Shown piece after piece: positions 1 through 64,000 of a stretch of 64,000 nucleotides of DNA. Source of the DNA: a virus. Location: positions 1 through 64,000 of the IMG/VR virus record IMGVR_UViG_3300042379_000363; one strand, 5' to 3'. Each line of letters starts with the position of its first letter. Position 1 is the stretch's first letter. The notes below the pieces were generated by a model. It had not been told where the DNA came from. It worked only from the letters and a program-made list of their open reading frames with translations, and searched no databases. The position numbers and the translations under genes are program-made.

Positions 1-251
1 CTGTAAATATTGTTGCTCCCGTTACTGTTCCTCCTGATAATGGTAAGAAAGGTGTTGCAGGCAAATTTTGATATGTTGTTGCGGAAATTGTGTTTGCAGT
101 TAAACCATCTGTAAATATTGTTGCTCCGGTCACTGTTCCTCCTGATAATGGTAAGAAAGGTGTTGCAGGCAAATTTTGATATGTTGTTGCCGATATTGTG
201 TTTGCAGTTAAACCATCTGTAAATATTGTTGCTCCCGTTACTGTTCCTCCG
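1..251 (-). repeat. 108-bp tandem coding repeat in fibre gene
   Basis: Two full units (1-108 and 109-216) and a third that diverges near 250. The units are almost identical at DNA level (gcggaaattg versus gccgatattg is one of few differences) and encode 36 residues each. The array probably continues past the left edge. Confidence 0.9.
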
Positions 252-802
252 GTAAATGTTTGAAGAACTCTCCAAGAAGCGTTTGTATCGTCATAACCAT
301 TAATACCTGATATTGTTGATGCCGTCCAAGCATTAATTAACACAATACCTTCAGGTGAGTTATTTTTAACCGTTGTTCCAAAATTTGATATAACTACTGT
401 AGAACCCCCCGGACCTGTTGCTCCGGTAGCGTTGTTCCATAACGTATCATAATTATCAATATTGTATTGATATATTTTTTTGGTTTCATAAACATAAACT
501 AACATCCCTAATTTTCTTCTACCTGAAGAAATGTTGTCAGAATTTAATGTTAACACATTAGGTGAAAAAATTTGACCCGTCCCAATTTGTAACTGAACCG
601 GAATCGTATTACCGGAATATTCAACTAAACCTTGATAACCGTTAGGGATTATGTAATCTAAATCGGTTAAATTGTAAACTTCCATATACCCCCCTGTTTG
701 AAGGATACTGAAATTTGTTCCAAATGTTGCGTTATTACGAACAGAAGGATTACCTAATGATTTTATAGGTGAAACTGGTATGTTATTTAAAAAATTACTC
801 AT
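1..802 (-). CDS. Tail-fibre-like protein, N-terminal part (cut by window edge)
   Basis: Reading starts at ATG 802 and stays open to the left edge, so about 267 N-terminal residues are seen and the C-terminus is missing. The first 160 residues are a non-repetitive head with a short Gly-rich ATGATGPGG segment that recalls the collagen-like joints of phage fibres. After it come near-identical 36-residue repeats (108 bp each) containing TISATTYQNLPA and FLPLSGGTVTGAT. Repeats of this sort are common in long trimeric fibre shafts. It lies immediately downstream of another surface-protein gene with one base between them, so the two are probably co-transcribed and the product probably sits on the virion. 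The receptor-binding end is not visible. Fibre assignment is by repeat character and context, not by a named family. Confidence 0.75.
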   Translation of the reverse strand, partial: MSNFLNNIPVSPIKSLGNPSVRNNATFGTNFSILQTGGYMEVYNLTDLDYIIPNGYQGLVEYSGNTIPVQLQIGTGQIFSPNVLTLNSDNISSGRRKLGMLVYVYETKKIYQYNIDNYDTLWNNATGATGPGGSTVVISNFGTTVKNNSPEGIVLINAWTASTISGINGYDDTNASWRVLQTFTGGTVTGATIFTDGLTANTISATTYQNLPATPFLPLSGGTVTGATIFTDGLTANTISATTYQNLPATPFLPLSGGTVTGATIFT

Positions 803-803
803 A

Positions 804-1871
804 TTATTGTGTTATGGTATTACCTCTAAAATAAATATTATTGTTATCGGTAATGTTAAATATTATGTTAGGATATGTTGTATAAACTCGGTATGTTGTT
901 TGTGGAATTGTTGTTCCGGTGTAGGTAAATGTATATGTGTTAATTGCATCTTCAGTATATATATTTGTTAATAAATTAGAATCATTACTTTCATTAAAAT
1001 CAATAATTGTTTGTCTTCCATTATTAGTTAATGAAATTGGGATAATCCAAATATACCACCCTAAACCACCAACATAACCTTGCAACACTTCGGTTGTTAA
1101 GAAATTATAGGCAACTATTGGGTTACCAAAACTATCGAGCCCTCCTGAAATTTGAGGAACCGTTTGACTAATTATTGGTGGGAACTCACCACTAGTCCAA
1201 CCACTGAAATCAACATATTTGTTCATATCAATATTAAATTGTGTTTGGTCTTGTGTTGGTTGTGTATTGTTTGTAAAACCAAAGAAATTAGAACCACTAT
1301 CATACATCCATTGACCAATACTTTCAGACCCACTTACAGGTTCAATAAATAACTTAGCATAATATACCGGAGTTGGTGTTAATGTTGGTGTTGGTGTATT
1401 TGTCGGAGTGTGTGTATTGGTTGGTGTTTGTGTTGGTGTTGGTGGTATTGGGGCGTAACATCCACATGGGTTCGTACAAGTCTCCGTAGGTGTTATTGTT
1501 GGGGTCGGTGTGGTAGTTGGTGTAGTGGTGGTTGTTGGTGTTTGTGTAGGAACTTTACAAGGGTTGAAAGAAGGAGTTGGGGTTAGTGTTGGTGTAGCTG
1601 TCGGTGTTTGAGTGTTTGTAACAGTCGGTGTTGGTGTTGGTGTAGGAGTAGGAACCGGAACATTCATAATAACAGGACAATCCGCCCCCTCAACTAATAT
1701 AGTGTAAACACCATATACATTACGAGGTGGTGTTAATAATGACGGATTAAACACATAAGGTAATATTTGATTACCTAAATTTATAACCACATTAACACCG
1801 TTAGGTTTAAACAAAATATTTGCAACCTCCCCACTATAATTTATACTTTGTATCGTTATTGTATTTGACAT
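804..1871 (-). CDS. Virion surface protein: adaptor-like N-domain plus Pro-Thr linkers
   Basis: 355 residues. The first 65 or so form a small beta-rich domain (SINYSGEVANILFKP, then INLGNQILPY and YGVYTILV) also found at the start of four other proteins encoded at 44014-51999. It is followed by TPTPT-type linkers (roughly residues 72-170), a CTNPCGCYAP cysteine cluster, and a C-terminal globular domain of about 185 residues with no family I recognise. The shared N-domain suggests a common docking site on the particle, with the linker holding out a variable C-terminal head. The gene sits between two fibre-like genes on the same strand. No Shine-Dalgarno is seen; the start region is A-rich. Function in detail is unknown. 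Confidence 0.8.
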   Translation of the reverse strand: MSNTITIQSINYSGEVANILFKPNGVNVVINLGNQILPYVFNPSLLTPPRNVYGVYTILVEGADCPVIMNVPVPTPTPTPTPTVTNTQTPTATPTLTPTPSFNPCKVPTQTPTTTTTPTTTPTPTITPTETCTNPCGCYAPIPPTPTQTPTNTHTPTNTPTPTLTPTPVYYAKLFIEPVSGSESIGQWMYDSGSNFFGFTNNTQPTQDQTQFNIDMNKYVDFSGWTSGEFPPIISQTVPQISGGLDSFGNPIVAYNFLTTEVLQGYVGGLGWYIWIIPISLTNNGRQTIIDFNESNDSNLLTNIYTEDAINTYTFTYTGTTIPQTTYRVYTTYPNIIFNITDNNNIYFRGNTITQ

Positions 1872-1885
1872 ATTTTATTTTTTTG

Positions 1886-4800
1886 TTAACCTGTTATTAA
1901 TACCCTTAAATTATCAAATTGTAAATTTTGATTTGCCCCTGTTGAATAGTTAAAGAACACACCAAATGAACTCATTAATGATGAGGTATACGTACTATCA
2001 ACCACACTACCAATTAACGTACTTACAGTTGTTGGGTCACCCCAAGCAACAGCACCATCATCTCTAAAATAATATGTCCAAGTATTTGTTGCCGGAGCGT
2101 ATACAATTCTCGCACTAACATAATTAGTGTTTGCCGCGAAAACACCTCCCGTAATTATGGTGGTTTGTGTTCCCGCTAAACCACCGGTATATCTAACAAA
2201 TCTCCAGTTTCTTGTTCCCCCACTACCATAAACTAATGCGTATCCGTTACCGGCATTTTGAAGGTTAGTTGTTGTACTTGCTAATACAACTGCTCCTCCG
2301 TATGACGACGCAAGAAATCCTGAGAATATGGAGTTTCTATTTGTTCTTAAATTAAACGACCATTCAAGTGTTCCACTATTACTCGACAATGTTGGGTTAA
2401 ATGGTGAACCAAATCCTGAAAGAGGTACTGTGGTATATGACTGTCCCGCAGTACCACCGTTTGCAATATTTACATAAGTTGATGCCGATATTGTTGCATT
2501 ACCCGTACCAGTATTTGTGTTTGTATAAACTAAAGATGGTGTTCCACCCGGAGATAATGTGGCTCTATTATAATCATCAGTAAATGCTGAAAAAACAGTC
2601 GGTGTTGAAGCCGATGTTGGTGTAGGTGTTTGTGTTGGTGTAGGTGTGTTGGTTAATGTTGTTGTTGGTGTTTGAGTCGGTGTTTCAGTTAATGTTGGTG
2701 TTGGTGTAGGGGTTTCCGTATTAGTTGGTGTTGGTGTAGGGGTTTCCGTATTAGTTGGTGTTGGTGTTGGAACAATAAATATACCACCATCTGTTATTGT
2801 CCAAGCATAACCTCCACTTCCGGTTGAACCTGTAAGGATAGCTTTTCCTGAGGAACCTGTTGATGTATAATTGGCTGAACCAAAATTAATTGTTACTCCT
2901 GTTTTTGGGTTTTTTGTGGACCATCCATTATAAATAGAATCTAAATTTGTTGTCGAGAATGTTGCTGGTGTTTTTCCTAACATAAAATTAGTAAAATCGG
3001 TTACACCTGAAATATTCCAATTTCCAATATCTTGGTTAAATTGTGAATCACTAAACATTTGGTACATATTATCAACTTTTGAAACATTCCAACTCGAGAT
3101 ATCTTGGTTAAATTGTGAATTTTGAAACATAGCTCTCATATTAGTAACACCCGAAACATTCCAATTATTTATAGGTTGATTAAATTGTGACCCATAAAAC
3201 ATTTGTTGAGTGGAAACAACTTTTGAAACATTCCATCCTGACAATGGTTGATTAAATTGTGAATCTTGAAACGCTGCTACCATATTAGTAACCTTTGATA
3301 CATTCCAATTTCCAATAGGTTGGTTAAATATTGAATTACCAAACGTAAAAAACATACTTGTTACATTTGAAACATTCCATCCCGATAATGATTGATTAAA
3401 TGAGGTGTTACCATTAAACATCGCACTAATACTAGTTATACCGGACATATTCCAATTCTCAATTGGTTGGTTAAATGTACCACTATCAAACATACCCTGT
3501 ACACTAATAACTTTTGAAATGTCCCAATTTCCTATTGGCTGATTAAATTGTGACCCTTTAAATATTTGTTGTAAATTAACATTTGAAATATTCCATCCGG
3601 ATAATGGTTGGTTAAATTGACTACCATCAAACATATTTTGCATATCGGTTACACCTGAAACGTTCCAATTTCCAATAGGTTGGTTAAACTGACTATTTTG
3701 AAACATTGAACGCATACTTTGAACTTTTGAAATATCCCAATTAGCGATTGGTTGATTAAATGGTCCATTAGAACTTGAAAACATTCGCTCCATAGTTGTT
3801 ACATTTGAAACGTTCCAACCACTAATATCACTATTAAATTGAGTGTTAAAAAACATACCATACATACTTGTAATACCAGAAACATTCCAATTATTTACAT
3901 TATTTATTGTTGATAAATTGTTACAACTAGTAAACATTCCTTGTAAACTTGTTATACCACTTAAATTTAATGTATCACTAACATTTGTTAATGACAAATT
4001 ACTACAATTACTAAATTGACTAGTGGTTCCAACACCTAAATTAAAATAAGGTCCCCACTGTAATATTTCGTAAATATTACCATAACTTCCAAAGTAATTA
4101 CCGAAACTAAATTTATTAATTAAACCATATATAGTCACAGTATAGTATCCCGGTGTTGTATATGTGTGAGTTTTATTTGCATTTGTGTTTGCTGAGGTAC
4201 TTCCGTCCCCCCAATCTATAGTTCCTGAATATGTTCCTAAAGATGAATAAGGTAATATTATTGATTCTGAAGCGGATGTTGTTCTCCAAACAGAAACAAA
4301 TGGTGGTGGTGGTGTTGATGATGGGGTTACTGTTTGTGTTGGTGTAGGTGTTTGAGTCGGTGTTTCAGTTAATGTTGTTGTTGGTGTTGGTGTATTTGTT
4401 GGGGTTTCAGTTGGTGTATTTGTTGGTGTTTCTGTATTAGTTGGTGTTGGGGTTTGTGTCGGAGTTTGCGTAGGTGTTTCTGTGTTAGTTGGTGTTTGAG
4501 TAGGTGTATTTGTTGGAGTTTCAGTTGGTGTTTGAGTCATTGTTGGTGTTGGGTTTGGTTGTGGGCAAACATTAATATTTACCACTTCTCCTATATTGTT
4601 TACATAAAAATAACCATCATAAAAGTTATAATATCCTTGAGAAAGGAGTGCTCCTCTATTATTTGTATATATTATACATCCTACTGTTATTGCAGCTAAA
4701 CATGCTGCAGAGGTGTAGGAAGTAATAGGTGTAGGAAGAACAGATGGTGTACAAGGAGTACCAAGCCCCCACGAAGATAGATTAATTGTAACTAAAGATG

Positions 4801-7800
4801 GTGGTGTTGGAGTAGGTGTTGAGGTTGATGTCAAAGTAGGTGTTGGTGTAGGTTGTGGGCATACATCTATATTTAATACTAACCCTTCCTTATCGATATA
4901 CAATAGTCCTGGTGTTCCATCCCATCTATTGTAATATCCTTTCTCAGCATTTTCTGTTCCTTCTGAATCAAGATACAAGTGACATCCAACAGTAATAAAA
5001 TCAACACACGATTGTTCTGTATATAAAGTAATTAAACCTAATAAACAAGAAGTCTCACAAGGTATGCAACCTTCATAAGAAAATAAACCTTGTATTAAAA
5101 CTAATGGTATAATTGGTGTAGGGGTCGGAGTTGGTGTTAAGGTATTTGTTGGAGTATTAGTTGGAGTTTCTGTAATAGTCGGAGTTGGAGTGTTTGTCGG
5201 AGTTTCAGTTAAGGTTTGAGTTGGTGTTTCAGTTGGAGTATTAGTCGGAGTTAAGGTTTGTGTTGGTGTTATGGTATTAGTCGGAGTTAAGGTTTGTGTT
5301 GGTGTTATGGTATTAGTTGGAGTTACGGTATTAGTTGGTGTTATGGTATTAGTTGGAGTTACGGTATTAGTTGGTGTTGGGGTTGGTGTTGGTTGGATTA
5401 AAATTATTTCCCACGTACTTCCATTCGGAGTTCCCGATAATTGACTAAAAAATGGTTCCCCATTATAGTTGTTATAATCTTCATTTATTGTAACAATAGT
5501 TTGTCCTGATAAATCCCCTAAACTAACCGTAACACCAGTAAATATTGTAATCGGAGTCCCACTATAGACATTTAGAACATTTTCAAAAGTAACATTTATT
5601 TCTTCACTATATGAACGGTTCAATACTAATCTATAATACGCAATTATAGAACCCGGTGTATATTCCACGAAAAGGGTTAAATTTAATGGTTCTGATGTGG
5701 GTGTTGGTGTTTGAGTATTGGTAGGTGTTGGAGTAGGACCATTAATCACATATGTAAAATCATCAACCGGACAGAAATTTTCACCACAATCAGGGCAATC
5801 AGGATTAAACATATCAAACGTATCTTTTAATAATTTAAAATTATGTTTAACTTCGTCTGATGATAATGGCTCCACATACATTCTGAATTGAGATATACCC
5901 CCATCAAATGTTCCACCAAAATTTTGTTCTAATAATATATCAGTCGTTAATCCACTAAACGTTGTTCCTAACAAATCGTTAGTTGGTAAACATTCCGGGT
6001 CTTGGATATAAGTTGTTCCGGTAATTGCCGAGAAAGTTAAATTTTCTCTTAAACCTTGGGTTCCACCACCCCACGAAATATTATAAGGAACACCGACTTG
6101 TTTTTCCTTATCTGTGGATAATGCTCTTGGGATAATTTCCTCAATATCTTGAAATGTGTGGAATATTCTTCCATTAATGTATATTTTTAATCTTCCTTTT
6201 CTAAAATCCTTATCAATCAACCATTTCTCATTTAGATTAACCAAATCAATTTGTTGTGGGTCAGTCCCACAAGTTTGTGTATATGGAACAGTGATTAACT
6301 CTTTTGAGTTATTTGCTAATCCATCTAAATATTTTTTCTCCGTGATATCTCCAATACCCCCTCTATACCATAAGTCACAAGTGTCTAACCAAGTATATCT
6401 CTCCCAAACGGCTGTAATATGAAACCAATGTTCCATATCTAAATAACTTGGATTAACTTCTAAACAATAAGGATAAATTGGTGGTGTACAATAATTGTCT
6501 ATAGTGTATCCTGTTGTGTAAGTAATTCCTGTTGTTGAACAACTTCCACTAGTCTCACATCCTCCGGTAAATCTTAGTAATCTAACACCAATTTGAGGGT
6601 TATGTGGGTCACCACATAATTTAAATGATAATGCGTTTGACATTGAATCAAACAATGGGTCACTCTCACAAGTATTCTCAACTGAACCCGGAGTTACATT
6701 ACAATTATCACAAGTTTGACAATCGTTACAAGATATACATTGTACACAAGTACATCCCGCAGTACAAGCCGTGATTGGTTCGCAATTTGAAGGGACCGGT
6801 ATCGGAGTTGGTGTTGGAGTTGGTGTTGGTGTAGGTAATGGACAATCGTGTATTTTATATTCCCAACCACAACTAATACAACCATCACAATCCGCTTTAG
6901 TTGGTCTAGGTGGATAAACATAGATACATCTACTATTAACAACAGAATTATTACAACAAGCACAAGTTGTTAAACCTGTGACCTCTGAGGTAACTCTAGT
7001 GTAACCGGTAAAACATCTTGGGTGTCCGTCGGCGTAATGATAGAATTTATTTTCAGCACGAGCCCCAAAGTAAAAGAATATATCTTTGTTGTTTGGGTAA
7101 ATCTCATTTAAGGTTGTTTCACCTAACGATGGAGTATATTCGTTAATTAATCTTGGTTTTAACAACATTTCAACCGACCATCCTTTATTCATTCTTTCAG
7201 GAAAAATGTTATAGTCATAACCAAATAATCTATAGAACCCTTGATAGAATCCACCATAAAGTTCGTGGTATCTACCTACACTATCATTTTTACTAACAAC
7301 CTCATATAATATTGTGTCATTAAAACCTGAGAATCTAACATTAGAACTAGTGTATCCTGTAACTTGAAATAACTTTAATCGTCTATCAAAAGACAATCTA
7401 TTGAATTTGGTGTAATCATTAATACCGTTTGTAAATGTGATTGACTGTCCCGTCATTGATTCCACCAACCCATTGTCAATCCCGGTTAAACCAATATCAC
7501 AAGATGTATTAGCGGTTAAACAAAATAAATCAACATTATCAGGGTTGTAATAGTTTTTAGAAACAAAAAGATTATTGAAGTTATAGTTTTTATAGTATAA
7601 ATCAATTTGTTGTGCAGAAATTGGGTTATTAATATCAAAATTAATAGGTAATTTATTACCATATGTCTCGGCAATTAAATAAGGGGAAAAAACAACCTCT
7701 TCTTTATAGTTTCTTTCATCAGTAGATAATGATATATCACTAACGTCTAACGCTAATTTTACACCCCAATTTGGTTTCGGAAATTGATTTATATTTTGAC

Positions 7801-7804
7801 TCAC
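1886..7804 (-). CDS. Giant virion surface protein: LamG-like region, Pro-Thr linkers, PKD-like and BspA-type repeats
   Basis: 1972 residues, GTG start at 7804. In order: a unique N-terminal region; a LamG/concanavalin-like region ending near residue 700 (GRLKIYINGRIFHTF, GGISQFRMYVEPLSSDE) that holds a Cys-rich insert (CTCVQCISCNDCQTCDNC); a small domain flanked by TPT linkers; two related Cys-containing modules (each with VGC and YYN signatures); a PKD-like domain (GTIDWGDGS); about 13 BspA/DUF285-type 26-residue repeats (FNQPIGNWNVSGVTDM type) with a C-terminal cap; another TPT linker; and a C-terminal jelly-roll-like domain of about 200 residues. The mosaic suggests a long adhesin-like fibre for glycan or surface binding. 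BspA-type repeats are known from bacterial surface proteins. A TATTTATC element lies 12 bases upstream of the GTG. The exact ligand cannot be inferred. Confidence 0.85.
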   Translation of the reverse strand: MSQNINQFPKPNWGVKLALDVSDISLSTDERNYKEEVVFSPYLIAETYGNKLPINFDINNPISAQQIDLYYKNYNFNNLFVSKNYYNPDNVDLFCLTANTSCDIGLTGIDNGLVESMTGQSITFTNGINDYTKFNRLSFDRRLKLFQVTGYTSSNVRFSGFNDTILYEVVSKNDSVGRYHELYGGFYQGFYRLFGYDYNIFPERMNKGWSVEMLLKPRLINEYTPSLGETTLNEIYPNNKDIFFYFGARAENKFYHYADGHPRCFTGYTRVTSEVTGLTTCACCNNSVVNSRCIYVYPPRPTKADCDGCISCGWEYKIHDCPLPTPTPTPTPTPIPVPSNCEPITACTAGCTCVQCISCNDCQTCDNCNVTPGSVENTCESDPLFDSMSNALSFKLCGDPHNPQIGVRLLRFTGGCETSGSCSTTGITYTTGYTIDNYCTPPIYPYCLEVNPSYLDMEHWFHITAVWERYTWLDTCDLWYRGGIGDITEKKYLDGLANNSKELITVPYTQTCGTDPQQIDLVNLNEKWLIDKDFRKGRLKIYINGRIFHTFQDIEEIIPRALSTDKEKQVGVPYNISWGGGTQGLRENLTFSAITGTTYIQDPECLPTNDLLGTTFSGLTTDILLEQNFGGTFDGGISQFRMYVEPLSSDEVKHNFKLLKDTFDMFNPDCPDCGENFCPVDDFTYVINGPTPTPTNTQTPTPTSEPLNLTLFVEYTPGSIIAYYRLVLNRSYSEEINVTFENVLNVYSGTPITIFTGVTVSLGDLSGQTIVTINEDYNNYNGEPFFSQLSGTPNGSTWEIILIQPTPTPTPTNTVTPTNTITPTNTVTPTNTITPTQTLTPTNTITPTQTLTPTNTPTETPTQTLTETPTNTPTPTITETPTNTPTNTLTPTPTPTPIIPLVLIQGLFSYEGCIPCETSCLLGLITLYTEQSCVDFITVGCHLYLDSEGTENAEKGYYNRWDGTPGLLYIDKEGLVLNIDVCPQPTPTPTLTSTSTPTPTPPSLVTINLSSWGLGTPCTPSVLPTPITSYTSAACLAAITVGCIIYTNNRGALLSQGYYNFYDGYFYVNNIGEVVNINVCPQPNPTPTMTQTPTETPTNTPTQTPTNTETPTQTPTQTPTPTNTETPTNTPTETPTNTPTPTTTLTETPTQTPTPTQTVTPSSTPPPPFVSVWRTTSASESIILPYSSLGTYSGTIDWGDGSTSANTNANKTHTYTTPGYYTVTIYGLINKFSFGNYFGSYGNIYEILQWGPYFNLGVGTTSQFSNCSNLSLTNVSDTLNLSGITSLQGMFTSCNNLSTINNVNNWNVSGITSMYGMFFNTQFNSDISGWNVSNVTTMERMFSSSNGPFNQPIANWDISKVQSMRSMFQNSQFNQPIGNWNVSGVTDMQNMFDGSQFNQPLSGWNISNVNLQQIFKGSQFNQPIGNWDISKVISVQGMFDSGTFNQPIENWNMSGITSISAMFNGNTSFNQSLSGWNVSNVTSMFFTFGNSIFNQPIGNWNVSKVTNMVAAFQDSQFNQPLSGWNVSKVVSTQQMFYGSQFNQPINNWNVSGVTNMRAMFQNSQFNQDISSWNVSKVDNMYQMFSDSQFNQDIGNWNISGVTDFTNFMLGKTPATFSTTNLDSIYNGWSTKNPKTGVTINFGSANYTSTGSSGKAILTGSTGSGGYAWTITDGGIFIVPTPTPTNTETPTPTPTNTETPTPTPTLTETPTQTPTTTLTNTPTPTQTPTPTSASTPTVFSAFTDDYNRATLSPGGTPSLVYTNTNTGTGNATISASTYVNIANGGTAGQSYTTVPLSGFGSPFNPTLSSNSGTLEWSFNLRTNRNSIFSGFLASSYGGAVVLASTTTNLQNAGNGYALVYGSGGTRNWRFVRYTGGLAGTQTTIITGGVFAANTNYVSARIVYAPATNTWTYYFRDDGAVAWGDPTTVSTLIGSVVDSTYTSSLMSSFGVFFNYSTGANQNLQFDNLRVLITG
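2600..2775 (-). repeat. Pro-Thr linker microsatellite
   Basis: Imperfect hexamer array (ggtgtt, ggagtt, ggtgta on the plus strand) encoding TPTPTNTETPT-like linker between the BspA block and the C-terminal domain of the giant surface protein. A 39-bp-scale unit with ggggtttccgtattagtt occurs twice in a row near 2710-2760. Confidence 0.85.
4310..4560 (-). repeat. Pro-Thr linker microsatellite
   Basis: GT-rich imperfect hexamer array on the plus strand, coding for TPTNTETPTQTPT-type linker ahead of the PKD-like domain. Confidence 0.85.
5105..5400 (-). repeat. Pro-Thr linker microsatellite with larger periodic units
   Basis: About 290 bp of hexamer-type repeats. Longer near-identical blocks (ggtgttatggtattagt and ggagttaaggtttgtgt) alternate, coding for TNTITPTQTLTPT periods, a sign of recent internal duplication. 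Confidence 0.85.
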
Positions 7805-7816
7805 AATCTTTTTTAT

Positions 7817-7824
7817 GATAAATA
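7817..7824 (-). promoter_or_regulatory. Putative late-promoter element (TATTTATC, minus sense)
   Basis: 12 bases before the GTG start of the giant surface gene. One of about 17 sense-oriented TATTTAT elements found directly ahead of genes in this window. Confidence 0.5.
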
Positions 7825-7837
7825 GTCAGAAACGAAG

Positions 7838-7845
7838 TATTTATA
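7838..7845 (+). promoter_or_regulatory. Putative late-promoter element (TATTTATA)
   Basis: 14 bases before ATG 7860 and diverging from the element at 7817-7824. Only 55 bases separate the two genes, so both promoters share a compact divergent region. Confidence 0.55.
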
Positions 7846-7859
7846 TATAAAAAGTTGAT

Positions 7860-8693
7860 ATGATTAATTTTAATACCGAATATTTTGGGAACAATTGTTA
7901 CTTCTACATTAAAGATAGAGGTAACAAAATATCCCTTTATTATAATGTGGCGGACACTTTAACGGAATCAAGAAAGTCTGACGATAAACTTGAGTTCGAT
8001 AAAAAAGACGAAAAAAAAGTTAAAGGTGTGGTTTCTTCAGCGTTAAAAACAAAATCAAAAGTTTCTAAAAAAGCTTTAGATAAAAAACTTAAAGGAATTA
8101 AACCCAAAGAAGAAATTGACGAATTTGTTGATGAGGACGGTAATATGTTAGGTTCAAGAATACCAAATCTTAGTCAAGTGTTAACTCCACACAAAACTAT
8201 GGACCAAACCATTGCAATGTCAAGAGCGACAAACGACCCATTAACAAGAGGTTATCGTGTTTATTATGGTGAAAGTAAAGAAGGTTCAGATGAAGTAATT
8301 AATGAAGTTGATTATTCAGAAGCTTTTGGATATGAAGAAACAAAAGATATGGACTTTAAAGATACCGTCAAAACTCTTGAAGAAATGGGTGTTGAGAACG
8401 CAATCGAAAGAGCTAAAGAATTTGGTAAACTACCAAAGGCAAAAAAAGAAGACGGTGAATTAAGACAAAGATTATCAGAAAAGGATACCATAGAAGAACA
8501 ACAGAAAAAAATGATGAAGAAAATGGTTGAGGATATTTTAACCAAAAAATCAAAAGATTCTTCTGATGTTATTAAAAACACCGGTGTTAGTAAAATATTA
8601 AAGAAAAATTTACAAGTAATTAAAAATATTGCAGATAAAGAAGGTATTAGTATCAATACTCTGATAAAAGCGTTAAAATCTTCAGATGAATAG
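7860..8693 (+). CDS. Unknown Lys/Glu-rich protein, possibly virion-associated
   Basis: 277 residues, very rich in Lys, Glu and Asp and predicted largely helical, with no membrane segment, signal peptide or family that I recognise. Residues 55-95 form a Lys-rich stretch, and the C-terminal 70 residues look like a compact helical domain. It opens a five-gene plus-strand run that ends at a terminator at 10549, and its last bases overlap the start of the next gene. The TATTTATA element upstream resembles those before structural genes, which hints at late expression. It could be an internal head or tail-assembly protein; that is inference only. Confidence 0.7.
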   Translation: MINFNTEYFGNNCYFYIKDRGNKISLYYNVADTLTESRKSDDKLEFDKKDEKKVKGVVSSALKTKSKVSKKALDKKLKGIKPKEEIDEFVDEDGNMLGSRIPNLSQVLTPHKTMDQTIAMSRATNDPLTRGYRVYYGESKEGSDEVINEVDYSEAFGYEETKDMDFKDTVKTLEEMGVENAIERAKEFGKLPKAKKEDGELRQRLSEKDTIEEQQKKMMKKMVEDILTKKSKDSSDVIKNTGVSKILKKNLQVIKNIADKEGISINTLIKALKSSDE

Positions 8694-9153
8694 TGATTTA
8701 TACGGAAAGACATATACGGTACCGCAAGACGTTATTGAATATTTAGAACAATGTAATCAAGCTGTTGGGGAAGTTGATGAAACTACCGAAGGTTTTAAAC
8801 GTAATAAAGATTTGCGTGAAAAAGGTGAGGTGACTTATCAACAACTAAAACGAATGAAGAATTGGTTTGATAATTTCAATGGACATCAAGATGAGACTTC
8901 CCATATTTTAAATGGGGGACACTACGTTAAAGATTGGGTGAACAATACCCTAAAAGGAGATAGAGATAGTATTAATACCGGAAAACAATCAAAATCGGAA
9001 GTATTACCAAATCAATACATTAACCCTCACGAAAAAGAAGGGATTAAAGATATGAATAGACCGAATCAAAAACATAGTTCATCAATTAATAAATTTGACA
9101 CCGCTATCACAGAGAGTCTAAAAAGAATAAACGAATTAATACAAAAAATATAA
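8686..9153 (+). CDS. Unknown protein (155 aa)
   Basis: Starts at an ATG inside the last codons of the previous gene (8-base overlap), so the two are translationally coupled. It is a hydrophilic, probably helical protein with an aromatic core segment (MKNWFDNFNGH, HYVKDWVNNTL) and an amphipathic C-terminal helix. No catalytic motif, signal peptide or membrane segment is visible and I do not recognise a family. Its place in a run of small genes next to tail genes suggests a structural or assembly role, but nothing in the sequence proves it. Confidence 0.7.
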   Translation: MNSDLYGKTYTVPQDVIEYLEQCNQAVGEVDETTEGFKRNKDLREKGEVTYQQLKRMKNWFDNFNGHQDETSHILNGGHYVKDWVNNTLKGDRDSINTGKQSKSEVLPNQYINPHEKEGIKDMNRPNQKHSSSINKFDTAITESLKRINELIQKI

Positions 9154-9158
9154 CAATT

Positions 9159-9455
9159 ATGCCAGTAAATGAACCATTAAATTTTGAACAACCATCTAAT
9201 GATTTGTCATCAATTGCCGAGGCTCAAAGAAGATTATTATTTCCAAAAAATGATTTTAAAAAAACAGCAAATGAATACTCCTCAGTTAACCCTGACGCAA
9301 TTGCCGATGGTGATACCGCAGGTAAAGGAACAGGTAACTTTTTAGATGTTTATAATCAACAAGCGGGAGCTATTCAAGATATTCAAGAAAGAAACTCTGA
9401 ATTAGTTATTAATGAGTATAAACCAAATGCACCTTATACAACACCAAGTGCGTAA
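9159..9455 (+). CDS. Unknown small protein (98 aa)
   Basis: 98 residues, hydrophilic, rich in Asn, Ala and Pro, with no recognised domain. The first 40 residues contain a probable helix (SIAEAQRRLLFPKNDF); the rest looks extended. Five bases separate it from the upstream gene, and its stop codon overlaps the next start as TAATG, so it belongs to the 7860-10498 transcription unit. A small virion or assembly component is the likeliest reading. Confidence 0.65.
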   Translation: MPVNEPLNFEQPSNDLSSIAEAQRRLLFPKNDFKKTANEYSSVNPDAIADGDTAGKGTGNFLDVYNQQAGAIQDIQERNSELVINEYKPNAPYTTPSA

Positions 9456-9844
9456 TGAAACTTTACAACACAGTTAAATCTCTTATTTTAGAAGTAGCGT
9501 CAATTGACTCAATTGTTAACGCTATTAAAAATAAAGATAAGATAATAATTTATTACGACGGTGATGAACCCGGAGGACGTGGTTTACGAGATATTGAACC
9601 TGTTTGTTTTGGATACTCAAAAGCCGGAAACCCTGTATTACGTGCTTGGGACAGTGAAGGAGCTTCTCACACAGGATATAAAGGGGAACAACCTTTACCG
9701 GGGTGGAGATTATTTAGGGTTGATAAAATCCAATCATTCAGACCATCAGGTGAAAAGTTTACAGAACCAAAACCCGGTTATAATCTTAACGGGGATAAAA
9801 GTATGACAAAAGTTATAATAAACGCTGTCTTCGGACAAAACTAA
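9455..9844 (+). CDS. WYL-like domain protein with possible head-targeting leader
   Basis: 129 residues. Residues 25-100 fit a compact WYL-like fold: IIIYYDGDEPGGRGLRDIEP, then a VLRAW strand and a WRLFRVDKIQSFRPSG strand ending in the usual arginine-rich segment. WYL domains are ligand-sensing modules, best known in bacterial regulators of defence and DNA-damage systems. There is no helix-turn-helix here, so it is not a stand-alone DNA-binding repressor. The N-terminus is a short amphipathic leader ending in L-I-L-E, which fits the (L/I)xE consensus cut by T4-type prohead proteases, so the protein may be packaged. Starts at the TAATG overlap with the previous gene. Fold call is by eye. Confidence 0.65.
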   Translation: MKLYNTVKSLILEVASIDSIVNAIKNKDKIIIYYDGDEPGGRGLRDIEPVCFGYSKAGNPVLRAWDSEGASHTGYKGEQPLPGWRLFRVDKIQSFRPSGEKFTEPKPGYNLNGDKSMTKVIINAVFGQN

Positions 9845-9862
9845 ATACAATAATTAAATTTT

Positions 9863-10498
9863 ATGACAAACGAATTAAGTTTAATGGAAAAATTAGTGGT
9901 ATCTAAAAAAATAATGGATGCCCATAACAATACACCGAGAGGTGGTGTGGCATCATCAATGGATTCCTATAATTCACCTGAAGTTGAATCTTTTGAACCT
10001 GTTGGTGCAAAATATAATATTCCACAAGAATTTTTACAAGAATCTCAACAATCAGAACAACCTTATTTATCATCAATACCTAAAGCACCAACAATGCCAC
10101 AACCTCTAACGGCAGATAGAGTTATGTCATCAAAATTACCGGACGCAATTAAACGATTGATGATTGAACACCCAATAGAAGTTCCAAACTCAATGGGTGG
10201 TGGTGGTTCAGTATTATCTGACGAATTAGTTGAGAAAGCATCTAGATTGATGAATTTAAAAGGGAATCAACAACCAAAACAATCGGTTAACGAACAAACT
10301 AAAAGACCACAACAGACACAATCACCAAACTTTAATGTGAATGAATTAAAATCTATGCTTCGTGAAGTTGTAGAGGAAGTTCTACAAGAAAATGGAATTT
10401 TGTCTGAATCAGAACAAAAATCTAATGAAGTCTTTTCTTTTAAAGTTGGAAAACATATATTTGAAGGTAAGGTTACTAAGATAAAAAAAATCTCTTAA
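9863..10498 (+). CDS. Unknown protein (211 aa) with C-terminal small beta domain
   Basis: 211 residues. The first 130 are Pro, Gln and Ser-rich and probably disordered. Residues 155-180 form an acidic helix (LKSMLREVVEEVLQENGIL), and the last 25 residues look like a small beta unit (FSFKVGKHIFEGKVTKIKK). I do not recognise the family. It is the last gene of the run that begins at 7860 and is followed by a strong hairpin terminator. Confidence 0.7.
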   Translation: MTNELSLMEKLVVSKKIMDAHNNTPRGGVASSMDSYNSPEVESFEPVGAKYNIPQEFLQESQQSEQPYLSSIPKAPTMPQPLTADRVMSSKLPDAIKRLMIEHPIEVPNSMGGGGSVLSDELVEKASRLMNLKGNQQPKQSVNEQTKRPQQTQSPNFNVNELKSMLREVVEEVLQENGILSESEQKSNEVFSFKVGKHIFEGKVTKIKKIS

Positions 10499-10519
10499 AC
10501 TTTATTTACTCTCAAGATT

Positions 10520-10549
10520 AACCCTCATCTACCAAGTTGGGGGTTTTTT
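10520..10549 (+). terminator. Rho-independent terminator
   Basis: Eight-base stem AACCCTCA / TTGGGGGTT (one G-U pair) with a 10-base loop, followed by six T. It ends the 7860-10498 run and isolates the glycosylation operon that follows. Confidence 0.75.
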
Positions 10550-10572
10550 AGTTTTATATGGTTGATATTCTT

Positions 10573-10604
10573 TTTGTTTTTTATTATATTTTAGAATATA
10601 ATTT
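10573..10604 (+). promoter_or_regulatory. Weak candidate Bacteroidota-type promoter
   Basis: TTTG at 10573-10576 and, 20 bases on, TATAATTT at 10597-10604, an imperfect match to TAnnTTTG. It lies just after a terminator and just before ATG 10611, where the long operon must start. Confidence 0.35.
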
Positions 10605-10610
10605 AAAACT

Positions 10611-11831
10611 ATGAAAGAAAAAATTAATGTATTAGTTCTACCAAGTGACAAAACAGGTGTTGGTAAATTTCGCTCTGTTGACCCTCACGTATTCTTACAA
10701 AACTTATATCCGGATGACTTCCACGTAGATATTGACTACGAACCTCAAATAAATAATATTGAATATTGGAAAAAATATCAGATAATTCATGCTCACAGAA
10801 CAATTGGACAAGATTATAATATCGCCCCTCAATTAATCCAATGGTTAAAGTCAATGGGTATTATCGTTATTGTCGATTTAGATGATTATTGGTTACCAAC
10901 GGTTGAGCATCCAATACATAGTATTATTGTTAAACACAAAATTGATGAGAAAATTAAAAATAATCTGAGAGCGGCAAGTTATGTAACCACCACTACTGAT
11001 ATATTTGCTGAGGAAATCAAAAAATTAAACAAAAACGTTATTGTATTTCCAAACGCTATTAACCCAAAAGAATTACAGTTTAATCAACCAACACCTCCTT
11101 CTGATAAAATTAGAGTTGGGTGGTTAGGTGGCTCATCTCACTTACACGATTTAGAATTACTTGGGGGGTTTGTTCAAAAAAATAGTGACATTAACGATAA
11201 ATTACAATATGTGATTTGTGGTTTTGATACAAGAGGAACTGTAACTGAAATAAATCCTCAAACAGGTGAAGAAAAACAACGAGAAATTAAACCACACGAA
11301 ACTGTATGGGCTCGTTATGAGGAAATTTTTACAACCAATTATCAAACAGTTGATGATGACTATAAAAAATTCTTACAACAATTTAAAGAAGGTGAATATA
11401 ATTCCGGAAATGTTTTACCTTATGTTAGAGTTTGGACAAAACCTGTCACAACTTACGCTATGAATTATTCAAAATTTGATATATCTTTGGCTCCGATTAA
11501 AAATCACATCTTCAACAGAATGAAATCTCAATTAAAAGTTATTGAGGCAGGGTTTTATAAGAAAGCTTTAATCGCGTCTGAAATTGGACCATACACAATC
11601 GATTTAGTTCACTGTTTGAAAAATGGTGAATTTAACGAAGAGGGTAACGCTATTTTAATCCCTGAAAGTAGAAATCATAGTGATTGGTCTAAAGCAATTA
11701 AGAAATTAGTTCAGAACCCTGAAATGATTAAAGTATTGGGTGAAAGATTATATAATACAGTAAAAGACAAATACGACCTTAACGTGGTTACAAAAAATAG
11801 AGCAGAATTTTACAAATCTTTAATAAAATAA
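10611..11831 (+). CDS. GT-B fold glycosyltransferase (GT4-like)
   Basis: 406 residues. The N-terminal half has the look of a GT-B acceptor domain (VLVLPSDKTGVGKFR, IIHAHRTIG, VDLDDYW, TTTTDIFAEEI, VFPNAINP). The C-terminal half has the donor-binding pattern (IRVGWLGGSSHLHDLELL, FDISLAPIKNHIFNRMKS, KVIEAGFYKKALIAS). The NAINP and WLGGSSH signatures are typical of GT4-type enzymes in phages and Bacteroidota. It opens the plus-strand operon that runs to the sigma factor gene. Likely substrate is a nucleotide sugar; the acceptor could be phage DNA, a virion protein or host surface glycan. Family call is firm, substrate is unknown. Confidence 0.85.
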   Translation: MKEKINVLVLPSDKTGVGKFRSVDPHVFLQNLYPDDFHVDIDYEPQINNIEYWKKYQIIHAHRTIGQDYNIAPQLIQWLKSMGIIVIVDLDDYWLPTVEHPIHSIIVKHKIDEKIKNNLRAASYVTTTTDIFAEEIKKLNKNVIVFPNAINPKELQFNQPTPPSDKIRVGWLGGSSHLHDLELLGGFVQKNSDINDKLQYVICGFDTRGTVTEINPQTGEEKQREIKPHETVWARYEEIFTTNYQTVDDDYKKFLQQFKEGEYNSGNVLPYVRVWTKPVTTYAMNYSKFDISLAPIKNHIFNRMKSQLKVIEAGFYKKALIASEIGPYTIDLVHCLKNGEFNEEGNAILIPESRNHSDWSKAIKKLVQNPEMIKVLGERLYNTVKDKYDLNVVTKNRAEFYKSLIK

Positions 11832-11834
11832 AAA

Positions 11835-12536
11835 ATGATAAAAATACCTTTAACCAAAATATTGTTTCTTGATATAGAAACTGTTGGTGGATGTAAAAAC
11901 TATACCGAGTGTAAAGTTAACAATCCTAATGTTGCGAGTCAATTTGAGAAATATTTTGATTGGTTCCAAAAACGATTTCCTGAAGATGCCGGATTTTCTG
12001 CCGATAAAGTTTTTGAAAAAAGAGCCGCATTAGTTCCTGAGTTTGCAAAAATTGTTTGTGTTAGTGTTGCCTTTGTTATGGACAATGGTGATATTAAAAA
12101 ACAATCGTTTTCAGGTGATGATGAAAAGGTTCTATTAAAAGAATGTCAAACATTACTTAATCGTTGTGGTAAATTAGATTTTTATCTATGTGGACACAAT
12201 CTTAAGAATTTTGATATCCCTATGTTGGCAAAACGAATGATTATCAACGGATTAATGCCTCCAACACTTTTACCATCTTACGACACAAAACCGTGGGAGA
12301 TTAAAGCTATCGATACCAAAGAAATTTGGCAATACGGAGCATATACGGCAATTGGTTCGTTAGACTTAATGTGTACTTGTATGGATGTTCCATCACCAAA
12401 GGAAGGTGATGTTACCGGAGATAAAGTTCACGACGCATATTGGAACAAAAATATGTTACCTGAAATCACCGCTTACTGTGAACGAGACGTACTTGTACTA
12501 ATTGACGTAATAAAAAAATTAAAAGAATTAGAATAA
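11835..12536 (+). CDS. PolB-type 3'-5' exonuclease (DnaQ-like fold)
   Basis: 233 residues, matching the stand-alone exonucleases related to the proofreading domain of family B polymerases. Visible motifs: Exo I with DIET at residues 10-13, Exo II as GHNLKNFDIPML, and Exo III as YCERDVLVLIDV near the C-terminus. The acidic residues that bind the two metal ions (D, E, D, D) are all present, so it should be active. Probable role is DNA repair, proofreading or turnover of host DNA. It is followed with a one-base TAATG overlap by the dUTPase gene, so the two nucleic-acid genes are coupled inside a sugar-rich operon. Confidence 0.88.
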   Translation: MIKIPLTKILFLDIETVGGCKNYTECKVNNPNVASQFEKYFDWFQKRFPEDAGFSADKVFEKRAALVPEFAKIVCVSVAFVMDNGDIKKQSFSGDDEKVLLKECQTLLNRCGKLDFYLCGHNLKNFDIPMLAKRMIINGLMPPTLLPSYDTKPWEIKAIDTKEIWQYGAYTAIGSLDLMCTCMDVPSPKEGDVTGDKVHDAYWNKNMLPEITAYCERDVLVLIDVIKKLKELE

Positions 12537-13141
12537 TGTTAGACAATTTTGAAGAGTTAGAAAATTTAAGAAAAAAATTACTTAATTTACAAGAGACATT
12601 CTCATCCGAAACAGGTGAGGTGGATTACGATGACATTTTGAAAGAAATGGATATTGATTTAGAACAAATTGAAAAAGATATTGCCGAGGGGGCAACTAAA
12701 TTAGATTTACCTTATGAGATACTTCACCCGGATGCTGTTCACCCAAAATATAACTACGATAGTGATTCGGGGTTTGACTTACATTCTGTTGAGGATGTTG
12801 TTATCCCACCGTTTGGTAGAGCGTTAGTTCCTAGTGGACTATGTTTCGACATTAAAGACGGTTTTGAGATACAAGTTAGAACAAAAAGTGGGTTGGCAAT
12901 CAACCAAGGACTTATGGTTTTAAATTCACCGGGAACCGTGGATAATGGTTACACCGGAGAAGTTAAAGGAATCATCTTTAATACAAACCCAACTGAGGTT
13001 AGAATACCAAAAGGTATGAAATTCGGACAAGCGGTTCTTTGTCCCGTTGTAAACGGTGCTTGGGTAGGATTAAATCAAGTTGAGAAAATAAATAAAAAAG
13101 AACGGGGTGAAAACGGATTTGGTTCAACAGGATTAGTATGA
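12536..13141 (+). CDS. dut: dUTPase (dUTP diphosphatase)
   Basis: 201 residues. All five motifs of trimeric dUTPases are visible in order: DSGFDLHS (1), RTKSGLAINQG (2), GTVDNGYTGEVK (3), GMKFGQAV (4) and RGENGFGSTG (5, the C-terminal lid). The enzyme converts dUTP to dUMP and diphosphate, keeping uracil out of phage DNA and feeding dTMP synthesis. About 70 extra N-terminal residues, acidic and predicted helical, precede the core, which is unusual for a typical 140-150 residue dUTPase. Starts at the TAATG overlap with the exonuclease gene and ends with an ATGA overlap with a glycosyltransferase gene. Confidence 0.95.
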   Translation: MLDNFEELENLRKKLLNLQETFSSETGEVDYDDILKEMDIDLEQIEKDIAEGATKLDLPYEILHPDAVHPKYNYDSDSGFDLHSVEDVVIPPFGRALVPSGLCFDIKDGFEIQVRTKSGLAINQGLMVLNSPGTVDNGYTGEVKGIIFNTNPTEVRIPKGMKFGQAVLCPVVNGAWVGLNQVEKINKKERGENGFGSTGLV

Positions 13142-14535
13142 TAACAGTAATTTATTCAACACATAAAGACGAACAATATAATAACAAATTTAGACAACAT
13201 TTGTTACAAACTGTTGGTTTAAAAAATGTTCAAATATTGGAGTATGTTAACCATAACCAATTTAGTTTAACTGAAGTTTATAACAAAGGATTAAACGAAT
13301 CAGTTAATGATATTATTGTGTTTTGTCATAATGATATCATTTTTGAAAAAGAATATTGGGGTAAACGAGTTTTAGAACATTTTACCAAAAAACCTGAATA
13401 CGGTATTTTAGGTGTTGCTGGAACATCATATTACCCTAATTCCGGAAGATGGTGGGACATACAGGGTGAGATGATTGGTCAAGTTTATCATCAGCACGAA
13501 GGTAAAAAATGGTTATCTGAATATAATAAACCATTTGGGTCAAAAATAATAGATTCCGTTATTGTTGATGGTGTTTTCTTTGCCGTTAAAAAAAGTAATT
13601 TAAAAACTAATTTTGATGAATCATTTACCGGATTCCATTTTTATGATACATCATTTTGTATGAGTAATCATTTATCCGGAGTTAAAGTTGGAACAATTTC
13701 AAATGTCCCGTTAACACATCTTTCTATTGGTATGACCAATAATCAGTGGGAACAGAATAGATTATTATTTTTAGAAAAATACAAAGAAAAATTACCTATT
13801 AAATTAGAATCAAAATACCCGATAAATAAAATTAATCCAAAGTTACCGTTAGTTTCTGTTATAATTCCGATTTACAATTATGGGTTACAATTCGAAAAAT
13901 CGTTACAATCAGTATTTGATTCTACCTATAAAAATGTAGAGATAGTAATTGTTGATGACGGGTCAACCGATACTTACGTTAAATTAAAATTAGAGAGTAT
14001 TAAAGACCATCCAAATATTAAAATCATATATCAAGAAAATCAAGGACCATCTTCAGCAAGAAATAATGGGGTTAAAAATTCAAATGGTATTTTTATACTA
14101 CCATTAGATGGTGATGACACTATTCATCCGGATTATATTCAATTCTGTGTTAACATTTTAAAAAACAATAAAACCATTAGTCCGGTTTATTGTGATACAC
14201 ATCATATAGGTCAAATACAAGGAATCGAAAAAAGACCTGAATGGTCTATAGAAAGATTAAGAGAAGGTCCGTTTATAGTTAATTGTTCAATGTTTCATAA
14301 AGAAGCGTTTGATGTTTGTGACGGGTATGATGTTACATTGAAAGGATGGGAAGATTATGATTTATGGATTAGAATGGGATTGAAGGGATATTCGGGGAAA
14401 AGAATACCAAAACCTCTTTTTGTATATTTTCACCACGAAAGTGACGGAACCGTATCAACAGAGGCGAATAACAACCAACAAGAGTTGTATAATAAAATAA
14501 TGAACAAAAATTTTAAGAATGAAAATTTTAATTAA
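13138..14535 (+). CDS. Two-domain GT-A glycosyltransferase
   Basis: 465 residues with two glycosyltransferase-like halves. Residues 1-225 resemble the Glyco_tranf_2_5 type (VIYSTHKDEQY, VFCHNDIIF, ILGVAGTSYYP). Residues 235-460 are a classical family 2 domain: LVSVIIPIYNYG, IVIVDDGSTD, GPSSARNNGV and a DGDD metal-binding motif, then GWEDYDLWIRM near the end. The C-terminal half should bind a nucleotide sugar with Mn or Mg. The fusion suggests two sequential transfers by one polypeptide, or one active and one acceptor-binding half. Overlaps dut by four bases and the next gene by 17, in an operon of sugar genes. Confidence 0.88.
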   Translation: MITVIYSTHKDEQYNNKFRQHLLQTVGLKNVQILEYVNHNQFSLTEVYNKGLNESVNDIIVFCHNDIIFEKEYWGKRVLEHFTKKPEYGILGVAGTSYYPNSGRWWDIQGEMIGQVYHQHEGKKWLSEYNKPFGSKIIDSVIVDGVFFAVKKSNLKTNFDESFTGFHFYDTSFCMSNHLSGVKVGTISNVPLTHLSIGMTNNQWEQNRLLFLEKYKEKLPIKLESKYPINKINPKLPLVSVIIPIYNYGLQFEKSLQSVFDSTYKNVEIVIVDDGSTDTYVKLKLESIKDHPNIKIIYQENQGPSSARNNGVKNSNGIFILPLDGDDTIHPDYIQFCVNILKNNKTISPVYCDTHHIGQIQGIEKRPEWSIERLREGPFIVNCSMFHKEAFDVCDGYDVTLKGWEDYDLWIRMGLKGYSGKRIPKPLFVYFHHESDGTVSTEANNNQQELYNKIMNKNFKNENFN

Positions 14536-15196
14536 GTTTCCTACTAGAGGACGAACATTTAAATTCTTTAATGTTTTAAAAATGTATTACACAATGTGTG
14601 ATGATTTAGATAATATTAAATTTTTAGTAACATTAGACACTGATGATAAAGTTATGAATCAACCGGGTGTTATTGAGATGTTTAAAGAATACAAAAACTT
14701 ATCATACATTTATGGTGAAAGTAAATCAAAAATCGAAGCCATAAATAGAGATATGGAAACCGAAAATGATTGGGATATTGTCTTATTAGCATCTGATGAT
14801 ATGATACCAAAAGTTAAAGGTTACGATACAATCATTAGAAAAAAAATGAAAGAAAAATATCCGGATACTGATGGTGTTTTATGGTTTAATGATGGTTATC
14901 AAGGTAATAGATTGAATACTTTATGTATTTTAGGTAAAAAATATTATGAGAGGTTTAATTACATTTATCATCCAGAATATAAATCTTTATGGGCGGATAA
15001 CGAATTTATGGATGTTGCAAACTTATTAAATAAACAAACTTATTTTAATGAACTAATAATTAAACATGAACATCCTGATGTTGGATTCGGTGGTCGAGAC
15101 AATATACATTTAGAAAATTCTAAAAATGATTATATTGATAAAAATTTATATCTAAAAAGAAAATCAATAAATTTTGAATTAAATAAAAATTTATAA
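14519..15196 (+). CDS. GT-A-like glycosyltransferase
   Basis: 225 residues, small for the family. It starts LIKFPTRGR, typical of a group of phage and Bacteroidota GT-A proteins, and shows FLVTLDTDD and LLASDDMIP, the second being the likely metal- and sugar-nucleotide-binding acid cluster (residues near 87-95). The ATG lies 17 bases inside the preceding glycosyltransferase gene, so translation is coupled. I infer a glycosyl transfer role from the fold signature and neighbours; donor and acceptor are unknown. Confidence 0.75.
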   Translation: MKILIKFPTRGRTFKFFNVLKMYYTMCDDLDNIKFLVTLDTDDKVMNQPGVIEMFKEYKNLSYIYGESKSKIEAINRDMETENDWDIVLLASDDMIPKVKGYDTIIRKKMKEKYPDTDGVLWFNDGYQGNRLNTLCILGKKYYERFNYIYHPEYKSLWADNEFMDVANLLNKQTYFNELIIKHEHPDVGFGGRDNIHLENSKNDYIDKNLYLKRKSINFELNKNL

Positions 15197-15202
15197 TAAA
15201 AT

Positions 15203-15976
15203 ATGAATAAATTAATAATAAACCGAAACGAAGGTTTTTTTTCGGATTTTTTAACATTATTAGCGGGTATAATGTATTTTAACGATAATAATCAAAAATT
15301 TAATGTTGAATGGTTTAATTATATGTATAGTGATTTATCTAACGAAAATCTATATGATAAATTTTTTAAACAAGTTTATGATATTGAACCAATTACGTCA
15401 ACATTTATTAATTTAACCCCTTATGGGTATTATTTCCCTGAAGCTATTGGAAATGGACTTGATGAATTAACTATTTTAAAAAATTTAAAAACCCCCTCTC
15501 AAACATTGATTGATTTAAAATTAATGGATAATATTTTTTTTAACAATATTGATAAAAATTATTTTAAAGGGTTAAAAACTTTAGGTGTTCAAAAAAGAGG
15601 TACAGACCATAGTACTCACGGAGCATTATTATCTGATGAAATTATTTTGTCAAATATTAATGAAGAATTTAAACATAACAGTTATGATAAAATTTATTTA
15701 ATGACTGATGATAATAATTCTTTGAATTTTTTTAAAAAAGAATTAGGTGATACTTTAATTTATACTGAATCAAGAAGGGGTGATTCTAATGTTGGTTTAC
15801 ATTTTTCAAATCTACCAAATAAATCTAAATTAGCCGAAGAAGTTATTGTTGATTCTATTTTATTATCATTAACTGATTTTAAATTAGTAAGTAGAAGTAA
15901 CGTATCAACTTTTTCATTATTAAATAATTTAAATGAAAATTTTAAATATATGGATAAACACATACATTATAGTTAA
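15203..15976 (+). CDS. Fucosyltransferase-like (NodZ/O-FucT type) protein
   Basis: 257 residues. The C-terminal half resembles the GDP-fucose-using NodZ/O-FucT superfamily: LGVQKRGTDHSTHG (an arginine followed by TD, as in the donor-binding HxRxTD-like motif), KIYLMTDDNNSLNFF, LIYTESRRGDSNVGLHF, and a late SRSNVSTFSLL segment. The N-terminal half (EGFFSDFLTLLAGI) is consistent with a GT-B acceptor domain. The presence of Gmd and Fcl/ColC-like genes 3 kb downstream fits use of a GDP-6-deoxyhexose such as fucose or colitose. Identity to a proven enzyme cannot be judged from the sequence alone. Alternative: another GT-B enzyme. Confidence 0.65.
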   Translation: MNKLIINRNEGFFSDFLTLLAGIMYFNDNNQKFNVEWFNYMYSDLSNENLYDKFFKQVYDIEPITSTFINLTPYGYYFPEAIGNGLDELTILKNLKTPSQTLIDLKLMDNIFFNNIDKNYFKGLKTLGVQKRGTDHSTHGALLSDEIILSNINEEFKHNSYDKIYLMTDDNNSLNFFKKELGDTLIYTESRRGDSNVGLHFSNLPNKSKLAEEVIVDSILLSLTDFKLVSRSNVSTFSLLNNLNENFKYMDKHIHYS

Positions 15977-15980
15977 TAAT

Positions 15981-16850
15981 ATGAAAAACAATATAACATT
16001 ATATAATCATTTCCACAATGGTGATATATTTTACTCAAGAATATTAATTAATATTTTAAAAAACCATTATAACATTACATACTATCATAATCTACAATCA
16101 CCATTATTTGAAGATTTACCTGAAGTTAATGAAATTGTGGGTATCCCCGGAAATTATGATATTCACAACACAAATTTAGAAAATAATATTGTGAATACTT
16201 GGATAGGACAAAAACAAATGATTTATGTATCACACCAACCTATTCCTGGTTGTTCATTTATTAATCATTTTAAATTAGTTACCGATATTTGTGATTTCTA
16301 TAATATTGAATTAGATAATGATTTTAATAAGTATTTACCCTCTGTGATTAATACTAATTTAAAATCGCATGATAATATTGTAAACAAAATAAAAGAATTA
16401 AAACTAAAATATGATTTAATTATTTTAGTTTGTGACGGTAATGTAAATTCAAGTCAATCACATAATTTTAGTTTCACACCTATTGTTGAAAATTTGTCTG
16501 AAAATAACCCTAATTGTTTATTTTTAAGTACTAATCAATTATATGAAAATAATTCTAATGTTATTACAACATATCCACAAATAACAGAATCATTACCTGA
16601 TTTATTACAAATTAGTCTAATTTCAAATCATTGTGATATTATTGTAGGAAGGGCTTCCGGACCATTTTGTTTTACACATACTAAAGAAAATTTTAATGAC
16701 GATAAAAAAACATTCATTTCATTCACATTTAATGAATCTGAAGGTATATTTTATTATGATGGTAAAAATAAAAATTTATGGTCAAATAATTTAAATTATC
16801 CTAATATGATAACAACAATACAAAATGAAATAAATTTAAAAATTAAATAA
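15981..16850 (+). CDS. Putative glycosyltransferase-like protein of GT-B (heptosyltransferase-like) character
   Basis: 289 residues from ATG 15981; I reject the in-frame ATG at 15933, which lies inside the previous gene. The sequence begins ITLYNHFHNGDIFYSRIL, a GD-containing loop often seen in heptosyltransferase-like GT-B proteins, and near residue 225 has SNHCDIIVGRASGPFCFTH, which corresponds to the donor-site segment of that family (a residue pair followed by SGP). Very AT-rich, like its neighbours. The call rests on these two segments and on position in the sugar operon; substrate unknown. Confidence 0.6.
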   Translation: MKNNITLYNHFHNGDIFYSRILINILKNHYNITYYHNLQSPLFEDLPEVNEIVGIPGNYDIHNTNLENNIVNTWIGQKQMIYVSHQPIPGCSFINHFKLVTDICDFYNIELDNDFNKYLPSVINTNLKSHDNIVNKIKELKLKYDLIILVCDGNVNSSQSHNFSFTPIVENLSENNPNCLFLSTNQLYENNSNVITTYPQITESLPDLLQISLISNHCDIIVGRASGPFCFTHTKENFNDDKKTFISFTFNESEGIFYYDGKNKNLWSNNLNYPNMITTIQNEINLKIK

Positions 16851-16852
16851 TT

Positions 16853-17197
16853 ATGATAGGTGAAAAAATTGAAGAAATAATTAAAAATAAAACATTAGAA
16901 ATTTTAACTAAAAATAAAAATGTTGAATTACCTGATGATATCATTGAAACCGATAATTTAGGTGAGGTGATTGAAAAATTATCCATATTACATTGTAGAA
17001 TGTGGTATTTAGAAGACGCCATTAGTGATGCTAAAACCGACTCTGAAATTGCTGTGTTAAAGAAAAAAATTGACATCTGTTTTAAAAGTAAACGACCTAA
17101 ATATGTTGAGGCAATAAATCGGATGGTTGATAATTCAATAAGTCAAGGTAAATCATTAATTGAGGATTCGGTAAAATTATATAAAGGTGTTGAGTAA
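16853..17197 (+). CDS. DUF4254-like protein
   Basis: 114 residues, helical. The segment EKLSILHCRMWYLEDAISDA followed by IAVLKKKIDICFKSKRPKYVEAIN resembles the core of DUF4254 proteins, which in Bacteroidota are often encoded beside LPS heptosyltransferase genes. That fits its position directly after a heptosyltransferase-like gene. The function of DUF4254 is not known to me. The protein is shorter than most members. It overlaps the next gene by 11 bases. Confidence 0.6.
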   Translation: MIGEKIEEIIKNKTLEILTKNKNVELPDDIIETDNLGEVIEKLSILHCRMWYLEDAISDAKTDSEIAVLKKKIDICFKSKRPKYVEAINRMVDNSISQGKSLIEDSVKLYKGVE

Positions 17198-17966
17198 TTT
17201 AGTAATTGGGAATACATCTCAGTTAAGTCATTATTTCCCCAATGATTATGAAAAAATATCGTCCCGAAACATAGATTTTGCAACACTTTGTTCTAAAAAG
17301 TATGACAAGGTTTTTTTATTATTTGCGGAACAACGAACTTTTTTAAATGAATCTGATGAGTTTTTTATAAAAACTAATTTTGATTATACGTTAGAAGTTA
17401 TTAATAAGTTTAAAGACATCTCAAATAAGGTCATCATTTATTCAACATCAGAATTGTGGAATAAATACGACGGGTGTGTCTCCCTAAGTGATGAGTATAA
17501 CTATAATTACTCACCATATATTAAATCAAAAGAAATTCTCTGTAACTATATTAATCATAACAGAGATGTTTACCCTAACGTAATAATAATCTACCCATTT
17601 AACTTTAATTCTGTTTATAGAAAAGAAGGGTTTCTCTTTGGTAAAATATTTGATTCAATACTGAACGATAAAAAAATATCTATTGGTGATATTAATTTTA
17701 ATAGAGATTTAACCCACCCTAAAAACATTGTTGATGTTTCATTAAAAGCCGATAAAGATTGTATTGTTGGTTTAGGTGAATTAATCAATGTTCAAAAGTT
17801 TATTGAGGACATCTTTACAAAATTAAATAAAAACATTATAGATTACATAGAATACGACGAATCCAATAACTTAAAAATAAAAAGAGGTGGTTATTATAGT
17901 TGCGAAAAAACAATAGATTATAACGACCTAATCAACTTAACAATTAAAGACATATATGAGTATTAA
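17187..17966 (+). CDS. Degenerate extended SDR (nucleotide-sugar epimerase-like)
   Basis: 259 residues, GTG start at 17187 overlapping the previous gene. The layout is that of an NAD(P)-dependent epimerase/dehydratase: N-terminal NLVIGNTSQLSHYF in the place of the glycine-rich loop, VIIYSTSELW in the place of the catalytic Ser strand, and YSPYIKSKEIL containing the Tyr-x-x-x-Lys pair. The usual GxxGxxG is eroded, so cofactor binding may be altered or lost. It sits directly ahead of the ColD-like gene and overlaps it by 11 bases, so it probably acts on the same sugar nucleotide, either as enzyme or as a non-catalytic partner. Confidence 0.65.
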   Translation: MLSNLVIGNTSQLSHYFPNDYEKISSRNIDFATLCSKKYDKVFLLFAEQRTFLNESDEFFIKTNFDYTLEVINKFKDISNKVIIYSTSELWNKYDGCVSLSDEYNYNYSPYIKSKEILCNYINHNRDVYPNVIIIYPFNFNSVYRKEGFLFGKIFDSILNDKKISIGDINFNRDLTHPKNIVDVSLKADKDCIVGLGELINVQKFIEDIFTKLNKNIIDYIEYDESNNLKIKRGGYYSCEKTIDYNDLINLTIKDIYEY

Positions 17967-19107
17967 ACTAGTAAAGGACACTATTGATTTTGATGACATC
18001 ACCAAATTAATAGAATGGTTAAAAACCAATCCAAGATTAACTAAAGGAGAATTAACAACAACTTTTGAGGACTTATGGTCTAAATGGTTAGGGTGTAAGT
18101 ATTCGGTATTTGTGAATTCCGGGTCTTCAGCCAATTTAGCGGCGATTTATTCGTTAATACTATCCGGTAAGTTAAAAAATAATAAAATTATTGTTCCAGC
18201 AGTTTCTTGGGTAACTACTGTGACACCGGCAATACAATTAGGATTAACGCCTATTATGTGTGATTGTGATAAGGATAATTTAGGTTTAGATATTAACCAT
18301 TTAAAAACGTTAATTAAAGAAGAAAACCCTTCCGCAATTATATTAGTTCACGTATTAGGTTTTCCTAATCATATGAAAGAAATCATTGAGCTATGTGAAG
18401 AAAATGATATTTTATTAATTGAGGATACTTGTGAATCTATTGGTTCAAAATACGGTGATAAACATTTAGGAACTTTTGGAGATTTATCAACCTTTTCATT
18501 TTATTTTGGACATCATATGTCAACAATTGAAGGTGGTATGGTATCAACAGATAATGAAGAATTGTATCATATTTTATTATCCATTAGGTCGCACGGGTGG
18601 GACAGAGATTTACCTTTATCGAAACAAAAAGAATTACGCGAAAAATATAAGGTTAATGATTTTAAATCATTATACACCTTTTATTACCCGGGGTTTAATT
18701 TAAGAGCAACTGACTTACAAGCGTTTATCGGAATTCAACAAATGGATAAATTAGACCATATTGTTGAATCTAGATATAAGAATTACATAAGATATAAAGA
18801 AGGTATCAAAAATGATTTTTGGGAGGTTAAACCAACAAGTAATTCCTATGTGTCAAATTTTTCTTATCCTATAATAACTAAAAATCTTGACAGATTGATA
18901 ACTGAATTACAAAATAATGATATCGAATGTCGACCATTAATTTGTGGGTCAATAAACGAACACCCATTTTGGTATGAAAGATATGGGAAACAAGAATTAC
19001 CTAATTCAAAGTTAGTACACGAATATGGTTTATACTTACCAAACAATCACCAAATGACTGAAGAAGAAATAACTAAAGTAATTAAAATTGTTAACGAAAA
19101 TATATGA
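17956..19107 (+). CDS. colD: ColD-like PLP-dependent GDP-4-keto-6-deoxymannose 3-dehydratase
   Basis: 383 residues of the DegT/DnrJ/EryC1/StrS fold. The PLP phosphate-binding loop (VNSGSSANLAAIY, residues 53-65), the ring-binding Asp in LLIEDTCES (D157) and the GHHMSTIEGG segment are visible. At the place of the Schiff-base lysine stands His186, as in ColD and related 3-dehydratases; ordinary aminotransferases have Lys. Further ColD-like features are PAVSWVTT, IRSHGWDRDLP, PGFNLRATD and ECRPLICG. ColD removes the 3-hydroxyl of GDP-4-keto-6-deoxy-D-mannose on the way to GDP-L-colitose. The next two genes supply the preceding and following steps. The family is firm; ColD specificity is inferred from the His, resemblance and context. 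Alternative: a related 3-dehydratase with another substrate. Confidence 0.8.
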   Translation: MSIKLVKDTIDFDDITKLIEWLKTNPRLTKGELTTTFEDLWSKWLGCKYSVFVNSGSSANLAAIYSLILSGKLKNNKIIVPAVSWVTTVTPAIQLGLTPIMCDCDKDNLGLDINHLKTLIKEENPSAIILVHVLGFPNHMKEIIELCEENDILLIEDTCESIGSKYGDKHLGTFGDLSTFSFYFGHHMSTIEGGMVSTDNEELYHILLSIRSHGWDRDLPLSKQKELREKYKVNDFKSLYTFYYPGFNLRATDLQAFIGIQQMDKLDHIVESRYKNYIRYKEGIKNDFWEVKPTSNSYVSNFSYPIITKNLDRLITELQNNDIECRPLICGSINEHPFWYERYGKQELPNSKLVHEYGLYLPNNHQMTEEEITKVIKIVNENI

Positions 19108-20006
19108 AAAAATTATTAGTAACCGGTGGTAATGGTTTAGTTGGTTCTTCCATTACTTCTGATGTAAAAATTGGTAAAGAGTATGATTTGAGAAATATTG
19201 AAGAAACCGATAAAATGTTTGAATACCATAAACCAACTCACGTTATTCATTGTGCCGGTAAAGTAGGTGGTCTTAGTGCCAATATGAATTATAAAGGAGA
19301 GTTTTTTTACGATAACATAATGATTAACACTAACGTTATTGAATCGGCCAGAAAAAATAATGTTAAAAAATTAGTATCATTTTTATCAACTTGTGTATTT
19401 CCGGACAATATTGAATACCCAATAACTGAGAAAAAAATTCACTTAGGAGCCCCTCACTTTTCAAATTACCCATACGCATACGCAAAAAGAATGGCTGATA
19501 TTCAAATAAGAGCTTATAGGGAACAATATGGGTTAGAATATGTGTCAGTAATCCCAACAAACATTTACGGACCAAATGATAATTTTTCATTAGACACCGG
19601 TCACGTAATCCCTATGTTATTACATAAAATGTATAACGCTCAAAGAGATAACGCTGATTTTGTTGTTTGGGGTAGTGGAACACCATTAAGGGAATTTATA
19701 TATTCTAAAGATATCGCAAAATTATCTGAATGGGCCTTAGACAATTATAATGAATCAGAACCTATTATATTCAGTAACTCAAATGAAATTAGTATTAAAG
19801 ATTTGGTTGATTTATTAGTTAATGAGTTTAACTTTAAAGGGAAAGTAATATTTGACAAAACAAAACCTGATGGTCAATTTAGAAAACCATCGGATAATTC
19901 AAAATTAAAATCGTATTTACCTAATTTTGAATTTACCCCAATTGAACAGGGATTAAAAGAAACAATAAATTGGTTTATAGAAAATTATGAAAACACAAGA
20001 AAATAA
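19104..20006 (+). CDS. GDP-fucose synthase / GDP-colitose synthase-like epimerase-reductase
   Basis: 300 residues, extended SDR. N-terminal LLVTGGNGLVG is the NADP-binding loop; GKVGGLSAN, the STC segment (Ser95, Cys97), Tyr124-x-x-x-Lys128, IPTNIYGPNDNF, His167 in GHVIP and WGSGTPLREFIY are all diagnostic of the Fcl (WcaG) family. Fcl makes GDP-L-fucose from GDP-4-keto-6-deoxy-D-mannose by 3,5-epimerisation and 4-reduction; its relative ColC does the comparable step to GDP-L-colitose after ColD. All catalytic residues are present. The adjacent ColD-like gene (ATGA overlap) favours ColC, but Fcl and ColC are hard to tell apart by eye, so no symbol is given. Confidence 0.88.
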   Translation: MKKLLVTGGNGLVGSSITSDVKIGKEYDLRNIEETDKMFEYHKPTHVIHCAGKVGGLSANMNYKGEFFYDNIMINTNVIESARKNNVKKLVSFLSTCVFPDNIEYPITEKKIHLGAPHFSNYPYAYAKRMADIQIRAYREQYGLEYVSVIPTNIYGPNDNFSLDTGHVIPMLLHKMYNAQRDNADFVVWGSGTPLREFIYSKDIAKLSEWALDNYNESEPIIFSNSNEISIKDLVDLLVNEFNFKGKVIFDKTKPDGQFRKPSDNSKLKSYLPNFEFTPIEQGLKETINWFIENYENTRK

Positions 20007-20976
20007 AATTGCTTTAATTACAGGGATTAATGGTCAAGATGGTTCTTATCTTGCAGAATTCTTAATAGAAAAAGGATATGAAGTTCACGGAACTTTAAAA
20101 AGAAATTCAGTAGCAGAAAATCAAACATCAAGATTGGATAAAGTATATGATAAAGTTAAATTACATTACGCTGATTTAACTGACTTATCATCATTAGTAC
20201 GAGTTATTAGTGAGGTTAAACCAATTGAGATATATAATTTAGCCGCTCAGTCACACGTAAGAATATCATTTGACCAACCATTATACACCGCAAATGTTAC
20301 TGGAATAGGAACTTTAAATGTTTTAGAGTCGGTTAAATTATTAGACCCATCTATTAAAATTTATCAAGCGTCATCATCAGAAATGTTTGGTAATTCAATT
20401 GATACCGATGGATATCAAAGAGAAACTACACCATTGAACCCTGTATCACCTTACGGATGTGCCAAAGTTTTTAGTTACAATATTTGTCGTAACTATAGAA
20501 ATTCTTATGGTATGTTCATATCAAACGGAATATTATTCAACCACGAATCACCAAGAAGAGGAACTAACTTTGTAACTAATAAAGTCTGTAAAGAGGCCGT
20601 TAAAATTAAATTTGGATTATCGAATGAACTTAAACTAGGTAACTTAGATGCTACTCGAGATTGGGGACACGCTAAAGATTATGTTAAAGTAATGTGGGAG
20701 ATTCTTCAATTGGATAAACCTGATGATTTTGTATGTGCAACAGGGATATCACATTCAGTACAAGACCTATGTGAGTATGTTTTTGGAAAATTAGATTTAG
20801 ATTGGGAATTATATGTGAAACAAGATGAGAAGTTTTTAAGACCGGAAGAATTACATAATTTAAAAGGTGACCCATCAAAATTAGTAAAAGCAACGGGATG
20901 GACTCACGACTATACCTTTGAAACTATGTTAGACGAAATGATTGAACATTGGTTAACATATTATAAACAACAATAA
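19987..20976 (+). CDS. gmd: GDP-mannose 4,6-dehydratase
   Basis: 329 residues. Very clear Gmd: TGINGQDGSYLAEFL at the N-terminus (NADP-binding), LAAQSHVRISFD, QASSSEMFG with the catalytic Ser/Glu region, SPYGCAK with the Tyr-Lys pair, FNHESPRRG and LDATRDWGHA. It turns GDP-D-mannose into GDP-4-keto-6-deoxy-D-mannose, the branch point for fucose, colitose, rhamnose and perosamine. The gene starts 20 bases inside the Fcl/ColC-like gene. No GDP-mannose pyrophosphorylase is seen in the window, so GDP-mannose probably comes from the host or from elsewhere in the genome. Confidence 0.95.
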   Translation: MKTQENKIALITGINGQDGSYLAEFLIEKGYEVHGTLKRNSVAENQTSRLDKVYDKVKLHYADLTDLSSLVRVISEVKPIEIYNLAAQSHVRISFDQPLYTANVTGIGTLNVLESVKLLDPSIKIYQASSSEMFGNSIDTDGYQRETTPLNPVSPYGCAKVFSYNICRNYRNSYGMFISNGILFNHESPRRGTNFVTNKVCKEAVKIKFGLSNELKLGNLDATRDWGHAKDYVKVMWEILQLDKPDDFVCATGISHSVQDLCEYVFGKLDLDWELYVKQDEKFLRPEELHNLKGDPSKLVKATGWTHDYTFETMLDEMIEHWLTYYKQQ

Positions 20977-20983
20977 TTAAAAA

Positions 20984-21745
20984 ATGGCTGAAGCTAGAAA
21001 AAGAAAACCAACAACAACTCCGACTCCGGAAGTCACCGGTAAACCGGTAAGTAAAAAAGATTTAATTGGTCAAATCATCAGGAGAAAAACTAAAGAAAAG
21101 TTTTTAACAGTAAATCAAAAAAAGTATTACGATACTCTAATTGAAAGTGAAATTACTGTTTGTTCCGGACCAGCGGGCGTTGGTAAAAGTTACATAACAA
21201 TGAAAGCTGCAATTGATTTATTATCAGACCCAAAAACTCCTTATGAGAAAATTATCATTGTTAGACCGGCGGTTGAAGCCGAAGAAAAATTAGGTTCACT
21301 ACCCGGTAACGTAGAAGAAAAATTAGACCCATATATTTTTCCATCATATTATTTATTAAATAAAATTATTGGAAAAGAATCTCGTGAAAAACTTAAAGAG
21401 ATTGAAGTTATTGAAGTATTTGCATTAGCGTTTATGAGAGGTATGAATATTGATAATTCTATTCTAATATTTGAAGAAGGTCAGAATGCCTCGCCAAGTC
21501 AAATGAAACTTCTTTTAACAAGAATTGGGTTTAACAGTAAATTCTTCATATCAGGTGATGTGGAACAATCGGACAAATATAAAAATAAAACCCACAGTGG
21601 TTTATGGGACGCAATCGAAAAGTTTAGAGATGATGACTATGTGTCAACGTTTGAATTTAAAGATAAAAACGATATTGTACGAAACCCATTAATTAGTAAG
21701 ATATTACGTAAATACGATAACGAACCGGATGAGAATAGCAATTGA
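20984..21745 (+). CDS. phoH: PhoH-like ATPase
   Basis: 253 residues. Walker A GPAGVGKS at residues 62-69, the RPAVEAEEKLGSLPG signature of PhoH proteins, Walker B as ILIFEEGQNAS, and FFISGDVEQSD (sensor region). PhoH-like NTPases with an RNA helicase-type core are common in phages. The cellular role in infection is not settled; proposed roles include phosphate response and RNA metabolism. The N-terminal 30 residues are Thr/Pro/Lys-rich and disordered. The gene follows gmd by seven bases and overlaps the next gene by 17. Confidence 0.92.
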   Translation: MAEARKRKPTTTPTPEVTGKPVSKKDLIGQIIRRKTKEKFLTVNQKKYYDTLIESEITVCSGPAGVGKSYITMKAAIDLLSDPKTPYEKIIIVRPAVEAEEKLGSLPGNVEEKLDPYIFPSYYLLNKIIGKESREKLKEIEVIEVFALAFMRGMNIDNSILIFEEGQNASPSQMKLLLTRIGFNSKFFISGDVEQSDKYKNKTHSGLWDAIEKFRDDDYVSTFEFKDKNDIVRNPLISKILRKYDNEPDENSN

Positions 21746-22325
21746 GATTAACGGAGTATTAAGAAATACAATAGATAAAATAGAACAAACCTATCAAAAA
21801 TATATGATAGATAAGACGGAGGGGTTGGAAGACGAAGAATCTTTTAAATATGAGATATCCCTACCGGTAGATAGTTTAAATCTTAGAAATCATTTTAAGT
21901 TCCAAACGGACGAAGAATTATATTCATTTTTATATGAGGAGTTTCCTATGGAAATTTTTGGACACTCTCAATCAACTGAATATTCAACCTTCAATGATTT
22001 AAATGAGATATACGTAAATTTAAGAGATAATCACGACATATTAATTGTGTCTGATGAAATGGGTAGGTCAAAACCATCATCGTTATTCTTCTTATCAAAA
22101 TTTGGTTGTCAGATAGAAAAAGTAAAATTCTATAGTAATATGACAATAAATTCAATGTGGGACGAAATTGATGTTTTACTTACGGCTAATCCCGCCTTAT
22201 TATTAGAACATCCGGATGATAAAATTATCATACAATATCAAACGGAATACAATAAACATATCAAATTAGACAATTCTATAACAACAATTAAAGAATTAGA
22301 ATTTGAATTAACAAAAATAATATAA
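21729..22325 (+). CDS. HAD-like protein with altered motif I
   Basis: 198 residues. The architecture suggests a haloacid dehalogenase-like fold: an N-terminal IAIEINGVLRNT strand where HAD phosphatases have DxDGTL, a ILIVSDEMGRSKPSSLFFL segment as motif II/III region, and a VLLTANPALLLEHP segment as motif IV. Both catalytic Asp of motif I are replaced (Glu and Asn), so phosphatase activity is doubtful. It could be a binding or regulatory protein, or a nuclease-type relative. It overlaps PhoH and is followed with a TAATG overlap by a small unknown gene. Confidence 0.6.
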   Translation: MRIAIEINGVLRNTIDKIEQTYQKYMIDKTEGLEDEESFKYEISLPVDSLNLRNHFKFQTDEELYSFLYEEFPMEIFGHSQSTEYSTFNDLNEIYVNLRDNHDILIVSDEMGRSKPSSLFFLSKFGCQIEKVKFYSNMTINSMWDEIDVLLTANPALLLEHPDDKIIIQYQTEYNKHIKLDNSITTIKELEFELTKII

Positions 22326-22603
22326 TGTTAAAAGTATTAGGTGAAAATTATTATTTGGATTTAGACAAAATAGATGACTACGTTCAAATTAAAGGGGATA
22401 AAGTTGTTACCTCAGGTATTACAGAATCAACCCACATTAGTATAATTAAATATGAAACGGTTAAATTAATGATGGAAATAATTATGGACGAACCGGAAGA
22501 GATTGATGAACAATTAGGTGCAAAGGGTACTAACAATTTATCAATACCATTTAAAATTGCGTTTAACACGCTACTTTATAAAAACTTACTAAATAAAATA
22601 TAA
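22325..22603 (+). CDS. Unknown small protein (92 aa)
   Basis: 92 residues, acidic, with a beta-rich N-terminal half (YYLDLDKIDDYVQIKGDKVV) and two helices after it. No family recognised. One-base overlap with the upstream HAD-like gene and one base before the following glycosyltransferase gene place it firmly in the operon. Confidence 0.65.
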   Translation: MLKVLGENYYLDLDKIDDYVQIKGDKVVTSGITESTHISIIKYETVKLMMEIIMDEPEEIDEQLGAKGTNNLSIPFKIAFNTLLYKNLLNKI

Positions 22604-22604
22604 T

Positions 22605-23660
22605 ATGAATCAAGAACAAATTACAAAATTAGAATTGTCTATTGAGAATATGAAAAATAAGAAATCTAGAATTTATCTTATTGCTCAAGACACCAAAGGT
22701 AACGCTAAAGCATCTATTGCTTACATCTATAGATTAGCGTTATCATTATTAAACGCCGGGTATAACCCAATTATTTTACACGAAACTCCTGATTACACTG
22801 GTGTATCTGAATGGTTAGGTGAAGAATATATGGTAATACCACATAAATCAATTGAGGGTCAGAATTTAGATGTTTCTCCGGAAGACTTAATTATCATCCC
22901 GGAACTATACGGTTTTGTTATGTCTCAAGTTAACAATTTACCTTGTGGTAAAATTGTATTATGTCAATCATACGACCATATGTTAGAAACGTTACAGCCA
23001 GGACAATCTTGGAGTGACTTAGGATTTTTAAAATGTATAACAACATCAAACAAACAAAAAGAACAAATCGAAAGTGTTATGAGAAACATATCTTTTGATA
23101 TCTTAACTCCATACATTTCTGATAGTTTTAAACCTCAAACCTTACCCGCAAAACCAATCATTACAGTACATTCAAGAGACCAAAGAGATACGGTTAACTT
23201 AATTAAAACATTCTACATTAAATTTCCTCAATATAGATGGGTAACCTTCAGAGATATGAGAAGTCTAACAGAAAAAGAATTTTCAACCGGGTTGGAAGAA
23301 TCTTGTTTATCAGTATGGATTGATGAGACAAGTGCTTATGGAACATACCCATTAGAATCTATGAAATGTGGAATACCTGTATTAGGTTTAGTTCCTAGTT
23401 TAATTCCTGAATGGATGAGTGAGGAAAATGGTTTATGGATTAACAATAAAATACAATTAGTTGACTTCATTGCCGATTATTTACAAAATTGGTTAGAGGA
23501 TAATGTAAACGAAAACTTATTTATTCAAATGAAAAAAACTGTTGATTCATTACCAACTAAAGAATCTTTTGAAAAAGAATCTGTTGAATTATTTGATAAA
23601 TATTTAACGTCAAGACAAGAATCTTTTACTGAACAATTATCTAAACTACAAACAATTTAA
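22605..23660 (+). CDS. GT-B glycosyltransferase
   Basis: 351 residues. GT-B layout: Rossmann-like N-half (RIYLIAQDTKGNAKASIAYI, IILHETPDY, VLCQSYDHML) and a donor half ending with LSVWIDETSAYGTYPLESMK followed by CGIPVLGLVPSLIPEWM, the E-x7-E-like donor-site region of GT4-type enzymes. It follows the small unknown gene by one base and is followed by a GT-A gene, so different transferases are co-expressed. Donor and acceptor unknown. Confidence 0.8.
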   Translation: MNQEQITKLELSIENMKNKKSRIYLIAQDTKGNAKASIAYIYRLALSLLNAGYNPIILHETPDYTGVSEWLGEEYMVIPHKSIEGQNLDVSPEDLIIIPELYGFVMSQVNNLPCGKIVLCQSYDHMLETLQPGQSWSDLGFLKCITTSNKQKEQIESVMRNISFDILTPYISDSFKPQTLPAKPIITVHSRDQRDTVNLIKTFYIKFPQYRWVTFRDMRSLTEKEFSTGLEESCLSVWIDETSAYGTYPLESMKCGIPVLGLVPSLIPEWMSEENGLWINNKIQLVDFIADYLQNWLEDNVNENLFIQMKKTVDSLPTKESFEKESVELFDKYLTSRQESFTEQLSKLQTI

Positions 23661-23667
23661 GAACAAT

Positions 23668-24480
23668 ATGGAAGAAATTAAAACATTTGATGTATCGGTT
23701 ATCTTACCGATTAAATCGTCTAAAGCACGAGATTTTGACGAATACTTTAAAAAAGCTATCGATTCGTTAAGAATACAAAAAACAGAAATAAAAGAACTTG
23801 TTATTGTTCATACTAACGAAACATCTTTAGTTGAATACTTAAACGATTTTGACTTTGGTGATTTACCGGTAATTAAAGTTGAGTGGACTAAAGAACCAAA
23901 TTACTCGGCACAAATTAACTATGGTGTTAGAAGTGCAAAATCAACGTGGGTTTCATTGTTTGAATTTGATGATGAATATTCTTCAATTTGGTTTAAGAAC
24001 GTTCTTAAATATTCTGAAATATATCCTGAGGTATCGGCATTTTTACCAATAGTTGTTGACGTAGACCAAAACACAAATTTTGCGGGTTTCACTAATGAGG
24101 CAACATTCGCAGCAAATTTTACACCTGAAATGGGAATCTTAACAAATGAAACGTTAATGGATTATCAAAATTTCCAACTATCAGGGATAGTAATTAAAAA
24201 AGAATCATTCATTGATTATGGATTGTTAAAACCATCGTTTAAATTAACCTTTGGGTACGAATTCTTTTTAAGAATGACATACAACTCAATAAGAATTATG
24301 ACAATTCCTAAAATTGGTTACAAACATATGAACTTACGTGAAGGTTCTATTTTTTGGAATTACAAAAATGGTGACGATATCATTTCCCCGGACGAGGTTA
24401 AATTTTGGGTAGAGTCAGCAAAAAAAGAGTTTTTCTTTATTAATGACAGAGCCATAAAATACGAATCTCAAGAATCGTAA
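23668..24480 (+). CDS. GT-A (family 2-like) glycosyltransferase
   Basis: 270 residues. FDVSVILPIKSSKARDF at the start, IKELVIVHTNE, YSAQINYGVRSAKSTWVSLF and the acidic FEFDDEYS cluster (residues near 99-106, in place of DxD) fit family 2 GT-A enzymes. A later SGIVIKKESF and FGYEFFLRMTYNS segment matches the acceptor-side part. Ends with a TAATG overlap onto the sigma-factor gene. Function by fold only. Confidence 0.78.
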   Translation: MEEIKTFDVSVILPIKSSKARDFDEYFKKAIDSLRIQKTEIKELVIVHTNETSLVEYLNDFDFGDLPVIKVEWTKEPNYSAQINYGVRSAKSTWVSLFEFDDEYSSIWFKNVLKYSEIYPEVSAFLPIVVDVDQNTNFAGFTNEATFAANFTPEMGILTNETLMDYQNFQLSGIVIKKESFIDYGLLKPSFKLTFGYEFFLRMTYNSIRIMTIPKIGYKHMNLREGSIFWNYKNGDDIISPDEVKFWVESAKKEFFFINDRAIKYESQES

Positions 24481-25229
24481 TGACTGAATCAGTTAATTTG
24501 ACAGGAGACACCAGCGTTGAGTTAAAGAAGAAAGGTAGAAAACCAACCCAATTAAATTATTTTGATGTTCGAGAAGAACTGGCAGTTGTTCGATTTTTAG
24601 AAACCGAATGTCATCACGAGAGAAATAAAATTTATAATGAGTTTTTATTAAAACCTTTAGATAAGATGATATCTTCGATTATAAGAAGATACAAATTATA
24701 TAGAAAAGACATGGATTTTAATGAAATCCATACAGATACTCACTCATTCTTAATAACAAAAATAGATAAGTTTAAGCCTTCTAAAGAAAAGAAGGCTTAC
24801 TCTTATTTTGGAACCATATGTAAAAATTATCTTATGGGTCAAATTATTAAGGACCAAAAAGAAACTAATAGAAAAATTTCTTACGAAGATATTTCAACTA
24901 GTTTAGAAAACGATGAAGGGTTCGCATATTACATTGAAAATGATAATTTAGATTCTGAAAGGATTATTCATCATTTTTTAATCAAATTAGATTTGTTTGT
25001 TAAAAATGAAAATCTAAGTGAGAATGAAATAAAACTCGGACAAGCATTATACGATTTATTCGATAATTATGAAAATATTTTTGTGGGTAACGACAATAAT
25101 AAATTCAACAAGAATATAATATTACTCTCATTGAGGGAAATGACCAACCTTTCTACTAAAGAAATTAGAGGGTCAATGAAGAAATATAAAAATATGTATT
25201 TTGAGTTAGTCCAAACTATGGTTAAATAA
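24480..25229 (+). CDS. Sigma-70-like factor, T4 gp55-type (late transcription)
   Basis: 249 residues. The middle part looks like sigma region 2: FLLKPLDKMISSIIRRYKLY, then KAYSYFGTICKNYLMGQI with the aromatic residues that melt the -10 element, then a short linker and a C-terminal helical part (LSLREMTNLSTKEIRGSMKK) that resembles a reduced region 4. Phages of the T4 type use such a small sigma (gp55) for late promoters made of a single -10-like element. The repeated TATTTATA elements before structural genes here are candidates for its targets. It is the last gene of the glycosylation operon and is expressed just ahead of the baseplate genes. Confidence 0.75.
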   Translation: MTESVNLTGDTSVELKKKGRKPTQLNYFDVREELAVVRFLETECHHERNKIYNEFLLKPLDKMISSIIRRYKLYRKDMDFNEIHTDTHSFLITKIDKFKPSKEKKAYSYFGTICKNYLMGQIIKDQKETNRKISYEDISTSLENDEGFAYYIENDNLDSERIIHHFLIKLDLFVKNENLSENEIKLGQALYDLFDNYENIFVGNDNNKFNKNIILLSLREMTNLSTKEIRGSMKKYKNMYFELVQTMVK

Positions 25230-25243
25230 AATCCAATATTAAA

Positions 25244-25251
25244 TATTTATT
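25244..25251 (+). promoter_or_regulatory. Putative late-promoter element (TATTTATT)
   Basis: Three bases before ATG 25255, in the only gap between the sigma-factor gene and the structural run. Such a short distance would demand a leaderless transcript, so its role as a promoter is uncertain. Confidence 0.4.
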
Positions 25252-25254
25252 GTT

Positions 25255-25635
25255 ATGGCAAGACCGACAAAAAAAGAAATTAATCTTTCAAAAGAATCAA
25301 TGTTATCATTGATGCAGGAAATCTATAACGAAGTTGTGGAACAACGAAATACTGCAATAAGAATACAAAACAAGATGTTAACAATGATGAAAGAACCGGA
25401 GGATATGACTGTCATTGGTCCGGTTATCGAAAAACAACAAAAAATTGTTAACGACTGTATTGAGAAAAAACTAACCCTATCTAAGTTACAATCTTCTATG
25501 TGGGAAAAATCTAACGCTAATAAAGATAGTGGAGCAGGATTCTCAATAACTGATTTAGGGGATGATGAACTATTCAGAACTCTAATGGAAAAAGACATTT
25601 CAAAAGATAACGATTCTTATAAAATGAAAAAATAA
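25255..25635 (+). CDS. Unknown helical protein (126 aa), structural run
   Basis: 126 residues, almost wholly helical, starting MARPTKKEINLSKES. The length, basic start and coiled-coil-like centre are also seen in some small terminase subunits, but the large terminase gene is 30 kb away and I do not see the conserved features, so I leave it unnamed. One base separates it from the next, large structural gene. Expressed probably late. Confidence 0.65.
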   Translation: MARPTKKEINLSKESMLSLMQEIYNEVVEQRNTAIRIQNKMLTMMKEPEDMTVIGPVIEKQQKIVNDCIEKKLTLSKLQSSMWEKSNANKDSGAGFSITDLGDDELFRTLMEKDISKDNDSYKMKK

Positions 25636-25636
25636 T

Positions 25637-27532
25637 ATGGGTTCATTAGACATTAATTTTGGATATAATAAAATTCAAAAGAAAGTTAACGCAACAAAAT
25701 CTTTTGCTGATATTAAGTCTCAGTATGACGAGGCAAATAGAAAAGCGGGTAGTTCCTTTGAAAAAACAAAATCTCAAGTTTCAGAATCATTAAACAGTGT
25801 TAAAAGTCAAACTAAAAGATATCAGAAACAAGTAAAAAACCAATTTGAACAACTTTTAGATTTAACCAACACAACAGGTGGAAATGGTAGTGGTTCACCA
25901 TCATATATTAAAAGACTCTTAATTAGAACAATTAAAAACGTACAACCAAGGTTACGAACAATTGTTATTAAAGATTGTTTAACAGCATTAGGGTGTGACC
26001 AACAACAAACATACACATCTCCGGAAACAATTTATGTAAAAGTTGGTTCTATCGATTTATTTAATAGATTATTAATTGACCCCCAAGATGAAGTAGGTGC
26101 TGTTGTTTACGAAAAGAAGTCGATTCAAGTAGGACAAATTCCATTCTCAATGAATCGAGAATTACATCAATTAACTCAAAATAATAGTATATACACTCAC
26201 GTAGGTAAGTCGGGTCAAGATTTATTTAAAATACAATATGTAAACGCTGACCCAAATGGTGTAACAGGTGGTTGGTTTCAGGTTGATTTAAGTAGTAGAA
26301 CCGGACCTCTTAGAGTAGGTGAATTTATGGTTGATTATTACGACACAATAAGAATGGCGGAAGACACCGATATTATTGGGTCTATTATGGAATCCTTATC
26401 CGGTGCAATATCAATGAAAGTATCTGCGGGAACATCTCAAGTTGAAAACGCAAGTAAATACGAATTAATATTGGCAAGAATATTAGGACTTTGTTTTGAT
26501 AGTAGGGGTAATGAAATAGATACTAGTGGTATTGCTAAGATAGCTGAACTAGATGGTGTTGACGATTCATTTTTTGAGTTTACTGAAATTGATTTAAGAA
26601 ATATTGATATTAGAACACAAAACATTAAGAAAGGGGTTATTCAATTTGAGGATTGTGATAACATTGATTTACCTGTTAACTTCAACGAAATTATAAGTGC
26701 GTTAGGACAATTAAATTTTTATGAAGGTTCTGAGTTTGAAGAGGCGGCAAATAACATAACAGATGTTTTGGCAAACAATCCGGCTTGGATTGGTGTTGGA
26801 ATAAATGTTACCCCACAGGTTGTTGTTGACACAAATTTTATAAAATTAATAAGTAACGGAATGATTAGTGCTTTAATTACTCCAAAAATGATATTACCAA
26901 TTATTGTTATGTATAAAGCGTTGGGTAATACATTGGCGGACAATATAAAATCATTTGTTGATTTCGCTAAAATATTTAAAAAGTTCTTCATTAATTTAGT
27001 ATCTAAAGTAGGTGCAATATTTGTTGAGGAATTGTTTAAATTAATTAAAGAAGACATTTTGAAACTTGTTCAACAAGTTATTAAAGATATTGTTAAAGAA
27101 AAGATTGTTAAAAAATATGCAATGATATTAAAATTAATTGCGTTATTATTGGCAATCATTGGATTGATAACGGATTATCGTAAGTGTAAAAACTTAATAG
27201 ACGATATATTGGCGTTATTGAATTTATTAAATCTCCCCGGACTGAGTAGTGGAATACCATTACCATTCTTATATGCCGCACAATTATTGGATGGTTACTC
27301 CGAATCAAGAGCCTTTATTGGTGCCATTGAAGAAATGCAAAGTATGGGAATCCCTACCGGAGCGATGCCAAGTGGTGCACCAAATTTTGATTTATTAGGG
27401 AAGTTTGGACAAATGAAAGCGATGGCTATGGAAGATGCGGAAAATAATAAACTTCAAGTTGCGGTGGGACCATTGGTGGTAACTCCGGCGTTCTTGACTG
27501 TTCCTGCCAGTTCGTATGGTAAAAAATTCTAA
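25637..27532 (+). CDS. Putative virion/baseplate structural protein (631 aa)
   Basis: 631 residues. Residues 15-75 form a long coiled coil rich in Lys, Ser and Gln. Residues 100-400 look globular (mixed beta/alpha). Residues 425-540 contain two hydrophobic segments (ALITPKMILPIIVMYKALG and a stretch around ILKLIALLLAIIGLI) that could cross a membrane or be buried. The final 60 residues are Gly/Met/Ala-rich. No known family is recognised. It stands immediately before the baseplate hub-like gene, so a baseplate or tape-measure-like role is the best guess, with the hydrophobic segments pointing to contact with the host envelope during DNA entry. Confidence 0.65.
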   Translation: MGSLDINFGYNKIQKKVNATKSFADIKSQYDEANRKAGSSFEKTKSQVSESLNSVKSQTKRYQKQVKNQFEQLLDLTNTTGGNGSGSPSYIKRLLIRTIKNVQPRLRTIVIKDCLTALGCDQQQTYTSPETIYVKVGSIDLFNRLLIDPQDEVGAVVYEKKSIQVGQIPFSMNRELHQLTQNNSIYTHVGKSGQDLFKIQYVNADPNGVTGGWFQVDLSSRTGPLRVGEFMVDYYDTIRMAEDTDIIGSIMESLSGAISMKVSAGTSQVENASKYELILARILGLCFDSRGNEIDTSGIAKIAELDGVDDSFFEFTEIDLRNIDIRTQNIKKGVIQFEDCDNIDLPVNFNEIISALGQLNFYEGSEFEEAANNITDVLANNPAWIGVGINVTPQVVVDTNFIKLISNGMISALITPKMILPIIVMYKALGNTLADNIKSFVDFAKIFKKFFINLVSKVGAIFVEELFKLIKEDILKLVQQVIKDIVKEKIVKKYAMILKLIALLLAIIGLITDYRKCKNLIDDILALLNLLNLPGLSSGIPLPFLYAAQLLDGYSESRAFIGAIEEMQSMGIPTGAMPSGAPNFDLLGKFGQMKAMAMEDAENNKLQVAVGPLVVTPAFLTVPASSYGKKF

Positions 27533-27534
27533 TT

Positions 27535-27759
27535 ATGGATAAGAAAGAAAAATCTGAAAAAGTATTACAAATCATTAAAGAACATAAAACATCGTCAAAT
27601 AAAGATTTAATTCTTGCGATGGATTATCTTTTGGAGGATTTTGAATTTACTAAAAAATTAGTTTTAAAAGGAACTGAACAATTAGATAAGTTAGAGTTAA
27701 CTTACAACACCATATTAAAAGAATATCAAAAAAGAATAAAACCAAATGATAATAGATAG
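27535..27759 (+). CDS. Small coiled-coil protein (74 aa)
   Basis: 74 residues, Lys/Glu/Leu-rich, predicted to be two helices with heptad character (VLQIIKEHKTSSNKDLILAM, LDKLELTYNTILKEYQKR). Overlaps the next gene by 14 bases. Probably a small assembly or baseplate component; no family recognised. Confidence 0.65.
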   Translation: MDKKEKSEKVLQIIKEHKTSSNKDLILAMDYLLEDFEFTKKLVLKGTEQLDKLELTYNTILKEYQKRIKPNDNR

Positions 27760-29314
27760 TCAAAATAAGTATCAAATATTATTTCCGGGATATGTTTACG
27801 ATAACCAAGACCCAATGATGTTGGGTAGAATTAGAGTTATTCCTGAAACTAAAAATTATAACGATATAATCGCGTCCGTTCCGAATTGGGATGAACAAAA
27901 AGATATATGGACATCGAGAGACCCATTACTTTTTATGCCGTTATTACCGTTTTATATTAGTCAGACACCTAAAAAGGATGAGTATGTTCATATTGTTTAT
28001 ATGAATAGAATGTCCGAATTTAATAACCAATTTTATATTCAAGGTCCGTTCTCGTCTCCAATGACAACACCTTTTGAACACTACCAAGGCGCCAAAAAAT
28101 TCTTGGCAGCCGGAGATAGAATTAAACAAGGTATGAGTCTTAAAAACCAAGACGGTGAATACCGTGATAAAAACAGTCAAGGTATCTTCCCTGAACCTGG
28201 TGACAACGCTTTGTTAGGTAGAGGAACCGCTGACGTTATTGTAAAAGAAAATGAAGTATTAATCCGTGCCGGAAAAACAAAAGAATTATCTAAAGATAAA
28301 TTCCCAATTGGTAATCAAAATAGAGCCTTTTTACAGTTAACAAGATTTACTCAAACTAAAAAAACATTACCACCTGAAACAAAATATAGATTAGTTCAAG
28401 ATGTTTTATTAGTTAAAAAAATGATTGTTTGGGATATTGCAACATTAAATACGACGGCAGATTCCTTTACCGGGTCAGTTAAATTGTATAATCTTAAACC
28501 AAGTCCAAAAGTTAATACGGACAACTTTAAATACGATACCATATTAAAATTAAATAGTGGTGAAGATTATGGTGTTGAACTAGAGTCCATATCGTTTGTG
28601 GGTAAAACTTTTCAGGAATCGGTTAAATCAATTAATGATTTTATTTCTAAAGTATTTAACCCAAATGTTACATTTACAGGAATAACAATTAATAACCCAA
28701 AAAATCTTGCTGACCAATTTCCTTTTGTTGTTACACCATCAAAACAAACATACGATACCGGTAAAAACTTTACACCATCAACGGCATTAAATGATGTTGT
28801 TGAATACGTGAATTACAAAAGATTTTTTAATAAAATTAAATTAAATAATTCAAAAGAAGAAGGTTGGTTTTTGGTTTCAGAAAATAAAGGGGGTAAACCT
28901 TTATTTGGTCCTCAAGGAACTGTTAAAGAAGAAACAGTAATACCAACAACATTTCAAAATGAAGATGTTACTTACGGTGTGTTAGGTGCTCAAAAAGTAT
29001 TTTTATTATCTCAAAACGCAACAAGTCCTAAAGGACAAATTGATTTATCTAATACGTTATACGGTATTCCACAGGATAAATTTGTTGGTGCCGGAGATAC
29101 ATTATTTGAGAAAACATACTCAAGTGTTAGAGGTGAAGAATTGGTTAAACTGATTGAGAAAATTGTTGAATTTTTAAACAATCACGTCCATCCTCATGCT
29201 AATATGGTTCCGGATGAAGCGACTCAAGGTTCTAAAACAACCAAGACTAGTATCAATCAATTACTAGCCGATGTAAATAATACTGTCTTAAATCAAAATA
29301 TTCGATTAAACTAA
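27746..29314 (+). CDS. Baseplate hub/spike protein with gp5-type OB-fold
   Basis: 522 residues. The N-terminal 120 residues match the OB-fold seen in gp5/gpV-type baseplate spikes (YQILFPGYVYDNQDPMMLGR, VRV-type strand IRVIPE, PKKDEYVHIVYMN, FYIQGPF). Residues 150-180 (PGDNALLGRGTADVIVKENE) are the usual continuation. No lysozyme domain like that of T4 gp5 is seen. The C-terminal end has a NHVHPHANM segment; His-x-His pairs bind iron at the tip of some spikes, but here about 35 helical residues follow, so a tip role is not certain. Central puncturing component of the baseplate is the most likely role. Confidence 0.78.
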   Translation: MIIDSQNKYQILFPGYVYDNQDPMMLGRIRVIPETKNYNDIIASVPNWDEQKDIWTSRDPLLFMPLLPFYISQTPKKDEYVHIVYMNRMSEFNNQFYIQGPFSSPMTTPFEHYQGAKKFLAAGDRIKQGMSLKNQDGEYRDKNSQGIFPEPGDNALLGRGTADVIVKENEVLIRAGKTKELSKDKFPIGNQNRAFLQLTRFTQTKKTLPPETKYRLVQDVLLVKKMIVWDIATLNTTADSFTGSVKLYNLKPSPKVNTDNFKYDTILKLNSGEDYGVELESISFVGKTFQESVKSINDFISKVFNPNVTFTGITINNPKNLADQFPFVVTPSKQTYDTGKNFTPSTALNDVVEYVNYKRFFNKIKLNNSKEEGWFLVSENKGGKPLFGPQGTVKEETVIPTTFQNEDVTYGVLGAQKVFLLSQNATSPKGQIDLSNTLYGIPQDKFVGAGDTLFEKTYSSVRGEELVKLIEKIVEFLNNHVHPHANMVPDEATQGSKTTKTSINQLLADVNNTVLNQNIRLN

Positions 29315-29315
29315 A

Positions 29316-29323
29316 TATTTATT
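29316..29323 (+). promoter_or_regulatory. Putative late-promoter element (TATTTATT)
   Basis: 13 bases before ATG 29337, the same spacing seen before several other structural genes. It also argues for ATG 29337 over the TTG at 29322, which falls inside this element. Confidence 0.5.
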
Positions 29324-29336
29324 GTTAAAAGATTTT

Positions 29337-30797
29337 ATGTCAATTAACAATTCCTATTTTAGTAAAAACAATACAATCATATCAAATAGTTTAACAAACA
29401 CCGGAAGAAACCCTGTGACTGAACTATTTTATGGTTCATTAGCGACTTCACAATACCCAAATGGGTTTAGCCGTTTCATTTTTGATTTGGATATGTCTCT
29501 TCTTCAAGAAAAAATATCTGACGGAACAATATCTACAACTTGTCCTGATGCTATGACACATACGTTAAGAATGGTTAACACATCAACCTTTAATATTGAA
29601 GAGTTAAATACAACAACATCTCAAGCTAGATTGAGAGCAACTTCCTTTGATTTAATATTATTTAGAATACCTAACAACCAAATGTGGGACGAAGGTGTTG
29701 GATATGACTTTGCTGACTTAATATATGATTATAGTAATTCAGATAGAAACTTCTCAACAAGACCGTCAAATTGGATTCAAACAACAACATTAAGTGGGTG
29801 GACATCACCGGGTATCTATAACAATAATAATTCAGGTTCAACACCATACAGTGCGTTAACTATTGTAGACACACAACATTTTCAATTCGGGAATGAAGAC
29901 ATATCTTTTGATATGACAAGTGAAATTAATAATATCTTAACAAATGGTTTAACCGGTGTAACAGGATGGGGAATTGCTTATTTACCTCAAATTGAAAACT
30001 TAACGGGGTTAACTGAGAACTACGAAGTTCAATTCTTTACAAGACATACTCAAACCTTCTACGAACCATTCTTAGAAACAAACTATGATGATTTGATTGA
30101 GGATGACAGAAACTCATTTTCGTTAGGGAAAATCAATAAATTATACTTATACATATACGAAGATGGTAATCCTATCAACTTAGATGAATTACCGTCAGTG
30201 TCTATTTCGGATTCCAATGGAACTCCTATTTTAGGATTAATGAGTCCTTACTTAGATGTATGTCAGAGAACCAAAGGTGTTTATGAAGTTACAATACCAC
30301 CATTAATTGGGTATCGTACACCTTGTTCTTTTTATGACATTTGGTCAGGGTTAAAATTAAATGGTTTTTCTTTACCTAATATAACCAATGACTTTGTATT
30401 ATACCCGTTAAAACATTCAATTCAAATTGGTACGTCAACTCAGGACCCAAAGATTTATGGATTTGATTTTTACGGAATAAAACAAGACGAAAAAATATAC
30501 AACACAGATATTAGAAAAGTTGGCGTGGTAATTAAACAAGCTTACACAACAAATAAGTTACTTCCAAACGTAAAGGCTCATTACCGAGTGTATGTAAGAG
30601 AAGGGCAAACAGAAGTTCAAGTTCAAGGATGGACAAGAATTAACCAAACCCCAAATGAATATTACTTTATGTTCGATACGAGGGATAAAATACCAAACGA
30701 ATACTATGTTGATTTGAAAGTTGAGAGTAGTGGGGTGATTAATACCTACAAAAAACAAATCAAATTTCAGATTGTTAATGTGAAGTATTTGGAATAA
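29337..30797 (+). CDS. Putative tail/baseplate structural protein (486 aa)
   Basis: 486 residues from ATG 29337; the alternative TTG at 29322 overlaps the promoter-like element. Mostly beta-rich: an N-terminal module of about 230 residues (FSRFIFDLDMSLLQEKISDG, SFDLILFRIPNNQMWDEGVG, DISFDMTSEINNILTNGLTG) resembles the DNRLRE-type beta-sandwich found on surface proteins, followed by other beta domains up to a C-terminal Ig-like part (YRVYVREGQTEVQVQGWTR). It follows the hub gene and precedes another virion-type gene. Identified as structural by composition and place only. Confidence 0.68.
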   Translation: MSINNSYFSKNNTIISNSLTNTGRNPVTELFYGSLATSQYPNGFSRFIFDLDMSLLQEKISDGTISTTCPDAMTHTLRMVNTSTFNIEELNTTTSQARLRATSFDLILFRIPNNQMWDEGVGYDFADLIYDYSNSDRNFSTRPSNWIQTTTLSGWTSPGIYNNNNSGSTPYSALTIVDTQHFQFGNEDISFDMTSEINNILTNGLTGVTGWGIAYLPQIENLTGLTENYEVQFFTRHTQTFYEPFLETNYDDLIEDDRNSFSLGKINKLYLYIYEDGNPINLDELPSVSISDSNGTPILGLMSPYLDVCQRTKGVYEVTIPPLIGYRTPCSFYDIWSGLKLNGFSLPNITNDFVLYPLKHSIQIGTSTQDPKIYGFDFYGIKQDEKIYNTDIRKVGVVIKQAYTTNKLLPNVKAHYRVYVREGQTEVQVQGWTRINQTPNEYYFMFDTRDKIPNEYYVDLKVESSGVINTYKKQIKFQIVNVKYLE

Positions 30798-30802
30798 TAA
30801 GA

Positions 30803-30810
30803 TATTTATA
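30803..30810 (+). promoter_or_regulatory. Putative late-promoter element (TATTTATA)
   Basis: Part of the near-palindrome TATTTATAAATA, 33 bases before ATG 30844. An A-rich leader follows. Confidence 0.5.
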
Positions 30811-30843
30811 AATAAAAACTAAAAAAAAAATAATACAAAATAT

Positions 30844-31449
30844 ATGGCAAATTATATTATAAATGATTGTTTAACTAATGAGGAATACATTGTTTCTGCA
30901 ATAACGTTAACAGTGGGAGAAACAGTAGGGTATTCTATTGACGAGATAGGATTTTGTGCTACTGTTGGGGTAGAAACGTCTAACCCTCCAACTATAGGGG
31001 TAACCTTGGGGATATCATATACAGATTGTTGTGAGTGTTTAAGTGAGACCACAGTGGATTTAAATTTTAAATTTATACGATGTGGTACATTAGAAGAGAT
31101 TAATATAGACCCAACTGAATTTTGTAGTTACTTTGGTGCTCCCACATCAGGTAGTACTTATGAAATACAATTTGGTAGAGGAACACCATTTTGCGTAACT
31201 TTTGATGGGTTAACTAATTCGGGTGAAACAAATTATTATTACTATTCAGGTCCCTTTTTAGATTGTGAAAATTGTGTATCACCACCACCTATATCCGCAG
31301 GAACAGAAACAATTATGTGTGTACTTGATTGTAGTGGTAACACTATAACAGTTGTCCCACCCCACCCAACTTGGACAAACGCGTATGGTAAGGCAGTTGT
31401 CTTACTAGATGCAATCGAACTTGGTGGAATGAATGGATTAAATTCGTAA
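30844..31449 (+). CDS. Cys-rich beta virion protein (201 aa)
   Basis: 201 residues, at least 11 cysteines, some in pairs (YTDCCECL, LDCENC). It has a repetitive beta look, with an ISYTDCCECLSET segment after a probable FCATVG strand, and a C-terminal AYGKAVVLLDAIELG segment. Similar small Cys-bearing beta units occur in the surface proteins of this phage. Probably a tail decoration or fibre-base protein. Own promoter-like element upstream; three bases before the next gene. Confidence 0.65.
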   Translation: MANYIINDCLTNEEYIVSAITLTVGETVGYSIDEIGFCATVGVETSNPPTIGVTLGISYTDCCECLSETTVDLNFKFIRCGTLEEINIDPTEFCSYFGAPTSGSTYEIQFGRGTPFCVTFDGLTNSGETNYYYYSGPFLDCENCVSPPPISAGTETIMCVLDCSGNTITVVPPHPTWTNAYGKAVVLLDAIELGGMNGLNS

Positions 31450-31452
31450 GTT

Positions 31453-31731
31453 ATGGGTAAGGTAGTTAAACTTTCAGAATCAGATTTATCAAACATTATT
31501 AAAAAAGTAATGTCTGAACAAGATTACTCATCCGATGTTAATAGACCAACGAGTGATAGAGAGAGACAAGTCAAATCAATCTTTGGTGACAAATACGGTT
31601 CGTATATCCCAAATGATGTTCTTAGATACATAAGAAAAAACCCCGCACAATTCTTCAAAAAAATATATGAAATGTATGGAGATAGAGCTTATGACTACTT
31701 AGATAAAGCAAAAAATAAAGGAGGAATTTAA
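31453..31731 (+). CDS. Unknown small protein with LxE-bearing N-terminal leader
   Basis: 92 residues. The start VVKLSESDLSNIIKKVMSEQ is an amphipathic leader of a type repeatedly seen at the start of phage virion proteins, and it contains L-S-E and M-S-E, near-matches to the prohead-protease consensus. The rest (IRKNPAQFFKKIYEMYGDRA) is helical and basic. The TAA is inside the terminator hairpin. Possibly a packaged protein; unproven. Confidence 0.6.
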   Translation: MGKVVKLSESDLSNIIKKVMSEQDYSSDVNRPTSDRERQVKSIFGDKYGSYIPNDVLRYIRKNPAQFFKKIYEMYGDRAYDYLDKAKNKGGI

Positions 31732-31749
31732 TTTTCTCCTTTTTTTTAT
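31717..31749 (+). terminator. Rho-independent terminator
   Basis: Ten-base stem (AAAGGAG plus GAA, closing with a G-U pair) around a six-base loop, then a run of seven or more T. It overlaps the stop codon of the 92-residue gene and ends the structural run. Confidence 0.8.
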
Positions 31750-31758
31750 CAAATTATT

Positions 31759-31789
31759 TTTTTATATATAAAATTTTTACGTATCTTTG
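31759..31789 (+). promoter_or_regulatory. Bacteroidota-type promoter (good -7, weak -33)
   Basis: TATCTTTG at 31782-31789 matches TAnnTTTG; TTTT stands 19 bases upstream in place of TTTG. It lies between a terminator and ATG 31810. Confidence 0.55.
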
Positions 31790-31809
31790 TCCGATAATTC
31801 ACTAAAGAT

Positions 31810-32253
31810 ATGATAAAATACATAAAACGAAAATTAAAACGTAGAGCTGTTAGAAAGAAACTATTAGAGTTACAGATATTATACGATGTTGTTGACCCGG
31901 GAAGATTGGCGGATATCAATGATTGTAAATTTATTTTCCGTAATGTCTTACGACATTCCAATTCCATTTATGAAATTGCTCCACTATCTGACCATAGAAT
32001 TATAGAAAATAAAAAATTAGGTGTATTCATTATCTTAGACGATAAAAAAATTACAATAATCAATCACGTTTGTTATTATAGTAATATCCCCCTTACTGAT
32101 AGAGATTGGAAGAAAATGTCCAATATGTATGATAACAAAGTGCAACAAAATAGAATGCAACGTATTGAACAAATGAAATCCCAAGTGGAACATTCATTAT
32201 CAAAATTAAAGAATAGAATCTTAATTAAATCAAAAACCCCCACTGTTGAGTAG
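31810..32253 (+). CDS. Unknown basic protein (147 aa), host-type promoter
   Basis: 147 residues, strongly basic at the N-terminus (KRKLKRRAVRKKLLELQ) with a central beta-rich segment (LGVFIILDDKKITIINHVCYYS) and a C-terminal helical tail. No family recognised. It has its own host-like -7 element upstream and a hairpin terminator overlapping its end, so it is a monocistronic unit, probably expressed earlier than the structural genes. The basic start could contact nucleic acid or membrane. Confidence 0.65.
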   Translation: MIKYIKRKLKRRAVRKKLLELQILYDVVDPGRLADINDCKFIFRNVLRHSNSIYEIAPLSDHRIIENKKLGVFIILDDKKITIINHVCYYSNIPLTDRDWKKMSNMYDNKVQQNRMQRIEQMKSQVEHSLSKLKNRILIKSKTPTVE

Positions 32254-32260
32254 GGGTTTG
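32233..32260. terminator. Bidirectional terminator between convergent genes
   Basis: AAACCCC / GGGGTTT stem extended by ACT/AGT after one mismatch, with A-run on one side and T-run on the other. It contains the stop of the plus-strand gene and lies five bases before the stop of the minus-strand peptidase gene. Confidence 0.8.
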
Positions 32261-32264
32261 TTAT

Positions 32265-33494
32265 TTAAAACATATCTTCAAGACTCTGTAAGTGTTTCTT
32301 AACGATATCCAAGTCACTAATGTCCGTATACGTCATTCCTCGACTCTTTAAGGTTTGTATTTCTCTGTGTAGGTGTGATGTCATTTGTCTAACCATATTT
32401 GACATTGATGGATAATTTTTAATCATATTATCTAGATAATAAACATCCTCAGGCAATTTTAACACATCACCAATTTTTTTAACCCAATCCTTACCGTAAT
32501 TATCGGCATCCATTTCCATATCCCAATAGATTTTATAAAATTCCTCAAAATCCTCAATATCCCCCATATAGGAATCCTTCAAATCAAATTCACTCATCTG
32601 TTGTTCGTGCCTTAATTCGTGGAATAAAATATAAACAAATGATGCAAAATTTGGAAACATTTCAGGTGAACATAAAATAATTGCCTTATTTGTTCTAACC
32701 CCTTTAAATCCGGTGTTACAAGAATTCAATACTTTTATAACATATCCCCTATCTTGAACAAAATCTTTTATCTTCTCAGAAATCAAATCATATTCCTTCA
32801 TTTTATCCTCAGGAATATCCTTTCTAAACTTATCAATAACTCTGTCGTAATTAGAGGACATTTTTAGTCCATTTGGGACAATATCTCCCAATATGGTGCC
32901 TTCGGTTATCTCAACCCATTCTTTAACCGTATGAACGTCGTGTGTGTCTATATCATAACTTCCGTCAACACCTTTCTCCCACATACCAATAACACGTTCA
33001 ACATTATTTTTTATATGTTTACCTTTAGCTTTTTTATTATGGTGATTATCAACATCAATACTAAAAGGAAATAATTCAGTCTTTCTCCATTTTTTTAATC
33101 CTAACTCAATTGGACCATTGTATTCACCGGCATTACTAGCCAACGTATTTTCTTTAATTGGAACAACTTTTAAATTTTTCTTACCGGGTGTTTGATTAAT
33201 GTTGTTACCCTCTTCATCACTATTGGTCGAATCAGGGTGTTTCGTCATATAATTAGTTACCTTTCTTGCCTTCCCCTCTATCTTCTTAATCTGTTTCTTT
33301 GTTTCATCCATCGAACCATCATAACTATCAAATTCCAATTCAGGATTATCATACTTAGATACCGATGTCGTAAACGGACCCATTTGAGATTTTTTGAATT
33401 TTCTAATACCCACTTGAAGAGGTGCTATAAACGAACCTCTAGTTCCACTCTCTCCGGTAGCCTCTTTAATCTGTATTTTGTTATTTTTGTTCAT
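32265..33494 (-). CDS. Putative packaged zinc metallopeptidase (HExxH) with cleavable leader
   Basis: 409 residues from ATG 33494; an upstream in-frame start at 33539 would run through the promoter-like element and is rejected. Residues 292-296 are HELRH, and E327 lies in WDMEMDADNYG, giving a zinc site of the HExxH...ExxAD type. The first 11 residues end in I-K-E, followed by ATGESGTRGSF, which copies the predicted cleavage context in the capsid protein (INE then ATGEGSNGSF). A second related segment stands at residues 112-150 (VPIKENTLASNAGEYNGP). It probably is cut by the prohead protease and carried in the head, perhaps to be injected. Target is unknown; it could instead process virion proteins. 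Confidence 0.7.
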   Translation of the reverse strand: MNKNNKIQIKEATGESGTRGSFIAPLQVGIRKFKKSQMGPFTTSVSKYDNPELEFDSYDGSMDETKKQIKKIEGKARKVTNYMTKHPDSTNSDEEGNNINQTPGKKNLKVVPIKENTLASNAGEYNGPIELGLKKWRKTELFPFSIDVDNHHNKKAKGKHIKNNVERVIGMWEKGVDGSYDIDTHDVHTVKEWVEITEGTILGDIVPNGLKMSSNYDRVIDKFRKDIPEDKMKEYDLISEKIKDFVQDRGYVIKVLNSCNTGFKGVRTNKAIILCSPEMFPNFASFVYILFHELRHEQQMSEFDLKDSYMGDIEDFEEFYKIYWDMEMDADNYGKDWVKKIGDVLKLPEDVYYLDNMIKNYPSMSNMVRQMTSHLHREIQTLKSRGMTYTDISDLDIVKKHLQSLEDMF

Positions 33495-33499
33495 ATACT

Positions 33500-33507
33500 T
33501 ATAAATA
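33500..33507. promoter_or_regulatory. Putative late-promoter element shared by divergent genes
   Basis: TATTTATA read on the minus strand, five bases before ATG 33494; on the plus strand the same bases read TATAAATA, 17 bases before ATG 33525. Confidence 0.5.
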
Positions 33508-33524
33508 TCAAACAAATTAAAAAA

Positions 33525-33749
33525 ATGGAAGAACCTCAATTATTCGGAAAGCTATTTGAATCAATACCAATCCAATCTGAAGAACACTTAGATGCCATAC
33601 TTGAAACTATGGATAAAGAACACGGAATATACTATCTAACCCAAGCCGTTAAATACGCATATCAATCCGGAATATTCTCATTAGGAGAATGTGAAGTATT
33701 ATCAAAAGCAATTAGAGTAACCGCCAAAAAAGAAAAAGACGTAGAATAA
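33525..33749 (+). CDS. Unknown small helical protein (74 aa)
   Basis: 74 residues from ATG 33525, an A-rich start context (five A before the ATG). A longer reading from 33192 would overlap the peptidase gene on the other strand and is rejected. Helical and acidic, with an aromatic-rich centre (HGIYYLTQAVKYAYQSGIF). No family recognised. A hairpin terminator overlaps its stop codon. Confidence 0.65.
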   Translation: MEEPQLFGKLFESIPIQSEEHLDAILETMDKEHGIYYLTQAVKYAYQSGIFSLGECEVLSKAIRVTAKKEKDVE

Positions 33750-33760
33750 CGTCTTTTTTT
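33733..33760 (+). terminator. Rho-independent terminator
   Basis: Ten-base stem AAAAAGACGT / ACGTCTTTTT with a six-base loop and a T-run; it covers the stop codon of the 74-residue gene. Confidence 0.85.
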
Positions 33761-33770
33761 ATATAAAAAT

Positions 33771-33801
33771 TTTGGCAGTTAAAATATTATATTTATATTT
33801 G
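33771..33801 (+). promoter_or_regulatory. Consensus Bacteroidota promoter
   Basis: TTTG at 33771-33774, exactly 19 bases, then TATATTTG at 33794-33801: a full match to TTTG-N19-TAnnTTTG. ATG 33822 follows 20 bases later. A TATTTATA element overlaps the same site (33790-33797). Confidence 0.8.
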
Positions 33802-33821
33802 TCAAACAAAACACAAACACT

Positions 33822-34070
33822 ATGAAAAAGTTATTCTTATTATCGTTATTACTTATCGGAACATTAACCTCTGTGGCTCAAGTTAAACCAAAAACAAAAG
33901 ACATTGACAAAGATGCCAACGTCTTGATGGATTCGTTATCTAAAGTTTATAACAAAAAAGTTTTTTCTATAATGAAAATTACTAAAAACGATACTATCAA
34001 AACCTATATTGCCTACGCAAAAGATAATAAATTAACTTATGAGTTAATTAGTTCAAAACGAATTAATTAA
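33822..34070 (+). CDS. Small secreted/periplasmic protein with Sec signal peptide
   Basis: 82 residues. A classical signal peptide covers residues 1-19 (KK, then LFLLSLLLIGTL, then SVAQ as a likely signal peptidase I site after Ala). The mature part is about 63 residues, basic, with a single domain (VFSIMKITKNDTIKTYIAYA). It has the best host-type promoter of the window, so the host polymerase can express it early, and it would be exported to the periplasm or outer surface. A role in superinfection exclusion or host-envelope change is a reasonable guess. Its end overlaps the convergent OmpA-like gene by eight bases. Confidence 0.75.
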   Translation: MKKLFLLSLLLIGTLTSVAQVKPKTKDIDKDANVLMDSLSKVYNKKVFSIMKITKNDTIKTYIAYAKDNKLTYELISSKRIN

Positions 34071-35205
34071 TACAACGACCTACTAACCCGTAACCTGTTT
34101 TAATTGTTCCGGTTCCAATAGGTGAATATACTTTGATTTTTTTATCATTATTTGGTGAATCAAATTGAACTGTGGTTCCCGCATTCGATAATTTATAAAT
34201 AACAAACTCTGTTCGCCCTTTTTTAATCATACCCGCCATAGCTTTTAACCCCGGTTCTATCTCACTACCCATTTTTTGATAACTACGTGAATTGGGGTCA
34301 TTCAATAATTGTTTAACCAAATCAGCATAATCTGTAACTGTTATCGTTAATATTTCACTACCTGAAACCGCAACCGGGTTAGTTTGACTTACCAAAGTTA
34401 AAAGATAAACATATAGTGGAGTATATTTCCAATCCGGGTATTTACTAACGTCACCCGTAATATACCCTGTGTCCGTTTCTATTTTACCCTGACTATCCAT
34501 AATAACCAATCTATCCGGAATCTGTCCCGGAGTAAATGTAACTTCCCCTTTACCTTCTAAAATCTCATCAGTTGTTACATAATCTAAATTAGGGTCCCCT
34601 TGACCAGCTTCAACATCTAAAACAAAATTACACTTTGAACCACTACCTGTGATAGTAAAGTTTACAAATTGCTCACCACTATATAATTTAATCTTATCAG
34701 GATTTTTATTATCACCTTTAGTCTTATCATATGGTGTTTTACCTAAAGATACTTGACTAACATCTGTAGGAACTTTAATAGTTAAAACACCATTTTTAAT
34801 TAAATCTTGAAATACTTCTTCAAAATACCCTTTCACAGAATTAGCTCTCGCCAATGCTAAACTACCCTTTTCTTCAAATCCTTTTGGATTCGTAACATTA
34901 GATTCCCCTGCAGTAATAGTTATAACAAAATTTTTACCACCATCATCCTTGATAAATTTATCAATTTGAGGTTTTAATGAAATTATTTTTGACTTAACAT
35001 TTGGAGAATCAACCTGACCATAAGCAAATTTATCACCAACATTTTGAACCGGAAAAGTAGTGTTAGTCGATTTTGATGTAGTTGTCGAATGATATTGGGG
35101 TTGAACAACCTGTTCTAACGTTAAATATTGTCGTTTTGTTGCACTCTCGTGAAGATTTAATATTCTACTTCTTTCCTCACTCGATATCTCAAATAAATTG
35201 TTCAT
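34063..35205 (-). CDS. OmpA-like virion protein with LHE leader
   Basis: 380 residues. Begins LFEISSEERSRILNLHE then SATKRQYL, an N-terminal leader ending in L-H-E, compatible with prohead-protease cutting. Residues 60-220 resemble an OmpA/MotB peptidoglycan-associated domain: IDKFIKDDGGKNFVITITAG then LALARANSVKGYFEEVF. The C-terminal half is a beta-rich domain of unknown kind. OmpA-like domains bind peptidoglycan, so the protein may help cross or anchor to the cell wall. No Sec signal is seen, which fits a virion protein rather than an outer-membrane one. It has its own TATTTATA element. Confidence 0.65.
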   Translation of the reverse strand: MNNLFEISSEERSRILNLHESATKRQYLTLEQVVQPQYHSTTTSKSTNTTFPVQNVGDKFAYGQVDSPNVKSKIISLKPQIDKFIKDDGGKNFVITITAGESNVTNPKGFEEKGSLALARANSVKGYFEEVFQDLIKNGVLTIKVPTDVSQVSLGKTPYDKTKGDNKNPDKIKLYSGEQFVNFTITGSGSKCNFVLDVEAGQGDPNLDYVTTDEILEGKGEVTFTPGQIPDRLVIMDSQGKIETDTGYITGDVSKYPDWKYTPLYVYLLTLVSQTNPVAVSGSEILTITVTDYADLVKQLLNDPNSRSYQKMGSEIEPGLKAMAGMIKKGRTEFVIYKLSNAGTTVQFDSPNNDKKIKVYSPIGTGTIKTGYGLVGRCIN

Positions 35206-35218
35206 ATTTTTCTTTTTA

Positions 35219-35226
35219 TATAAATA
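35219..35226 (-). promoter_or_regulatory. Putative late-promoter element (TATTTATA)
   Basis: 13 bases before ATG 35205. Confidence 0.5.
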
Positions 35227-35235
35227 CCTCAGTAT

Positions 35236-35916
35236 TTAAAAAACTTTATTTGATTTACGAATATTCTCCTCACCCCACATTGGTTGAAGGTTATCCAAAC
35301 ACCAACATCTCATAAATTCCTCGTCACCCATCTCTTGTATATCAAAAGATGTAATTGGTAGTTTATGGTCCACGTGCCAAATTCCATAGTTATCCCACGT
35401 CATATCATCCTTAAATTGTTTTTCTAAATGATTAATCAATTCCTCCGGACTATATTGTAGAACATCAAAGTAATGTCCATATTTGTCTACATTACTTTCT
35501 TTTAATACTGTCCATATTGCAGTTCTGAAATTGGTGATTAGTTTATAGAGGGGGTCAGTATCTTTACGATGTTTTTCATACTTACGTTTATATTCTCTAT
35601 GTTTATCAATATTTTTTTCTCTCCATTTTTGATGGTAATCATTTAGACGGTCTCTATTATCTTTTTGCCAATCAGAAAAATATTGTAATCGTTTTTCTCT
35701 ATTTTTAAGATAATGTCGTTTATCTGATTCAGATTTCCCACCCTTATATTTTCTACCGGAGATACCGACAATAGCACCATTTTCTTTTAATGTTCGTAAC
35801 ACAACTTGTTTGTTAATATTTAATTTTTCAGATATAGATGGAGAGCCTAACATCTCATCATTATATAATCTCAAAATTTCATCAACAACTGATTTTTCTA
35901 ATAGTATTTTCTTCAT
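35236..35916 (-). CDS. HNH endonuclease (free-standing, homing-like)
   Basis: 226 residues. N-terminal 45 residues form a probable helix-turn-helix (ILRLYNDEMLGSPSISEKLN), the middle is a very basic linker with repeated KNREKR/KNIDKH units, and the C-terminal part has the HNH core: WHVDHKLPITSF, then CLDNLQPMWGEENIRKSNK. Such genes are often selfish elements lying between essential phage genes, here just downstream of the capsid gene and beyond its terminator. It has its own TATTTATA element, four bases from the ATG. A role in packaging or recombination is possible, but homing is the common reading. Confidence 0.85.
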   Translation of the reverse strand: MKKILLEKSVVDEILRLYNDEMLGSPSISEKLNINKQVVLRTLKENGAIVGISGRKYKGGKSESDKRHYLKNREKRLQYFSDWQKDNRDRLNDYHQKWREKNIDKHREYKRKYEKHRKDTDPLYKLITNFRTAIWTVLKESNVDKYGHYFDVLQYSPEELINHLEKQFKDDMTWDNYGIWHVDHKLPITSFDIQEMGDEEFMRCWCLDNLQPMWGEENIRKSNKVF

Positions 35917-35920
35917 ATAT

Positions 35921-35928
35921 TATAAATA
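35921..35928 (-). promoter_or_regulatory. Putative late-promoter element (TATTTATA)
   Basis: Four bases before ATG 35916. If it is a promoter, the transcript must start at or next to the ATG (leaderless). Confidence 0.45.
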
Positions 35929-35964
35929 CAACCATAAACTTGATTGTTTACAAATATACATAAA

Positions 35965-35989
35965 AAAAAGGGACATATAGTCCCTTTTT
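35965..35989 (-). terminator. Terminator after the major capsid gene
   Basis: Ten-base perfect stem AAAAAGGGAC / GTCCCTTTTT with an ATATA loop, 22 bases after the capsid stop codon, with a T-run in minus sense. Confidence 0.9.
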
Positions 35990-36011
35990 GTTAAATATTT
36001 TAAGATTTTGA

Positions 36012-37883
36012 TTATCTCAATTCTCTTAAATCGAATGTTCTAACACCATCTACAGTAATTCTGCCGTAAAATCTATTATTCACCATCTTTTTCGCGTAAC
36101 GAGTCATTATACCTTTAATCGGTGTAAAGTTGAATGGGTTGTACATTGTAGGTGTTAATTGTAATGGTACATACGGAGCGTAGATGTATCCTGTATCAAG
36201 TAACGATGTTCCTTTGTGTCCAATTAACACTTGGTTAGCTGGGAAGTAAGGGTCACGATATACTTGGTAACGTCCTGCTAATGTTCCAACTCTTTCAATA
36301 CCCATATTATATTGGTCTTGTTCAGGTGAAGCATTAGATACGTGGAAGTATTCTAAGTCATCCATAATCGCTGAAACCTCAGAAGATACTACAATCCAGT
36401 TAGCTCCACCTCTTAAAGTAGATTTGTGGATTTGTGCTGACAATTGGTTAATTGCAGTAATCAAAGTTTGGTTCCAATCTTTTTGTGTATAGTTTGTTGT
36501 TGAAGAGATTCTTCTCCAACCATTGTAATCCCAACGTAAGTTCCATGCCGCACCTTTACGTAAATCTCTTAAGATTTCACGGTCGATTTCAGCCGCAACT
36601 TGTTCAGATAATAAAGCTGTTAATTCAGCCTCAGCATCGATGTTGTGGAAAGCTGCAACGTCTTGAGCTAACTCAGGAGACCATTGTGCTCTTAATTTTC
36701 TTTCTGTAACAGATACAGTAACTGAATCTAATTCGAAAGAAACCTCACCGATTTTATCTTCAAATTCCATATCAGCGTAACGTCTGTAAACAGCAGTAAA
36801 CCCAGTTGATGGTAATACTCCGATAGTTGTTCCTGTATAACCGTCTAATGTGTCACCACAAGAAGGACAAGTTGGACAAGATAAATCAACTTCTAAGTAG
36901 ATGATTCCTGCAGGAGAACAAGTATCATTGTAAGTACCGTTATTACCTGTAGTTGCAAATGATGTAGTTCCTCTTCCGTTTAATCCTGAAACGATACCTT
37001 CACCATATTGTTGAGTAACAACTCTAAACAATAATGAGTTTATTCCGGTAGACCCACTTACAACACTACAAGGTGATGTTGTTGAAGTCCATGCAGTTGT
37101 AGAATCACTGTAGATTCTTAAATCAGATAAGAAAGTTTCAGTATCAACTTCATTACCGTCTGGTCCGATTAATTTACCTGTACCAGCAGTTGTGAATCCT
37201 GATAATGCTACGATTACTTTTCTAATGTTTTTTCCATTGAATTGGTTAGCTAATGCAGTTGCGTCAGCAACAACTAAACTACCATTTGACCAAACCATAA
37301 CTGTTGTTGGTTTAGTAACTGCCGACCATTGTCCTTTAGAGTAGTCAAACAATCCTGGAGGGTCTAATTGACCTTCGTTTCCTTCATAGAATAAATCATA
37401 AAGATTTTTCTTGAATGCGTTTGCTCCTGTGTAACCAGCTCCTGATTGACCATCAGCCGCAGTTTGTCCATCAGCCGCACCAATTGGTCCGTAGTGAGTA
37501 CCACCACCTAATTGAGTTCCTAAGATAGTTTCTTGACCTGATTGGTAACCTTGAATTTTAGGTACGAAGAAGAACAATTTACCGATTGGTAAGTTCATAG
37601 CTTGTACTGATACGATTTCATTCGCAAGTAATTTAGAGAATACTCTTCTTACGATAGGGAATACAACCGTTTCGAATGAACCGTTTGAACCTTCACCTGT
37701 AGCTTCGTTTATTAAGAAAGACGCTTGGTTCTCATATAACTGAGCTACGTTTTCTCTCATGTGTCCTTTAAGACCTTCTAGGAATCCTAATTTATCCCAT
37801 TTGTTGATTGTGTCTTCTTTGATAACTTTAAGGTGTTTTAACCCGATGTTACCAACTAATCCTGATTCTAATAATGCTCCCAT
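36012..37883 (-). CDS. Major capsid protein (T4 gp23-like)
   Basis: 623 residues, longer than T4 gp23 (521). N-terminal 60 residues are an acidic/helical prosegment ending FLINE, then ATGEGSNGSF; T4 gp23 is cut after Glu65, so cutting after Glu60 is likely. FPIVRRVFSKLLANEIVSVQ is the typical start of the HK97-fold core. Residues 380-620 (ADMEFEDKIGEVSFELDS, RKGAAWNLRWDY, YFPANQVLIGHKG) carry the conserved core and C-terminal region. About 100 residues more than T4 are spread in the middle, with Cys at 272, 322, 336, 339 and 342 (CPTCPSC). It follows the scaffold gene and ends at a strong terminator, as fits a highly expressed gene. Confidence 0.92.
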   Translation of the reverse strand: MGALLESGLVGNIGLKHLKVIKEDTINKWDKLGFLEGLKGHMRENVAQLYENQASFLINEATGEGSNGSFETVVFPIVRRVFSKLLANEIVSVQAMNLPIGKLFFFVPKIQGYQSGQETILGTQLGGGTHYGPIGAADGQTAADGQSGAGYTGANAFKKNLYDLFYEGNEGQLDPPGLFDYSKGQWSAVTKPTTVMVWSNGSLVVADATALANQFNGKNIRKVIVALSGFTTAGTGKLIGPDGNEVDTETFLSDLRIYSDSTTAWTSTTSPCSVVSGSTGINSLLFRVVTQQYGEGIVSGLNGRGTTSFATTGNNGTYNDTCSPAGIIYLEVDLSCPTCPSCGDTLDGYTGTTIGVLPSTGFTAVYRRYADMEFEDKIGEVSFELDSVTVSVTERKLRAQWSPELAQDVAAFHNIDAEAELTALLSEQVAAEIDREILRDLRKGAAWNLRWDYNGWRRISSTTNYTQKDWNQTLITAINQLSAQIHKSTLRGGANWIVVSSEVSAIMDDLEYFHVSNASPEQDQYNMGIERVGTLAGRYQVYRDPYFPANQVLIGHKGTSLLDTGYIYAPYVPLQLTPTMYNPFNFTPIKGIMTRYAKKMVNNRFYGRITVDGVRTFDLRELR

Positions 37884-37915
37884 TTTTTTTGGTTTTTATT
37901 AATTTTAATTTATTT

Positions 37916-39427
37916 TTATTTTATTTTTGCCATTAAATCTTTCATTCTTAAGAACTGTGGATTCTCATATGTTTTTGATTCAAGTAAGTTAACCGCTCCT
38001 GTAGAAGGTGATTTTGCGATTGTTCTTTCAATTGACTCGTTCATAGTTTGAGTTTTAGTTCCTGAGGATAATTCATTTTTAACGACCTGATATAGATTTT
38101 TAGATTCTTTGATAGTTTCAACACCATCAAATCTTCTTAAAATGTTAATTTTTTCTTGTTTTGATGTTGAATGTTCAGTGAACAAACGTGTAGCGTAAGC
38201 CAAGTTTGAATTGAAGATTGCAACCTCGTTTAATTTACTTCTGAAAACATTAAGTGCTTTTCTGTATTCTTCGTTTTTTTCTCTAAGAACTTGTAACTCT
38301 GAATTAGTGTTACTTTCTTTGATAGCAGTATTAAAACTTGAATGAGCTCTTGGTTTTGGTAAACCACCTTTTCTAAAGTTAGACCCTGAACCTAAAGTTC
38401 TTACAGCCTCTTTTGTCTCTTCTTTTTTACCTTCAACTTTTTTAACCATTGGTTTTCTAGTTGAACCTTCTTTTGTTTCAGTTTTCTTAACAACTTTGTT
38501 TGTTCCTAATTTAGTTCCTGAATTTTCACCTTCTTTATACTCGAATTTCGCTTTACCTGTTCCTACAGATTTTGGAGCCTCTTTCATTTTAGTTTTAAAT
38601 CCTGTTCCTTGATTAGGTGATTTGTTAAATTTAAATTTTGATTGATTACCCATCCCAACACCTTTTGGTTTGATAGACATTTTAGCTTCAGTAATAGATT
38701 CATCATCCATTTCTTCTTCACCTAATTCTTCTTCGTCTTCTTCATCCATTTCGATTTCATAAACGATTTCTTCATCGTCCATATCATCAGATTCGTCAAA
38801 CTCTTCAAAATCAAATTCCACTTCGTCTTCGTCTTCATCATCAGAACCGAACATTCTCTCAACGATTGATTCAATAGATTCGTCACCCATCTCATCTTCT
38901 TCAAGTTCTTCGTCCCATTCTTCAGACATTTCAAATTCTTCTTCTTCACTTTCACCAACAATCATATACTCTTTACCGGTTTCCTCATCTTTAAGGTGAG
39001 TGTTTCCTTTGTCGTCTTTTGTTACGACAATGTTGTCATCCGGACCCATAAGTTGAAATACTCTAAGTACTTCTTCATCGTCTGCGTCAGTTAAGTCAAT
39101 AGTGTCTTCCTCGTCGTCCATATCTTCTTCGTCACCAAAGTCCATATCTTCTTCGTCATCAGTATCATCAGTATCCATTTCATCACCTTCTTCATCTGAA
39201 TCATCACCCATATCAATATCGGCAATATCATCAGAACCCATAGGTTCATCCACTTCAACGTCATCAGGGTTAATCTCGTCTTGTTCAGTTAGAGATTCTT
39301 TTACTAGGTCTTTGATTTCTTGTTTCATTGTAGAAGCAAGTATTCCTTTTGCATTTTCAGCTACCGCTTCTTCCAAGTTTTTCATTTGGATGATAGCCTC
39401 TTCAACTAAAGATTTTTCTTTTGCCAT
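37916..39427 (-). CDS. Prohead core scaffold protein (gp22 position)
   Basis: 503 residues. Residues 1-50 helical; 50-245 extremely acidic (runs of Asp/Glu, for example DDEEDMDFGDEEDMDDEED); 250-350 basic, Lys/Gly/Thr-rich; 370-500 helical coiled-coil type ending FLRMKDLMAKIK. It lies between the prohead protease and capsid genes, exactly where T4 has gp22, and the helical, cleavable, charged character is that of a scaffold core. Several (L/I)xE-like sites occur. The acid block is much longer than in T4 gp22. It is preceded by two TATTTATA-type elements. Confidence 0.8.
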   Translation of the reverse strand: MAKEKSLVEEAIIQMKNLEEAVAENAKGILASTMKQEIKDLVKESLTEQDEINPDDVEVDEPMGSDDIADIDMGDDSDEEGDEMDTDDTDDEEDMDFGDEEDMDDEEDTIDLTDADDEEVLRVFQLMGPDDNIVVTKDDKGNTHLKDEETGKEYMIVGESEEEEFEMSEEWDEELEEDEMGDESIESIVERMFGSDDEDEDEVEFDFEEFDESDDMDDEEIVYEIEMDEEDEEELGEEEMDDESITEAKMSIKPKGVGMGNQSKFKFNKSPNQGTGFKTKMKEAPKSVGTGKAKFEYKEGENSGTKLGTNKVVKKTETKEGSTRKPMVKKVEGKKEETKEAVRTLGSGSNFRKGGLPKPRAHSSFNTAIKESNTNSELQVLREKNEEYRKALNVFRSKLNEVAIFNSNLAYATRLFTEHSTSKQEKINILRRFDGVETIKESKNLYQVVKNELSSGTKTQTMNESIERTIAKSPSTGAVNLLESKTYENPQFLRMKDLMAKIK

Positions 39428-39450
39428 TTCGTTTTGTTGTTATTTTAATA

Positions 39451-39458
39451 TATAAATA
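39451..39458 (-). promoter_or_regulatory. Putative late-promoter element (TATTTATA)
   Basis: 23 bases before the scaffold ATG 39427. Likely drives scaffold and capsid genes. Confidence 0.55.
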
Positions 39459-39516
39459 TCTCCTAATTCAAAAAAAGTTTAAAATTTACTTAAATTGAGT
39501 TAGGTTTTTATACATT

Positions 39517-39524
39517 GATAAATA
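39517..39524 (-). promoter_or_regulatory. Second upstream late-promoter-like element (TATTTATC)
   Basis: 90 bases before the scaffold gene and one base before a nine-codon mini-reading frame (39486-39515). Tandem with 39451-39458. Confidence 0.4.
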
Positions 39525-39548
39525 TCTCCAAAAAATAAAAAGCATAAA

Positions 39549-39573
39549 AAAAGAGGACTATATGTCCTCTTTT
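39549..39573 (-). terminator. Terminator after the DUF4494 gene
   Basis: Ten-base stem AAAAGAGGAC / GTCCTCTTTT with a TATAT loop; T-run in minus sense. Loop and stem top resemble the terminator after the capsid gene. Confidence 0.88.
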
Positions 39574-39594
39574 ACTTAATAATTAAAAATTTAA

Positions 39595-39804
39595 CTACTC
39601 AATTACTTCATCAATTTTACTTTCTACAATAGCGGTAATTCTCCACTCCATTGTATAATGTTCAAAAACTTTGGTAACTTTCGCCTCAACATCAGTAGGG
39701 TTGTAACCACTTACTAATTTTTCTTCTCTTAATTTTTTAATCTTACCTGATGCCTCATCAACTGAGTCCAAGGTAACTTTTGCGATAAAATACTTTTCTT
39801 CCAT
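39595..39804 (-). CDS. DUF4494-like small protein
   Basis: 69 residues. YFIAKVTLDS, KKLREEKLVSGYNPTDVEAK and MEWRITAIVESKIDEVIE follow the pattern of DUF4494, a small domain found mostly in Bacteroidota and their phages, of unknown function. Fourteen bases separate it from the prohead protease gene, so the two are co-transcribed; a terminator follows. Confidence 0.75.
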   Translation of the reverse strand: MEEKYFIAKVTLDSVDEASGKIKKLREEKLVSGYNPTDVEAKVTKVFEHYTMEWRITAIVESKIDEVIE

Positions 39805-39818
39805 TTTGTTTTTTTTTA

Positions 39819-40544
39819 TTAGTAACCCAAATAATCGTTTAATTTTTTCATTAAGTCAAGCGATTTATTTCCGGAATCACCAACGTGTCTCTCAACACTC
39901 ATTTTTTTCTCTTCTTCTAAGTTCTCATCGTATAGTTGTTTATCCTCTTTATTTAAGAATAGATACGCTCCCGGGGTTGATGGTGATGATACTAAATCAA
40001 AACAGATTAATTCAAAATCGTCTTGAACTTCATTTTGTTCACCAATCTTTTTAAGGGAACCTACACCTCTTGATGAGATACCTAATGTAACTCCTTGTCT
40101 TAGGTAGTTAGCTGCTAAGTCACCTTTGGTTGAACAAATACCACTTTCGTGATATCCCGGTGATGTAAGTAGTTTTATTTTACCCATTAGGACATTACCT
40201 TCCCACCATACTTCGGTGATTGCGTGAGAAACTCTATCTAAATCGATTAAAGATGATTCCGGGTGATTTAACTCGGATAGGGCTGTTCCCTTTTTAATCA
40301 TTTTTTTATAATTCTCCGCCTCTCTTTTTAATATACGTTCAGGATATAATCTACCATTTCTATTAGGGGTATCATATTTTTGTAATACGGCATAAAACTC
40401 AATTGGTTTAGTGTGGTCAAGAGTTTCGCTAGATTCTCTAATTAATGTTTCGTTACGATTATCATTTGGGTTAATATACCCAGCATCGTATTCAACTAAT
40501 ATACCTTTCCCTGATTCACTTGGTTGTAATATTCTTAAATTCAT
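39819..40544 (-). CDS. Prohead protease (T4 gp21-like)
   Basis: 241 residues. Family signatures: YDTPNRNGRLYPERIL, the catalytic His in ELNHPESS, the catalytic Ser in LGISSRGVGS and FDLVSSPSTPGAYLF. This is the S80-type serine protease that T4-type phages pack in the prohead; it cuts after Glu in (L/I)xE sites and then itself. Position between portal and scaffold/capsid matches T4. Likely substrates here are the capsid protein, the scaffold and the leader-bearing internal proteins. A TATTTATA element lies 15 bases upstream. Confidence 0.93.
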   Translation of the reverse strand: MNLRILQPSESGKGILVEYDAGYINPNDNRNETLIRESSETLDHTKPIEFYAVLQKYDTPNRNGRLYPERILKREAENYKKMIKKGTALSELNHPESSLIDLDRVSHAITEVWWEGNVLMGKIKLLTSPGYHESGICSTKGDLAANYLRQGVTLGISSRGVGSLKKIGEQNEVQDDFELICFDLVSSPSTPGAYLFLNKEDKQLYDENLEEEKKMSVERHVGDSGNKSLDLMKKLNDYLGY

Positions 40545-40559
40545 TTTGAATGTTTTATT

Positions 40560-40567
40560 TATAAATA
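40560..40567 (-). promoter_or_regulatory. Putative late-promoter element (TATTTATA)
   Basis: 15 bases before the prohead protease ATG, part of the palindrome TATTTATAAATA. Confidence 0.55.
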
Positions 40568-41038
40568 TTAAACATTCTCGGTTTGTAACAATTCTTCTGT
40601 GATTTTACTGTTTTTGGTTAGATAAAAGTTAAAATTTTCATTATCTAAAAAATTATCTTTAAAAATTTGTTTTGTTATTTGTTGTAATGATTCTTTTATT
40701 TCGTTACATTTGAAATCCAAATCTTCTTGTATTAAATAAAAATTTATTTCAAGGTTCATAAACGATTTTTTGTTTAGATTGAGTCCGCTGGACCTTAAAT
40801 CTAAGTCTACAATAAATTTGTCGTTGAATATATCTTTGTTTATTGACTCGTAGATTGAGTGTTTAATACTCCTACTTAGGTTAAGAACTGTTCTTGTCCA
40901 ATTATCACATTCGTATATTGGTTCAACCCAAGTTTGGATGTTTAAGTAAAGTGATTTAAGTTTGATTGAGTCTACCGTTCCATAAACAATCTTCGCTGTT
41001 TTGAACCCGTGTAGTAGAGAAGTTTTTCCCTTTTTCAT
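40568..41038 (-). CDS. Unknown protein in the gp67/gp68 position (156 aa)
   Basis: 156 residues, mixed alpha/beta, with a hydrophobic centre (KSFMNLEINFYLIQEDLDF). No family recognised. In T4 the prohead core genes 67 and 68 lie between portal and protease, and this gene has the same place, but sequence likeness cannot be shown by eye. It ends 23 bases before the protease ATG, with the protease promoter element in the gap. Confidence 0.7.
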   Translation of the reverse strand: MKKGKTSLLHGFKTAKIVYGTVDSIKLKSLYLNIQTWVEPIYECDNWTRTVLNLSRSIKHSIYESINKDIFNDKFIVDLDLRSSGLNLNKKSFMNLEINFYLIQEDLDFKCNEIKESLQQITKQIFKDNFLDNENFNFYLTKNSKITEELLQTENV

Positions 41039-41110
41039 TAATTTTCATATTTTCCTGTTTATTTTTAAAAATAATAGGTGTTTTTATGGGTAATGTCAAA
41101 ACTTTTTTGT

Positions 41111-41120
41111 AGGAGGGAGA
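41111..41120 (+). promoter_or_regulatory. Strong Shine-Dalgarno before bS21, with start-stop ATGTAG
   Basis: AGGAGGGAGA contains AGGAGG, a full match to the anti-Shine-Dalgarno of 16S rRNA. Other genes here lack such a site; the one similar sequence (near 49600) is coding sequence. An ATG at 41124, seven bases on, is directly followed by TAG; the true bS21 ATG is at 41133. Confidence 0.8.
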
Positions 41121-41132
41121 TATATGTAGTAT

Positions 41133-41327
41133 ATGCTAATAGTAAAATTAAATAATCACATTACGATTGAGAAAGCTCTAAAACTCTATAAAAGTAAAGT
41201 AATTAAAACCCGTCAAAGCTCTGAATTATCAAAACGAAAAGAATTTAAAAAACCATCAGTAATTAAACGTGATGGTCTTTCAAAAGCTAAGTATGTTCAG
41301 AAAAAATTTAAATCAGACGATAATTAA
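41133..41327 (+). CDS. rpsU: Ribosomal protein bS21
   Basis: 64 residues. MLIVKLNNHITIEKALKLYK followed by SKVIKTRQSSELSKRKEFKK and PSVIKRDGLSKAKYVQKK aligns along its length with flavobacterial bS21 (helix-loop-helix, conserved KPSV.KR). bS21 sits by the 16S 3' end and influences mRNA choice. Several large phages carry it, and expression has been linked to late infection. The gene is alone on the plus strand within the minus-strand head operon and convergent with the next gene, overlapping its end by four bases. Its strong Shine-Dalgarno in a phage that otherwise lacks them resembles the reported rpsU autoregulation in Bacteroidota. Confidence 0.88.
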   Translation: MLIVKLNNHITIEKALKLYKSKVIKTRQSSELSKRKEFKKPSVIKRDGLSKAKYVQKKFKSDDN

Positions 41328-42040
41328 AGATTTTCTTTAAGGTTTTTAAGTTTGAAGTACGTAAGTTTGTCGTATTTTTCAGAAATTACTTTTGAGATAG
41401 TATCCTCAATTCTTATTTGCATTGTTGAATCAGTGCTAGCATTCTTCATTTCCGTTAGTTTCGTAACTACACCTTCTTTAAGTGTAACGTATTTTTCATT
41501 CAATGTTGAATCATCTTCAGACAATAAAGACATTAATTCTTTTTTGTCAGATTCAGTTAAACCATCAATATAACTTTTAATAGTTTTGTTTGCAACACTT
41601 ACCATTGTTGTTAACGGTAAATCAATCCCTTCTGTTTTCACCACCGGTAATTTTCTAAGAGATTCTGACAGAATGTTTCTACATTTAATTTTAGATTCAA
41701 TCGTTAATATATCTGAAGAAAACAACGTATCGATAGTCTCATATTGATTCTCTATCTGTTTATTACCAACCCAAGATTTTATTTTATTTAAATCAGATTG
41801 CTTGATTTTATTGATTGTGTTCTCATACATTTTAATACTTTCGTTAATAAACTCTCTGGCGTAAGATTCACTTAATGCTTTTGGAGAATTTAATTCATCG
41901 TATAAATAAAATAATTTACTTATGTTTTTGTTTTCTAAAACATATTTTTTGAAATTTTTTATTTCGTCTTTAAATGTGTCGTTAGCGTATGATTCTAACA
42001 ACACTCTTTCTATTTTTGTTTTTAATATACCGAAGTTCAT
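41324..42040 (-). CDS. Putative prohead core/internal protein (238 aa)
   Basis: 238 residues, helical throughout. The start FGILKTKIERVLLE then SYAND is an amphipathic leader ending in L-L-E, a prohead-protease consensus, and later LSES and ILSES segments also match. Position between portal and protease, together with helical content, suggests a prohead core component or an internal head protein. I do not recognise a family. A TATTTATA element lies 13 bases upstream. Confidence 0.68.
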   Translation of the reverse strand: MNFGILKTKIERVLLESYANDTFKDEIKNFKKYVLENKNISKLFYLYDELNSPKALSESYAREFINESIKMYENTINKIKQSDLNKIKSWVGNKQIENQYETIDTLFSSDILTIESKIKCRNILSESLRKLPVVKTEGIDLPLTTMVSVANKTIKSYIDGLTESDKKELMSLLSEDDSTLNEKYVTLKEGVVTKLTEMKNASTDSTMQIRIEDTISKVISEKYDKLTYFKLKNLKENL

Positions 42041-42053
42041 AAGTTTTTTTATT

Positions 42054-42061
42054 TATAAATA
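42054..42061 (-). promoter_or_regulatory. Putative late-promoter element (TATTTATA)
   Basis: 13 bases before ATG 42040, in the palindrome TATTTATAAATA; it overlaps the gap after the portal gene. Confidence 0.55.
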
Positions 42062-42062
42062 T

Positions 42063-43949
42063 CTAATCTTTTAGAAGTTTACCTAATTGAGCTTCAATTT
42101 CTCCTAAAGAGTTTCCACCTTTGGATAAATCAATGTATGAATCATCTTCTGTCATATTACTTCTTTCTACCAATATTTTTAAATTATCTCTATTAAATGA
42201 TTCAGGAGTTACTTCTGCTTCGGGAGCTGCCGCCTCAGGGGCTCCACCCGGTTCAGGTCCACCCGGTTCAGGTCCTGGTTCAGGTCCACCTAAATCTTCC
42301 ATTCCTCCACCTAAGTCTCCACCTCCGCCGAAACCTCCTCCACCTCCCGGTGGTGGTGGGGATGATGGTGCCGCACCACCGGCAGTTGCTCCGGATGCAG
42401 GGTTACCATATAATTTATCGATATTATCGAAGATACCTGTATGTGTTATGATAGTTGCCGTATTTGTTAATTCAGCTCCGACAGCCATCTCAATTCTTTG
42501 TTGTTGTAAATCAAGTTTGATTTCCTCATCAGAGAATCCTAAAATATGTTTCTTAGCCCACGATACAGATACCGGAGCAATACCCGCAATTGCCGCAACG
42601 GCTTGTTGGTATAATGCAATTTTTTCTTTCCAAAGGTCATTCTTTAATAAATCTGCTTGGGATGATGGATTGGTTAGTCCTAACGTAAAGTTAGATAACT
42701 CATCTTCAAACCCTAATAAGAATAAATGAATGATTGCAATTTTATTTAATTCGGCAATCATTGATTTTTGAATCTTATTGATTGTTCTTGCAAAACGAAT
42801 ATCCTGTAATGATAAATTCTTACCATCACCGGCAGTTTCTTCAAATCCTAAAAATGCTTTAGGAACACGAAGAGCGGTTAATAATTTCTTTTGGATATAT
42901 TCTATATCGGCAATTTCAGATAAGTTTGTTGCTCCCGGTAACGTATCAATTGGTGATGCCGCCGCTGGGTCTCTAACAGGAATAAAGTAATCTTGGTCAA
43001 CAGCCATTTGGTTGAATCTCATATCGACATTACCTGTTTTAGCATCAACAACTTGGTCACGTTTAAATTTGTTTGCAACACGTTGTACGTAAGCCTCAAC
43101 ATCTTTATCATCCATATTACCAACGAATACTTTGAACACACGTCTTTCCGGTGCTCTTGAAGTTCTATAAATTAACATCGCATCTTCCGATAATAATAAT
43201 TGTTTCCAAATACGTCTTGCTTTTTCTAACATTGACGTTCCGTATGGAAGTTTTCTATCGTCACCTAATAAACGGAAGTGGGCAACTTCCCAAGAGTTAA
43301 ACTCCATATCTTTTGCCTTCCACTTAAATCTTAATCCTTTGTGTTCTGCAGGTTCATCTATAGTTGCAGATTTTGCTGCCATACCTCTTTCCAAACGTTC
43401 TATTTCAATGTTTGGTAATTGCATACAACCAACAATACCTTTATCTGAATCTAATTTTAAATAAACAAAGTTATCACCATACTTACAAGTATTTCTTGTC
43501 CACATAGTTAAATTCGTATTAACGTCTAATACGTTATTGAATAAATCGGCTAGTATAGATTTTATTCTTTTTGATTCAGAATAAATTTGTAACATATATC
43601 CATTCTCATCAACAGTTGTTGATTCTTCACCATAGATGTCTAATGCCGCTGATATCTCAGGGGTGTATTCCATAGATTCATAATCGTAAAATGAAGCCAA
43701 ACGAGTTGGTTCATAATAAACTGCTTGAGTGTATAGATTACTTTCAATCTTAGTCCATTGGTTAGATAGGTAATATGTTTGTTGAGCTTGTAATTTTTCT
43801 CTTTCATATTCCGCTTGTGATGTTGTCTTTAACAACTCTTTCTTATCTAACTTATATGTTGGGTAGTCTTGATTTAATAACGCGTTTGGTCCAAAGGCTC
43901 TTGATAACCTTTGCCAAACCGTTAAATCATTATTTTCATTATTTTCCAT
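42063..43949 (-). CDS. Portal protein (T4 gp20-like) with Gly/Pro-rich C-terminal tail
   Basis: 628 residues. The core matches T4-type portals: YYEPTRLASFYDYESM, YTPEISAALDIYGEE, the highly conserved RAPERRVFKVFVGNM, VANKFKRDQVVDAKTG and NQMAVDQDYFIPVRD. It forms the dodecameric DNA channel and the start point of prohead assembly. Unusual is the C-terminus: after residue 510 come about 70 residues almost only of Gly, Pro, Ala and Glu (SSPPPPGGGGG, GPEPGPEPGG), then a short hydrophilic end. T4 gp20 (524 residues) has no such tail. A TATTTATA element lies 28 bases upstream. Confidence 0.93.
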   Translation of the reverse strand: MENNENNDLTVWQRLSRAFGPNALLNQDYPTYKLDKKELLKTTSQAEYEREKLQAQQTYYLSNQWTKIESNLYTQAVYYEPTRLASFYDYESMEYTPEISAALDIYGEESTTVDENGYMLQIYSESKRIKSILADLFNNVLDVNTNLTMWTRNTCKYGDNFVYLKLDSDKGIVGCMQLPNIEIERLERGMAAKSATIDEPAEHKGLRFKWKAKDMEFNSWEVAHFRLLGDDRKLPYGTSMLEKARRIWKQLLLSEDAMLIYRTSRAPERRVFKVFVGNMDDKDVEAYVQRVANKFKRDQVVDAKTGNVDMRFNQMAVDQDYFIPVRDPAAASPIDTLPGATNLSEIADIEYIQKKLLTALRVPKAFLGFEETAGDGKNLSLQDIRFARTINKIQKSMIAELNKIAIIHLFLLGFEDELSNFTLGLTNPSSQADLLKNDLWKEKIALYQQAVAAIAGIAPVSVSWAKKHILGFSDEEIKLDLQQQRIEMAVGAELTNTATIITHTGIFDNIDKLYGNPASGATAGGAAPSSPPPPGGGGGFGGGGDLGGGMEDLGGPEPGPEPGGPEPGGAPEAAAPEAEVTPESFNRDNLKILVERSNMTEDDSYIDLSKGGNSLGEIEAQLGKLLKD

Positions 43950-43977
43950 ATTCTAAATTTAAATATAATTTTCCTTA

Positions 43978-43985
43978 TATAAATA
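43978..43985 (-). promoter_or_regulatory. Putative late-promoter element (TATTTATA)
   Basis: 28 bases before the portal ATG, in the short gap after the Hint-domain gene. Confidence 0.5.
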
Positions 43986-44013
43986 GTTTACTTTGTTCTA
44001 ATAAGTATCTGTT

Positions 44014-44469
44014 TTACTTATTGTGAGTTAAGACATTATTCGCAAAATATAAATTACTATTATTCACATCAACGTTATAAACTGTTGTTGATTCTGTAAT
44101 TGTCACTAATGATGTGATTTCAAATTCAGTATTGTCAATATCTAATAATACATCACCAACATTTAAATCAGATGTTGTTCTGATATACCAAACACCATTT
44201 TGTTTAACAACGTGGTTATGAGAATCAGTCGCAATTAATTTATCGTTATTAATATTAATAACCGAATCAAATTCATATATTGTAAAATTAATTACTGTAG
44301 AGGTTGATTCTACATAATTTAAAGTGTCACTACTCCAAGAGTACCATTCGTTTGATGGTTGTGGCATTCCTGAAACATCAATAGATTTAAGTATGTCGTT
44401 AACTTGAACATCTTGTATTAATTTAGTTGAACCATCAGATAATGTTATTACTGTATTAACAACTAAACA
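44014..44469 (-). other. Hint (hedgehog/intein) domain coding segment
   Basis: 151 residues at the extreme C-terminus: nucleophilic Cys at the first position, TDSH in block B, and the HN pair one residue before the stop codon. Confidence 0.8.
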
Positions 44470-47136
44470 ACCACACGAAAAACAAGCACCCGTAAATGCG
44501 GTTCCATCCCAATATCTTCTACTAAAGTTATCAGTGGTTTTATAATAACCCGCAGCTGCAAATGCGAAGGTACAATTACCGGATATATCATCATCATATA
44601 ATTCGGTTGCGTCACATAAACCTAAAATTGCGGAACGATTTATACATTGATTAACTAACGCCCAACCAGGTAACGAACATACAGCATTTGACACTCTATA
44701 TCCTAATGTAATATTTGTTGCGCAACAATTATATATTGATGGAAGCCAACCACCTGAATTGTCACCACCGCCAAATGAAATAGTGTTTTCTTGAGCACAA
44801 ATATTCGGTGAATCACCCATATTGTTAGCAAAGGAACTTGCAGGGAACCCTTCACAATCAATATAATCAAAAGTTGTTGAACCAAAGAAAGGACCACCTG
44901 GTGGAGACCAATATAATTCATAACATACACAAGTTACTCCAGGTGGTGTTTCAGTCGGTGTAGGTGTAGGTGTTTTTGTTGGTGTTGGTGTTTGAGTTCT
45001 TGTAGGTGTAGGTGTTGGTGATGGGAACACATAAGTAATAACATTTGAAACTCCCGTAAGAGACGAACAAAATAATGTCATTCTAAAGTATATTGTTCCA
45101 CTATTAATACCGGTTATTGCCGACCTAGGTGAAGTACAACCACCTGCACCACCCAAAGTCCAAGTTATATTATCAGACGAATATTCCGGTAAAAGTGTTC
45201 CACAAGAACCTGCTGTTGTGAAATTATAATTCCAAGTGGTTCCTGAAACATATGTGGTAGAAATTAATGTAACACCACACGATGTTGTTGGCGTTGGAGT
45301 GTTTGTTCGAGTAGGTGTTTGTGTAGGAGTTTTAGTAGGCGTTTGTGTTTGCGTCGGAGTTGCAGTTAATGTTGTTGTTGTTGTTGGAGTTTGAGTTTTA
45401 GTTGGAGTTTGTGTTTGTGTTTTGGTTGGAGTGTTAGTAGGAGTTTTAGTTGGCGTCTGAGTCTGAGTCGGAGTTGCAGTTAATGTTGTTGTTGTTGTTG
45501 GGGTTTGAGTTTTAGTTGGAGTGTTGGTTGGAGTTTTAGTAGGCGTTTGTGTATTTGTTGGTGTTGGTGTCGGAGTTGGGGTTGGGAAGAAATATGGGAA
45601 AACTTCAGAATATGCGCTAATACCACCTGATGTACATAATTGACCCACTTTTACATAAACATTTCCTGTTGTAGTAAGAGAGTCAAAAGTAAACGGTGAT
45701 GTACAGTTACTTGGAGTTGCCACAGCAGAATTAAAGTTTATATTATCATAAGAATATATCATAAAAATACCACTACAATTTGGTCCCGGAATAATCGAAA
45801 CAGATAAAATTGAACCTGATGACAATGTAACACCTAACATTTGAGGTGCTGAACAAACTGGTGTGTTTGTAGGCGTCTGTGTTTGAGTTTTGGTTGGTGT
45901 TTGTGTTTGAGTATTAGTAGGTGTTTGAGTCATTGTTTTTGTTGGTGTTGGTGTTTGAGTTTTTGTTGGTGTTTGAGTGTTTGTTGGAGTTTGAGTCTGA
46001 GTTGGTGTTGCGGTTAATGTCGTTGTTGTTGTTGGAGTTTGAGTTTTGGTTGGAGTGTTAGTCGGAGTTTGAGTAGGTGTTTGTGTCGGTGTTGAAGTTT
46101 GAGTTTGTGTTTGTGTTTGAGTTTGTGTTTGAGTGTTTGTTGGTGTATTGGTAGGTGTTTGTGTTGGTGTTGAAGTTTGTGTTTGTGTTTGTGTAGGAGT
46201 ATTTGTTGGTGTTGTTGAAATTGTTGGAGTTACTGTTGGCGTTACCGTTGGAGTCACAGTTTGAGTTGGAGTTGGTGTAGGTGTAGGTAAAATACATTCG
46301 TGGTCTAATTGACAAATAAGGCAACTCACATATGAAGTTAAACTAATAATTTCATATTGACTGTTAAATGACGTAGGATTTATTGCTTTAACACAACCAC
46401 TATATCCGGTAGTCTCTATATAATAGAAGTTATCAATAAAAACAGGATATATTATTCCACCCACTTTATATATTATAGATGGGTAACAACAATCTTCAAA
46501 ATACCCAATTGTTGGAGGTAATGGTGACGGTGTTTGTGTTTGAGTTTGTGTTTGTGTTGGAGTGTTAGTCGGAGTTTGTGTAGTGGTTTGAGTTTGCGTT
46601 TGTGTTTGCGTTTGCGTATTTGTTGGCGTATTTGTTTGAGTATTTGTTTGTGTAGGAGTATTTGTTGGTGTCATTGTTGGTGTTGTTGTAGGGCGATTTG
46701 TTGGTGTGGGAGTATGAGTCTTAGTTGGAGTTTGAGTTGGAGTGATAGTGTTAGTAGGTGTAGCTGTATTGGAAGGTGTTTGTGTTTGTGTCTGCGTTGT
46801 CGTTTGTGTTGGGGTTTGTGCTGGTGTTCCAGTATTAGTTGGTGTAACAGTATTAGTTTGAGTTGGTGTTTGAGTTGGAGTATCTGTAATAGTAGGTGTC
46901 GGTGTATTTGTCGGTGTATTTGTCGGTGTTAATGATATACAAGGAATATCCAACGAGCAAGTTTCATCGTAATACATTACGTAAATAATGTAAGTTCCAT
47001 AATAATTTTCGGATTCGTAATTATACGGTAATGTAACTTCACCAATATTTATAACCCCCCCCGAACAAGGGAAAAAGGTTATATCGGCTAATTGTCCGTT
47101 ATAATTCGCAGTTAATATTTCTAAAGTTGTACTCAT
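44014..47136 (-). CDS. Virion surface protein with Pro-Thr linkers and C-terminal Hint (intein-like) domain
   Basis: 1040 residues. Shared adaptor-like N-domain (ILTANYNGQLADITFFPCSG), then Thr/Pro linkers alternating with small Cys-bearing domains, a Cys-rich domain near residues 740-885 (CVCYELYWSPPGG), and a C-terminal Hint domain (44014-44469, residues 890-1040). The Hint part begins with Cys890 (CLVVNTVITLSDGSTKLIQD), has a TDSHNHVV block-B motif, VYNVDVNNSNLYFANNVLTH and ends THNK. Hint domains splice or cleave themselves. With just Lys after the terminal His-Asn, splicing of a C-terminal extein is excluded, but cleavage at Cys890 or ligation to a nucleophile is possible, perhaps to expose or crosslink the fibre. 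Confidence 0.82.
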   Translation of the reverse strand: MSTTLEILTANYNGQLADITFFPCSGGVINIGEVTLPYNYESENYYGTYIIYVMYYDETCSLDIPCISLTPTNTPTNTPTPTITDTPTQTPTQTNTVTPTNTGTPAQTPTQTTTQTQTQTPSNTATPTNTITPTQTPTKTHTPTPTNRPTTTPTMTPTNTPTQTNTQTNTPTNTQTQTQTQTQTTTQTPTNTPTQTQTQTQTPSPLPPTIGYFEDCCYPSIIYKVGGIIYPVFIDNFYYIETTGYSGCVKAINPTSFNSQYEIISLTSYVSCLICQLDHECILPTPTPTPTQTVTPTVTPTVTPTISTTPTNTPTQTQTQTSTPTQTPTNTPTNTQTQTQTQTQTQTSTPTQTPTQTPTNTPTKTQTPTTTTTLTATPTQTQTPTNTQTPTKTQTPTPTKTMTQTPTNTQTQTPTKTQTQTPTNTPVCSAPQMLGVTLSSGSILSVSIIPGPNCSGIFMIYSYDNINFNSAVATPSNCTSPFTFDSLTTTGNVYVKVGQLCTSGGISAYSEVFPYFFPTPTPTPTPTNTQTPTKTPTNTPTKTQTPTTTTTLTATPTQTQTPTKTPTNTPTKTQTQTPTKTQTPTTTTTLTATPTQTQTPTKTPTQTPTRTNTPTPTTSCGVTLISTTYVSGTTWNYNFTTAGSCGTLLPEYSSDNITWTLGGAGGCTSPRSAITGINSGTIYFRMTLFCSSLTGVSNVITYVFPSPTPTPTRTQTPTPTKTPTPTPTETPPGVTCVCYELYWSPPGGPFFGSTTFDYIDCEGFPASSFANNMGDSPNICAQENTISFGGGDNSGGWLPSIYNCCATNITLGYRVSNAVCSLPGWALVNQCINRSAILGLCDATELYDDDISGNCTFAFAAAGYYKTTDNFSRRYWDGTAFTGACFSCGCLVVNTVITLSDGSTKLIQDVQVNDILKSIDVSGMPQPSNEWYSWSSDTLNYVESTSTVINFTIYEFDSVININNDKLIATDSHNHVVKQNGVWYIRTTSDLNVGDVLLDIDNTEFEITSLVTITESTTVYNVDVNNSNLYFANNVLTHNK
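45290..45595 (-). repeat. Pro-Thr linker microsatellite with larger duplication
   Basis: Hexamer-type array. A block containing gttgcagttaatgttgttg followed by ttgttggagtttgagtttta is present twice (about 45357 and 45474), encoding TATPTQTQTPT and TTTTLTATPT periods; a related block stands near 46010. Confidence 0.85.
45860..46290 (-). repeat. Pro-Thr linker microsatellite
   Basis: About 430 bp of ggtgttt / ggagttt-type hexamers coding for TQTQTPTNTPT linker, with a strong G/T bias on the plus strand. Confidence 0.85.
46520..46935 (-). repeat. Pro-Thr linker microsatellite
   Basis: About 410 bp of the same hexamer type, coding for the first linker after the N-terminal domain. Confidence 0.85.
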
Positions 47137-47156
47137 ATATTGTTAGTTCGTATAAA

Positions 47157-47366
47157 TTAAGGTGTTGGTGGGGGATTATTCAAAGACCCCGATACACCTG
47201 TTGCCGGTATGTATATATAATAATCACCATACGGATAATCTGTAGGGTAATCATACGGTAATGTAACCGTACCAATATTAATTGTTCCACCTGTTGATGG
47301 ATTAAAAGTTATATCGGCGGTATATCCGGTATAATTATTTGTCGATATTCTATATATATATTCCAT
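47157..47366 (-). CDS. Stand-alone adaptor-like domain (69 aa)
   Basis: 69 residues that consist of little more than the N-terminal domain shared by the neighbouring surface proteins (STNNYTGYTADITFNPSTGG, INIGTVTLPYDYPTDYPYGD), ending in PPPTP where the others begin their Pro-Thr linker. It lies in the same operon, three bases after the upstream gene. It is either a small partner that fills the same docking sites, or the remainder of a longer gene whose distal part was lost. The reading frame and spacing look intact. Confidence 0.75.
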   Translation of the reverse strand: MEYIYRISTNNYTGYTADITFNPSTGGTINIGTVTLPYDYPTDYPYGDYYIYIPATGVSGSLNNPPPTP

Positions 47367-47369
47367 AAA

Positions 47370-49583
47370 TTAAGTTAACATTCCTCCGTCGCTAATTGAC
47401 CAAAAATAAGTTGTTACAAGGGTTGTCCTTGCCGCCAAACCAGCTGATGTGTATTTTGCACTACCAAAATTAATCTGTATCCCTATTTGTGGGTTTTTTG
47501 TTACCCACCCATTATAAATACTATCTAAATTGTATGTGAAAAAAGTAATAGGGTTTTTAGTTCCCATAAAATAATAAAAATTTGTAACACCTGATATGTT
47601 CCAATTCCCTAAATTTTGTTTAAAATATTGGTTTTCATAAAACATATACACAACATTAGATACTTTAGAAATATCCCAATTTCCAATAGGTTGATTAAAT
47701 TTTGAACCCCTAAACATATTAAACAAACTAATAACATTTGAAACATTCCACCCGGATAATGGTTGATTAAATTGAGATTGATAGAACATCGCACCCATAT
47801 CTGTGACACCCGACACATTCCAATTATTAATTGGTTGATTGAATGATGAAGTGGCAAACATATTACTCATACTTGTAACCTTTGAAACATTCCACCCGGA
47901 TAATGGTTGATTAAATATTTGATTATTAGAGAACATATCACTCATATTTGTAACTCCAGAAACATTCCAATTATTTATATTTTGATTAAATTGAGAATTA
48001 TTAAACATGGAAAACATAAGAGTAACTTTAGAAACATTCCATCCGGATAATGGTTGGTCAAATAAACTGTTAAAAAACATATAACTCATATTTGTAACTT
48101 TAGATACATCCCAATTATCAATTTGTTGGTTAAATATTCTATTATTATAAAACATACCTGACATATTTGTTACATTACTAACAGTCCAACTTGATAATGG
48201 TTGATTAAATGTTGAGTTGGAATAGAACATATTCGACATATTGGTAACATTTGAGACGTTCCACCCGGATAATGGTTGATTAAATATTTGATTATTAGAG
48301 AACATACCCGACATATTGGTAACACCCGAAACATTCCAATCCCCAATTGGATGGTTAAATGTTGAGTTGTAATAGAACATATAACTCATATTGGTAACAC
48401 CCGAAACATTCCAATTCCCAATTGGATGGTTAAATGCTGAGTTGTAATAGAACATACCACTCATATTTGTAACATTTGAAACATTCCAATTTTCAATAGG
48501 TTGATTAAATATTGAGTTGTTATAGAACATATAACTCATATCTGTAACATTTGAAACATCCCATCCGGATAATGGTTGATTAAATGATGACCCATTAAAC
48601 ATATAACCCATATTTGTAACACCTGAAACATTCCAATTATTGATTGGTTGGTTAAATGGACAAGACTCAAACATATTACTCATATCAACAACATTTGAAA
48701 CATCCCATCCGGATAATGGTTGATTAAATTGAGAATTACTAAACATATAATTTGTGTATTGAACATTTGAAACATTCCACCCGGATAATGGTTGATTATA
48801 ACTTGTCAAATAAAACATTCCACTTATATTTGTAATTCCCGAAATATCCCAATTATTTAAGTTTTGATTAAATAATATACATCCGGAGAATAAATAAGAT
48901 AAACTTGTTATATTAGAAATGTCCCACGATTGTATATTATTTACAGATGTTAAACTATAACATTCTGCAAACATAGCGTCGATATTAGTCAGATTTGAAG
49001 TGTCTAAAGTATCGATTACGGTAGATAAATCTAAATTAAAACAATAATAAAATTGATATCCACCATCAATTAATTTTACATCACCCCACTGTTGAACACT
49101 TAAAATTTTACCATAATCACCAGCATAATTTCCTATATTAAACCCGTCAATTACTCCAAACATACGTATAGTATATGTTCCTATAACATTGTAAGTATGT
49201 ATAAGCTCAGGTTGACTATATGATGTTATTGTGTCTGTATTTCCATCACCCCAATCAATTACAAAATTAAAAGTTCCTGATGGGTCTAACACAATACCAA
49301 TTTGATTAGTGTTAGTAAAACCTTCATTGTCGGTTTTCCAACTTGAAATGAACAATATTAACGTATCACCGATTAAATCCCAAGAAGGTGGCGGATAATC
49401 TAAAATACAGGTTTTATTATAAAAAGGTATGTATACGGTATATGTTCCATAATAATAATCTGTATTATAATCGTATGGTAATAACTGTGAACCTAAACTA
49501 ATAGTTCCTCCGGTATATGCGGAATAACTTATATCTCCGATATACCCGTCGTAATTTGTTGTAAATATTTCAAAAGTTTTCAT
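47370..49583 (-). CDS. Virion surface protein: adaptor-like N-domain, PKD-like domain, about 19 BspA-type repeats
   Basis: 737 residues from ATG 49583. The in-frame ATG at 49604 lies in the last codons of the upstream gene, and the four paralogues all start at the equivalent of FEIFTTNYDGY, so 49583 is chosen. After the N-domain (to about 70) comes a PKD-like domain (FVIDWGDGNTD), then about 19 BspA/DUF285 repeats of the type FNQPLSGWNVSNVTNMSGMF, and a C-terminal cap (NLDSIYNGWVTKNPQ, INFGSAKYTSAG). Unlike the paralogues it has almost no Pro-Thr linker. Likely receptor-facing; the repeat face could bind a glycan or protein of the host surface. Confidence 0.82.
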   Translation of the reverse strand: MKTFEIFTTNYDGYIGDISYSAYTGGTISLGSQLLPYDYNTDYYYGTYTVYIPFYNKTCILDYPPPSWDLIGDTLILFISSWKTDNEGFTNTNQIGIVLDPSGTFNFVIDWGDGNTDTITSYSQPELIHTYNVIGTYTIRMFGVIDGFNIGNYAGDYGKILSVQQWGDVKLIDGGYQFYYCFNLDLSTVIDTLDTSNLTNIDAMFAECYSLTSVNNIQSWDISNITSLSYLFSGCILFNQNLNNWDISGITNISGMFYLTSYNQPLSGWNVSNVQYTNYMFSNSQFNQPLSGWDVSNVVDMSNMFESCPFNQPINNWNVSGVTNMGYMFNGSSFNQPLSGWDVSNVTDMSYMFYNNSIFNQPIENWNVSNVTNMSGMFYYNSAFNHPIGNWNVSGVTNMSYMFYYNSTFNHPIGDWNVSGVTNMSGMFSNNQIFNQPLSGWNVSNVTNMSNMFYSNSTFNQPLSSWTVSNVTNMSGMFYNNRIFNQQIDNWDVSKVTNMSYMFFNSLFDQPLSGWNVSKVTLMFSMFNNSQFNQNINNWNVSGVTNMSDMFSNNQIFNQPLSGWNVSKVTSMSNMFATSSFNQPINNWNVSGVTDMGAMFYQSQFNQPLSGWNVSNVISLFNMFRGSKFNQPIGNWDISKVSNVVYMFYENQYFKQNLGNWNISGVTNFYYFMGTKNPITFFTYNLDSIYNGWVTKNPQIGIQINFGSAKYTSAGLAARTTLVTTYFWSISDGGMLT

Positions 49584-49587
49584 AATA

Positions 49588-51999
49588 TTAAATTCCTCCT
49601 CCATCAGTTATTGTCCAACCATATCCTCCACTCATAGTTGAACCCGTTAATGTATTTTTACCTGGTTGTCCTCCGGATATTGTGTAGTTAGCACTTCCAA
49701 AATTTATTGTTCTTCCTGTATACGGATTTTTAGTTGACCATCCACTATAGATTGAATCTAAATTTGTTGTTGAGAATGTTAATGGTGTTTTACCTAACAT
49801 AAAGTCAGTAAAATTAGTTACATTTGATATACTCCAATTTCCAATATCTTGGTTAAAATATGTATTAATATTAAACATATTGTTCATATTAACAACATTA
49901 GATACATCCCAATTTCCAATAGGGTAATTGAACTCCGAATTATAAAACATATTGTTCATATCACCAACATTTGAAACATTCCATCCGGATAATGGTTGAT
50001 TAAATAGGGAAGATGCGAACATATAATTCATATAAATAACACTTGAAACATCCCAATTATTAATATCTTGATTAAATTGTGAATTTCGGAACATAGATGT
50101 CATATCAACAACATTTGAGACGTTCCATCCAGATAATGGTTGATTAAAATATTGGTCGTTTTGAAACATATTACTCATATTTGTTACCCCTGAAACAGTC
50201 CAATTCCCAATCGGATAATCAAATGATGTATTGACAAACATACCTGACATATTTTTAACTTTTGAGACATCCCAATTTCCGATTGGTTGATTGAATGGGG
50301 AATTGGCAAACATATAAGTCATATCTGTAACTTTTGAAACATTCCACCCAGATAATGGATAGTCAAATGATGACGCATAAAACATATAACCCAAATCTGT
50401 AACCCCCGAAACATTCCAAGACCCAATAGGTTGGTTAAAGTCGGTAGCAGTATTAAACATTTGCCTCATACTATTAACGTTACTTACATTCCATCCGGAT
50501 AATGGTTGATTGAACGATGTTGCTCCTTGGAACATACCTACCATATTTGTAACACCCGAAACATTCCAATTCCCAATTGGTTGATTGAATGGTGAATTGG
50601 CAAACATAAAAGTCATATTATAGACATTTGAAACATTCCATCCGGATAATGGTAGGTTGAAATCAGTGCTTTGGAGTATTGATGTCATATTGGTAACTCC
50701 TGAAACATTCCAATTATTAATTGGTTGGTTGAAGGATGTTGCGTTTTGGAACATACCCTCCATATTAACCACTTTTGAGACATCCCAATTTCCGATTGGT
50801 TGATTGAATGGGGTGCTAGCAAACATATAATACGTACTTGTAACATTTGAAACATTCCAACCTGACAACGGTTGATTAAACGGTGTGCCGTTAAACATAT
50901 AATTCATATAAATAACACTTGAAACATCCCAATTATTAATATCTTGATTAAATTGTGAATTTTGGAACATATATGTCATAGACGCAACATTTGAAACGTT
51001 CCAACCTGATAATGGTTGGTTGAAAGATGTTGTTCCTTGGAACATATTCGACATATTTGTAACACCTGAAACAGTCCAACCAGATAATGGTTCGTTGAAA
51101 GATGTTGCTCCTTGGAACATATAACTCATATCCTCAACTCCCGAAACATCCCAATTATTAATGTTATCGTTAAAATTACTTTGACCAAACATTCCTGACA
51201 TACCTGTAATGTTAGAAACATCCCAATTATTAATATTATTTATGGTTGTAATAGACGAACATCCACGAAATATATATGTTAAATTTGTCACTTGAGATAA
51301 ATTTAGAGTGTCAGTAACACCTGTTAATATTAAATTAGAACACTCATAAAAATTATATGATAGTTGAGTTATGTTAAGACATCCCCACTGTGTTATTTCT
51401 CTTATTTTAAGTTTACTTGTTGGTGTATAATAAAACGACCACACATTAACTTTACCTGTAATAGTTATTACATAGTCATCAGGAGTTGTATAAATATGTG
51501 TCCTATTTGCAAATGTATTCGCCGAAAAATTTCCATCACCCCAATCAATGGTTCCTGAATAATCTAAACCGTAATAAGGTAATGTTATACTCTCAGACGG
51601 AGATGTTGTTCTCCACACAGATATAAATGGTAATAATGGTGTAGAACTTGGTGTTGGTGTCATTGTAGGTGTTGGAGTTGGGGTTGGGGTTGTAATATCT
51701 AAACCTAATAAATCACAATTTGGTGCGGGTGTGTTTGTTGGTGTTGGAGTATTTGTTGGAGTTAATGTCATTGTTGTTGTTGGAGTAGGCGTAGGTGTTA
51801 AACAAGGAACATTTAACAAACAAGTTTTACCCGAATCAAGTAAATAAATGTTATATGTTCCGTAGTAATTTTCCGAATAATAATTATATGGTAAGTTAAC
51901 TTCACCGATATTAATACTCCCACCCGAACAAGGGTAAAAGGTAATGTCGGCGAATTGTCCGTCGTAATTTATTGATAATATTTTTAAAATTGTTCCCAT
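49588..51999 (-). CDS. Virion surface protein: adaptor-like N-domain, PKD-like domain, about 20 BspA-type repeats
   Basis: 803 residues. Adaptor-like N-domain (ILSINYDGQFADITFYPCSG), a short TPTPT linker (about 50 residues), PKD-like domain (GTIDWGDGNFSAN), about 20 BspA-type repeats and the shared C-terminal cap. Two repeats (DINNWDVSSVIYMNYMF) are identical in two places, showing recent internal duplication or gene conversion. It stands between two close paralogues, an array made by gene duplication. Likely a modular adhesin on the tail or head surface. Confidence 0.82.
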   Translation of the reverse strand: MGTILKILSINYDGQFADITFYPCSGGSINIGEVNLPYNYYSENYYGTYNIYLLDSGKTCLLNVPCLTPTPTPTTTMTLTPTNTPTPTNTPAPNCDLLGLDITTPTPTPTPTMTPTPSSTPLLPFISVWRTTSPSESITLPYYGLDYSGTIDWGDGNFSANTFANRTHIYTTPDDYVITITGKVNVWSFYYTPTSKLKIREITQWGCLNITQLSYNFYECSNLILTGVTDTLNLSQVTNLTYIFRGCSSITTINNINNWDVSNITGMSGMFGQSNFNDNINNWDVSGVEDMSYMFQGATSFNEPLSGWTVSGVTNMSNMFQGTTSFNQPLSGWNVSNVASMTYMFQNSQFNQDINNWDVSSVIYMNYMFNGTPFNQPLSGWNVSNVTSTYYMFASTPFNQPIGNWDVSKVVNMEGMFQNATSFNQPINNWNVSGVTNMTSILQSTDFNLPLSGWNVSNVYNMTFMFANSPFNQPIGNWNVSGVTNMVGMFQGATSFNQPLSGWNVSNVNSMRQMFNTATDFNQPIGSWNVSGVTDLGYMFYASSFDYPLSGWNVSKVTDMTYMFANSPFNQPIGNWDVSKVKNMSGMFVNTSFDYPIGNWTVSGVTNMSNMFQNDQYFNQPLSGWNVSNVVDMTSMFRNSQFNQDINNWDVSSVIYMNYMFASSLFNQPLSGWNVSNVGDMNNMFYNSEFNYPIGNWDVSNVVNMNNMFNINTYFNQDIGNWSISNVTNFTDFMLGKTPLTFSTTNLDSIYSGWSTKNPYTGRTINFGSANYTISGGQPGKNTLTGSTMSGGYGWTITDGGGI

Positions 52000-52002
52000 A
52001 TA

Positions 52003-55000
52003 TTATATCCCCCCATCTGTTATTGTCCAACCATATCCACCGCTCATAGTTGAACCTGTTAGTATATCTTTACCCGGTTGACTCGCTAATGTGTATTTTG
52101 CAGAACCAAAATTAATTGTTAATCCGGTTTGCGGTGTTTTGGTTTGCCATCCATTATAAATAGAATCTAAATTTATTGTTGAGAATGTAATCGGTGTTTT
52201 TGCAAACATAAAATCAGTGAAATTGGTTACTCCCGATATATTCCAATTTCCGATGTCTTGGTTAAATGATGAACTTTGGAACATAGATGTCATTCCTGTA
52301 ACATTTAAAACATCCCAATTACCAATAGGATAATTAAATGGTGAATTGTAAAACATAAAAGACATATTTCTAACGTTTGACACACTCCATCCGGATAATG
52401 GTTGGTTAAAATATGCGTTTTGATAAAACATAGAACCCATATCTGTAACACCTGAAACATTCCACGAATTAATGTTTTGGTTAAATTGTGAAGTTGATGC
52501 GAACATAGAATTCATATTTGTAACCTTTGAAACATTCCAGCCTGATAATGGTAAATTAAATGACGCACCATAAAACATATTAGACATATTTGTTACCTTT
52601 GAAACATTCCAATTATTAAGAGAATAATTAAATGGGGTGTATCTAAACATACCACTCATACTTGTAACCCCTGAAACATTCCACATACTTATATCTTGGT
52701 TAAATAAGGTTCCATCAAACATACCTGCCATAGTAGATGTAACCTTTGAAACATTCCAACCTGATAATGGTTGATTAAAAGAAGATTGTCTAAACATATT
52801 TTCCATACTTGTAACCCCTGAAACATTCCACGAATTTATATTATGGTTAAATGCTCCAAATTGGAACATACGATTCATATCTGTAACATTTGAAACACTC
52901 CAAGAACTTATATCATCGTCAAAAGTTGATGATTGAAACATATTACTCATAACGGTAATTCCTGAAACATTCCAACTATTAACGTTGTTGATGGTTGTAA
53001 GAGATGAACAACCTCCAAACATATAAATTAAATTATTAACACTTGTTAAATCAATAGTGTCCGTAACACCGGTTAATACTAAATTACTACATCCTCTAAA
53101 AACTTGAGCACCATTACTAATTTTTAATGGTCCCCATTTTAAAACTTCTCTAATTTTTAATATGTCACCAGTATTACCAAACGCCCAACCATTAGTTGTT
53201 CCATAAATTGTAACAGTAGAATTACCTGATAATGAGTATGTGTGTGTTCTATTTGCATATGTGTTAGCGGATATACTACCGTCGCCCCAATCTATTGTTC
53301 CACTATATGTTCCTGATGGTGAATATGGTAATGTAATACTTTCAGATGGTGTTGTTGTTCTCCATACTGAAACAAACGATGGTGGTAATGTTGGTGTTGG
53401 AGTAACTGTATTGGTTGGTGTAACCGTCTGAGTTGGTGTTGGAGTAGGTGTTGGTAATATTAAAGTCCCGCTAATATCGTATTCACAGGTAAGATTAAAA
53501 GCTGTAATTCCGTTCAAACCGGTTGAGTAATAACCACCAATAAACCCTTTATAACCATCTTTAAAATTAAGAGAATAAAGATTACCTCCTGAAATAAAAC
53601 TACTTACATTTTCTGTCTGAGTTAAAACAGGAACAATTGAAGTTAAATCATACGGTGTAGATAGTGTTTGTCTTCTTATACTTGGACCTGATACTATTGA
53701 AAACAAATAAGTTCCACTATTTTGAAAAGTAAAATCGGAAACAATTGAGTTGGAAATTGATTGAATTTCCACAACCCCCGTATTTATAACCCAAGGTGTG
53801 GTTAAACTATATTTTTTAAGAAGGCTACCCGTAACAGTAACAAACATAAATAAACCGTCAGGGGTAAAATCAATATGTGACGGAGTTAAACCAACTATAG
53901 TAAATAAGTCACCGGGTGAATAACTAGATGTTGTAACATCCCACGATGTTGATAATATATATCTAAGGACACTTTTTGATGCTGTCTCAACTACAAATAA
54001 TTTACTACCGTCCGGTGAAAAATGATGACCAATTACACTAGTAGGGGTTAATCCGGAAATTACCGGAACAGCAATTGAACATCCTATTAGTGGTAATGTA
54101 ATTGTTGAAACATCCCACGGTGTTGATAATGAATAAGCACATACACTATCAGTTGGTGAACCATTATGAATTGCAATATATAATATCGTACCATCCGGTT
54201 TGAAAGACGCACTAGTATGAAGTGGTATATTAATAAATTTTTCACCACTATATATCATTTGTGGAATACAAACTGTTGGAGTAGGTGTAGGTGTAAGTGT
54301 ATTAGTTGGGGTTTGAGTATTTGTTGGTGTATTAGTTGGTGTTTGAGTAACCGTCGGTGTTTGTGTAACCGTTGGGGTTTGAGTATTTGTTGGTGTTACT
54401 GTCATTGTTGGTGTTGGTGTTGGTGTTGGGCAAGGATTGTCTACCTCACACAGAACACAATTTGAGTATGATGTAACACTAATAATTAAAGATTGACTAT
54501 TATATGGTGGACCACTTACCGCAGTCCCACAACCACTAAATCCATCAGTGTTGATGTAATAAGTGTTACCAACAATAATAGGGGTTGATACACCACCAAC
54601 TTTATATACGGTAAGACTATCACAACAATCTTGGAAATACTCAACTGTTGGTGGTAATGGAGAGGATGTTGGGGTTTGTGTTGGGGTTTGTGTTGGCGTC
54701 TCAGTTTGTGTTGGTGTTGGAGTTTGTGTTGGCGTCTCAGTTTGTGTTGGTGTTTGTGTTGGCGTCTCAGTTTGTGTTGGTGTTTGTGTTATTGTTTGTG
54801 TTGGAGTTGGTGTTGGGGTTGGTGTTGGGGTATTTGTAAATAATTCGACTTCATATGTGAAATCACACGCTAATGATGTTGATGTTGGAGTTGGAGTGAT
54901 TGCGTTAACATAATAACTAAAATCACAATATAATGGTGTTGCAGTTTGAGTTGGTGTTGGAGTATATGTAGGTGTTGGCGTATTTGATGGGGTTATTGAT

Positions 55001-55191
55001 AGTGTTGGAGTTTGAGTTGGAGTGTTACTTGGTGTTTGACTTGGTGGGTTTCCACCAGCATCGGCATACGCAGGTAAACGCTTAGTAAATCCAGGTGGGA
55101 TAATTTTCACATTATAAATCCCCTGACCAATAACATTAAGTCTTGACCCCCCGATTATATTACCCGATTTTTTTCTACTATCAAATCCCAT
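52003..55191 (-). CDS. Virion surface protein: Pro-Thr linkers, beta-propeller-like region, PKD-like domain, about 11 BspA-type repeats
   Basis: 1062 residues. Its own N-terminus (VIGQGIYNVKIIPPGFTKRL) differs from the shared N-domain. Then TPTPT linkers with small Cys domains; a region of about 270 residues with propeller-like blades (TLSTPYDLT, SLTTPWVINT, LSTSWDVTTSSYSPG; each with a SLSTPWD-type segment and GTxLxxxxxG turns); a TPT linker; a PKD-like domain (GTIDWGDGSISAN); about 11 BspA-type repeats; and the common cap. It directly follows terminase. Probably a host-binding protein; the propeller could add another binding surface. Confidence 0.82.
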   Translation of the reverse strand: MGFDSRKKSGNIIGGSRLNVIGQGIYNVKIIPPGFTKRLPAYADAGGNPPSQTPSNTPTQTPTLSITPSNTPTPTYTPTPTQTATPLYCDFSYYVNAITPTPTSTSLACDFTYEVELFTNTPTPTPTPTPTQTITQTPTQTETPTQTPTQTETPTQTPTPTQTETPTQTPTQTPTSSPLPPTVEYFQDCCDSLTVYKVGGVSTPIIVGNTYYINTDGFSGCGTAVSGPPYNSQSLIISVTSYSNCVLCEVDNPCPTPTPTPTMTVTPTNTQTPTVTQTPTVTQTPTNTPTNTQTPTNTLTPTPTPTVCIPQMIYSGEKFINIPLHTSASFKPDGTILYIAIHNGSPTDSVCAYSLSTPWDVSTITLPLIGCSIAVPVISGLTPTSVIGHHFSPDGSKLFVVETASKSVLRYILSTSWDVTTSSYSPGDLFTIVGLTPSHIDFTPDGLFMFVTVTGSLLKKYSLTTPWVINTGVVEIQSISNSIVSDFTFQNSGTYLFSIVSGPSIRRQTLSTPYDLTSIVPVLTQTENVSSFISGGNLYSLNFKDGYKGFIGGYYSTGLNGITAFNLTCEYDISGTLILPTPTPTPTQTVTPTNTVTPTPTLPPSFVSVWRTTTPSESITLPYSPSGTYSGTIDWGDGSISANTYANRTHTYSLSGNSTVTIYGTTNGWAFGNTGDILKIREVLKWGPLKISNGAQVFRGCSNLVLTGVTDTIDLTSVNNLIYMFGGCSSLTTINNVNSWNVSGITVMSNMFQSSTFDDDISSWSVSNVTDMNRMFQFGAFNHNINSWNVSGVTSMENMFRQSSFNQPLSGWNVSKVTSTMAGMFDGTLFNQDISMWNVSGVTSMSGMFRYTPFNYSLNNWNVSKVTNMSNMFYGASFNLPLSGWNVSKVTNMNSMFASTSQFNQNINSWNVSGVTDMGSMFYQNAYFNQPLSGWSVSNVRNMSFMFYNSPFNYPIGNWDVLNVTGMTSMFQSSSFNQDIGNWNISGVTNFTDFMFAKTPITFSTINLDSIYNGWQTKTPQTGLTINFGSAKYTLASQPGKDILTGSTMSGGYGWTITDGGI
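54285..54430 (-). repeat. Pro-Thr linker microsatellite
   Basis: G/T-rich hexamer array coding for TPTVTQTPTNTPTNT linker ahead of the propeller-like region. Confidence 0.8.
54660..54840 (-). repeat. Pro-Thr linker microsatellite with 24-30 bp units
   Basis: The block gttggcgtctcagtttgtgt occurs three times in a row with intervening ggtgttt, giving an evenly repeated TQTETPTQTPT protein pattern. Confidence 0.85.
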
Positions 55192-55203
55192 TTATTCTTT
55201 TTA

Positions 55204-55211
55204 AATAAATA
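55204..55211 (-). promoter_or_regulatory. Putative late-promoter element (TATTTATT)
   Basis: 12 bases before ATG 55191, in the gap after terminase; would serve the surface-protein array. Confidence 0.5.
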
Positions 55212-56981
55212 TTACATTCCGCCAAATAACCAACCATATTTTTGATAATCGTCTCGACTAACTTGTTGGCTGTTAAATTGATTTATTCTATCTTGATAAT
55301 GTGGGATTACAGGGTTAAAATTGATGTTTTCTTTAATTGATTCATTATTGTTAACGGACCAAGAATCTAACATCGCTTTAGTTTGTTCCGTAACTTTAGT
55401 TAATTTTCCAAAAGAAGACTCCGCAACATACGTCGCCATCGCGATTGACATAATTAAATCATCGTGATGTCCTTTTTGGTGGTCAGGTCTACCATTGATA
55501 TATACAAAGGTGTTCATCTCATTATTTAAACGAGAACTATAAATCCTAAATTTATGTCTCATCGCCTCTTCAAATGAGGCAATAATTTGAACCCTTTTAT
55601 TATTAAAATTTAATCCCGGAATTTTATCTGCCGCGGCTGGGTCGTATTTCCATTTGTTAGAGACATCAACACCATCAACATATAAATCACGATAATTCAT
55701 TTCTTGGAGTTTTCTTGAAGTTGCAACACCCATACCACCTGTAATATCGATAACGACAAAACAAGAATATATAACAGCCCATTTATGACAAATTTCAGCC
55801 ATAGTATCGGGTGGTAATTTACCAACATATTCAGCAACTTGTTCTCTTTCATCAAAATCAACAATTTGAAATGAACTAAAATCTTCAGAATCCCCACGGG
55901 AAACGTCGACACCCATAATGTATTTATGTCCAACAACCGGTTCCTTCCAAATCCAAAGAGCATTCCCCATCAATTTGTTAATAGGTTCTTGGATTTGATT
56001 TTCACGAATATCTTGCATCATAAGAGAATCAAATACGTTATCTCCGGAACCTAAAAAGTTACATTCTAACTCCTGAGAAACCTTACGTTTATCGTATTTT
56101 AATTTCTTAACCATCGCCTCAAACCAAGATGAACAAGGTTTGTATCCGTCATTCATTAATAATTTAACATCATCAAAGTTTCGAGCGTCATATGATTTAC
56201 TACCCCAATCAATAAATCCATTAGGGTCATATTCCTCTTTGTTTAACAAATAATGAATAATGTTATCTGTTTTAACAAAAAATAAATCTTTGGTGTATCT
56301 TGGGTCTCGATACCAAAACATTTCCGTAATTTTGAAGTCATTCATATTACGTAACGCTTGGTCGTATATTTCATAGTAAATTGCGTCATAACCGTTAGGT
56401 GTTGAAACCACAATTACTTTACCCCCCGTAGATAGGGACGCCATACAGGCAGACCAGAAATCACTATCTGCCTCAATAAACGCCGCCTCATCAAATACAA
56501 GTATGGTTGGTGTAAATCCACGCAAGGCATCCTTAGATGTTGCAACGGCTTTAACCTCACATCCGTTTGTTAACTTATAATGTTTTTGGGAATTTTTTGC
56601 TTTATCAAAATCTACACCTGTCCAAGACGGCCATTGACCAACGAACGCTTTTATCTTGTTCGCCATCTCCAATGAAGTATCCAACTTATTGGCGATAATT
56701 AATATTTTTTCGGGAGTTTCTTTTCTTGCGAATACAAGTTTTTTAGACATCCAAGCCGCGGTAACTGTTGATACCCCGGCCTGTCTGTATTTTAATGCTA
56801 TATTCTCATTGTATTCTTCGTAGTCATTCAGTAATGTTAACTGGTCCGGAAAAAGTTCCAATGGAACATATTTTTTAACGGTGTTATCATAAGTTTCTAA
56901 ATACGTCTTAAGTGCGTATTCAATATCTCTACTACATTTTACGTATTCTATTAATACTTGTTCTTTTGTTAAATTCGACAT
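55212..56981 (-). CDS. Terminase large subunit (T4 gp17-like)
   Basis: 589 residues. ATPase part: YRQAGVST (residues 65-72) in the Walker A place, as in other gp17 relatives that have a changed P-loop; LVFDEAAF with Asp164-Glu165 as Walker B; VVSTPNGYDA as coupling motif. Nuclease part: MGVDVSRGDSEDF (Asp358), VVIDITGGMG and HHDDLIMSIAMA with three acid positions for metal ions. It drives DNA into the head and cuts the concatemer. Position upstream of the surface array and portal parallels the T4 order gp17-(18-19)-gp20. No small subunit is recognised, but the genes upstream may include it. Confidence 0.94.
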   Translation of the reverse strand: MSNLTKEQVLIEYVKCSRDIEYALKTYLETYDNTVKKYVPLELFPDQLTLLNDYEEYNENIALKYRQAGVSTVTAAWMSKKLVFARKETPEKILIIANKLDTSLEMANKIKAFVGQWPSWTGVDFDKAKNSQKHYKLTNGCEVKAVATSKDALRGFTPTILVFDEAAFIEADSDFWSACMASLSTGGKVIVVSTPNGYDAIYYEIYDQALRNMNDFKITEMFWYRDPRYTKDLFFVKTDNIIHYLLNKEEYDPNGFIDWGSKSYDARNFDDVKLLMNDGYKPCSSWFEAMVKKLKYDKRKVSQELECNFLGSGDNVFDSLMMQDIRENQIQEPINKLMGNALWIWKEPVVGHKYIMGVDVSRGDSEDFSSFQIVDFDEREQVAEYVGKLPPDTMAEICHKWAVIYSCFVVIDITGGMGVATSRKLQEMNYRDLYVDGVDVSNKWKYDPAAADKIPGLNFNNKRVQIIASFEEAMRHKFRIYSSRLNNEMNTFVYINGRPDHQKGHHDDLIMSIAMATYVAESSFGKLTKVTEQTKAMLDSWSVNNNESIKENINFNPVIPHYQDRINQFNSQQVSRDDYQKYGWLFGGM

Positions 56982-57002
56982 ACATACTGTTGTCGGTAAT
57001 TT

Positions 57003-58391
57003 TTAGAATCCTAACGAAGATAAATCAATATCATCTAAGTCATCTAAGTCATCAAATCCGTAATCACCATAATTTTCACTATCGTCTTCATCATCTTCGT
57101 CATCAGACATTTTTGATTCATACTCGTGGTTTTTAAGGATTTCAACGATTTCTGCAACCATTCTATTTATTACCTCTTTTGCTTCAGGTTTATCAGCCAT
57201 AATGGCTTTCGCTAATACAATAAAATCTTTCGCCTCTAATTGAGACAATTTCATAAATAAGTATTGTTGAAGGTGTCTTTGGTCGTCTTCATATAATTTA
57301 TCAGGCCAAGAATCTCTGAATTTTTCCCAAAATATTGGACCTAATCTTGAATCCCATATTTCTGCTGGTAATGTATCCTCAGCACCGACAACCATACTTC
57401 TTTGAACAGGGTCGTTTGGTAATCCTTGGTCACCATATAATGAATAAATACCTTTAACTATTTCGTGAACTAATAAAGGGAATGTAAATGCTTTCGCTTT
57501 AATTGTTGGTGGGTCAGTTTCAGGGTCAGATTCTGATTGTCCCATTTGACCACCTCCACCACCGGCCATATTTTCCATATCCGGATATAACCAATATAAG
57601 TGTTCCATCAATGATTGTGTAACACCATATAGGTTTAGTAAGTTTGGACTTAATCTATTTATCTCGTCACTAACTAATGTATACATATGTCCACCTTTAA
57701 ATGCCGCTCCTTGAACTAATGAATTAATCATTCTTCTTTTTGCTTTCTCTAAATTGAATTTTTCCATAGAATCCATAAAGTCTTCTATTTCTTCTTGGTG
57801 TTCTTCGCTTTCTTTGAATGCTTCTTCGACATCTTCTTCGTCCGGTTGTTCCGGTTGTGTTTGCATTCCTTCAGACGCTCCCATTGGTCCATTAACTAAT
57901 TCAACCTCAAACTGTAATTGACCTTCAGGAATACCTAATTCTTTTTTAACTAAATCAACTGCCAAGTTTTCAAGATATTCTTTGTTTTGAACTTCAACTC
58001 TTTTAATTTGTTGTAAACTACCCATTACAGAACTCATTAGTCCCATCATTGGATTATTTCCCTGAATTGGTGTAGTATCACCTAAAAATCTTCTTACTTT
58101 GTCTACAGAGTCTTTAAATCGTTGAGAGGTAATCATTTCAATGAAATCTCTATCACCATCTTGTGGTAATGCTGGATGTTCTTTATATGGGGTTTCTCTT
58201 TGATTAATTTGTCTTTCAATACCCGGTTCCATTCTTTCAGGACCATCATAACTAACAGGAGCCTCATTTAAACGACGATTAATTTCGTTCAACATAGTTG
58301 TTTGATTATTGGTTAACCCTTCATTAACTAATTTTTTATCTAAGTCACTTTTGGCTTTCAATATTTTTTCCATTTTTAAATTTACGCTCAT
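57003..58391 (-). CDS. Unknown structural-type protein (462 aa) upstream of terminase
   Basis: 462 residues, acidic, with Gly-rich and Asp-rich stretches (MAGGGGGQMGQ; the final 40 residues are almost all Asp/Glu). N-terminal part contains several LNE/VNE sites that could be cut by the prohead protease (KKLVNE, MLNE, RLNE). The middle, roughly residues 230-400, looks like a compact helical domain (HMYTLVSDEINRLSPNLLNL). No family recognised. By T4 position a neck, tail-completion or small-terminase-like role is possible. Confidence 0.65.
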   Translation of the reverse strand: MSVNLKMEKILKAKSDLDKKLVNEGLTNNQTTMLNEINRRLNEAPVSYDGPERMEPGIERQINQRETPYKEHPALPQDGDRDFIEMITSQRFKDSVDKVRRFLGDTTPIQGNNPMMGLMSSVMGSLQQIKRVEVQNKEYLENLAVDLVKKELGIPEGQLQFEVELVNGPMGASEGMQTQPEQPDEEDVEEAFKESEEHQEEIEDFMDSMEKFNLEKAKRRMINSLVQGAAFKGGHMYTLVSDEINRLSPNLLNLYGVTQSLMEHLYWLYPDMENMAGGGGGQMGQSESDPETDPPTIKAKAFTFPLLVHEIVKGIYSLYGDQGLPNDPVQRSMVVGAEDTLPAEIWDSRLGPIFWEKFRDSWPDKLYEDDQRHLQQYLFMKLSQLEAKDFIVLAKAIMADKPEAKEVINRMVAEIVEILKNHEYESKMSDDEDDEDDSENYGDYGFDDLDDLDDIDLSSLGF

Positions 58392-58393
58392 AA

Positions 58394-59332
58394 TTATTTT
58401 GTTTTAAGTCCTAACTGATTGAATTTTAAAAAACTTGGTAATTCTCTTTTAATTGCTTTTGGAGCACCTTGTTTACTTGGGTCCGGAGCAAAAGGATGTT
58501 TTGGTTTTGTTCCCGGATTAACTTTTGGTTTTGCCGGTGCAGTTTTTGTATCCTCATCCATCACTCTTTTTTTTGCTTTAGGAGCTCCTTTTTTATCAGG
58601 GTCCGGTTGGAATGGATGTTTTGGTTTTGTACCAGGACTAACCTTTGGTTTCGCCGGAGCTGTCTTTGTGTCTCCTTCTAAAAGATTATTAAAATCTTTT
58701 TTAGACATTTTTGGTGTAATGTGTTTTTCTACAAGTCTCATAATTTCTTTTTCAATTTTACTTTCTCCCATAGTAACACTTGGTTTTACCTGACTTAATT
58801 TGGATTGAGCAATTTTATTTAAAGCCCCACCAACCATATCATCATAACCTTCTTTGGTTTCTTTTTTCTTTTCAGGAAGTTTGGCAAAGTTAGTCTTTTC
58901 AGCAAACTCATCAGCCATTTTACACCATTTTTTTTGTTCTTTTGTTTTTCCATCACCACATTTAGCGAAGAAATATTTTTGTTGTTTTTTTGATTCAAAT
59001 TTTTCATCAATTTCTTTTTCTTCAAACATACCCATACCGTCCTCAGTCGCGTCAGGGTCTTGGACAACATTTAAAGTATTGTCTTGTTCGTTAGGGGTTG
59101 CAAGAATAGTCCCATCAGGATTTTTCTTTACATTATACCCTTTAGGTGTTGCAGGTAAATTACCACCTTTATCACCAACTTTATATCCTGTTTTAGCAGG
59201 TTCAGTTACCGTACTAACTTGTTCTTGTAATTTACTGAACAACACATCAACCTGACTATCAGTCATTTTATTTAGAGTAGACGCTTTAATTCCCTCCTTC
59301 ACTAGTTTTAATTTTTTTTGATTAGTGTTCAT
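58394..59332 (-). CDS. Unknown protein with C-terminal duplicated 40-residue repeat
   Basis: 312 residues from ATG 59332 (an upstream TTG at 59350 is rejected, as it lies inside the previous gene). N-terminal helix with LVKEG, a segment rich in Lys and Cys (QQKYFFAKCGDGKTKEQKKW), and at the C-terminus two near-identical units of about 40 residues (DTKTAPAKPK, PGTKPKHPF, GAPKA). The repeat is basic and probably disordered, of the sort that binds DNA or forms a core. No family recognised. It overlaps the upstream gene by 11 bases. Confidence 0.65.
   Translation of the reverse strand: MNTNQKKLKLVKEGIKASTLNKMTDSQVDVLFSKLQEQVSTVTEPAKTGYKVGDKGGNLPATPKGYNVKKNPDGTILATPNEQDNTLNVVQDPDATEDGMGMFEEKEIDEKFESKKQQKYFFAKCGDGKTKEQKKWCKMADEFAEKTNFAKLPEKKKETKEGYDDMVGGALNKIAQSKLSQVKPSVTMGESKIEKEIMRLVEKHITPKMSKKDFNNLLEGDTKTAPAKPKVSPGTKPKHPFQPDPDKKGAPKAKKRVMDEDTKTAPAKPKVNPGTKPKHPFAPDPSKQGAPKAIKRELPSFLKFNQLGLKTK
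58425..58680 (-). repeat. Direct repeat of about 120 bp inside coding sequence
   Basis: Two copies, roughly 58440-58560 and 58560-58680. Each contains ggatgttttggttttgt and tttggttttgccggtgcag-like blocks, with a few base changes between them, giving the duplicated 40-residue unit. Confidence 0.8.
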
Positions 59333-59732
59333 ATTCGATTTTTTTTTCAAACTCTAATACGATATCTCTTTCGTATAATTTATCTTTGACTGATTGTTCT
59401 GTTTCTCCAAACTTAAACACCAATCTTCTTTGACGTGTGAAATCAACGTCTTCACTTTCGTTTTCCCAACATAATGCGATTATATCATCCATTGAATCTA
59501 TCATCGAAAAATAGTCAGAGTTTTGAATTACTGACATTGTGATTTGGTCATTCTTCAAAACTCCTACTGTTTTTATGTGTTCTATGTCCGGTGGGAGTGG
59601 GTAACCGTTAGACGGTTTTGATTCCCAAGATTCACCCCAAACGTCTTCTGAACTATCCGAGAAAATAAATTCATATATGTTATCACCTTTATAATTAGGA
59701 CCTAATTCATTAACATATATTAAATAACTCAT
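59322..59732 (-). CDS. Unknown protein (136 aa)
   Basis: 136 residues, acidic, beta-rich at the start (YLIYVNELGPNYKGDNIYEF) with an unusual Trp-rich DVWGESWESKP segment and a C-terminal helix. No family recognised. It overlaps the upstream acidic protein gene by one base and the following gene by 11, so it is translated as part of the run 61084-55212. By position it may be a neck or tail-completion protein. Confidence 0.68.
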   Translation of the reverse strand: MSYLIYVNELGPNYKGDNIYEFIFSDSSEDVWGESWESKPSNGYPLPPDIEHIKTVGVLKNDQITMSVIQNSDYFSMIDSMDDIIALCWENESEDVDFTRQRRLVFKFGETEQSVKDKLYERDIVLEFEKKIEYEH

Positions 59733-61084
59733 TATATAACCTGACCTTTTGTATTAACTCTTAATTGTTTGTCATTCATTTCAAATACTAAATTTTGTCT
59801 GTTTGTTTTACCAACCAACTTAGCGTTTGGATATTTTTCCATTAATTTTCTAGCACCAACTTCTTGAGAGATACTTTCAGACAATTGTTTTATTTTATTA
59901 ATTTTAGCTTTTTTATTTTCAGTTACTAATTTAGATTGTCTTTTTTTAGATTCTAATAATTGTTGTTCTTTATCGTTCAATTTAAAATAACCTTCTATAA
60001 TTTTATCAACTTTAGATTCAGTAAAAATTCCTTCAATCATATCTTCAATGTGACCTGAGTGTTTAGAGTCAATATCAGGATGATTTAAACTTCTATGTTT
60101 TGGGTGTCTTGGTTTAAAATCAAAATCTTTTTCTAAATTAATTTCACTAAATTCGTCATCATCAAAATCTCTGAATCTTGATTTCATTTCAAAATCATCA
60201 AAACCTTCACCCATTTCTCCTTCAGGGGCAACCGGTTCTTCATCTCCCATTTCGTCACCAAAATCAGCTTCATTATCACCCATATCATCAGGGTTAAAAT
60301 CTCCCATACCTTCATCTTCAGTACCTTCAATTTTATTAACAATTTCTTCTTTGTCTTCATCATCAATAGATTCTAAATCTATTGCGGACAAAATTGAGTT
60401 AATAACATATTTTGAATCTTTAGATGTCATATCTTGACCTTCTTCTGTTTCTTGGAACGCTCTTAATTTTTGAGCTAATTTACCTGTCAATTTTTGAATA
60501 GATTTTAAAGTAACTTCTTCATTGTTGTCGTCATCTTCCATATCATCACCTAAATCCATATCTTCAGGTGCCGGTTCTGACATCTCTTCAGGTGCCGGAG
60601 CGGGTGCCGGAGCAGGAGCGGGTGCCGGAGCAGGAGCCGCAGATGGAGCGGGTGCCGGAGCAACTTGTTCGTCAGTTTCCCCACCTTTCATTTTTAAAAT
60701 GTATTTGGTTGCATCGTTTTCACTTTCATAAAATAAATTAACGTTTTTCTCACTACCTTCGTTAACGTTAACTTCTTTAGCAACTAGGTTAAGACGTTTC
60801 AACGCTTGAGAATATGAAGAATAATATTTTCTATTTTTCATAGGCTCCATATAATCGAACTCATTAGCTGATTCATTTATACTACTTTTAAGTACGTAAC
60901 CATTTCTTTCCTTATCAATTTTATAAGTTCTACCGTTCGCTAAAACTTTAGTATATTCTGTAGATTTATCTTCATTAATAGGGTTTGGAATATTCTCCTT
61001 ATATCTAGCGATTTCCATGATACGTTGAACTTTTTCCATTCCTTGTAGTTTTTCGCTACCAACCGGTTTTAAATTGTTTCCCAT
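59732..61084 (-). CDS. Acidic scaffold- or internal-type protein with Ala-Pro linker
   Basis: 450 residues. N-terminal 135 residues helical and mixed charge with INE sites (NPINE, SSINE); residues 140-170 are a pure Ala-Pro stretch (PAPAPAPAP); 170-310 strongly acidic (DMDLGDDMEDDDNNEE); the C-terminal 130 residues helical and basic. The domain plan is like that of the scaffold protein encoded at 37916-39427 (helix, acid block, basic helix), so it may be a second core or internal protein. First gene of the terminase transcription unit apart from the three small genes upstream. It has its own TATTTATA element. Confidence 0.7.
   Translation of the reverse strand: MGNNLKPVGSEKLQGMEKVQRIMEIARYKENIPNPINEDKSTEYTKVLANGRTYKIDKERNGYVLKSSINESANEFDYMEPMKNRKYYSSYSQALKRLNLVAKEVNVNEGSEKNVNLFYESENDATKYILKMKGGETDEQVAPAPAPSAAPAPAPAPAPAPAPAPEEMSEPAPEDMDLGDDMEDDDNNEEVTLKSIQKLTGKLAQKLRAFQETEEGQDMTSKDSKYVINSILSAIDLESIDDEDKEEIVNKIEGTEDEGMGDFNPDDMGDNEADFGDEMGDEEPVAPEGEMGEGFDDFEMKSRFRDFDDDEFSEINLEKDFDFKPRHPKHRSLNHPDIDSKHSGHIEDMIEGIFTESKVDKIIEGYFKLNDKEQQLLESKKRQSKLVTENKKAKINKIKQLSESISQEVGARKLMEKYPNAKLVGKTNRQNLVFEMNDKQLRVNTKGQVI
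60585..60660 (-). repeat. Ala-Pro coding low-complexity repeat
   Basis: About 75 bp of ggagc / ggtgcc units on the plus strand, GC-rich in an AT-rich genome; encodes the APAPAP linker. Confidence 0.85.
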
Positions 61085-61115
61085 TTTATGTGTTTTTGTT
61101 TGGAATTATTTTATA

Positions 61116-61123
61116 TATAAATA
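61116..61123 (-). promoter_or_regulatory. Putative late-promoter element (TATTTATA)
   Basis: 31 bases before ATG 61084, preceding the terminase-containing run. Confidence 0.5.
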
Positions 61124-61164
61124 TGTTCAGAATTAAAAATGTTATAATTCTGTCGTTATTTCTA

Positions 61165-61941
61165 CTAATTAATTGATTTTTCTTTCAAAGAAAGTTTATT
61201 GTCTTGGTATTCATTTTGAAAATCAAAAAGTTTTTGAATGTACCCATTTCTTCTCAAAACTTTGAATACTAAATTTTCATCAGACATTTCACCACCATCT
61301 TCTAATCCGGCAGTTCTATATTTTTTTAATTTATCCTTAACCTTATTGATACTCTCAACTCCGGACTGTAATGGTTCTTCTTTTACGTCATCAATAACCT
61401 CATCAATTGTTTTCATCCAATGTTCAGATTTGGTTTTAATTAAGTTAGTGTCAATCTCAACATTTTCTTTTGACGGTTTGGTTTTCCATTCATTAAATAA
61501 AACTGAATATTCCCCACTACTAAAATGAGATTCAACTTCGTCTTGGACATAAAGTTCTACATCATAACCATAGATTTTGATGTTGTGTTTGTCGTTAAAT
61601 AAAGTTTTTTTTAATTTGAAGAGTTCCTCATATAATGGGAGTTCTTTTTCTGAGAATTGTTCAAAGTCGGCAATTAAGTGTAAATCAACATCAGAATATT
61701 TGGACCAATTGTAATTGGCTAATGAACCCGTCATTACAACATCGGATATAATAACATCAACCCCTAAGAATTCTATGAACTCATAGGCGATTTCTAATAG
61801 ACGTTCTCTAACCTTAGGAACCATCACTTCAACCTGACCTTTTGGGTCGGACATATCACGTTCATTAGGTAATTCCCAAATCTTAGGATTTAGTTCATCC
61901 TGTAAATGAAAGCTAGATAATATACTTTTTAGATTACTCAT
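61165..61941 (-). CDS. Nucleotidyltransferase-fold protein
   Basis: 258 residues. The GSLANYNWSKYSDVDL segment (near residue 72) is the active-site signature of the polymerase-beta-like nucleotidyltransferase fold (GS...DxD), with the third acid likely in DVELYVQDEV. It may transfer nucleotides to protein, RNA or a small molecule; nothing shows which. Such proteins are found in many large phages of this type. The remainder is helical. Own TATTTATA element four bases before the ATG. Confidence 0.8.
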   Translation of the reverse strand: MSNLKSILSSFHLQDELNPKIWELPNERDMSDPKGQVEVMVPKVRERLLEIAYEFIEFLGVDVIISDVVMTGSLANYNWSKYSDVDLHLIADFEQFSEKELPLYEELFKLKKTLFNDKHNIKIYGYDVELYVQDEVESHFSSGEYSVLFNEWKTKPSKENVEIDTNLIKTKSEHWMKTIDEVIDDVKEEPLQSGVESINKVKDKLKKYRTAGLEDGGEMSDENLVFKVLRRNGYIQKLFDFQNEYQDNKLSLKEKSIN

Positions 61942-61945
61942 TAAC

Positions 61946-61953
61946 TATAAATA
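61946..61953 (-). promoter_or_regulatory. Putative late-promoter element (TATTTATA)
   Basis: Four bases before ATG 61941; leaderless transcription would be needed if this is the promoter. Confidence 0.45.
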
Positions 61954-61971
61954 CTTAAATATCTATAATTG

Positions 61972-62214
61972 TTAAAGTTTTTTGTGTTTGTATGTTTTAA
62001 CTATTTTTGTTGAGAAGAATTTCCCTTGAGATTCCGCCATTCTGAATTGAGTATATACTTGGTGAGGAACCTCATCATACTCGTATTTTTGTCCATTATT
62101 AAACTCAACTAACATTACTTTAGTTTCAGTATCGTATTCTGTTTTTTTAACATTTGACGATTGGATTTCATTAATTATCTTCGTCCCTTGAATTGTTTCT
62201 TTTAATATTGCCAT
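61972..62214 (-). CDS. KTSC-domain protein
   Basis: 80 residues. NVKKTEYDTETKVMLVEFNN, then GQKYEYDEVPHQVYTQF and SQGKFFSTKIVKTY follow the KTSC domain (beta-rich, with the conserved Y-x-V-P and GKFF). Function is not settled; it occurs alone or joined to RNA- and DNA-acting proteins. Its start overlaps the end of the upstream gene by 44 bases; no other Met is available after the overlap. Confidence 0.8.
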   Translation of the reverse strand: MAILKETIQGTKIINEIQSSNVKKTEYDTETKVMLVEFNNGQKYEYDEVPHQVYTQFRMAESQGKFFSTKIVKTYKHKKL

Positions 62215-62512
62215 CTCTTAAAGGTGTTTCTAAATCTATATGTTTTAATTTACTATGAATGTAATCAGTAAATTCGTCAGAGTCAATATCACCAAAATAA
62301 GTTTTCATCTCAGTTTTTAAGTCAGTCACTAAATTAGATATTTTTTGATAGTAATTCATAATATCCTGAGGATAATACGGGGGTTTCTCCAATTGTTCTT
62401 GAGTCCAACCCTCTCTTTGGAAGGCGTGACGAATTTTTCTGTAGACATCAGTTAATTCAGATTCCGGATGAACCAAGTCCATATATTTTTTCCAAGCGGG
62501 TCTTTTTTCCAT
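62171..62512 (-). CDS. Unknown protein (113 aa)
   Basis: 113 residues, helical, with aromatic residues near the start (RPAWKKYMDLVHPESELTDV, RHAFQREGWTQEQLEKPPYY). No family recognised. TATTTATC element three bases before the ATG. It is the first gene of the minus-strand run that leads to terminase, and diverges from the AAA+ gene. Confidence 0.65.
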   Translation of the reverse strand: MEKRPAWKKYMDLVHPESELTDVYRKIRHAFQREGWTQEQLEKPPYYPQDIMNYYQKISNLVTDLKTEMKTYFGDIDSDEFTDYIHSKLKHIDLETPLRDGNIKRNNSRDEDN

Positions 62513-62515
62513 ATT

Positions 62516-62523
62516 GATAAATA
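62516..62523 (-). promoter_or_regulatory. Putative late-promoter element (TATTTATC)
   Basis: Three bases before ATG 62512. It stands back to back with the host-type promoter of the AAA+ gene. Confidence 0.4.
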
Positions 62524-62537
62524 TAATTAAAATTTGT

Positions 62538-62568
62538 TTTGTCCATCCAATTATTTGTATTACTTTTG
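62538..62568 (+). promoter_or_regulatory. Consensus Bacteroidota promoter
   Basis: TTTG at 62538-62541, exactly 19 bases, then TACTTTTG at 62561-62568: a full match to TTTG-N19-TAnnTTTG. ATG 62625 follows 56 bases later. Confidence 0.8.
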
Positions 62569-62624
62569 TAGAATCATTTGAAAAAGTGAAAATAATCCTT
62601 ATACTTAATTAAAACAAATAAATT

Positions 62625-64000
62625 ATGACAGAATCTATGGATGGTGGAAGTAATGGTGGTAATAAAGCAGTTAAGACTGACTCATCAACACCCGTATTAG
62701 ACAATTTTAGTAGAGATTTGATAAAACTTGCCGAAGAGGGTAAACTTGACCCGGTTATTGGTAGAGAAAGAGAAATTACTCGAATTGCTCAAATCCTTTC
62801 ACGTAGAAAGAAAAATAACCCAATAATCATTGGTGAACCTGGTTGTGGTAAAACCGCAATCGTTGAAGGTCTTGCCATTATGATTTATAATGGGGAATGT
62901 CCAAGAAACTTAATGGACAAACGTATCGTATCCTTAGATATGACATCAATTGTTGCCGGAACCAAATACCGTGGACAATTTGAAGAAAGAATGAAAGTAA
63001 TCATCGAAGAACTTCAAAACGCACCAAACATCATCGTATTCATTGACGAAATCCACACCATAGTTGGTGCAGGAAATTCATCAGGTTCAATGGACGCATC
63101 AAACATCTTTAAACCGGCACTTGCCCGTGGGGAGATTCAATGTGTTGGAGCAACAACCTTGGATGAGTATAGAAAAAACTTTGAGAAGGACGGAGCGTTA
63201 GAAAGACGTTTCCAAAAAGTTGTTGTGGATTCAGCAACCAAAGCTGAAACTTTAGAAATCCTTAAAAACGTAAAAGACAAATACGAGAACTTCCATAAGG
63301 TAACTTATACGGATGAAGTATTGTCAGTATGTGTTGACTTAGCCGACAGATACATCACCGATAGAGAATTCCCGGACAAAGGGTTTGACATCATCGATGA
63401 GGTTGGAGCGAGAAGTCAAGTGGAAATTAAAATGCCGGAATCAATCGAGAAGTTGAAACAACAAGCTGCCGACATCAAACAAGAAAAGGTGGACGTTGTA
63501 AAACAACAACGATATGAAGAGGCAGCAAACCTACGTGATAAAGAAAAACGTATCTTAACTAAACTTGAGACTGAAAAGAAAAAGTTTGAGGAAGAACTTC
63601 TTACTCACAAGAAAGTTATCACCCTTGATTTAGTTTATGAGGTTGTTTCCAATATGACTAAAATCCCGGTAACCAAATTAAATGCAGATGAAACCAAACT
63701 ATTATCTGAGATGGAGGCGAATCTATCTGATAAAGTAATTGGACAAGCAGAAGCTGTTTCAAAGATTGCAAAGTCAATCCGTAGAAATAGAATTGGTATC
63801 AAGGACCCGAACAAACCAATCGGTTCATTCATCTTCTTAGGGTCAACAGGTGTGGGTAAAACATACTTGGCAAAACAACTAGCGAAACAAATGTTTGGTA
63901 GTGAAGATAATATGATTCGTGTGGATATGTCTGAATACCAAGAGAAACACACCATTTCAAGATTGATTGGTGCACCTCCGGGATACGTTGGATACGATGA
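62625..64000 (+). CDS. ClpC/ClpB-type AAA+ unfoldase, N-terminal part (cut by window edge)
   Basis: 458 residues to the right edge; no stop in the window. After a short Gly/Asn/Ser-rich start, the first ATPase domain has [16 protein letters not shown], Walker [21 protein letters not shown] as Walker B and ALERRFQ with the Arg finger. A middle coiled segment (residues about 270-330: [33 protein letters not shown]) is short, of the ClpC type rather than the long ClpB propeller. The second ATPase domain begins with [18 protein letters not shown] and GSTGVGKT. The double Clp N-domain is missing. It should unfold proteins for a peptidase or for disaggregation; partner unknown. Host-like promoter upstream implies early expression. 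Confidence 0.9.

Follow-up and report, generated by a model that had tools for sequence, protein, structure and literature searches.

The window analysed here, the first 64,000 nucleotides of the 175.8-kb record of a T4-like phage (IMGVR_UViG_3300042379_000363), carries glycan genes in an overlapping run, with the phage's own sugar-transferring enzymes alongside (Table 1). Three plus-strand open reading frames, encoding proteins of 383, 300 and 329 amino acids, overlap by 4 and 20 bases, and we agree with an earlier, sequence-only reading that they form one block of a ColD-like DegT protein, an Fcl-like protein and Gmd. The extent given to that block (17956-20976) is right for these genes, but it omits the longer forward run in which they lie (12536-22325, intergenic gaps of -44 to +7), and with it SDR259, orf114, orf305 and a NodZ-like gene. 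Chance can be excluded for the block because each of its three frames matches a Pfam or NCBIfam model with an E value of 3e-73 or better and relatives recur in other viral contigs. The whole record has one DegT gene and three GDP_Man_Dehyd matches, namely Gmd, Fcl and SDR259. No match among phages was found by a close DNA search with positions 1-25000 of the window or by tblastn with 59732-61084.

Table 1. Features of the glycan gene run, in window coordinates.
Feature	Position	Strand	Remark
GT2-type glycosyltransferase, two-domain	13138..14535	+	
Glycosyltransferase, phrog_14945	14519..15196	+	
NodZ257, GT23-like (FUT8/NodZ) fucosyltransferase homologue	15203..15976	+	family profile search
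orf305, predicted GT-B fold, GT9/heptosyltransferase-like	15933..16850	+	in SDR259 loci, 0/16 FclB loci
orf114, weak DUF4254 match	16853..17197	+	recurrent companion of SDR259 and dehydratase
SDR259, compact Gmd-like SDR, GTG start	17187..17966	+	putative 4-ketoreductase for the dehydratase product
DegT-fold, predicted ColD-type nucleotide-sugar 3-dehydratase	17956..19107	+	His186 replaces PLP lysine
His186 codon, aligned place of ColD His188	18511..18513	+	computed from ORF start 17956
Fcl, predicted GDP-L-fucose synthase, human GFUS type	19104..20006	+	family models, tree, residues
Gmd, GDP-mannose 4,6-dehydratase	19987..20976	+	Pfam, NCBIfam, motifs

Gmd, Fcl and a His-type DegT protein

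The identification of Gmd stands: the protein scores 390 bits against Pfam GDP_Man_Dehyd and 399.3 bits against NCBIfam gmd, slightly under the cut-off of 415, and it has the catalytic motifs SSSEMFG, SPYGCAK and NHESPRRG. Members of this family convert GDP-mannose to GDP-4-keto-6-deoxymannose. Since no NTP_transferase match occurs in the phage record, the GDP-mannose is probably supplied by the host, as the sequence-only reading also supposed.

Fcl scores 247 bits against its NCBIfam model, under the cut-off of 500, and its catalytic residues (S95, C97, Y124, K128 and H167) are all in place. That completeness had been noted before, and the protein had been taken for ColC; the residues are indeed complete, but we rejected them as a discriminator, as E. 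coli ColC and Fcl have the same ones. The window protein is 49% identical to human GDP-fucose synthase and 29-30% identical to ColC, and in the Fcl tree it falls into a 27-row group with human GFUS (support 100/96), whereas E. coli ColC is long-branched and lies in the opposite half. The ColC assignment is therefore not supported and, because of its grouping with the human enzyme, the window Fcl probably makes GDP-fucose. Homologues adjoining a dehydratase occur in both halves of the tree, and FclB, another Fcl homologue, belongs to the same group as the window protein and GFUS; therefore the product cannot be read from the Fcl tree alone.

The DegT protein finds its best solved structures in ColD/WbdK (2gms, E 2.6e-66) and is about 36% identical to ColD. 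Residue 186, the leading His of an HH pair, aligns with ColD residue 188, a place where 3b8x has N and 2r0t has K; the earlier observation of a His at the place of the PLP lysine is thus confirmed. The phylogeny proposed as a check of that observation gave the same answer: a tree of 188 DegT-like rows (restricted to sequences longer than 330 aa that score more than 80 bits, near-copies and loci L001-L044 being removed) has a single split, which parts 164 rows with His from 24 with Lys, with a fork support of 94 by a quick tree method with midpoint root, and the window protein lies on the His side, apart from the aminotransferase-like Lys rows. Flavobacterium phage immuto, with gp23 among the best matches, has two WecE-annotated genes in positions 1-150000 of 160410; the one of the two that was placed in the DegT tree is of the Lys form.

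Within the His side, E. coli ColD occupies a 3-row clade that includes one viral protein (L285), and the window protein lies outside it in a separate 130-row clade. Its residues W85, R217, R250, E324 and P327 are those of ColD, and E1 differs at these places. Three [2Fe-2S] cysteines of E1, C251 (at the place of R217), C253 and C261, are unmatched in the window protein in the alignment; E1 C193 is matched by the window protein and ColD alike. Judged by these pocket residues and the absent Fe-S cysteines, the protein is ColD-type rather than E1-type, and it is very probably a 3-dehydratase, one outside the small E. coli ColD clade.

SDR259 and its alternation with FclB

SDR259, a protein of 259 aa, yields a predicted model with a pLDDT of 91.8 whose nearest structures are Gmd; Rmd structures appear as match 29 (2pk3, a GDP-4-keto-6-deoxymannose reductase) and match 35 (6x3b), with 14-18% identity over the fold. 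An SDR fold with S/T, Tyr and Lys is expected of an Rmd-type 4-ketoreductase, and S/T87, Y111 and K115 are conserved in 56/56 SDR259 rows (a count that includes both the window and its copy L003). The GxxGxxG dinucleotide motif, likewise expected of such an enzyme, is not intact: it reads GNTSQL, with the second and third glycines lost and the first present in all 56 rows. By hhalign, SDR259 scores 78 against Gmd, 38 against a bacterial short SDR ('SDR-S') and 30 against Fcl, and we rejected the idea that it is the phage version of SDR-S, as it is closer to Gmd. SDR259 was sought in viral contigs (best 80 of 82 matches) and among the dehydratase loci retrieved. SDR-S lies close to the dehydratase in 17 of 70 examined bacterial genome loci (80 loci minus 10 without a scored DegT frame), and none of the 70 has an SDR259 within three genes of the dehydratase.

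The Gmd-type Glu89 is retained in 48/56 rows, as a dehydratase would retain it, and most rows keep it together with Y111 and K115. SDR259 could accordingly be a 4,6-dehydratase of reduced size, supplying the DegT enzyme with a 4-keto-6-deoxy sugar, with Gmd and Fcl serving GDP-fucose only; dehydratase/DegT pairs are known from other pathways, such as LegB/LegC. The closeness to Gmd in hhalign speaks for this, as does the presence of Gmd near fewer SDR259 than FclB loci. We nevertheless consider it improbable: six rows have Met for Glu89, and all six lie near a dehydratase (adjacent in neighbourhood listings); SDR259 alternates with an epimerase/reductase homologue, FclB; and such an enzyme would be redundant with the window Gmd unless its substrate differs.

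Among the best 80 of 82 matches, a His-type dehydratase (>350 bits) lies within 4 genes of 44 of the 57 distinct SDR259 copies and is adjacent in 32, and Fcl lies within 4 genes of 14 (79 of the 80 stretches were used, L031 being left out). Viewed from the dehydratase, the pattern is one of mutual exclusion. For 66 non-redundant dehydratases (>540 bits, >360 aa, near-copies removed; many of the loci fetched by SDR259 or FclB), the partner within 4 genes is SDR259 in 41, FclB in 16, both in 0 and neither in 9 (Fisher p 2.4e-9, ignoring kinship). On the starred branches of the dehydratase tree, the SDR259 label has to change 8 times or more, i.e. by repeated switches. Two observations weigh against the model proposed below. 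Phage lineage partly separates SDR259 from FclB loci (GT270, GT351), and of 21 distinct FclB copies 4, one of which is cut off at a contig end, have no dehydratase nearby, in a count that leaves out the 29 of 54 FclB-fetched stretches with no FclB-labelled gene above threshold.

Gmd is found within 4 genes of the dehydratase in 16/16 FclB loci, where all three genes thus lie only a few genes apart, versus 20/41 SDR259 loci (p 0.00015). For 9 of the 21 SDR259 loci without such a neighbour, a strong Gmd match lies elsewhere in the record, by a search of 22 whole records (those 21 loci and L148). This linkage, like the ColD-type pocket and the missing Fe-S cysteines, argues against the ordinary case, in which the phage would make GDP-fucose only and the DegT enzyme would act on a CDP-, dTDP- or UDP-sugar of host origin. 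Paratose, tyvelose and abequose are CDP sugars. That E1 serves their routes, according to the available text of PMC8987622, and that phage GDP-fucose genes are already described in that of PMC9602691, fit the ordinary case, which we regard as very improbable all the same.

The sequence-only reading took the block for a GDP-colitose cassette, and of this Gmd and a ColD-type 3-dehydratase survive, while Fcl as ColC is not supported and SDR259 is the likelier partner. A route to GDP-L-colitose through Gmd, the ColD-like enzyme and Fcl acting as ColC, with SDR259 in another or an assisting role, can draw on the overlap of the three genes, on the residues that Fcl and ColC have in common, on the presence of dehydratase-linked homologues in each half of the Fcl tree and on the compact FclB loci. 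It can also draw on the recurrence of the trio, which among the matches listed is present in 43/79 viral stretches (copies kept) and 19/70 bacterial stretches with a scored dehydratase (two of the homologue searches returned the best 80 matches each). It appears rather unlikely in view of the supported GFUS grouping of the window Fcl, distant from ColC, and of the 30/41 SDR259-dehydratase loci in which Fcl is absent within four genes. By its sequence and neighbours, SDR259 is a likelier candidate than Fcl for finishing the dideoxysugar.

The transferase genes show a related distribution. orf305 is present in 23/41 SDR259 loci and, within the window's own 35-row clade, in 9/19 versus 0/16 FclB loci (p 0.0015, ignoring kinship). 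NodZ257 scores 22.8 bits against Pfam NodZ, under the gathering score of 28.3, and its family profile matches FUT8 (1e-11) and NodZ (3.5e-9). We had considered that it might track Fcl, but this was not borne out (3/11 SDR259 loci with Fcl, 6/30 without); because of this, and because its distribution resembles that of orf305 (9/41 SDR259 loci, 0/16 FclB loci), its place in a fucose branch is unproven. The DUF4254 match of orf114 reaches 20.9 bits, under the Pfam gathering score of 27.

A proposed two-branch pathway

We propose, with about even confidence, that the phage glycan operon feeds two branches from one intermediate. Gmd would convert host GDP-mannose to GDP-4-keto-6-deoxymannose, common to both. 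In the first branch, Fcl would epimerise and reduce this compound, yielding GDP-L-fucose that the GT23-like NodZ257 could use as donor. In the second, the DegT-fold His enzyme, ColD-type, free of an Fe-S cluster and presumably PMP-dependent, would remove the 3-OH. SDR259 would then reduce the 4-keto group, and the resulting GDP-3,6-dideoxyhexose may be transferred by the GT9-like orf305. The enzyme at the end of this branch would be a small one that appears not to have been described before. The sugars would most likely be added to surface glycans of the infected host or to the virion. What the sequences show directly is the gene set, the class of the His enzyme, the grouping of Fcl, the linkage and the alternation of SDR259 with FclB; substrates, products, the terminal role of SDR259, the pairing of transferases with sugars and the acceptor are inferred from these.

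The final sugar could be colitose or a non-epimerised 3,6-dideoxyhexose; colitose is one option and not the default, because Fcl is GFUS-like and SDR259 is the better finishing candidate. More tentatively, SDR259 may found a compact GDP-sugar reductase family, seen so far in viruses, that with Gmd and the ColD-type dehydratase makes a non-colitose GDP-3,6-dideoxyhexose (e.g. unepimerised 3,6-dideoxy-D-mannose, GDP-tyvelose), phages repeatedly swapping reductase and glycosyltransferase for the FclB type and so changing the displayed sugar.

If the two-branch model is true, phages introduce entire rare-sugar pathways into the cell and swap the final enzyme, the one that defines the sugar, as a unit; a compact enzyme family is added for 3,6-dideoxyhexose making, and surface sugars important in phage-phage and phage-host competition become testable. 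If the GDP-fucose branch alone works, the locus is one further case of known phage glycan genes.

Comparison with known systems

None of the titles and abstract openings listed in the literature searches describes a route to colitose or to a 3,6-dideoxyhexose in a phage. The gene set itself is not unique to the window phage, because it is found in the Synechococcus phages ACG-2014f and S-CAM7 as well as in the 43 viral stretches above, and the earlier remark that no described phage is known to carry the whole route needs correcting: in these two sequenced isolates, consecutive genes for Gmd, Fcl and a His dehydratase stand beside glycosyltransferases and bear the annotations nucleotide-sugar epimerase and aminotransferase or 3-dehydrase. 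They differ in gene order (Gmd-Fcl-dehydratase), in an Fcl nearer to that of E. coli K-12 (48-49%) and in a dehydratase of another subclade, 35-38% identical to that of the window; SDR259 has no match in their 17-kb stretches. Cyanophage S-SCSM1 carries genes for Gmd, GDP-fucose synthase and a NodZ-type fucosyltransferase, comparable to the predicted set of the window phage; in the available text of its description the words colitose and aminotransferase are absent and no 3-dehydratase is mentioned (PMC9602691).

The E. coli O55/O111 Gmd-ColD-ColC clusters resemble the phage locus in combining Gmd and a Lys-to-His, Fe-S-free 3-dehydratase beside an Fcl-family gene, but the phage dehydratase belongs to another clade and the phage Fcl is GFUS-like. 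Unlike the phage with its SDR259, these clusters list no further SDR directly beside ColC/ColD, and they list a mannose-1-phosphate guanylyltransferase and a phosphomannomutase. For SDR259, the closest known parallel considered is Rmd (2pk3, 6x3b), with which it has the Gmd-like SDR fold in common and from which it differs in its small size, degenerate glycine motif and low identity.

A packed glycan gene block in a T4-type virus record

The window belongs to a virus record of 175,757 bases in which T4-type portal, terminase and gp23 matches were found. Forward genes are tightly packed over the extent examined (12536–22325), and the Gmd, ColD-like DegT and Fcl-like genes described in the sequence-only reading are indeed real, mutually overlapping members of this run. 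GC content is ~25% in the glycan genes at 14–18 kb (14001–18000) as compared to a window mean of 32%, and 22% in NodZ257 and orf305.

Forward-strand genes of the 12536–22325 run, in order
Gene	Coordinates	Observations
dUTPase
Two-domain GT2
GT_225
NodZ257	15203–15976	GT23-like (FUT8/NodZ/POFUT2) fucosyltransferase homologue; under Pfam NodZ cut-off, clear by family profile
orf305	15933–16850	predicted GT-B protein, nearest GT9/WaaC
orf114	16853–17197	small DUF4254-like protein
SDR259	17187–17966	259-amino-acid SDR
DegT protein	17956–19107
Fcl	19104–20006
Gmd	19987–20976	clear by Pfam and motifs; NCBIfam score slightly under cut-off
PhoH
Further gene	21729–22325	neighbour conserved in related phages; HAD-like by eye only; no match in Pfam search

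The DegT protein and Fcl

Comparing the DegT protein with its closest solved structures, E. coli ColD/WbdK, revealed a number of clues: firstly, His186 occupies the position of ColD His188, and the available text of PMC8987622 describes this Lys-to-His exchange as a mark of 3-dehydratases; secondly, W85, R217, R250, E324 and P327 are ColD residues where E1 deviates; thirdly, three of the cluster cysteines of E1 are unmatched, one falling at the R217 position, and absence of [2Fe-2S] is given in the same text as a mark of ColD. In a 188-row DegT-like tree made by a quick method, with long branches on some Lys rows, the key residue is His in 164 rows and Lys in 24, a split that a single change accounts for. 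The window protein falls on the His side with E1 and ColD, apart from the Lys rows, as its proposed distinction from aminotransferases had implied. There, E. coli ColD sits in a small clade that includes one viral protein (from contig L285), and the window protein lies in a separate clade of 130 viral and bacterial rows. Together, the His residue, ColD-like residues, unmatched cysteines and tree position mark it as a predicted ColD-type 3-dehydratase by class, outside the E. coli ColD clade.

The three genes had been read as a phage GDP-colitose cassette, which the dehydratase (by tree and residues) and Gmd support. Fcl does not: human GDP-fucose synthase shares 49% of its residues, compared with 36% for E. 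coli K-12 Fcl and only 29–30% for ColC of O55 and O111. In the Fcl tree the window Fcl falls beside the human enzyme in a supported group of 27 rows, and E. coli ColC sits on a long branch in the opposite half. Because this group also holds FclB (another Fcl homologue, 41–45% identical to the window Fcl) and some bacterial Fcl homologues adjoining a dehydratase, and ColC has the same catalytic residues as Fcl, neither tree nor residues alone settle the product; on the simplest reading, Fcl is a predicted GDP-fucose synthase. The homology of NodZ257, whose family profile matches FUT8 (1e-11), NodZ (3.5e-9) and POFUT2 (1.5e-4), would be consistent with this, but NodZ257 does not track Fcl across the loci compared. 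FclB may also make GDP-fucose, judging from L302 (6001–6915), where Gmd directly follows it and the genes listed around include no dehydratase.

SDR259 and FclB as alternating partners

Directly before the dehydratase gene, and outside the trio originally proposed, lies SDR259, whose nearest relative by profile and by predicted structure (pLDDT 91.8) is Gmd. Among the matches listed, a His-type dehydratase (>350 bits) lies within four genes of SDR259 in 44 of 57 distinct viral copies, and is adjacent in 32. Partners within four genes of the dehydratase were scored for 66 non-redundant members of the wider clade to which the window protein belongs, revealing SDR259 in 41, FclB in 16, both in 0 and neither in 9; SDR259 or FclB served as the query for some stretches, so both classes are inflated, though their exclusion is unaffected. 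Partner labels need 11 changes on the dehydratase tree, where a minimum of 8 for the SDR259 label follows from the starred branches, and the sister dehydratases L036 and L037 have different partners. SDR259 also accompanies the other dehydratase clade, since it lies three genes upstream in L285 (6001–9600), the contig with the dehydratase that joins E. coli ColD in the tree.

Linked transferases follow the same division: orf305 occurs in 23/41 SDR259 loci versus 0/16 FclB loci (9/19 versus 0/16 inside the window's clade), and NodZ257 in 9/41 versus 0/16. We read this as joint exchange of reductase and transferases, with lineage a partial confounder, as expected if the sugar changes. Separately, both SDR259 and a DegT gene are no more than three genes away from 24 of 32 distinct orf114 copies found.

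SDR259 could be the reductase that, with the dehydratase, would yield a GDP-3,6-dideoxyhexose beside GDP-fucose. Its S/T, Tyr and Lys are conserved in 56/56 rows. Counting against this reading are a dehydratase-like Glu (Glu89, in 48/56 rows), the lost glycines of a degenerate motif, and the presence of Gmd within four genes in only 20/41 SDR259 loci versus 16/16 FclB loci; a strong Gmd lies elsewhere in the record for 9 of the 21 SDR259 loci remaining.

Substrate, use and known systems

The full 175,757-base record gave no NTP_transferase match, one DegT gene and three GDP_Man_Dehyd matches, all within this block, suggesting that the phage probably depends on host GDP-mannose. AT-rich stretches without a GGAGG-type site precede most of 12 starts examined, which would suit Bacteroidota as a candidate host. 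In T4-like phages of SAR11, glycosyltransferases are proposed to alter the host O-chain, excluding other phages (PMC7029224, available text); by analogy, this would be the most likely use here too, with decoration of virion or DNA a possible alternative.

Gmd and Fcl accompany the dehydratase in 43/79 viral stretches (copies not removed; drawn from the 80 best among 581 confirmed candidates) and, among matches listed, in 19/70 bacterial loci with a scored dehydratase. A different short SDR lies within three genes of the dehydratase in 17 of these 70 (L048–L127). This protein of ~260 amino acids, found near the same dehydratase family in Rhodobacterales, Rhizobium and Pelagibacter, for example, has His before Val/Ile-Tyr in 13/13 aligned and is a partner family separate from SDR259.

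Phage GDP-fucose genes with NodZ are described in PMC9602691, whose available text does not contain the word colitose. The sequenced Synechococcus phages ACG-2014f and S-CAM7 carry Gmd, Fcl and dehydratase in a row with glycosyltransferases, and their dehydratases, that of S-CAM7 annotated in two records as putative CDP-4-keto-6-deoxy-D-glucose-3-dehydrase, fall on the His side of the DegT-like tree, as does the window's. The enzymes of the block belong to known kinds; what is new is phage SDR259 as a dehydratase partner and its alternation with FclB.
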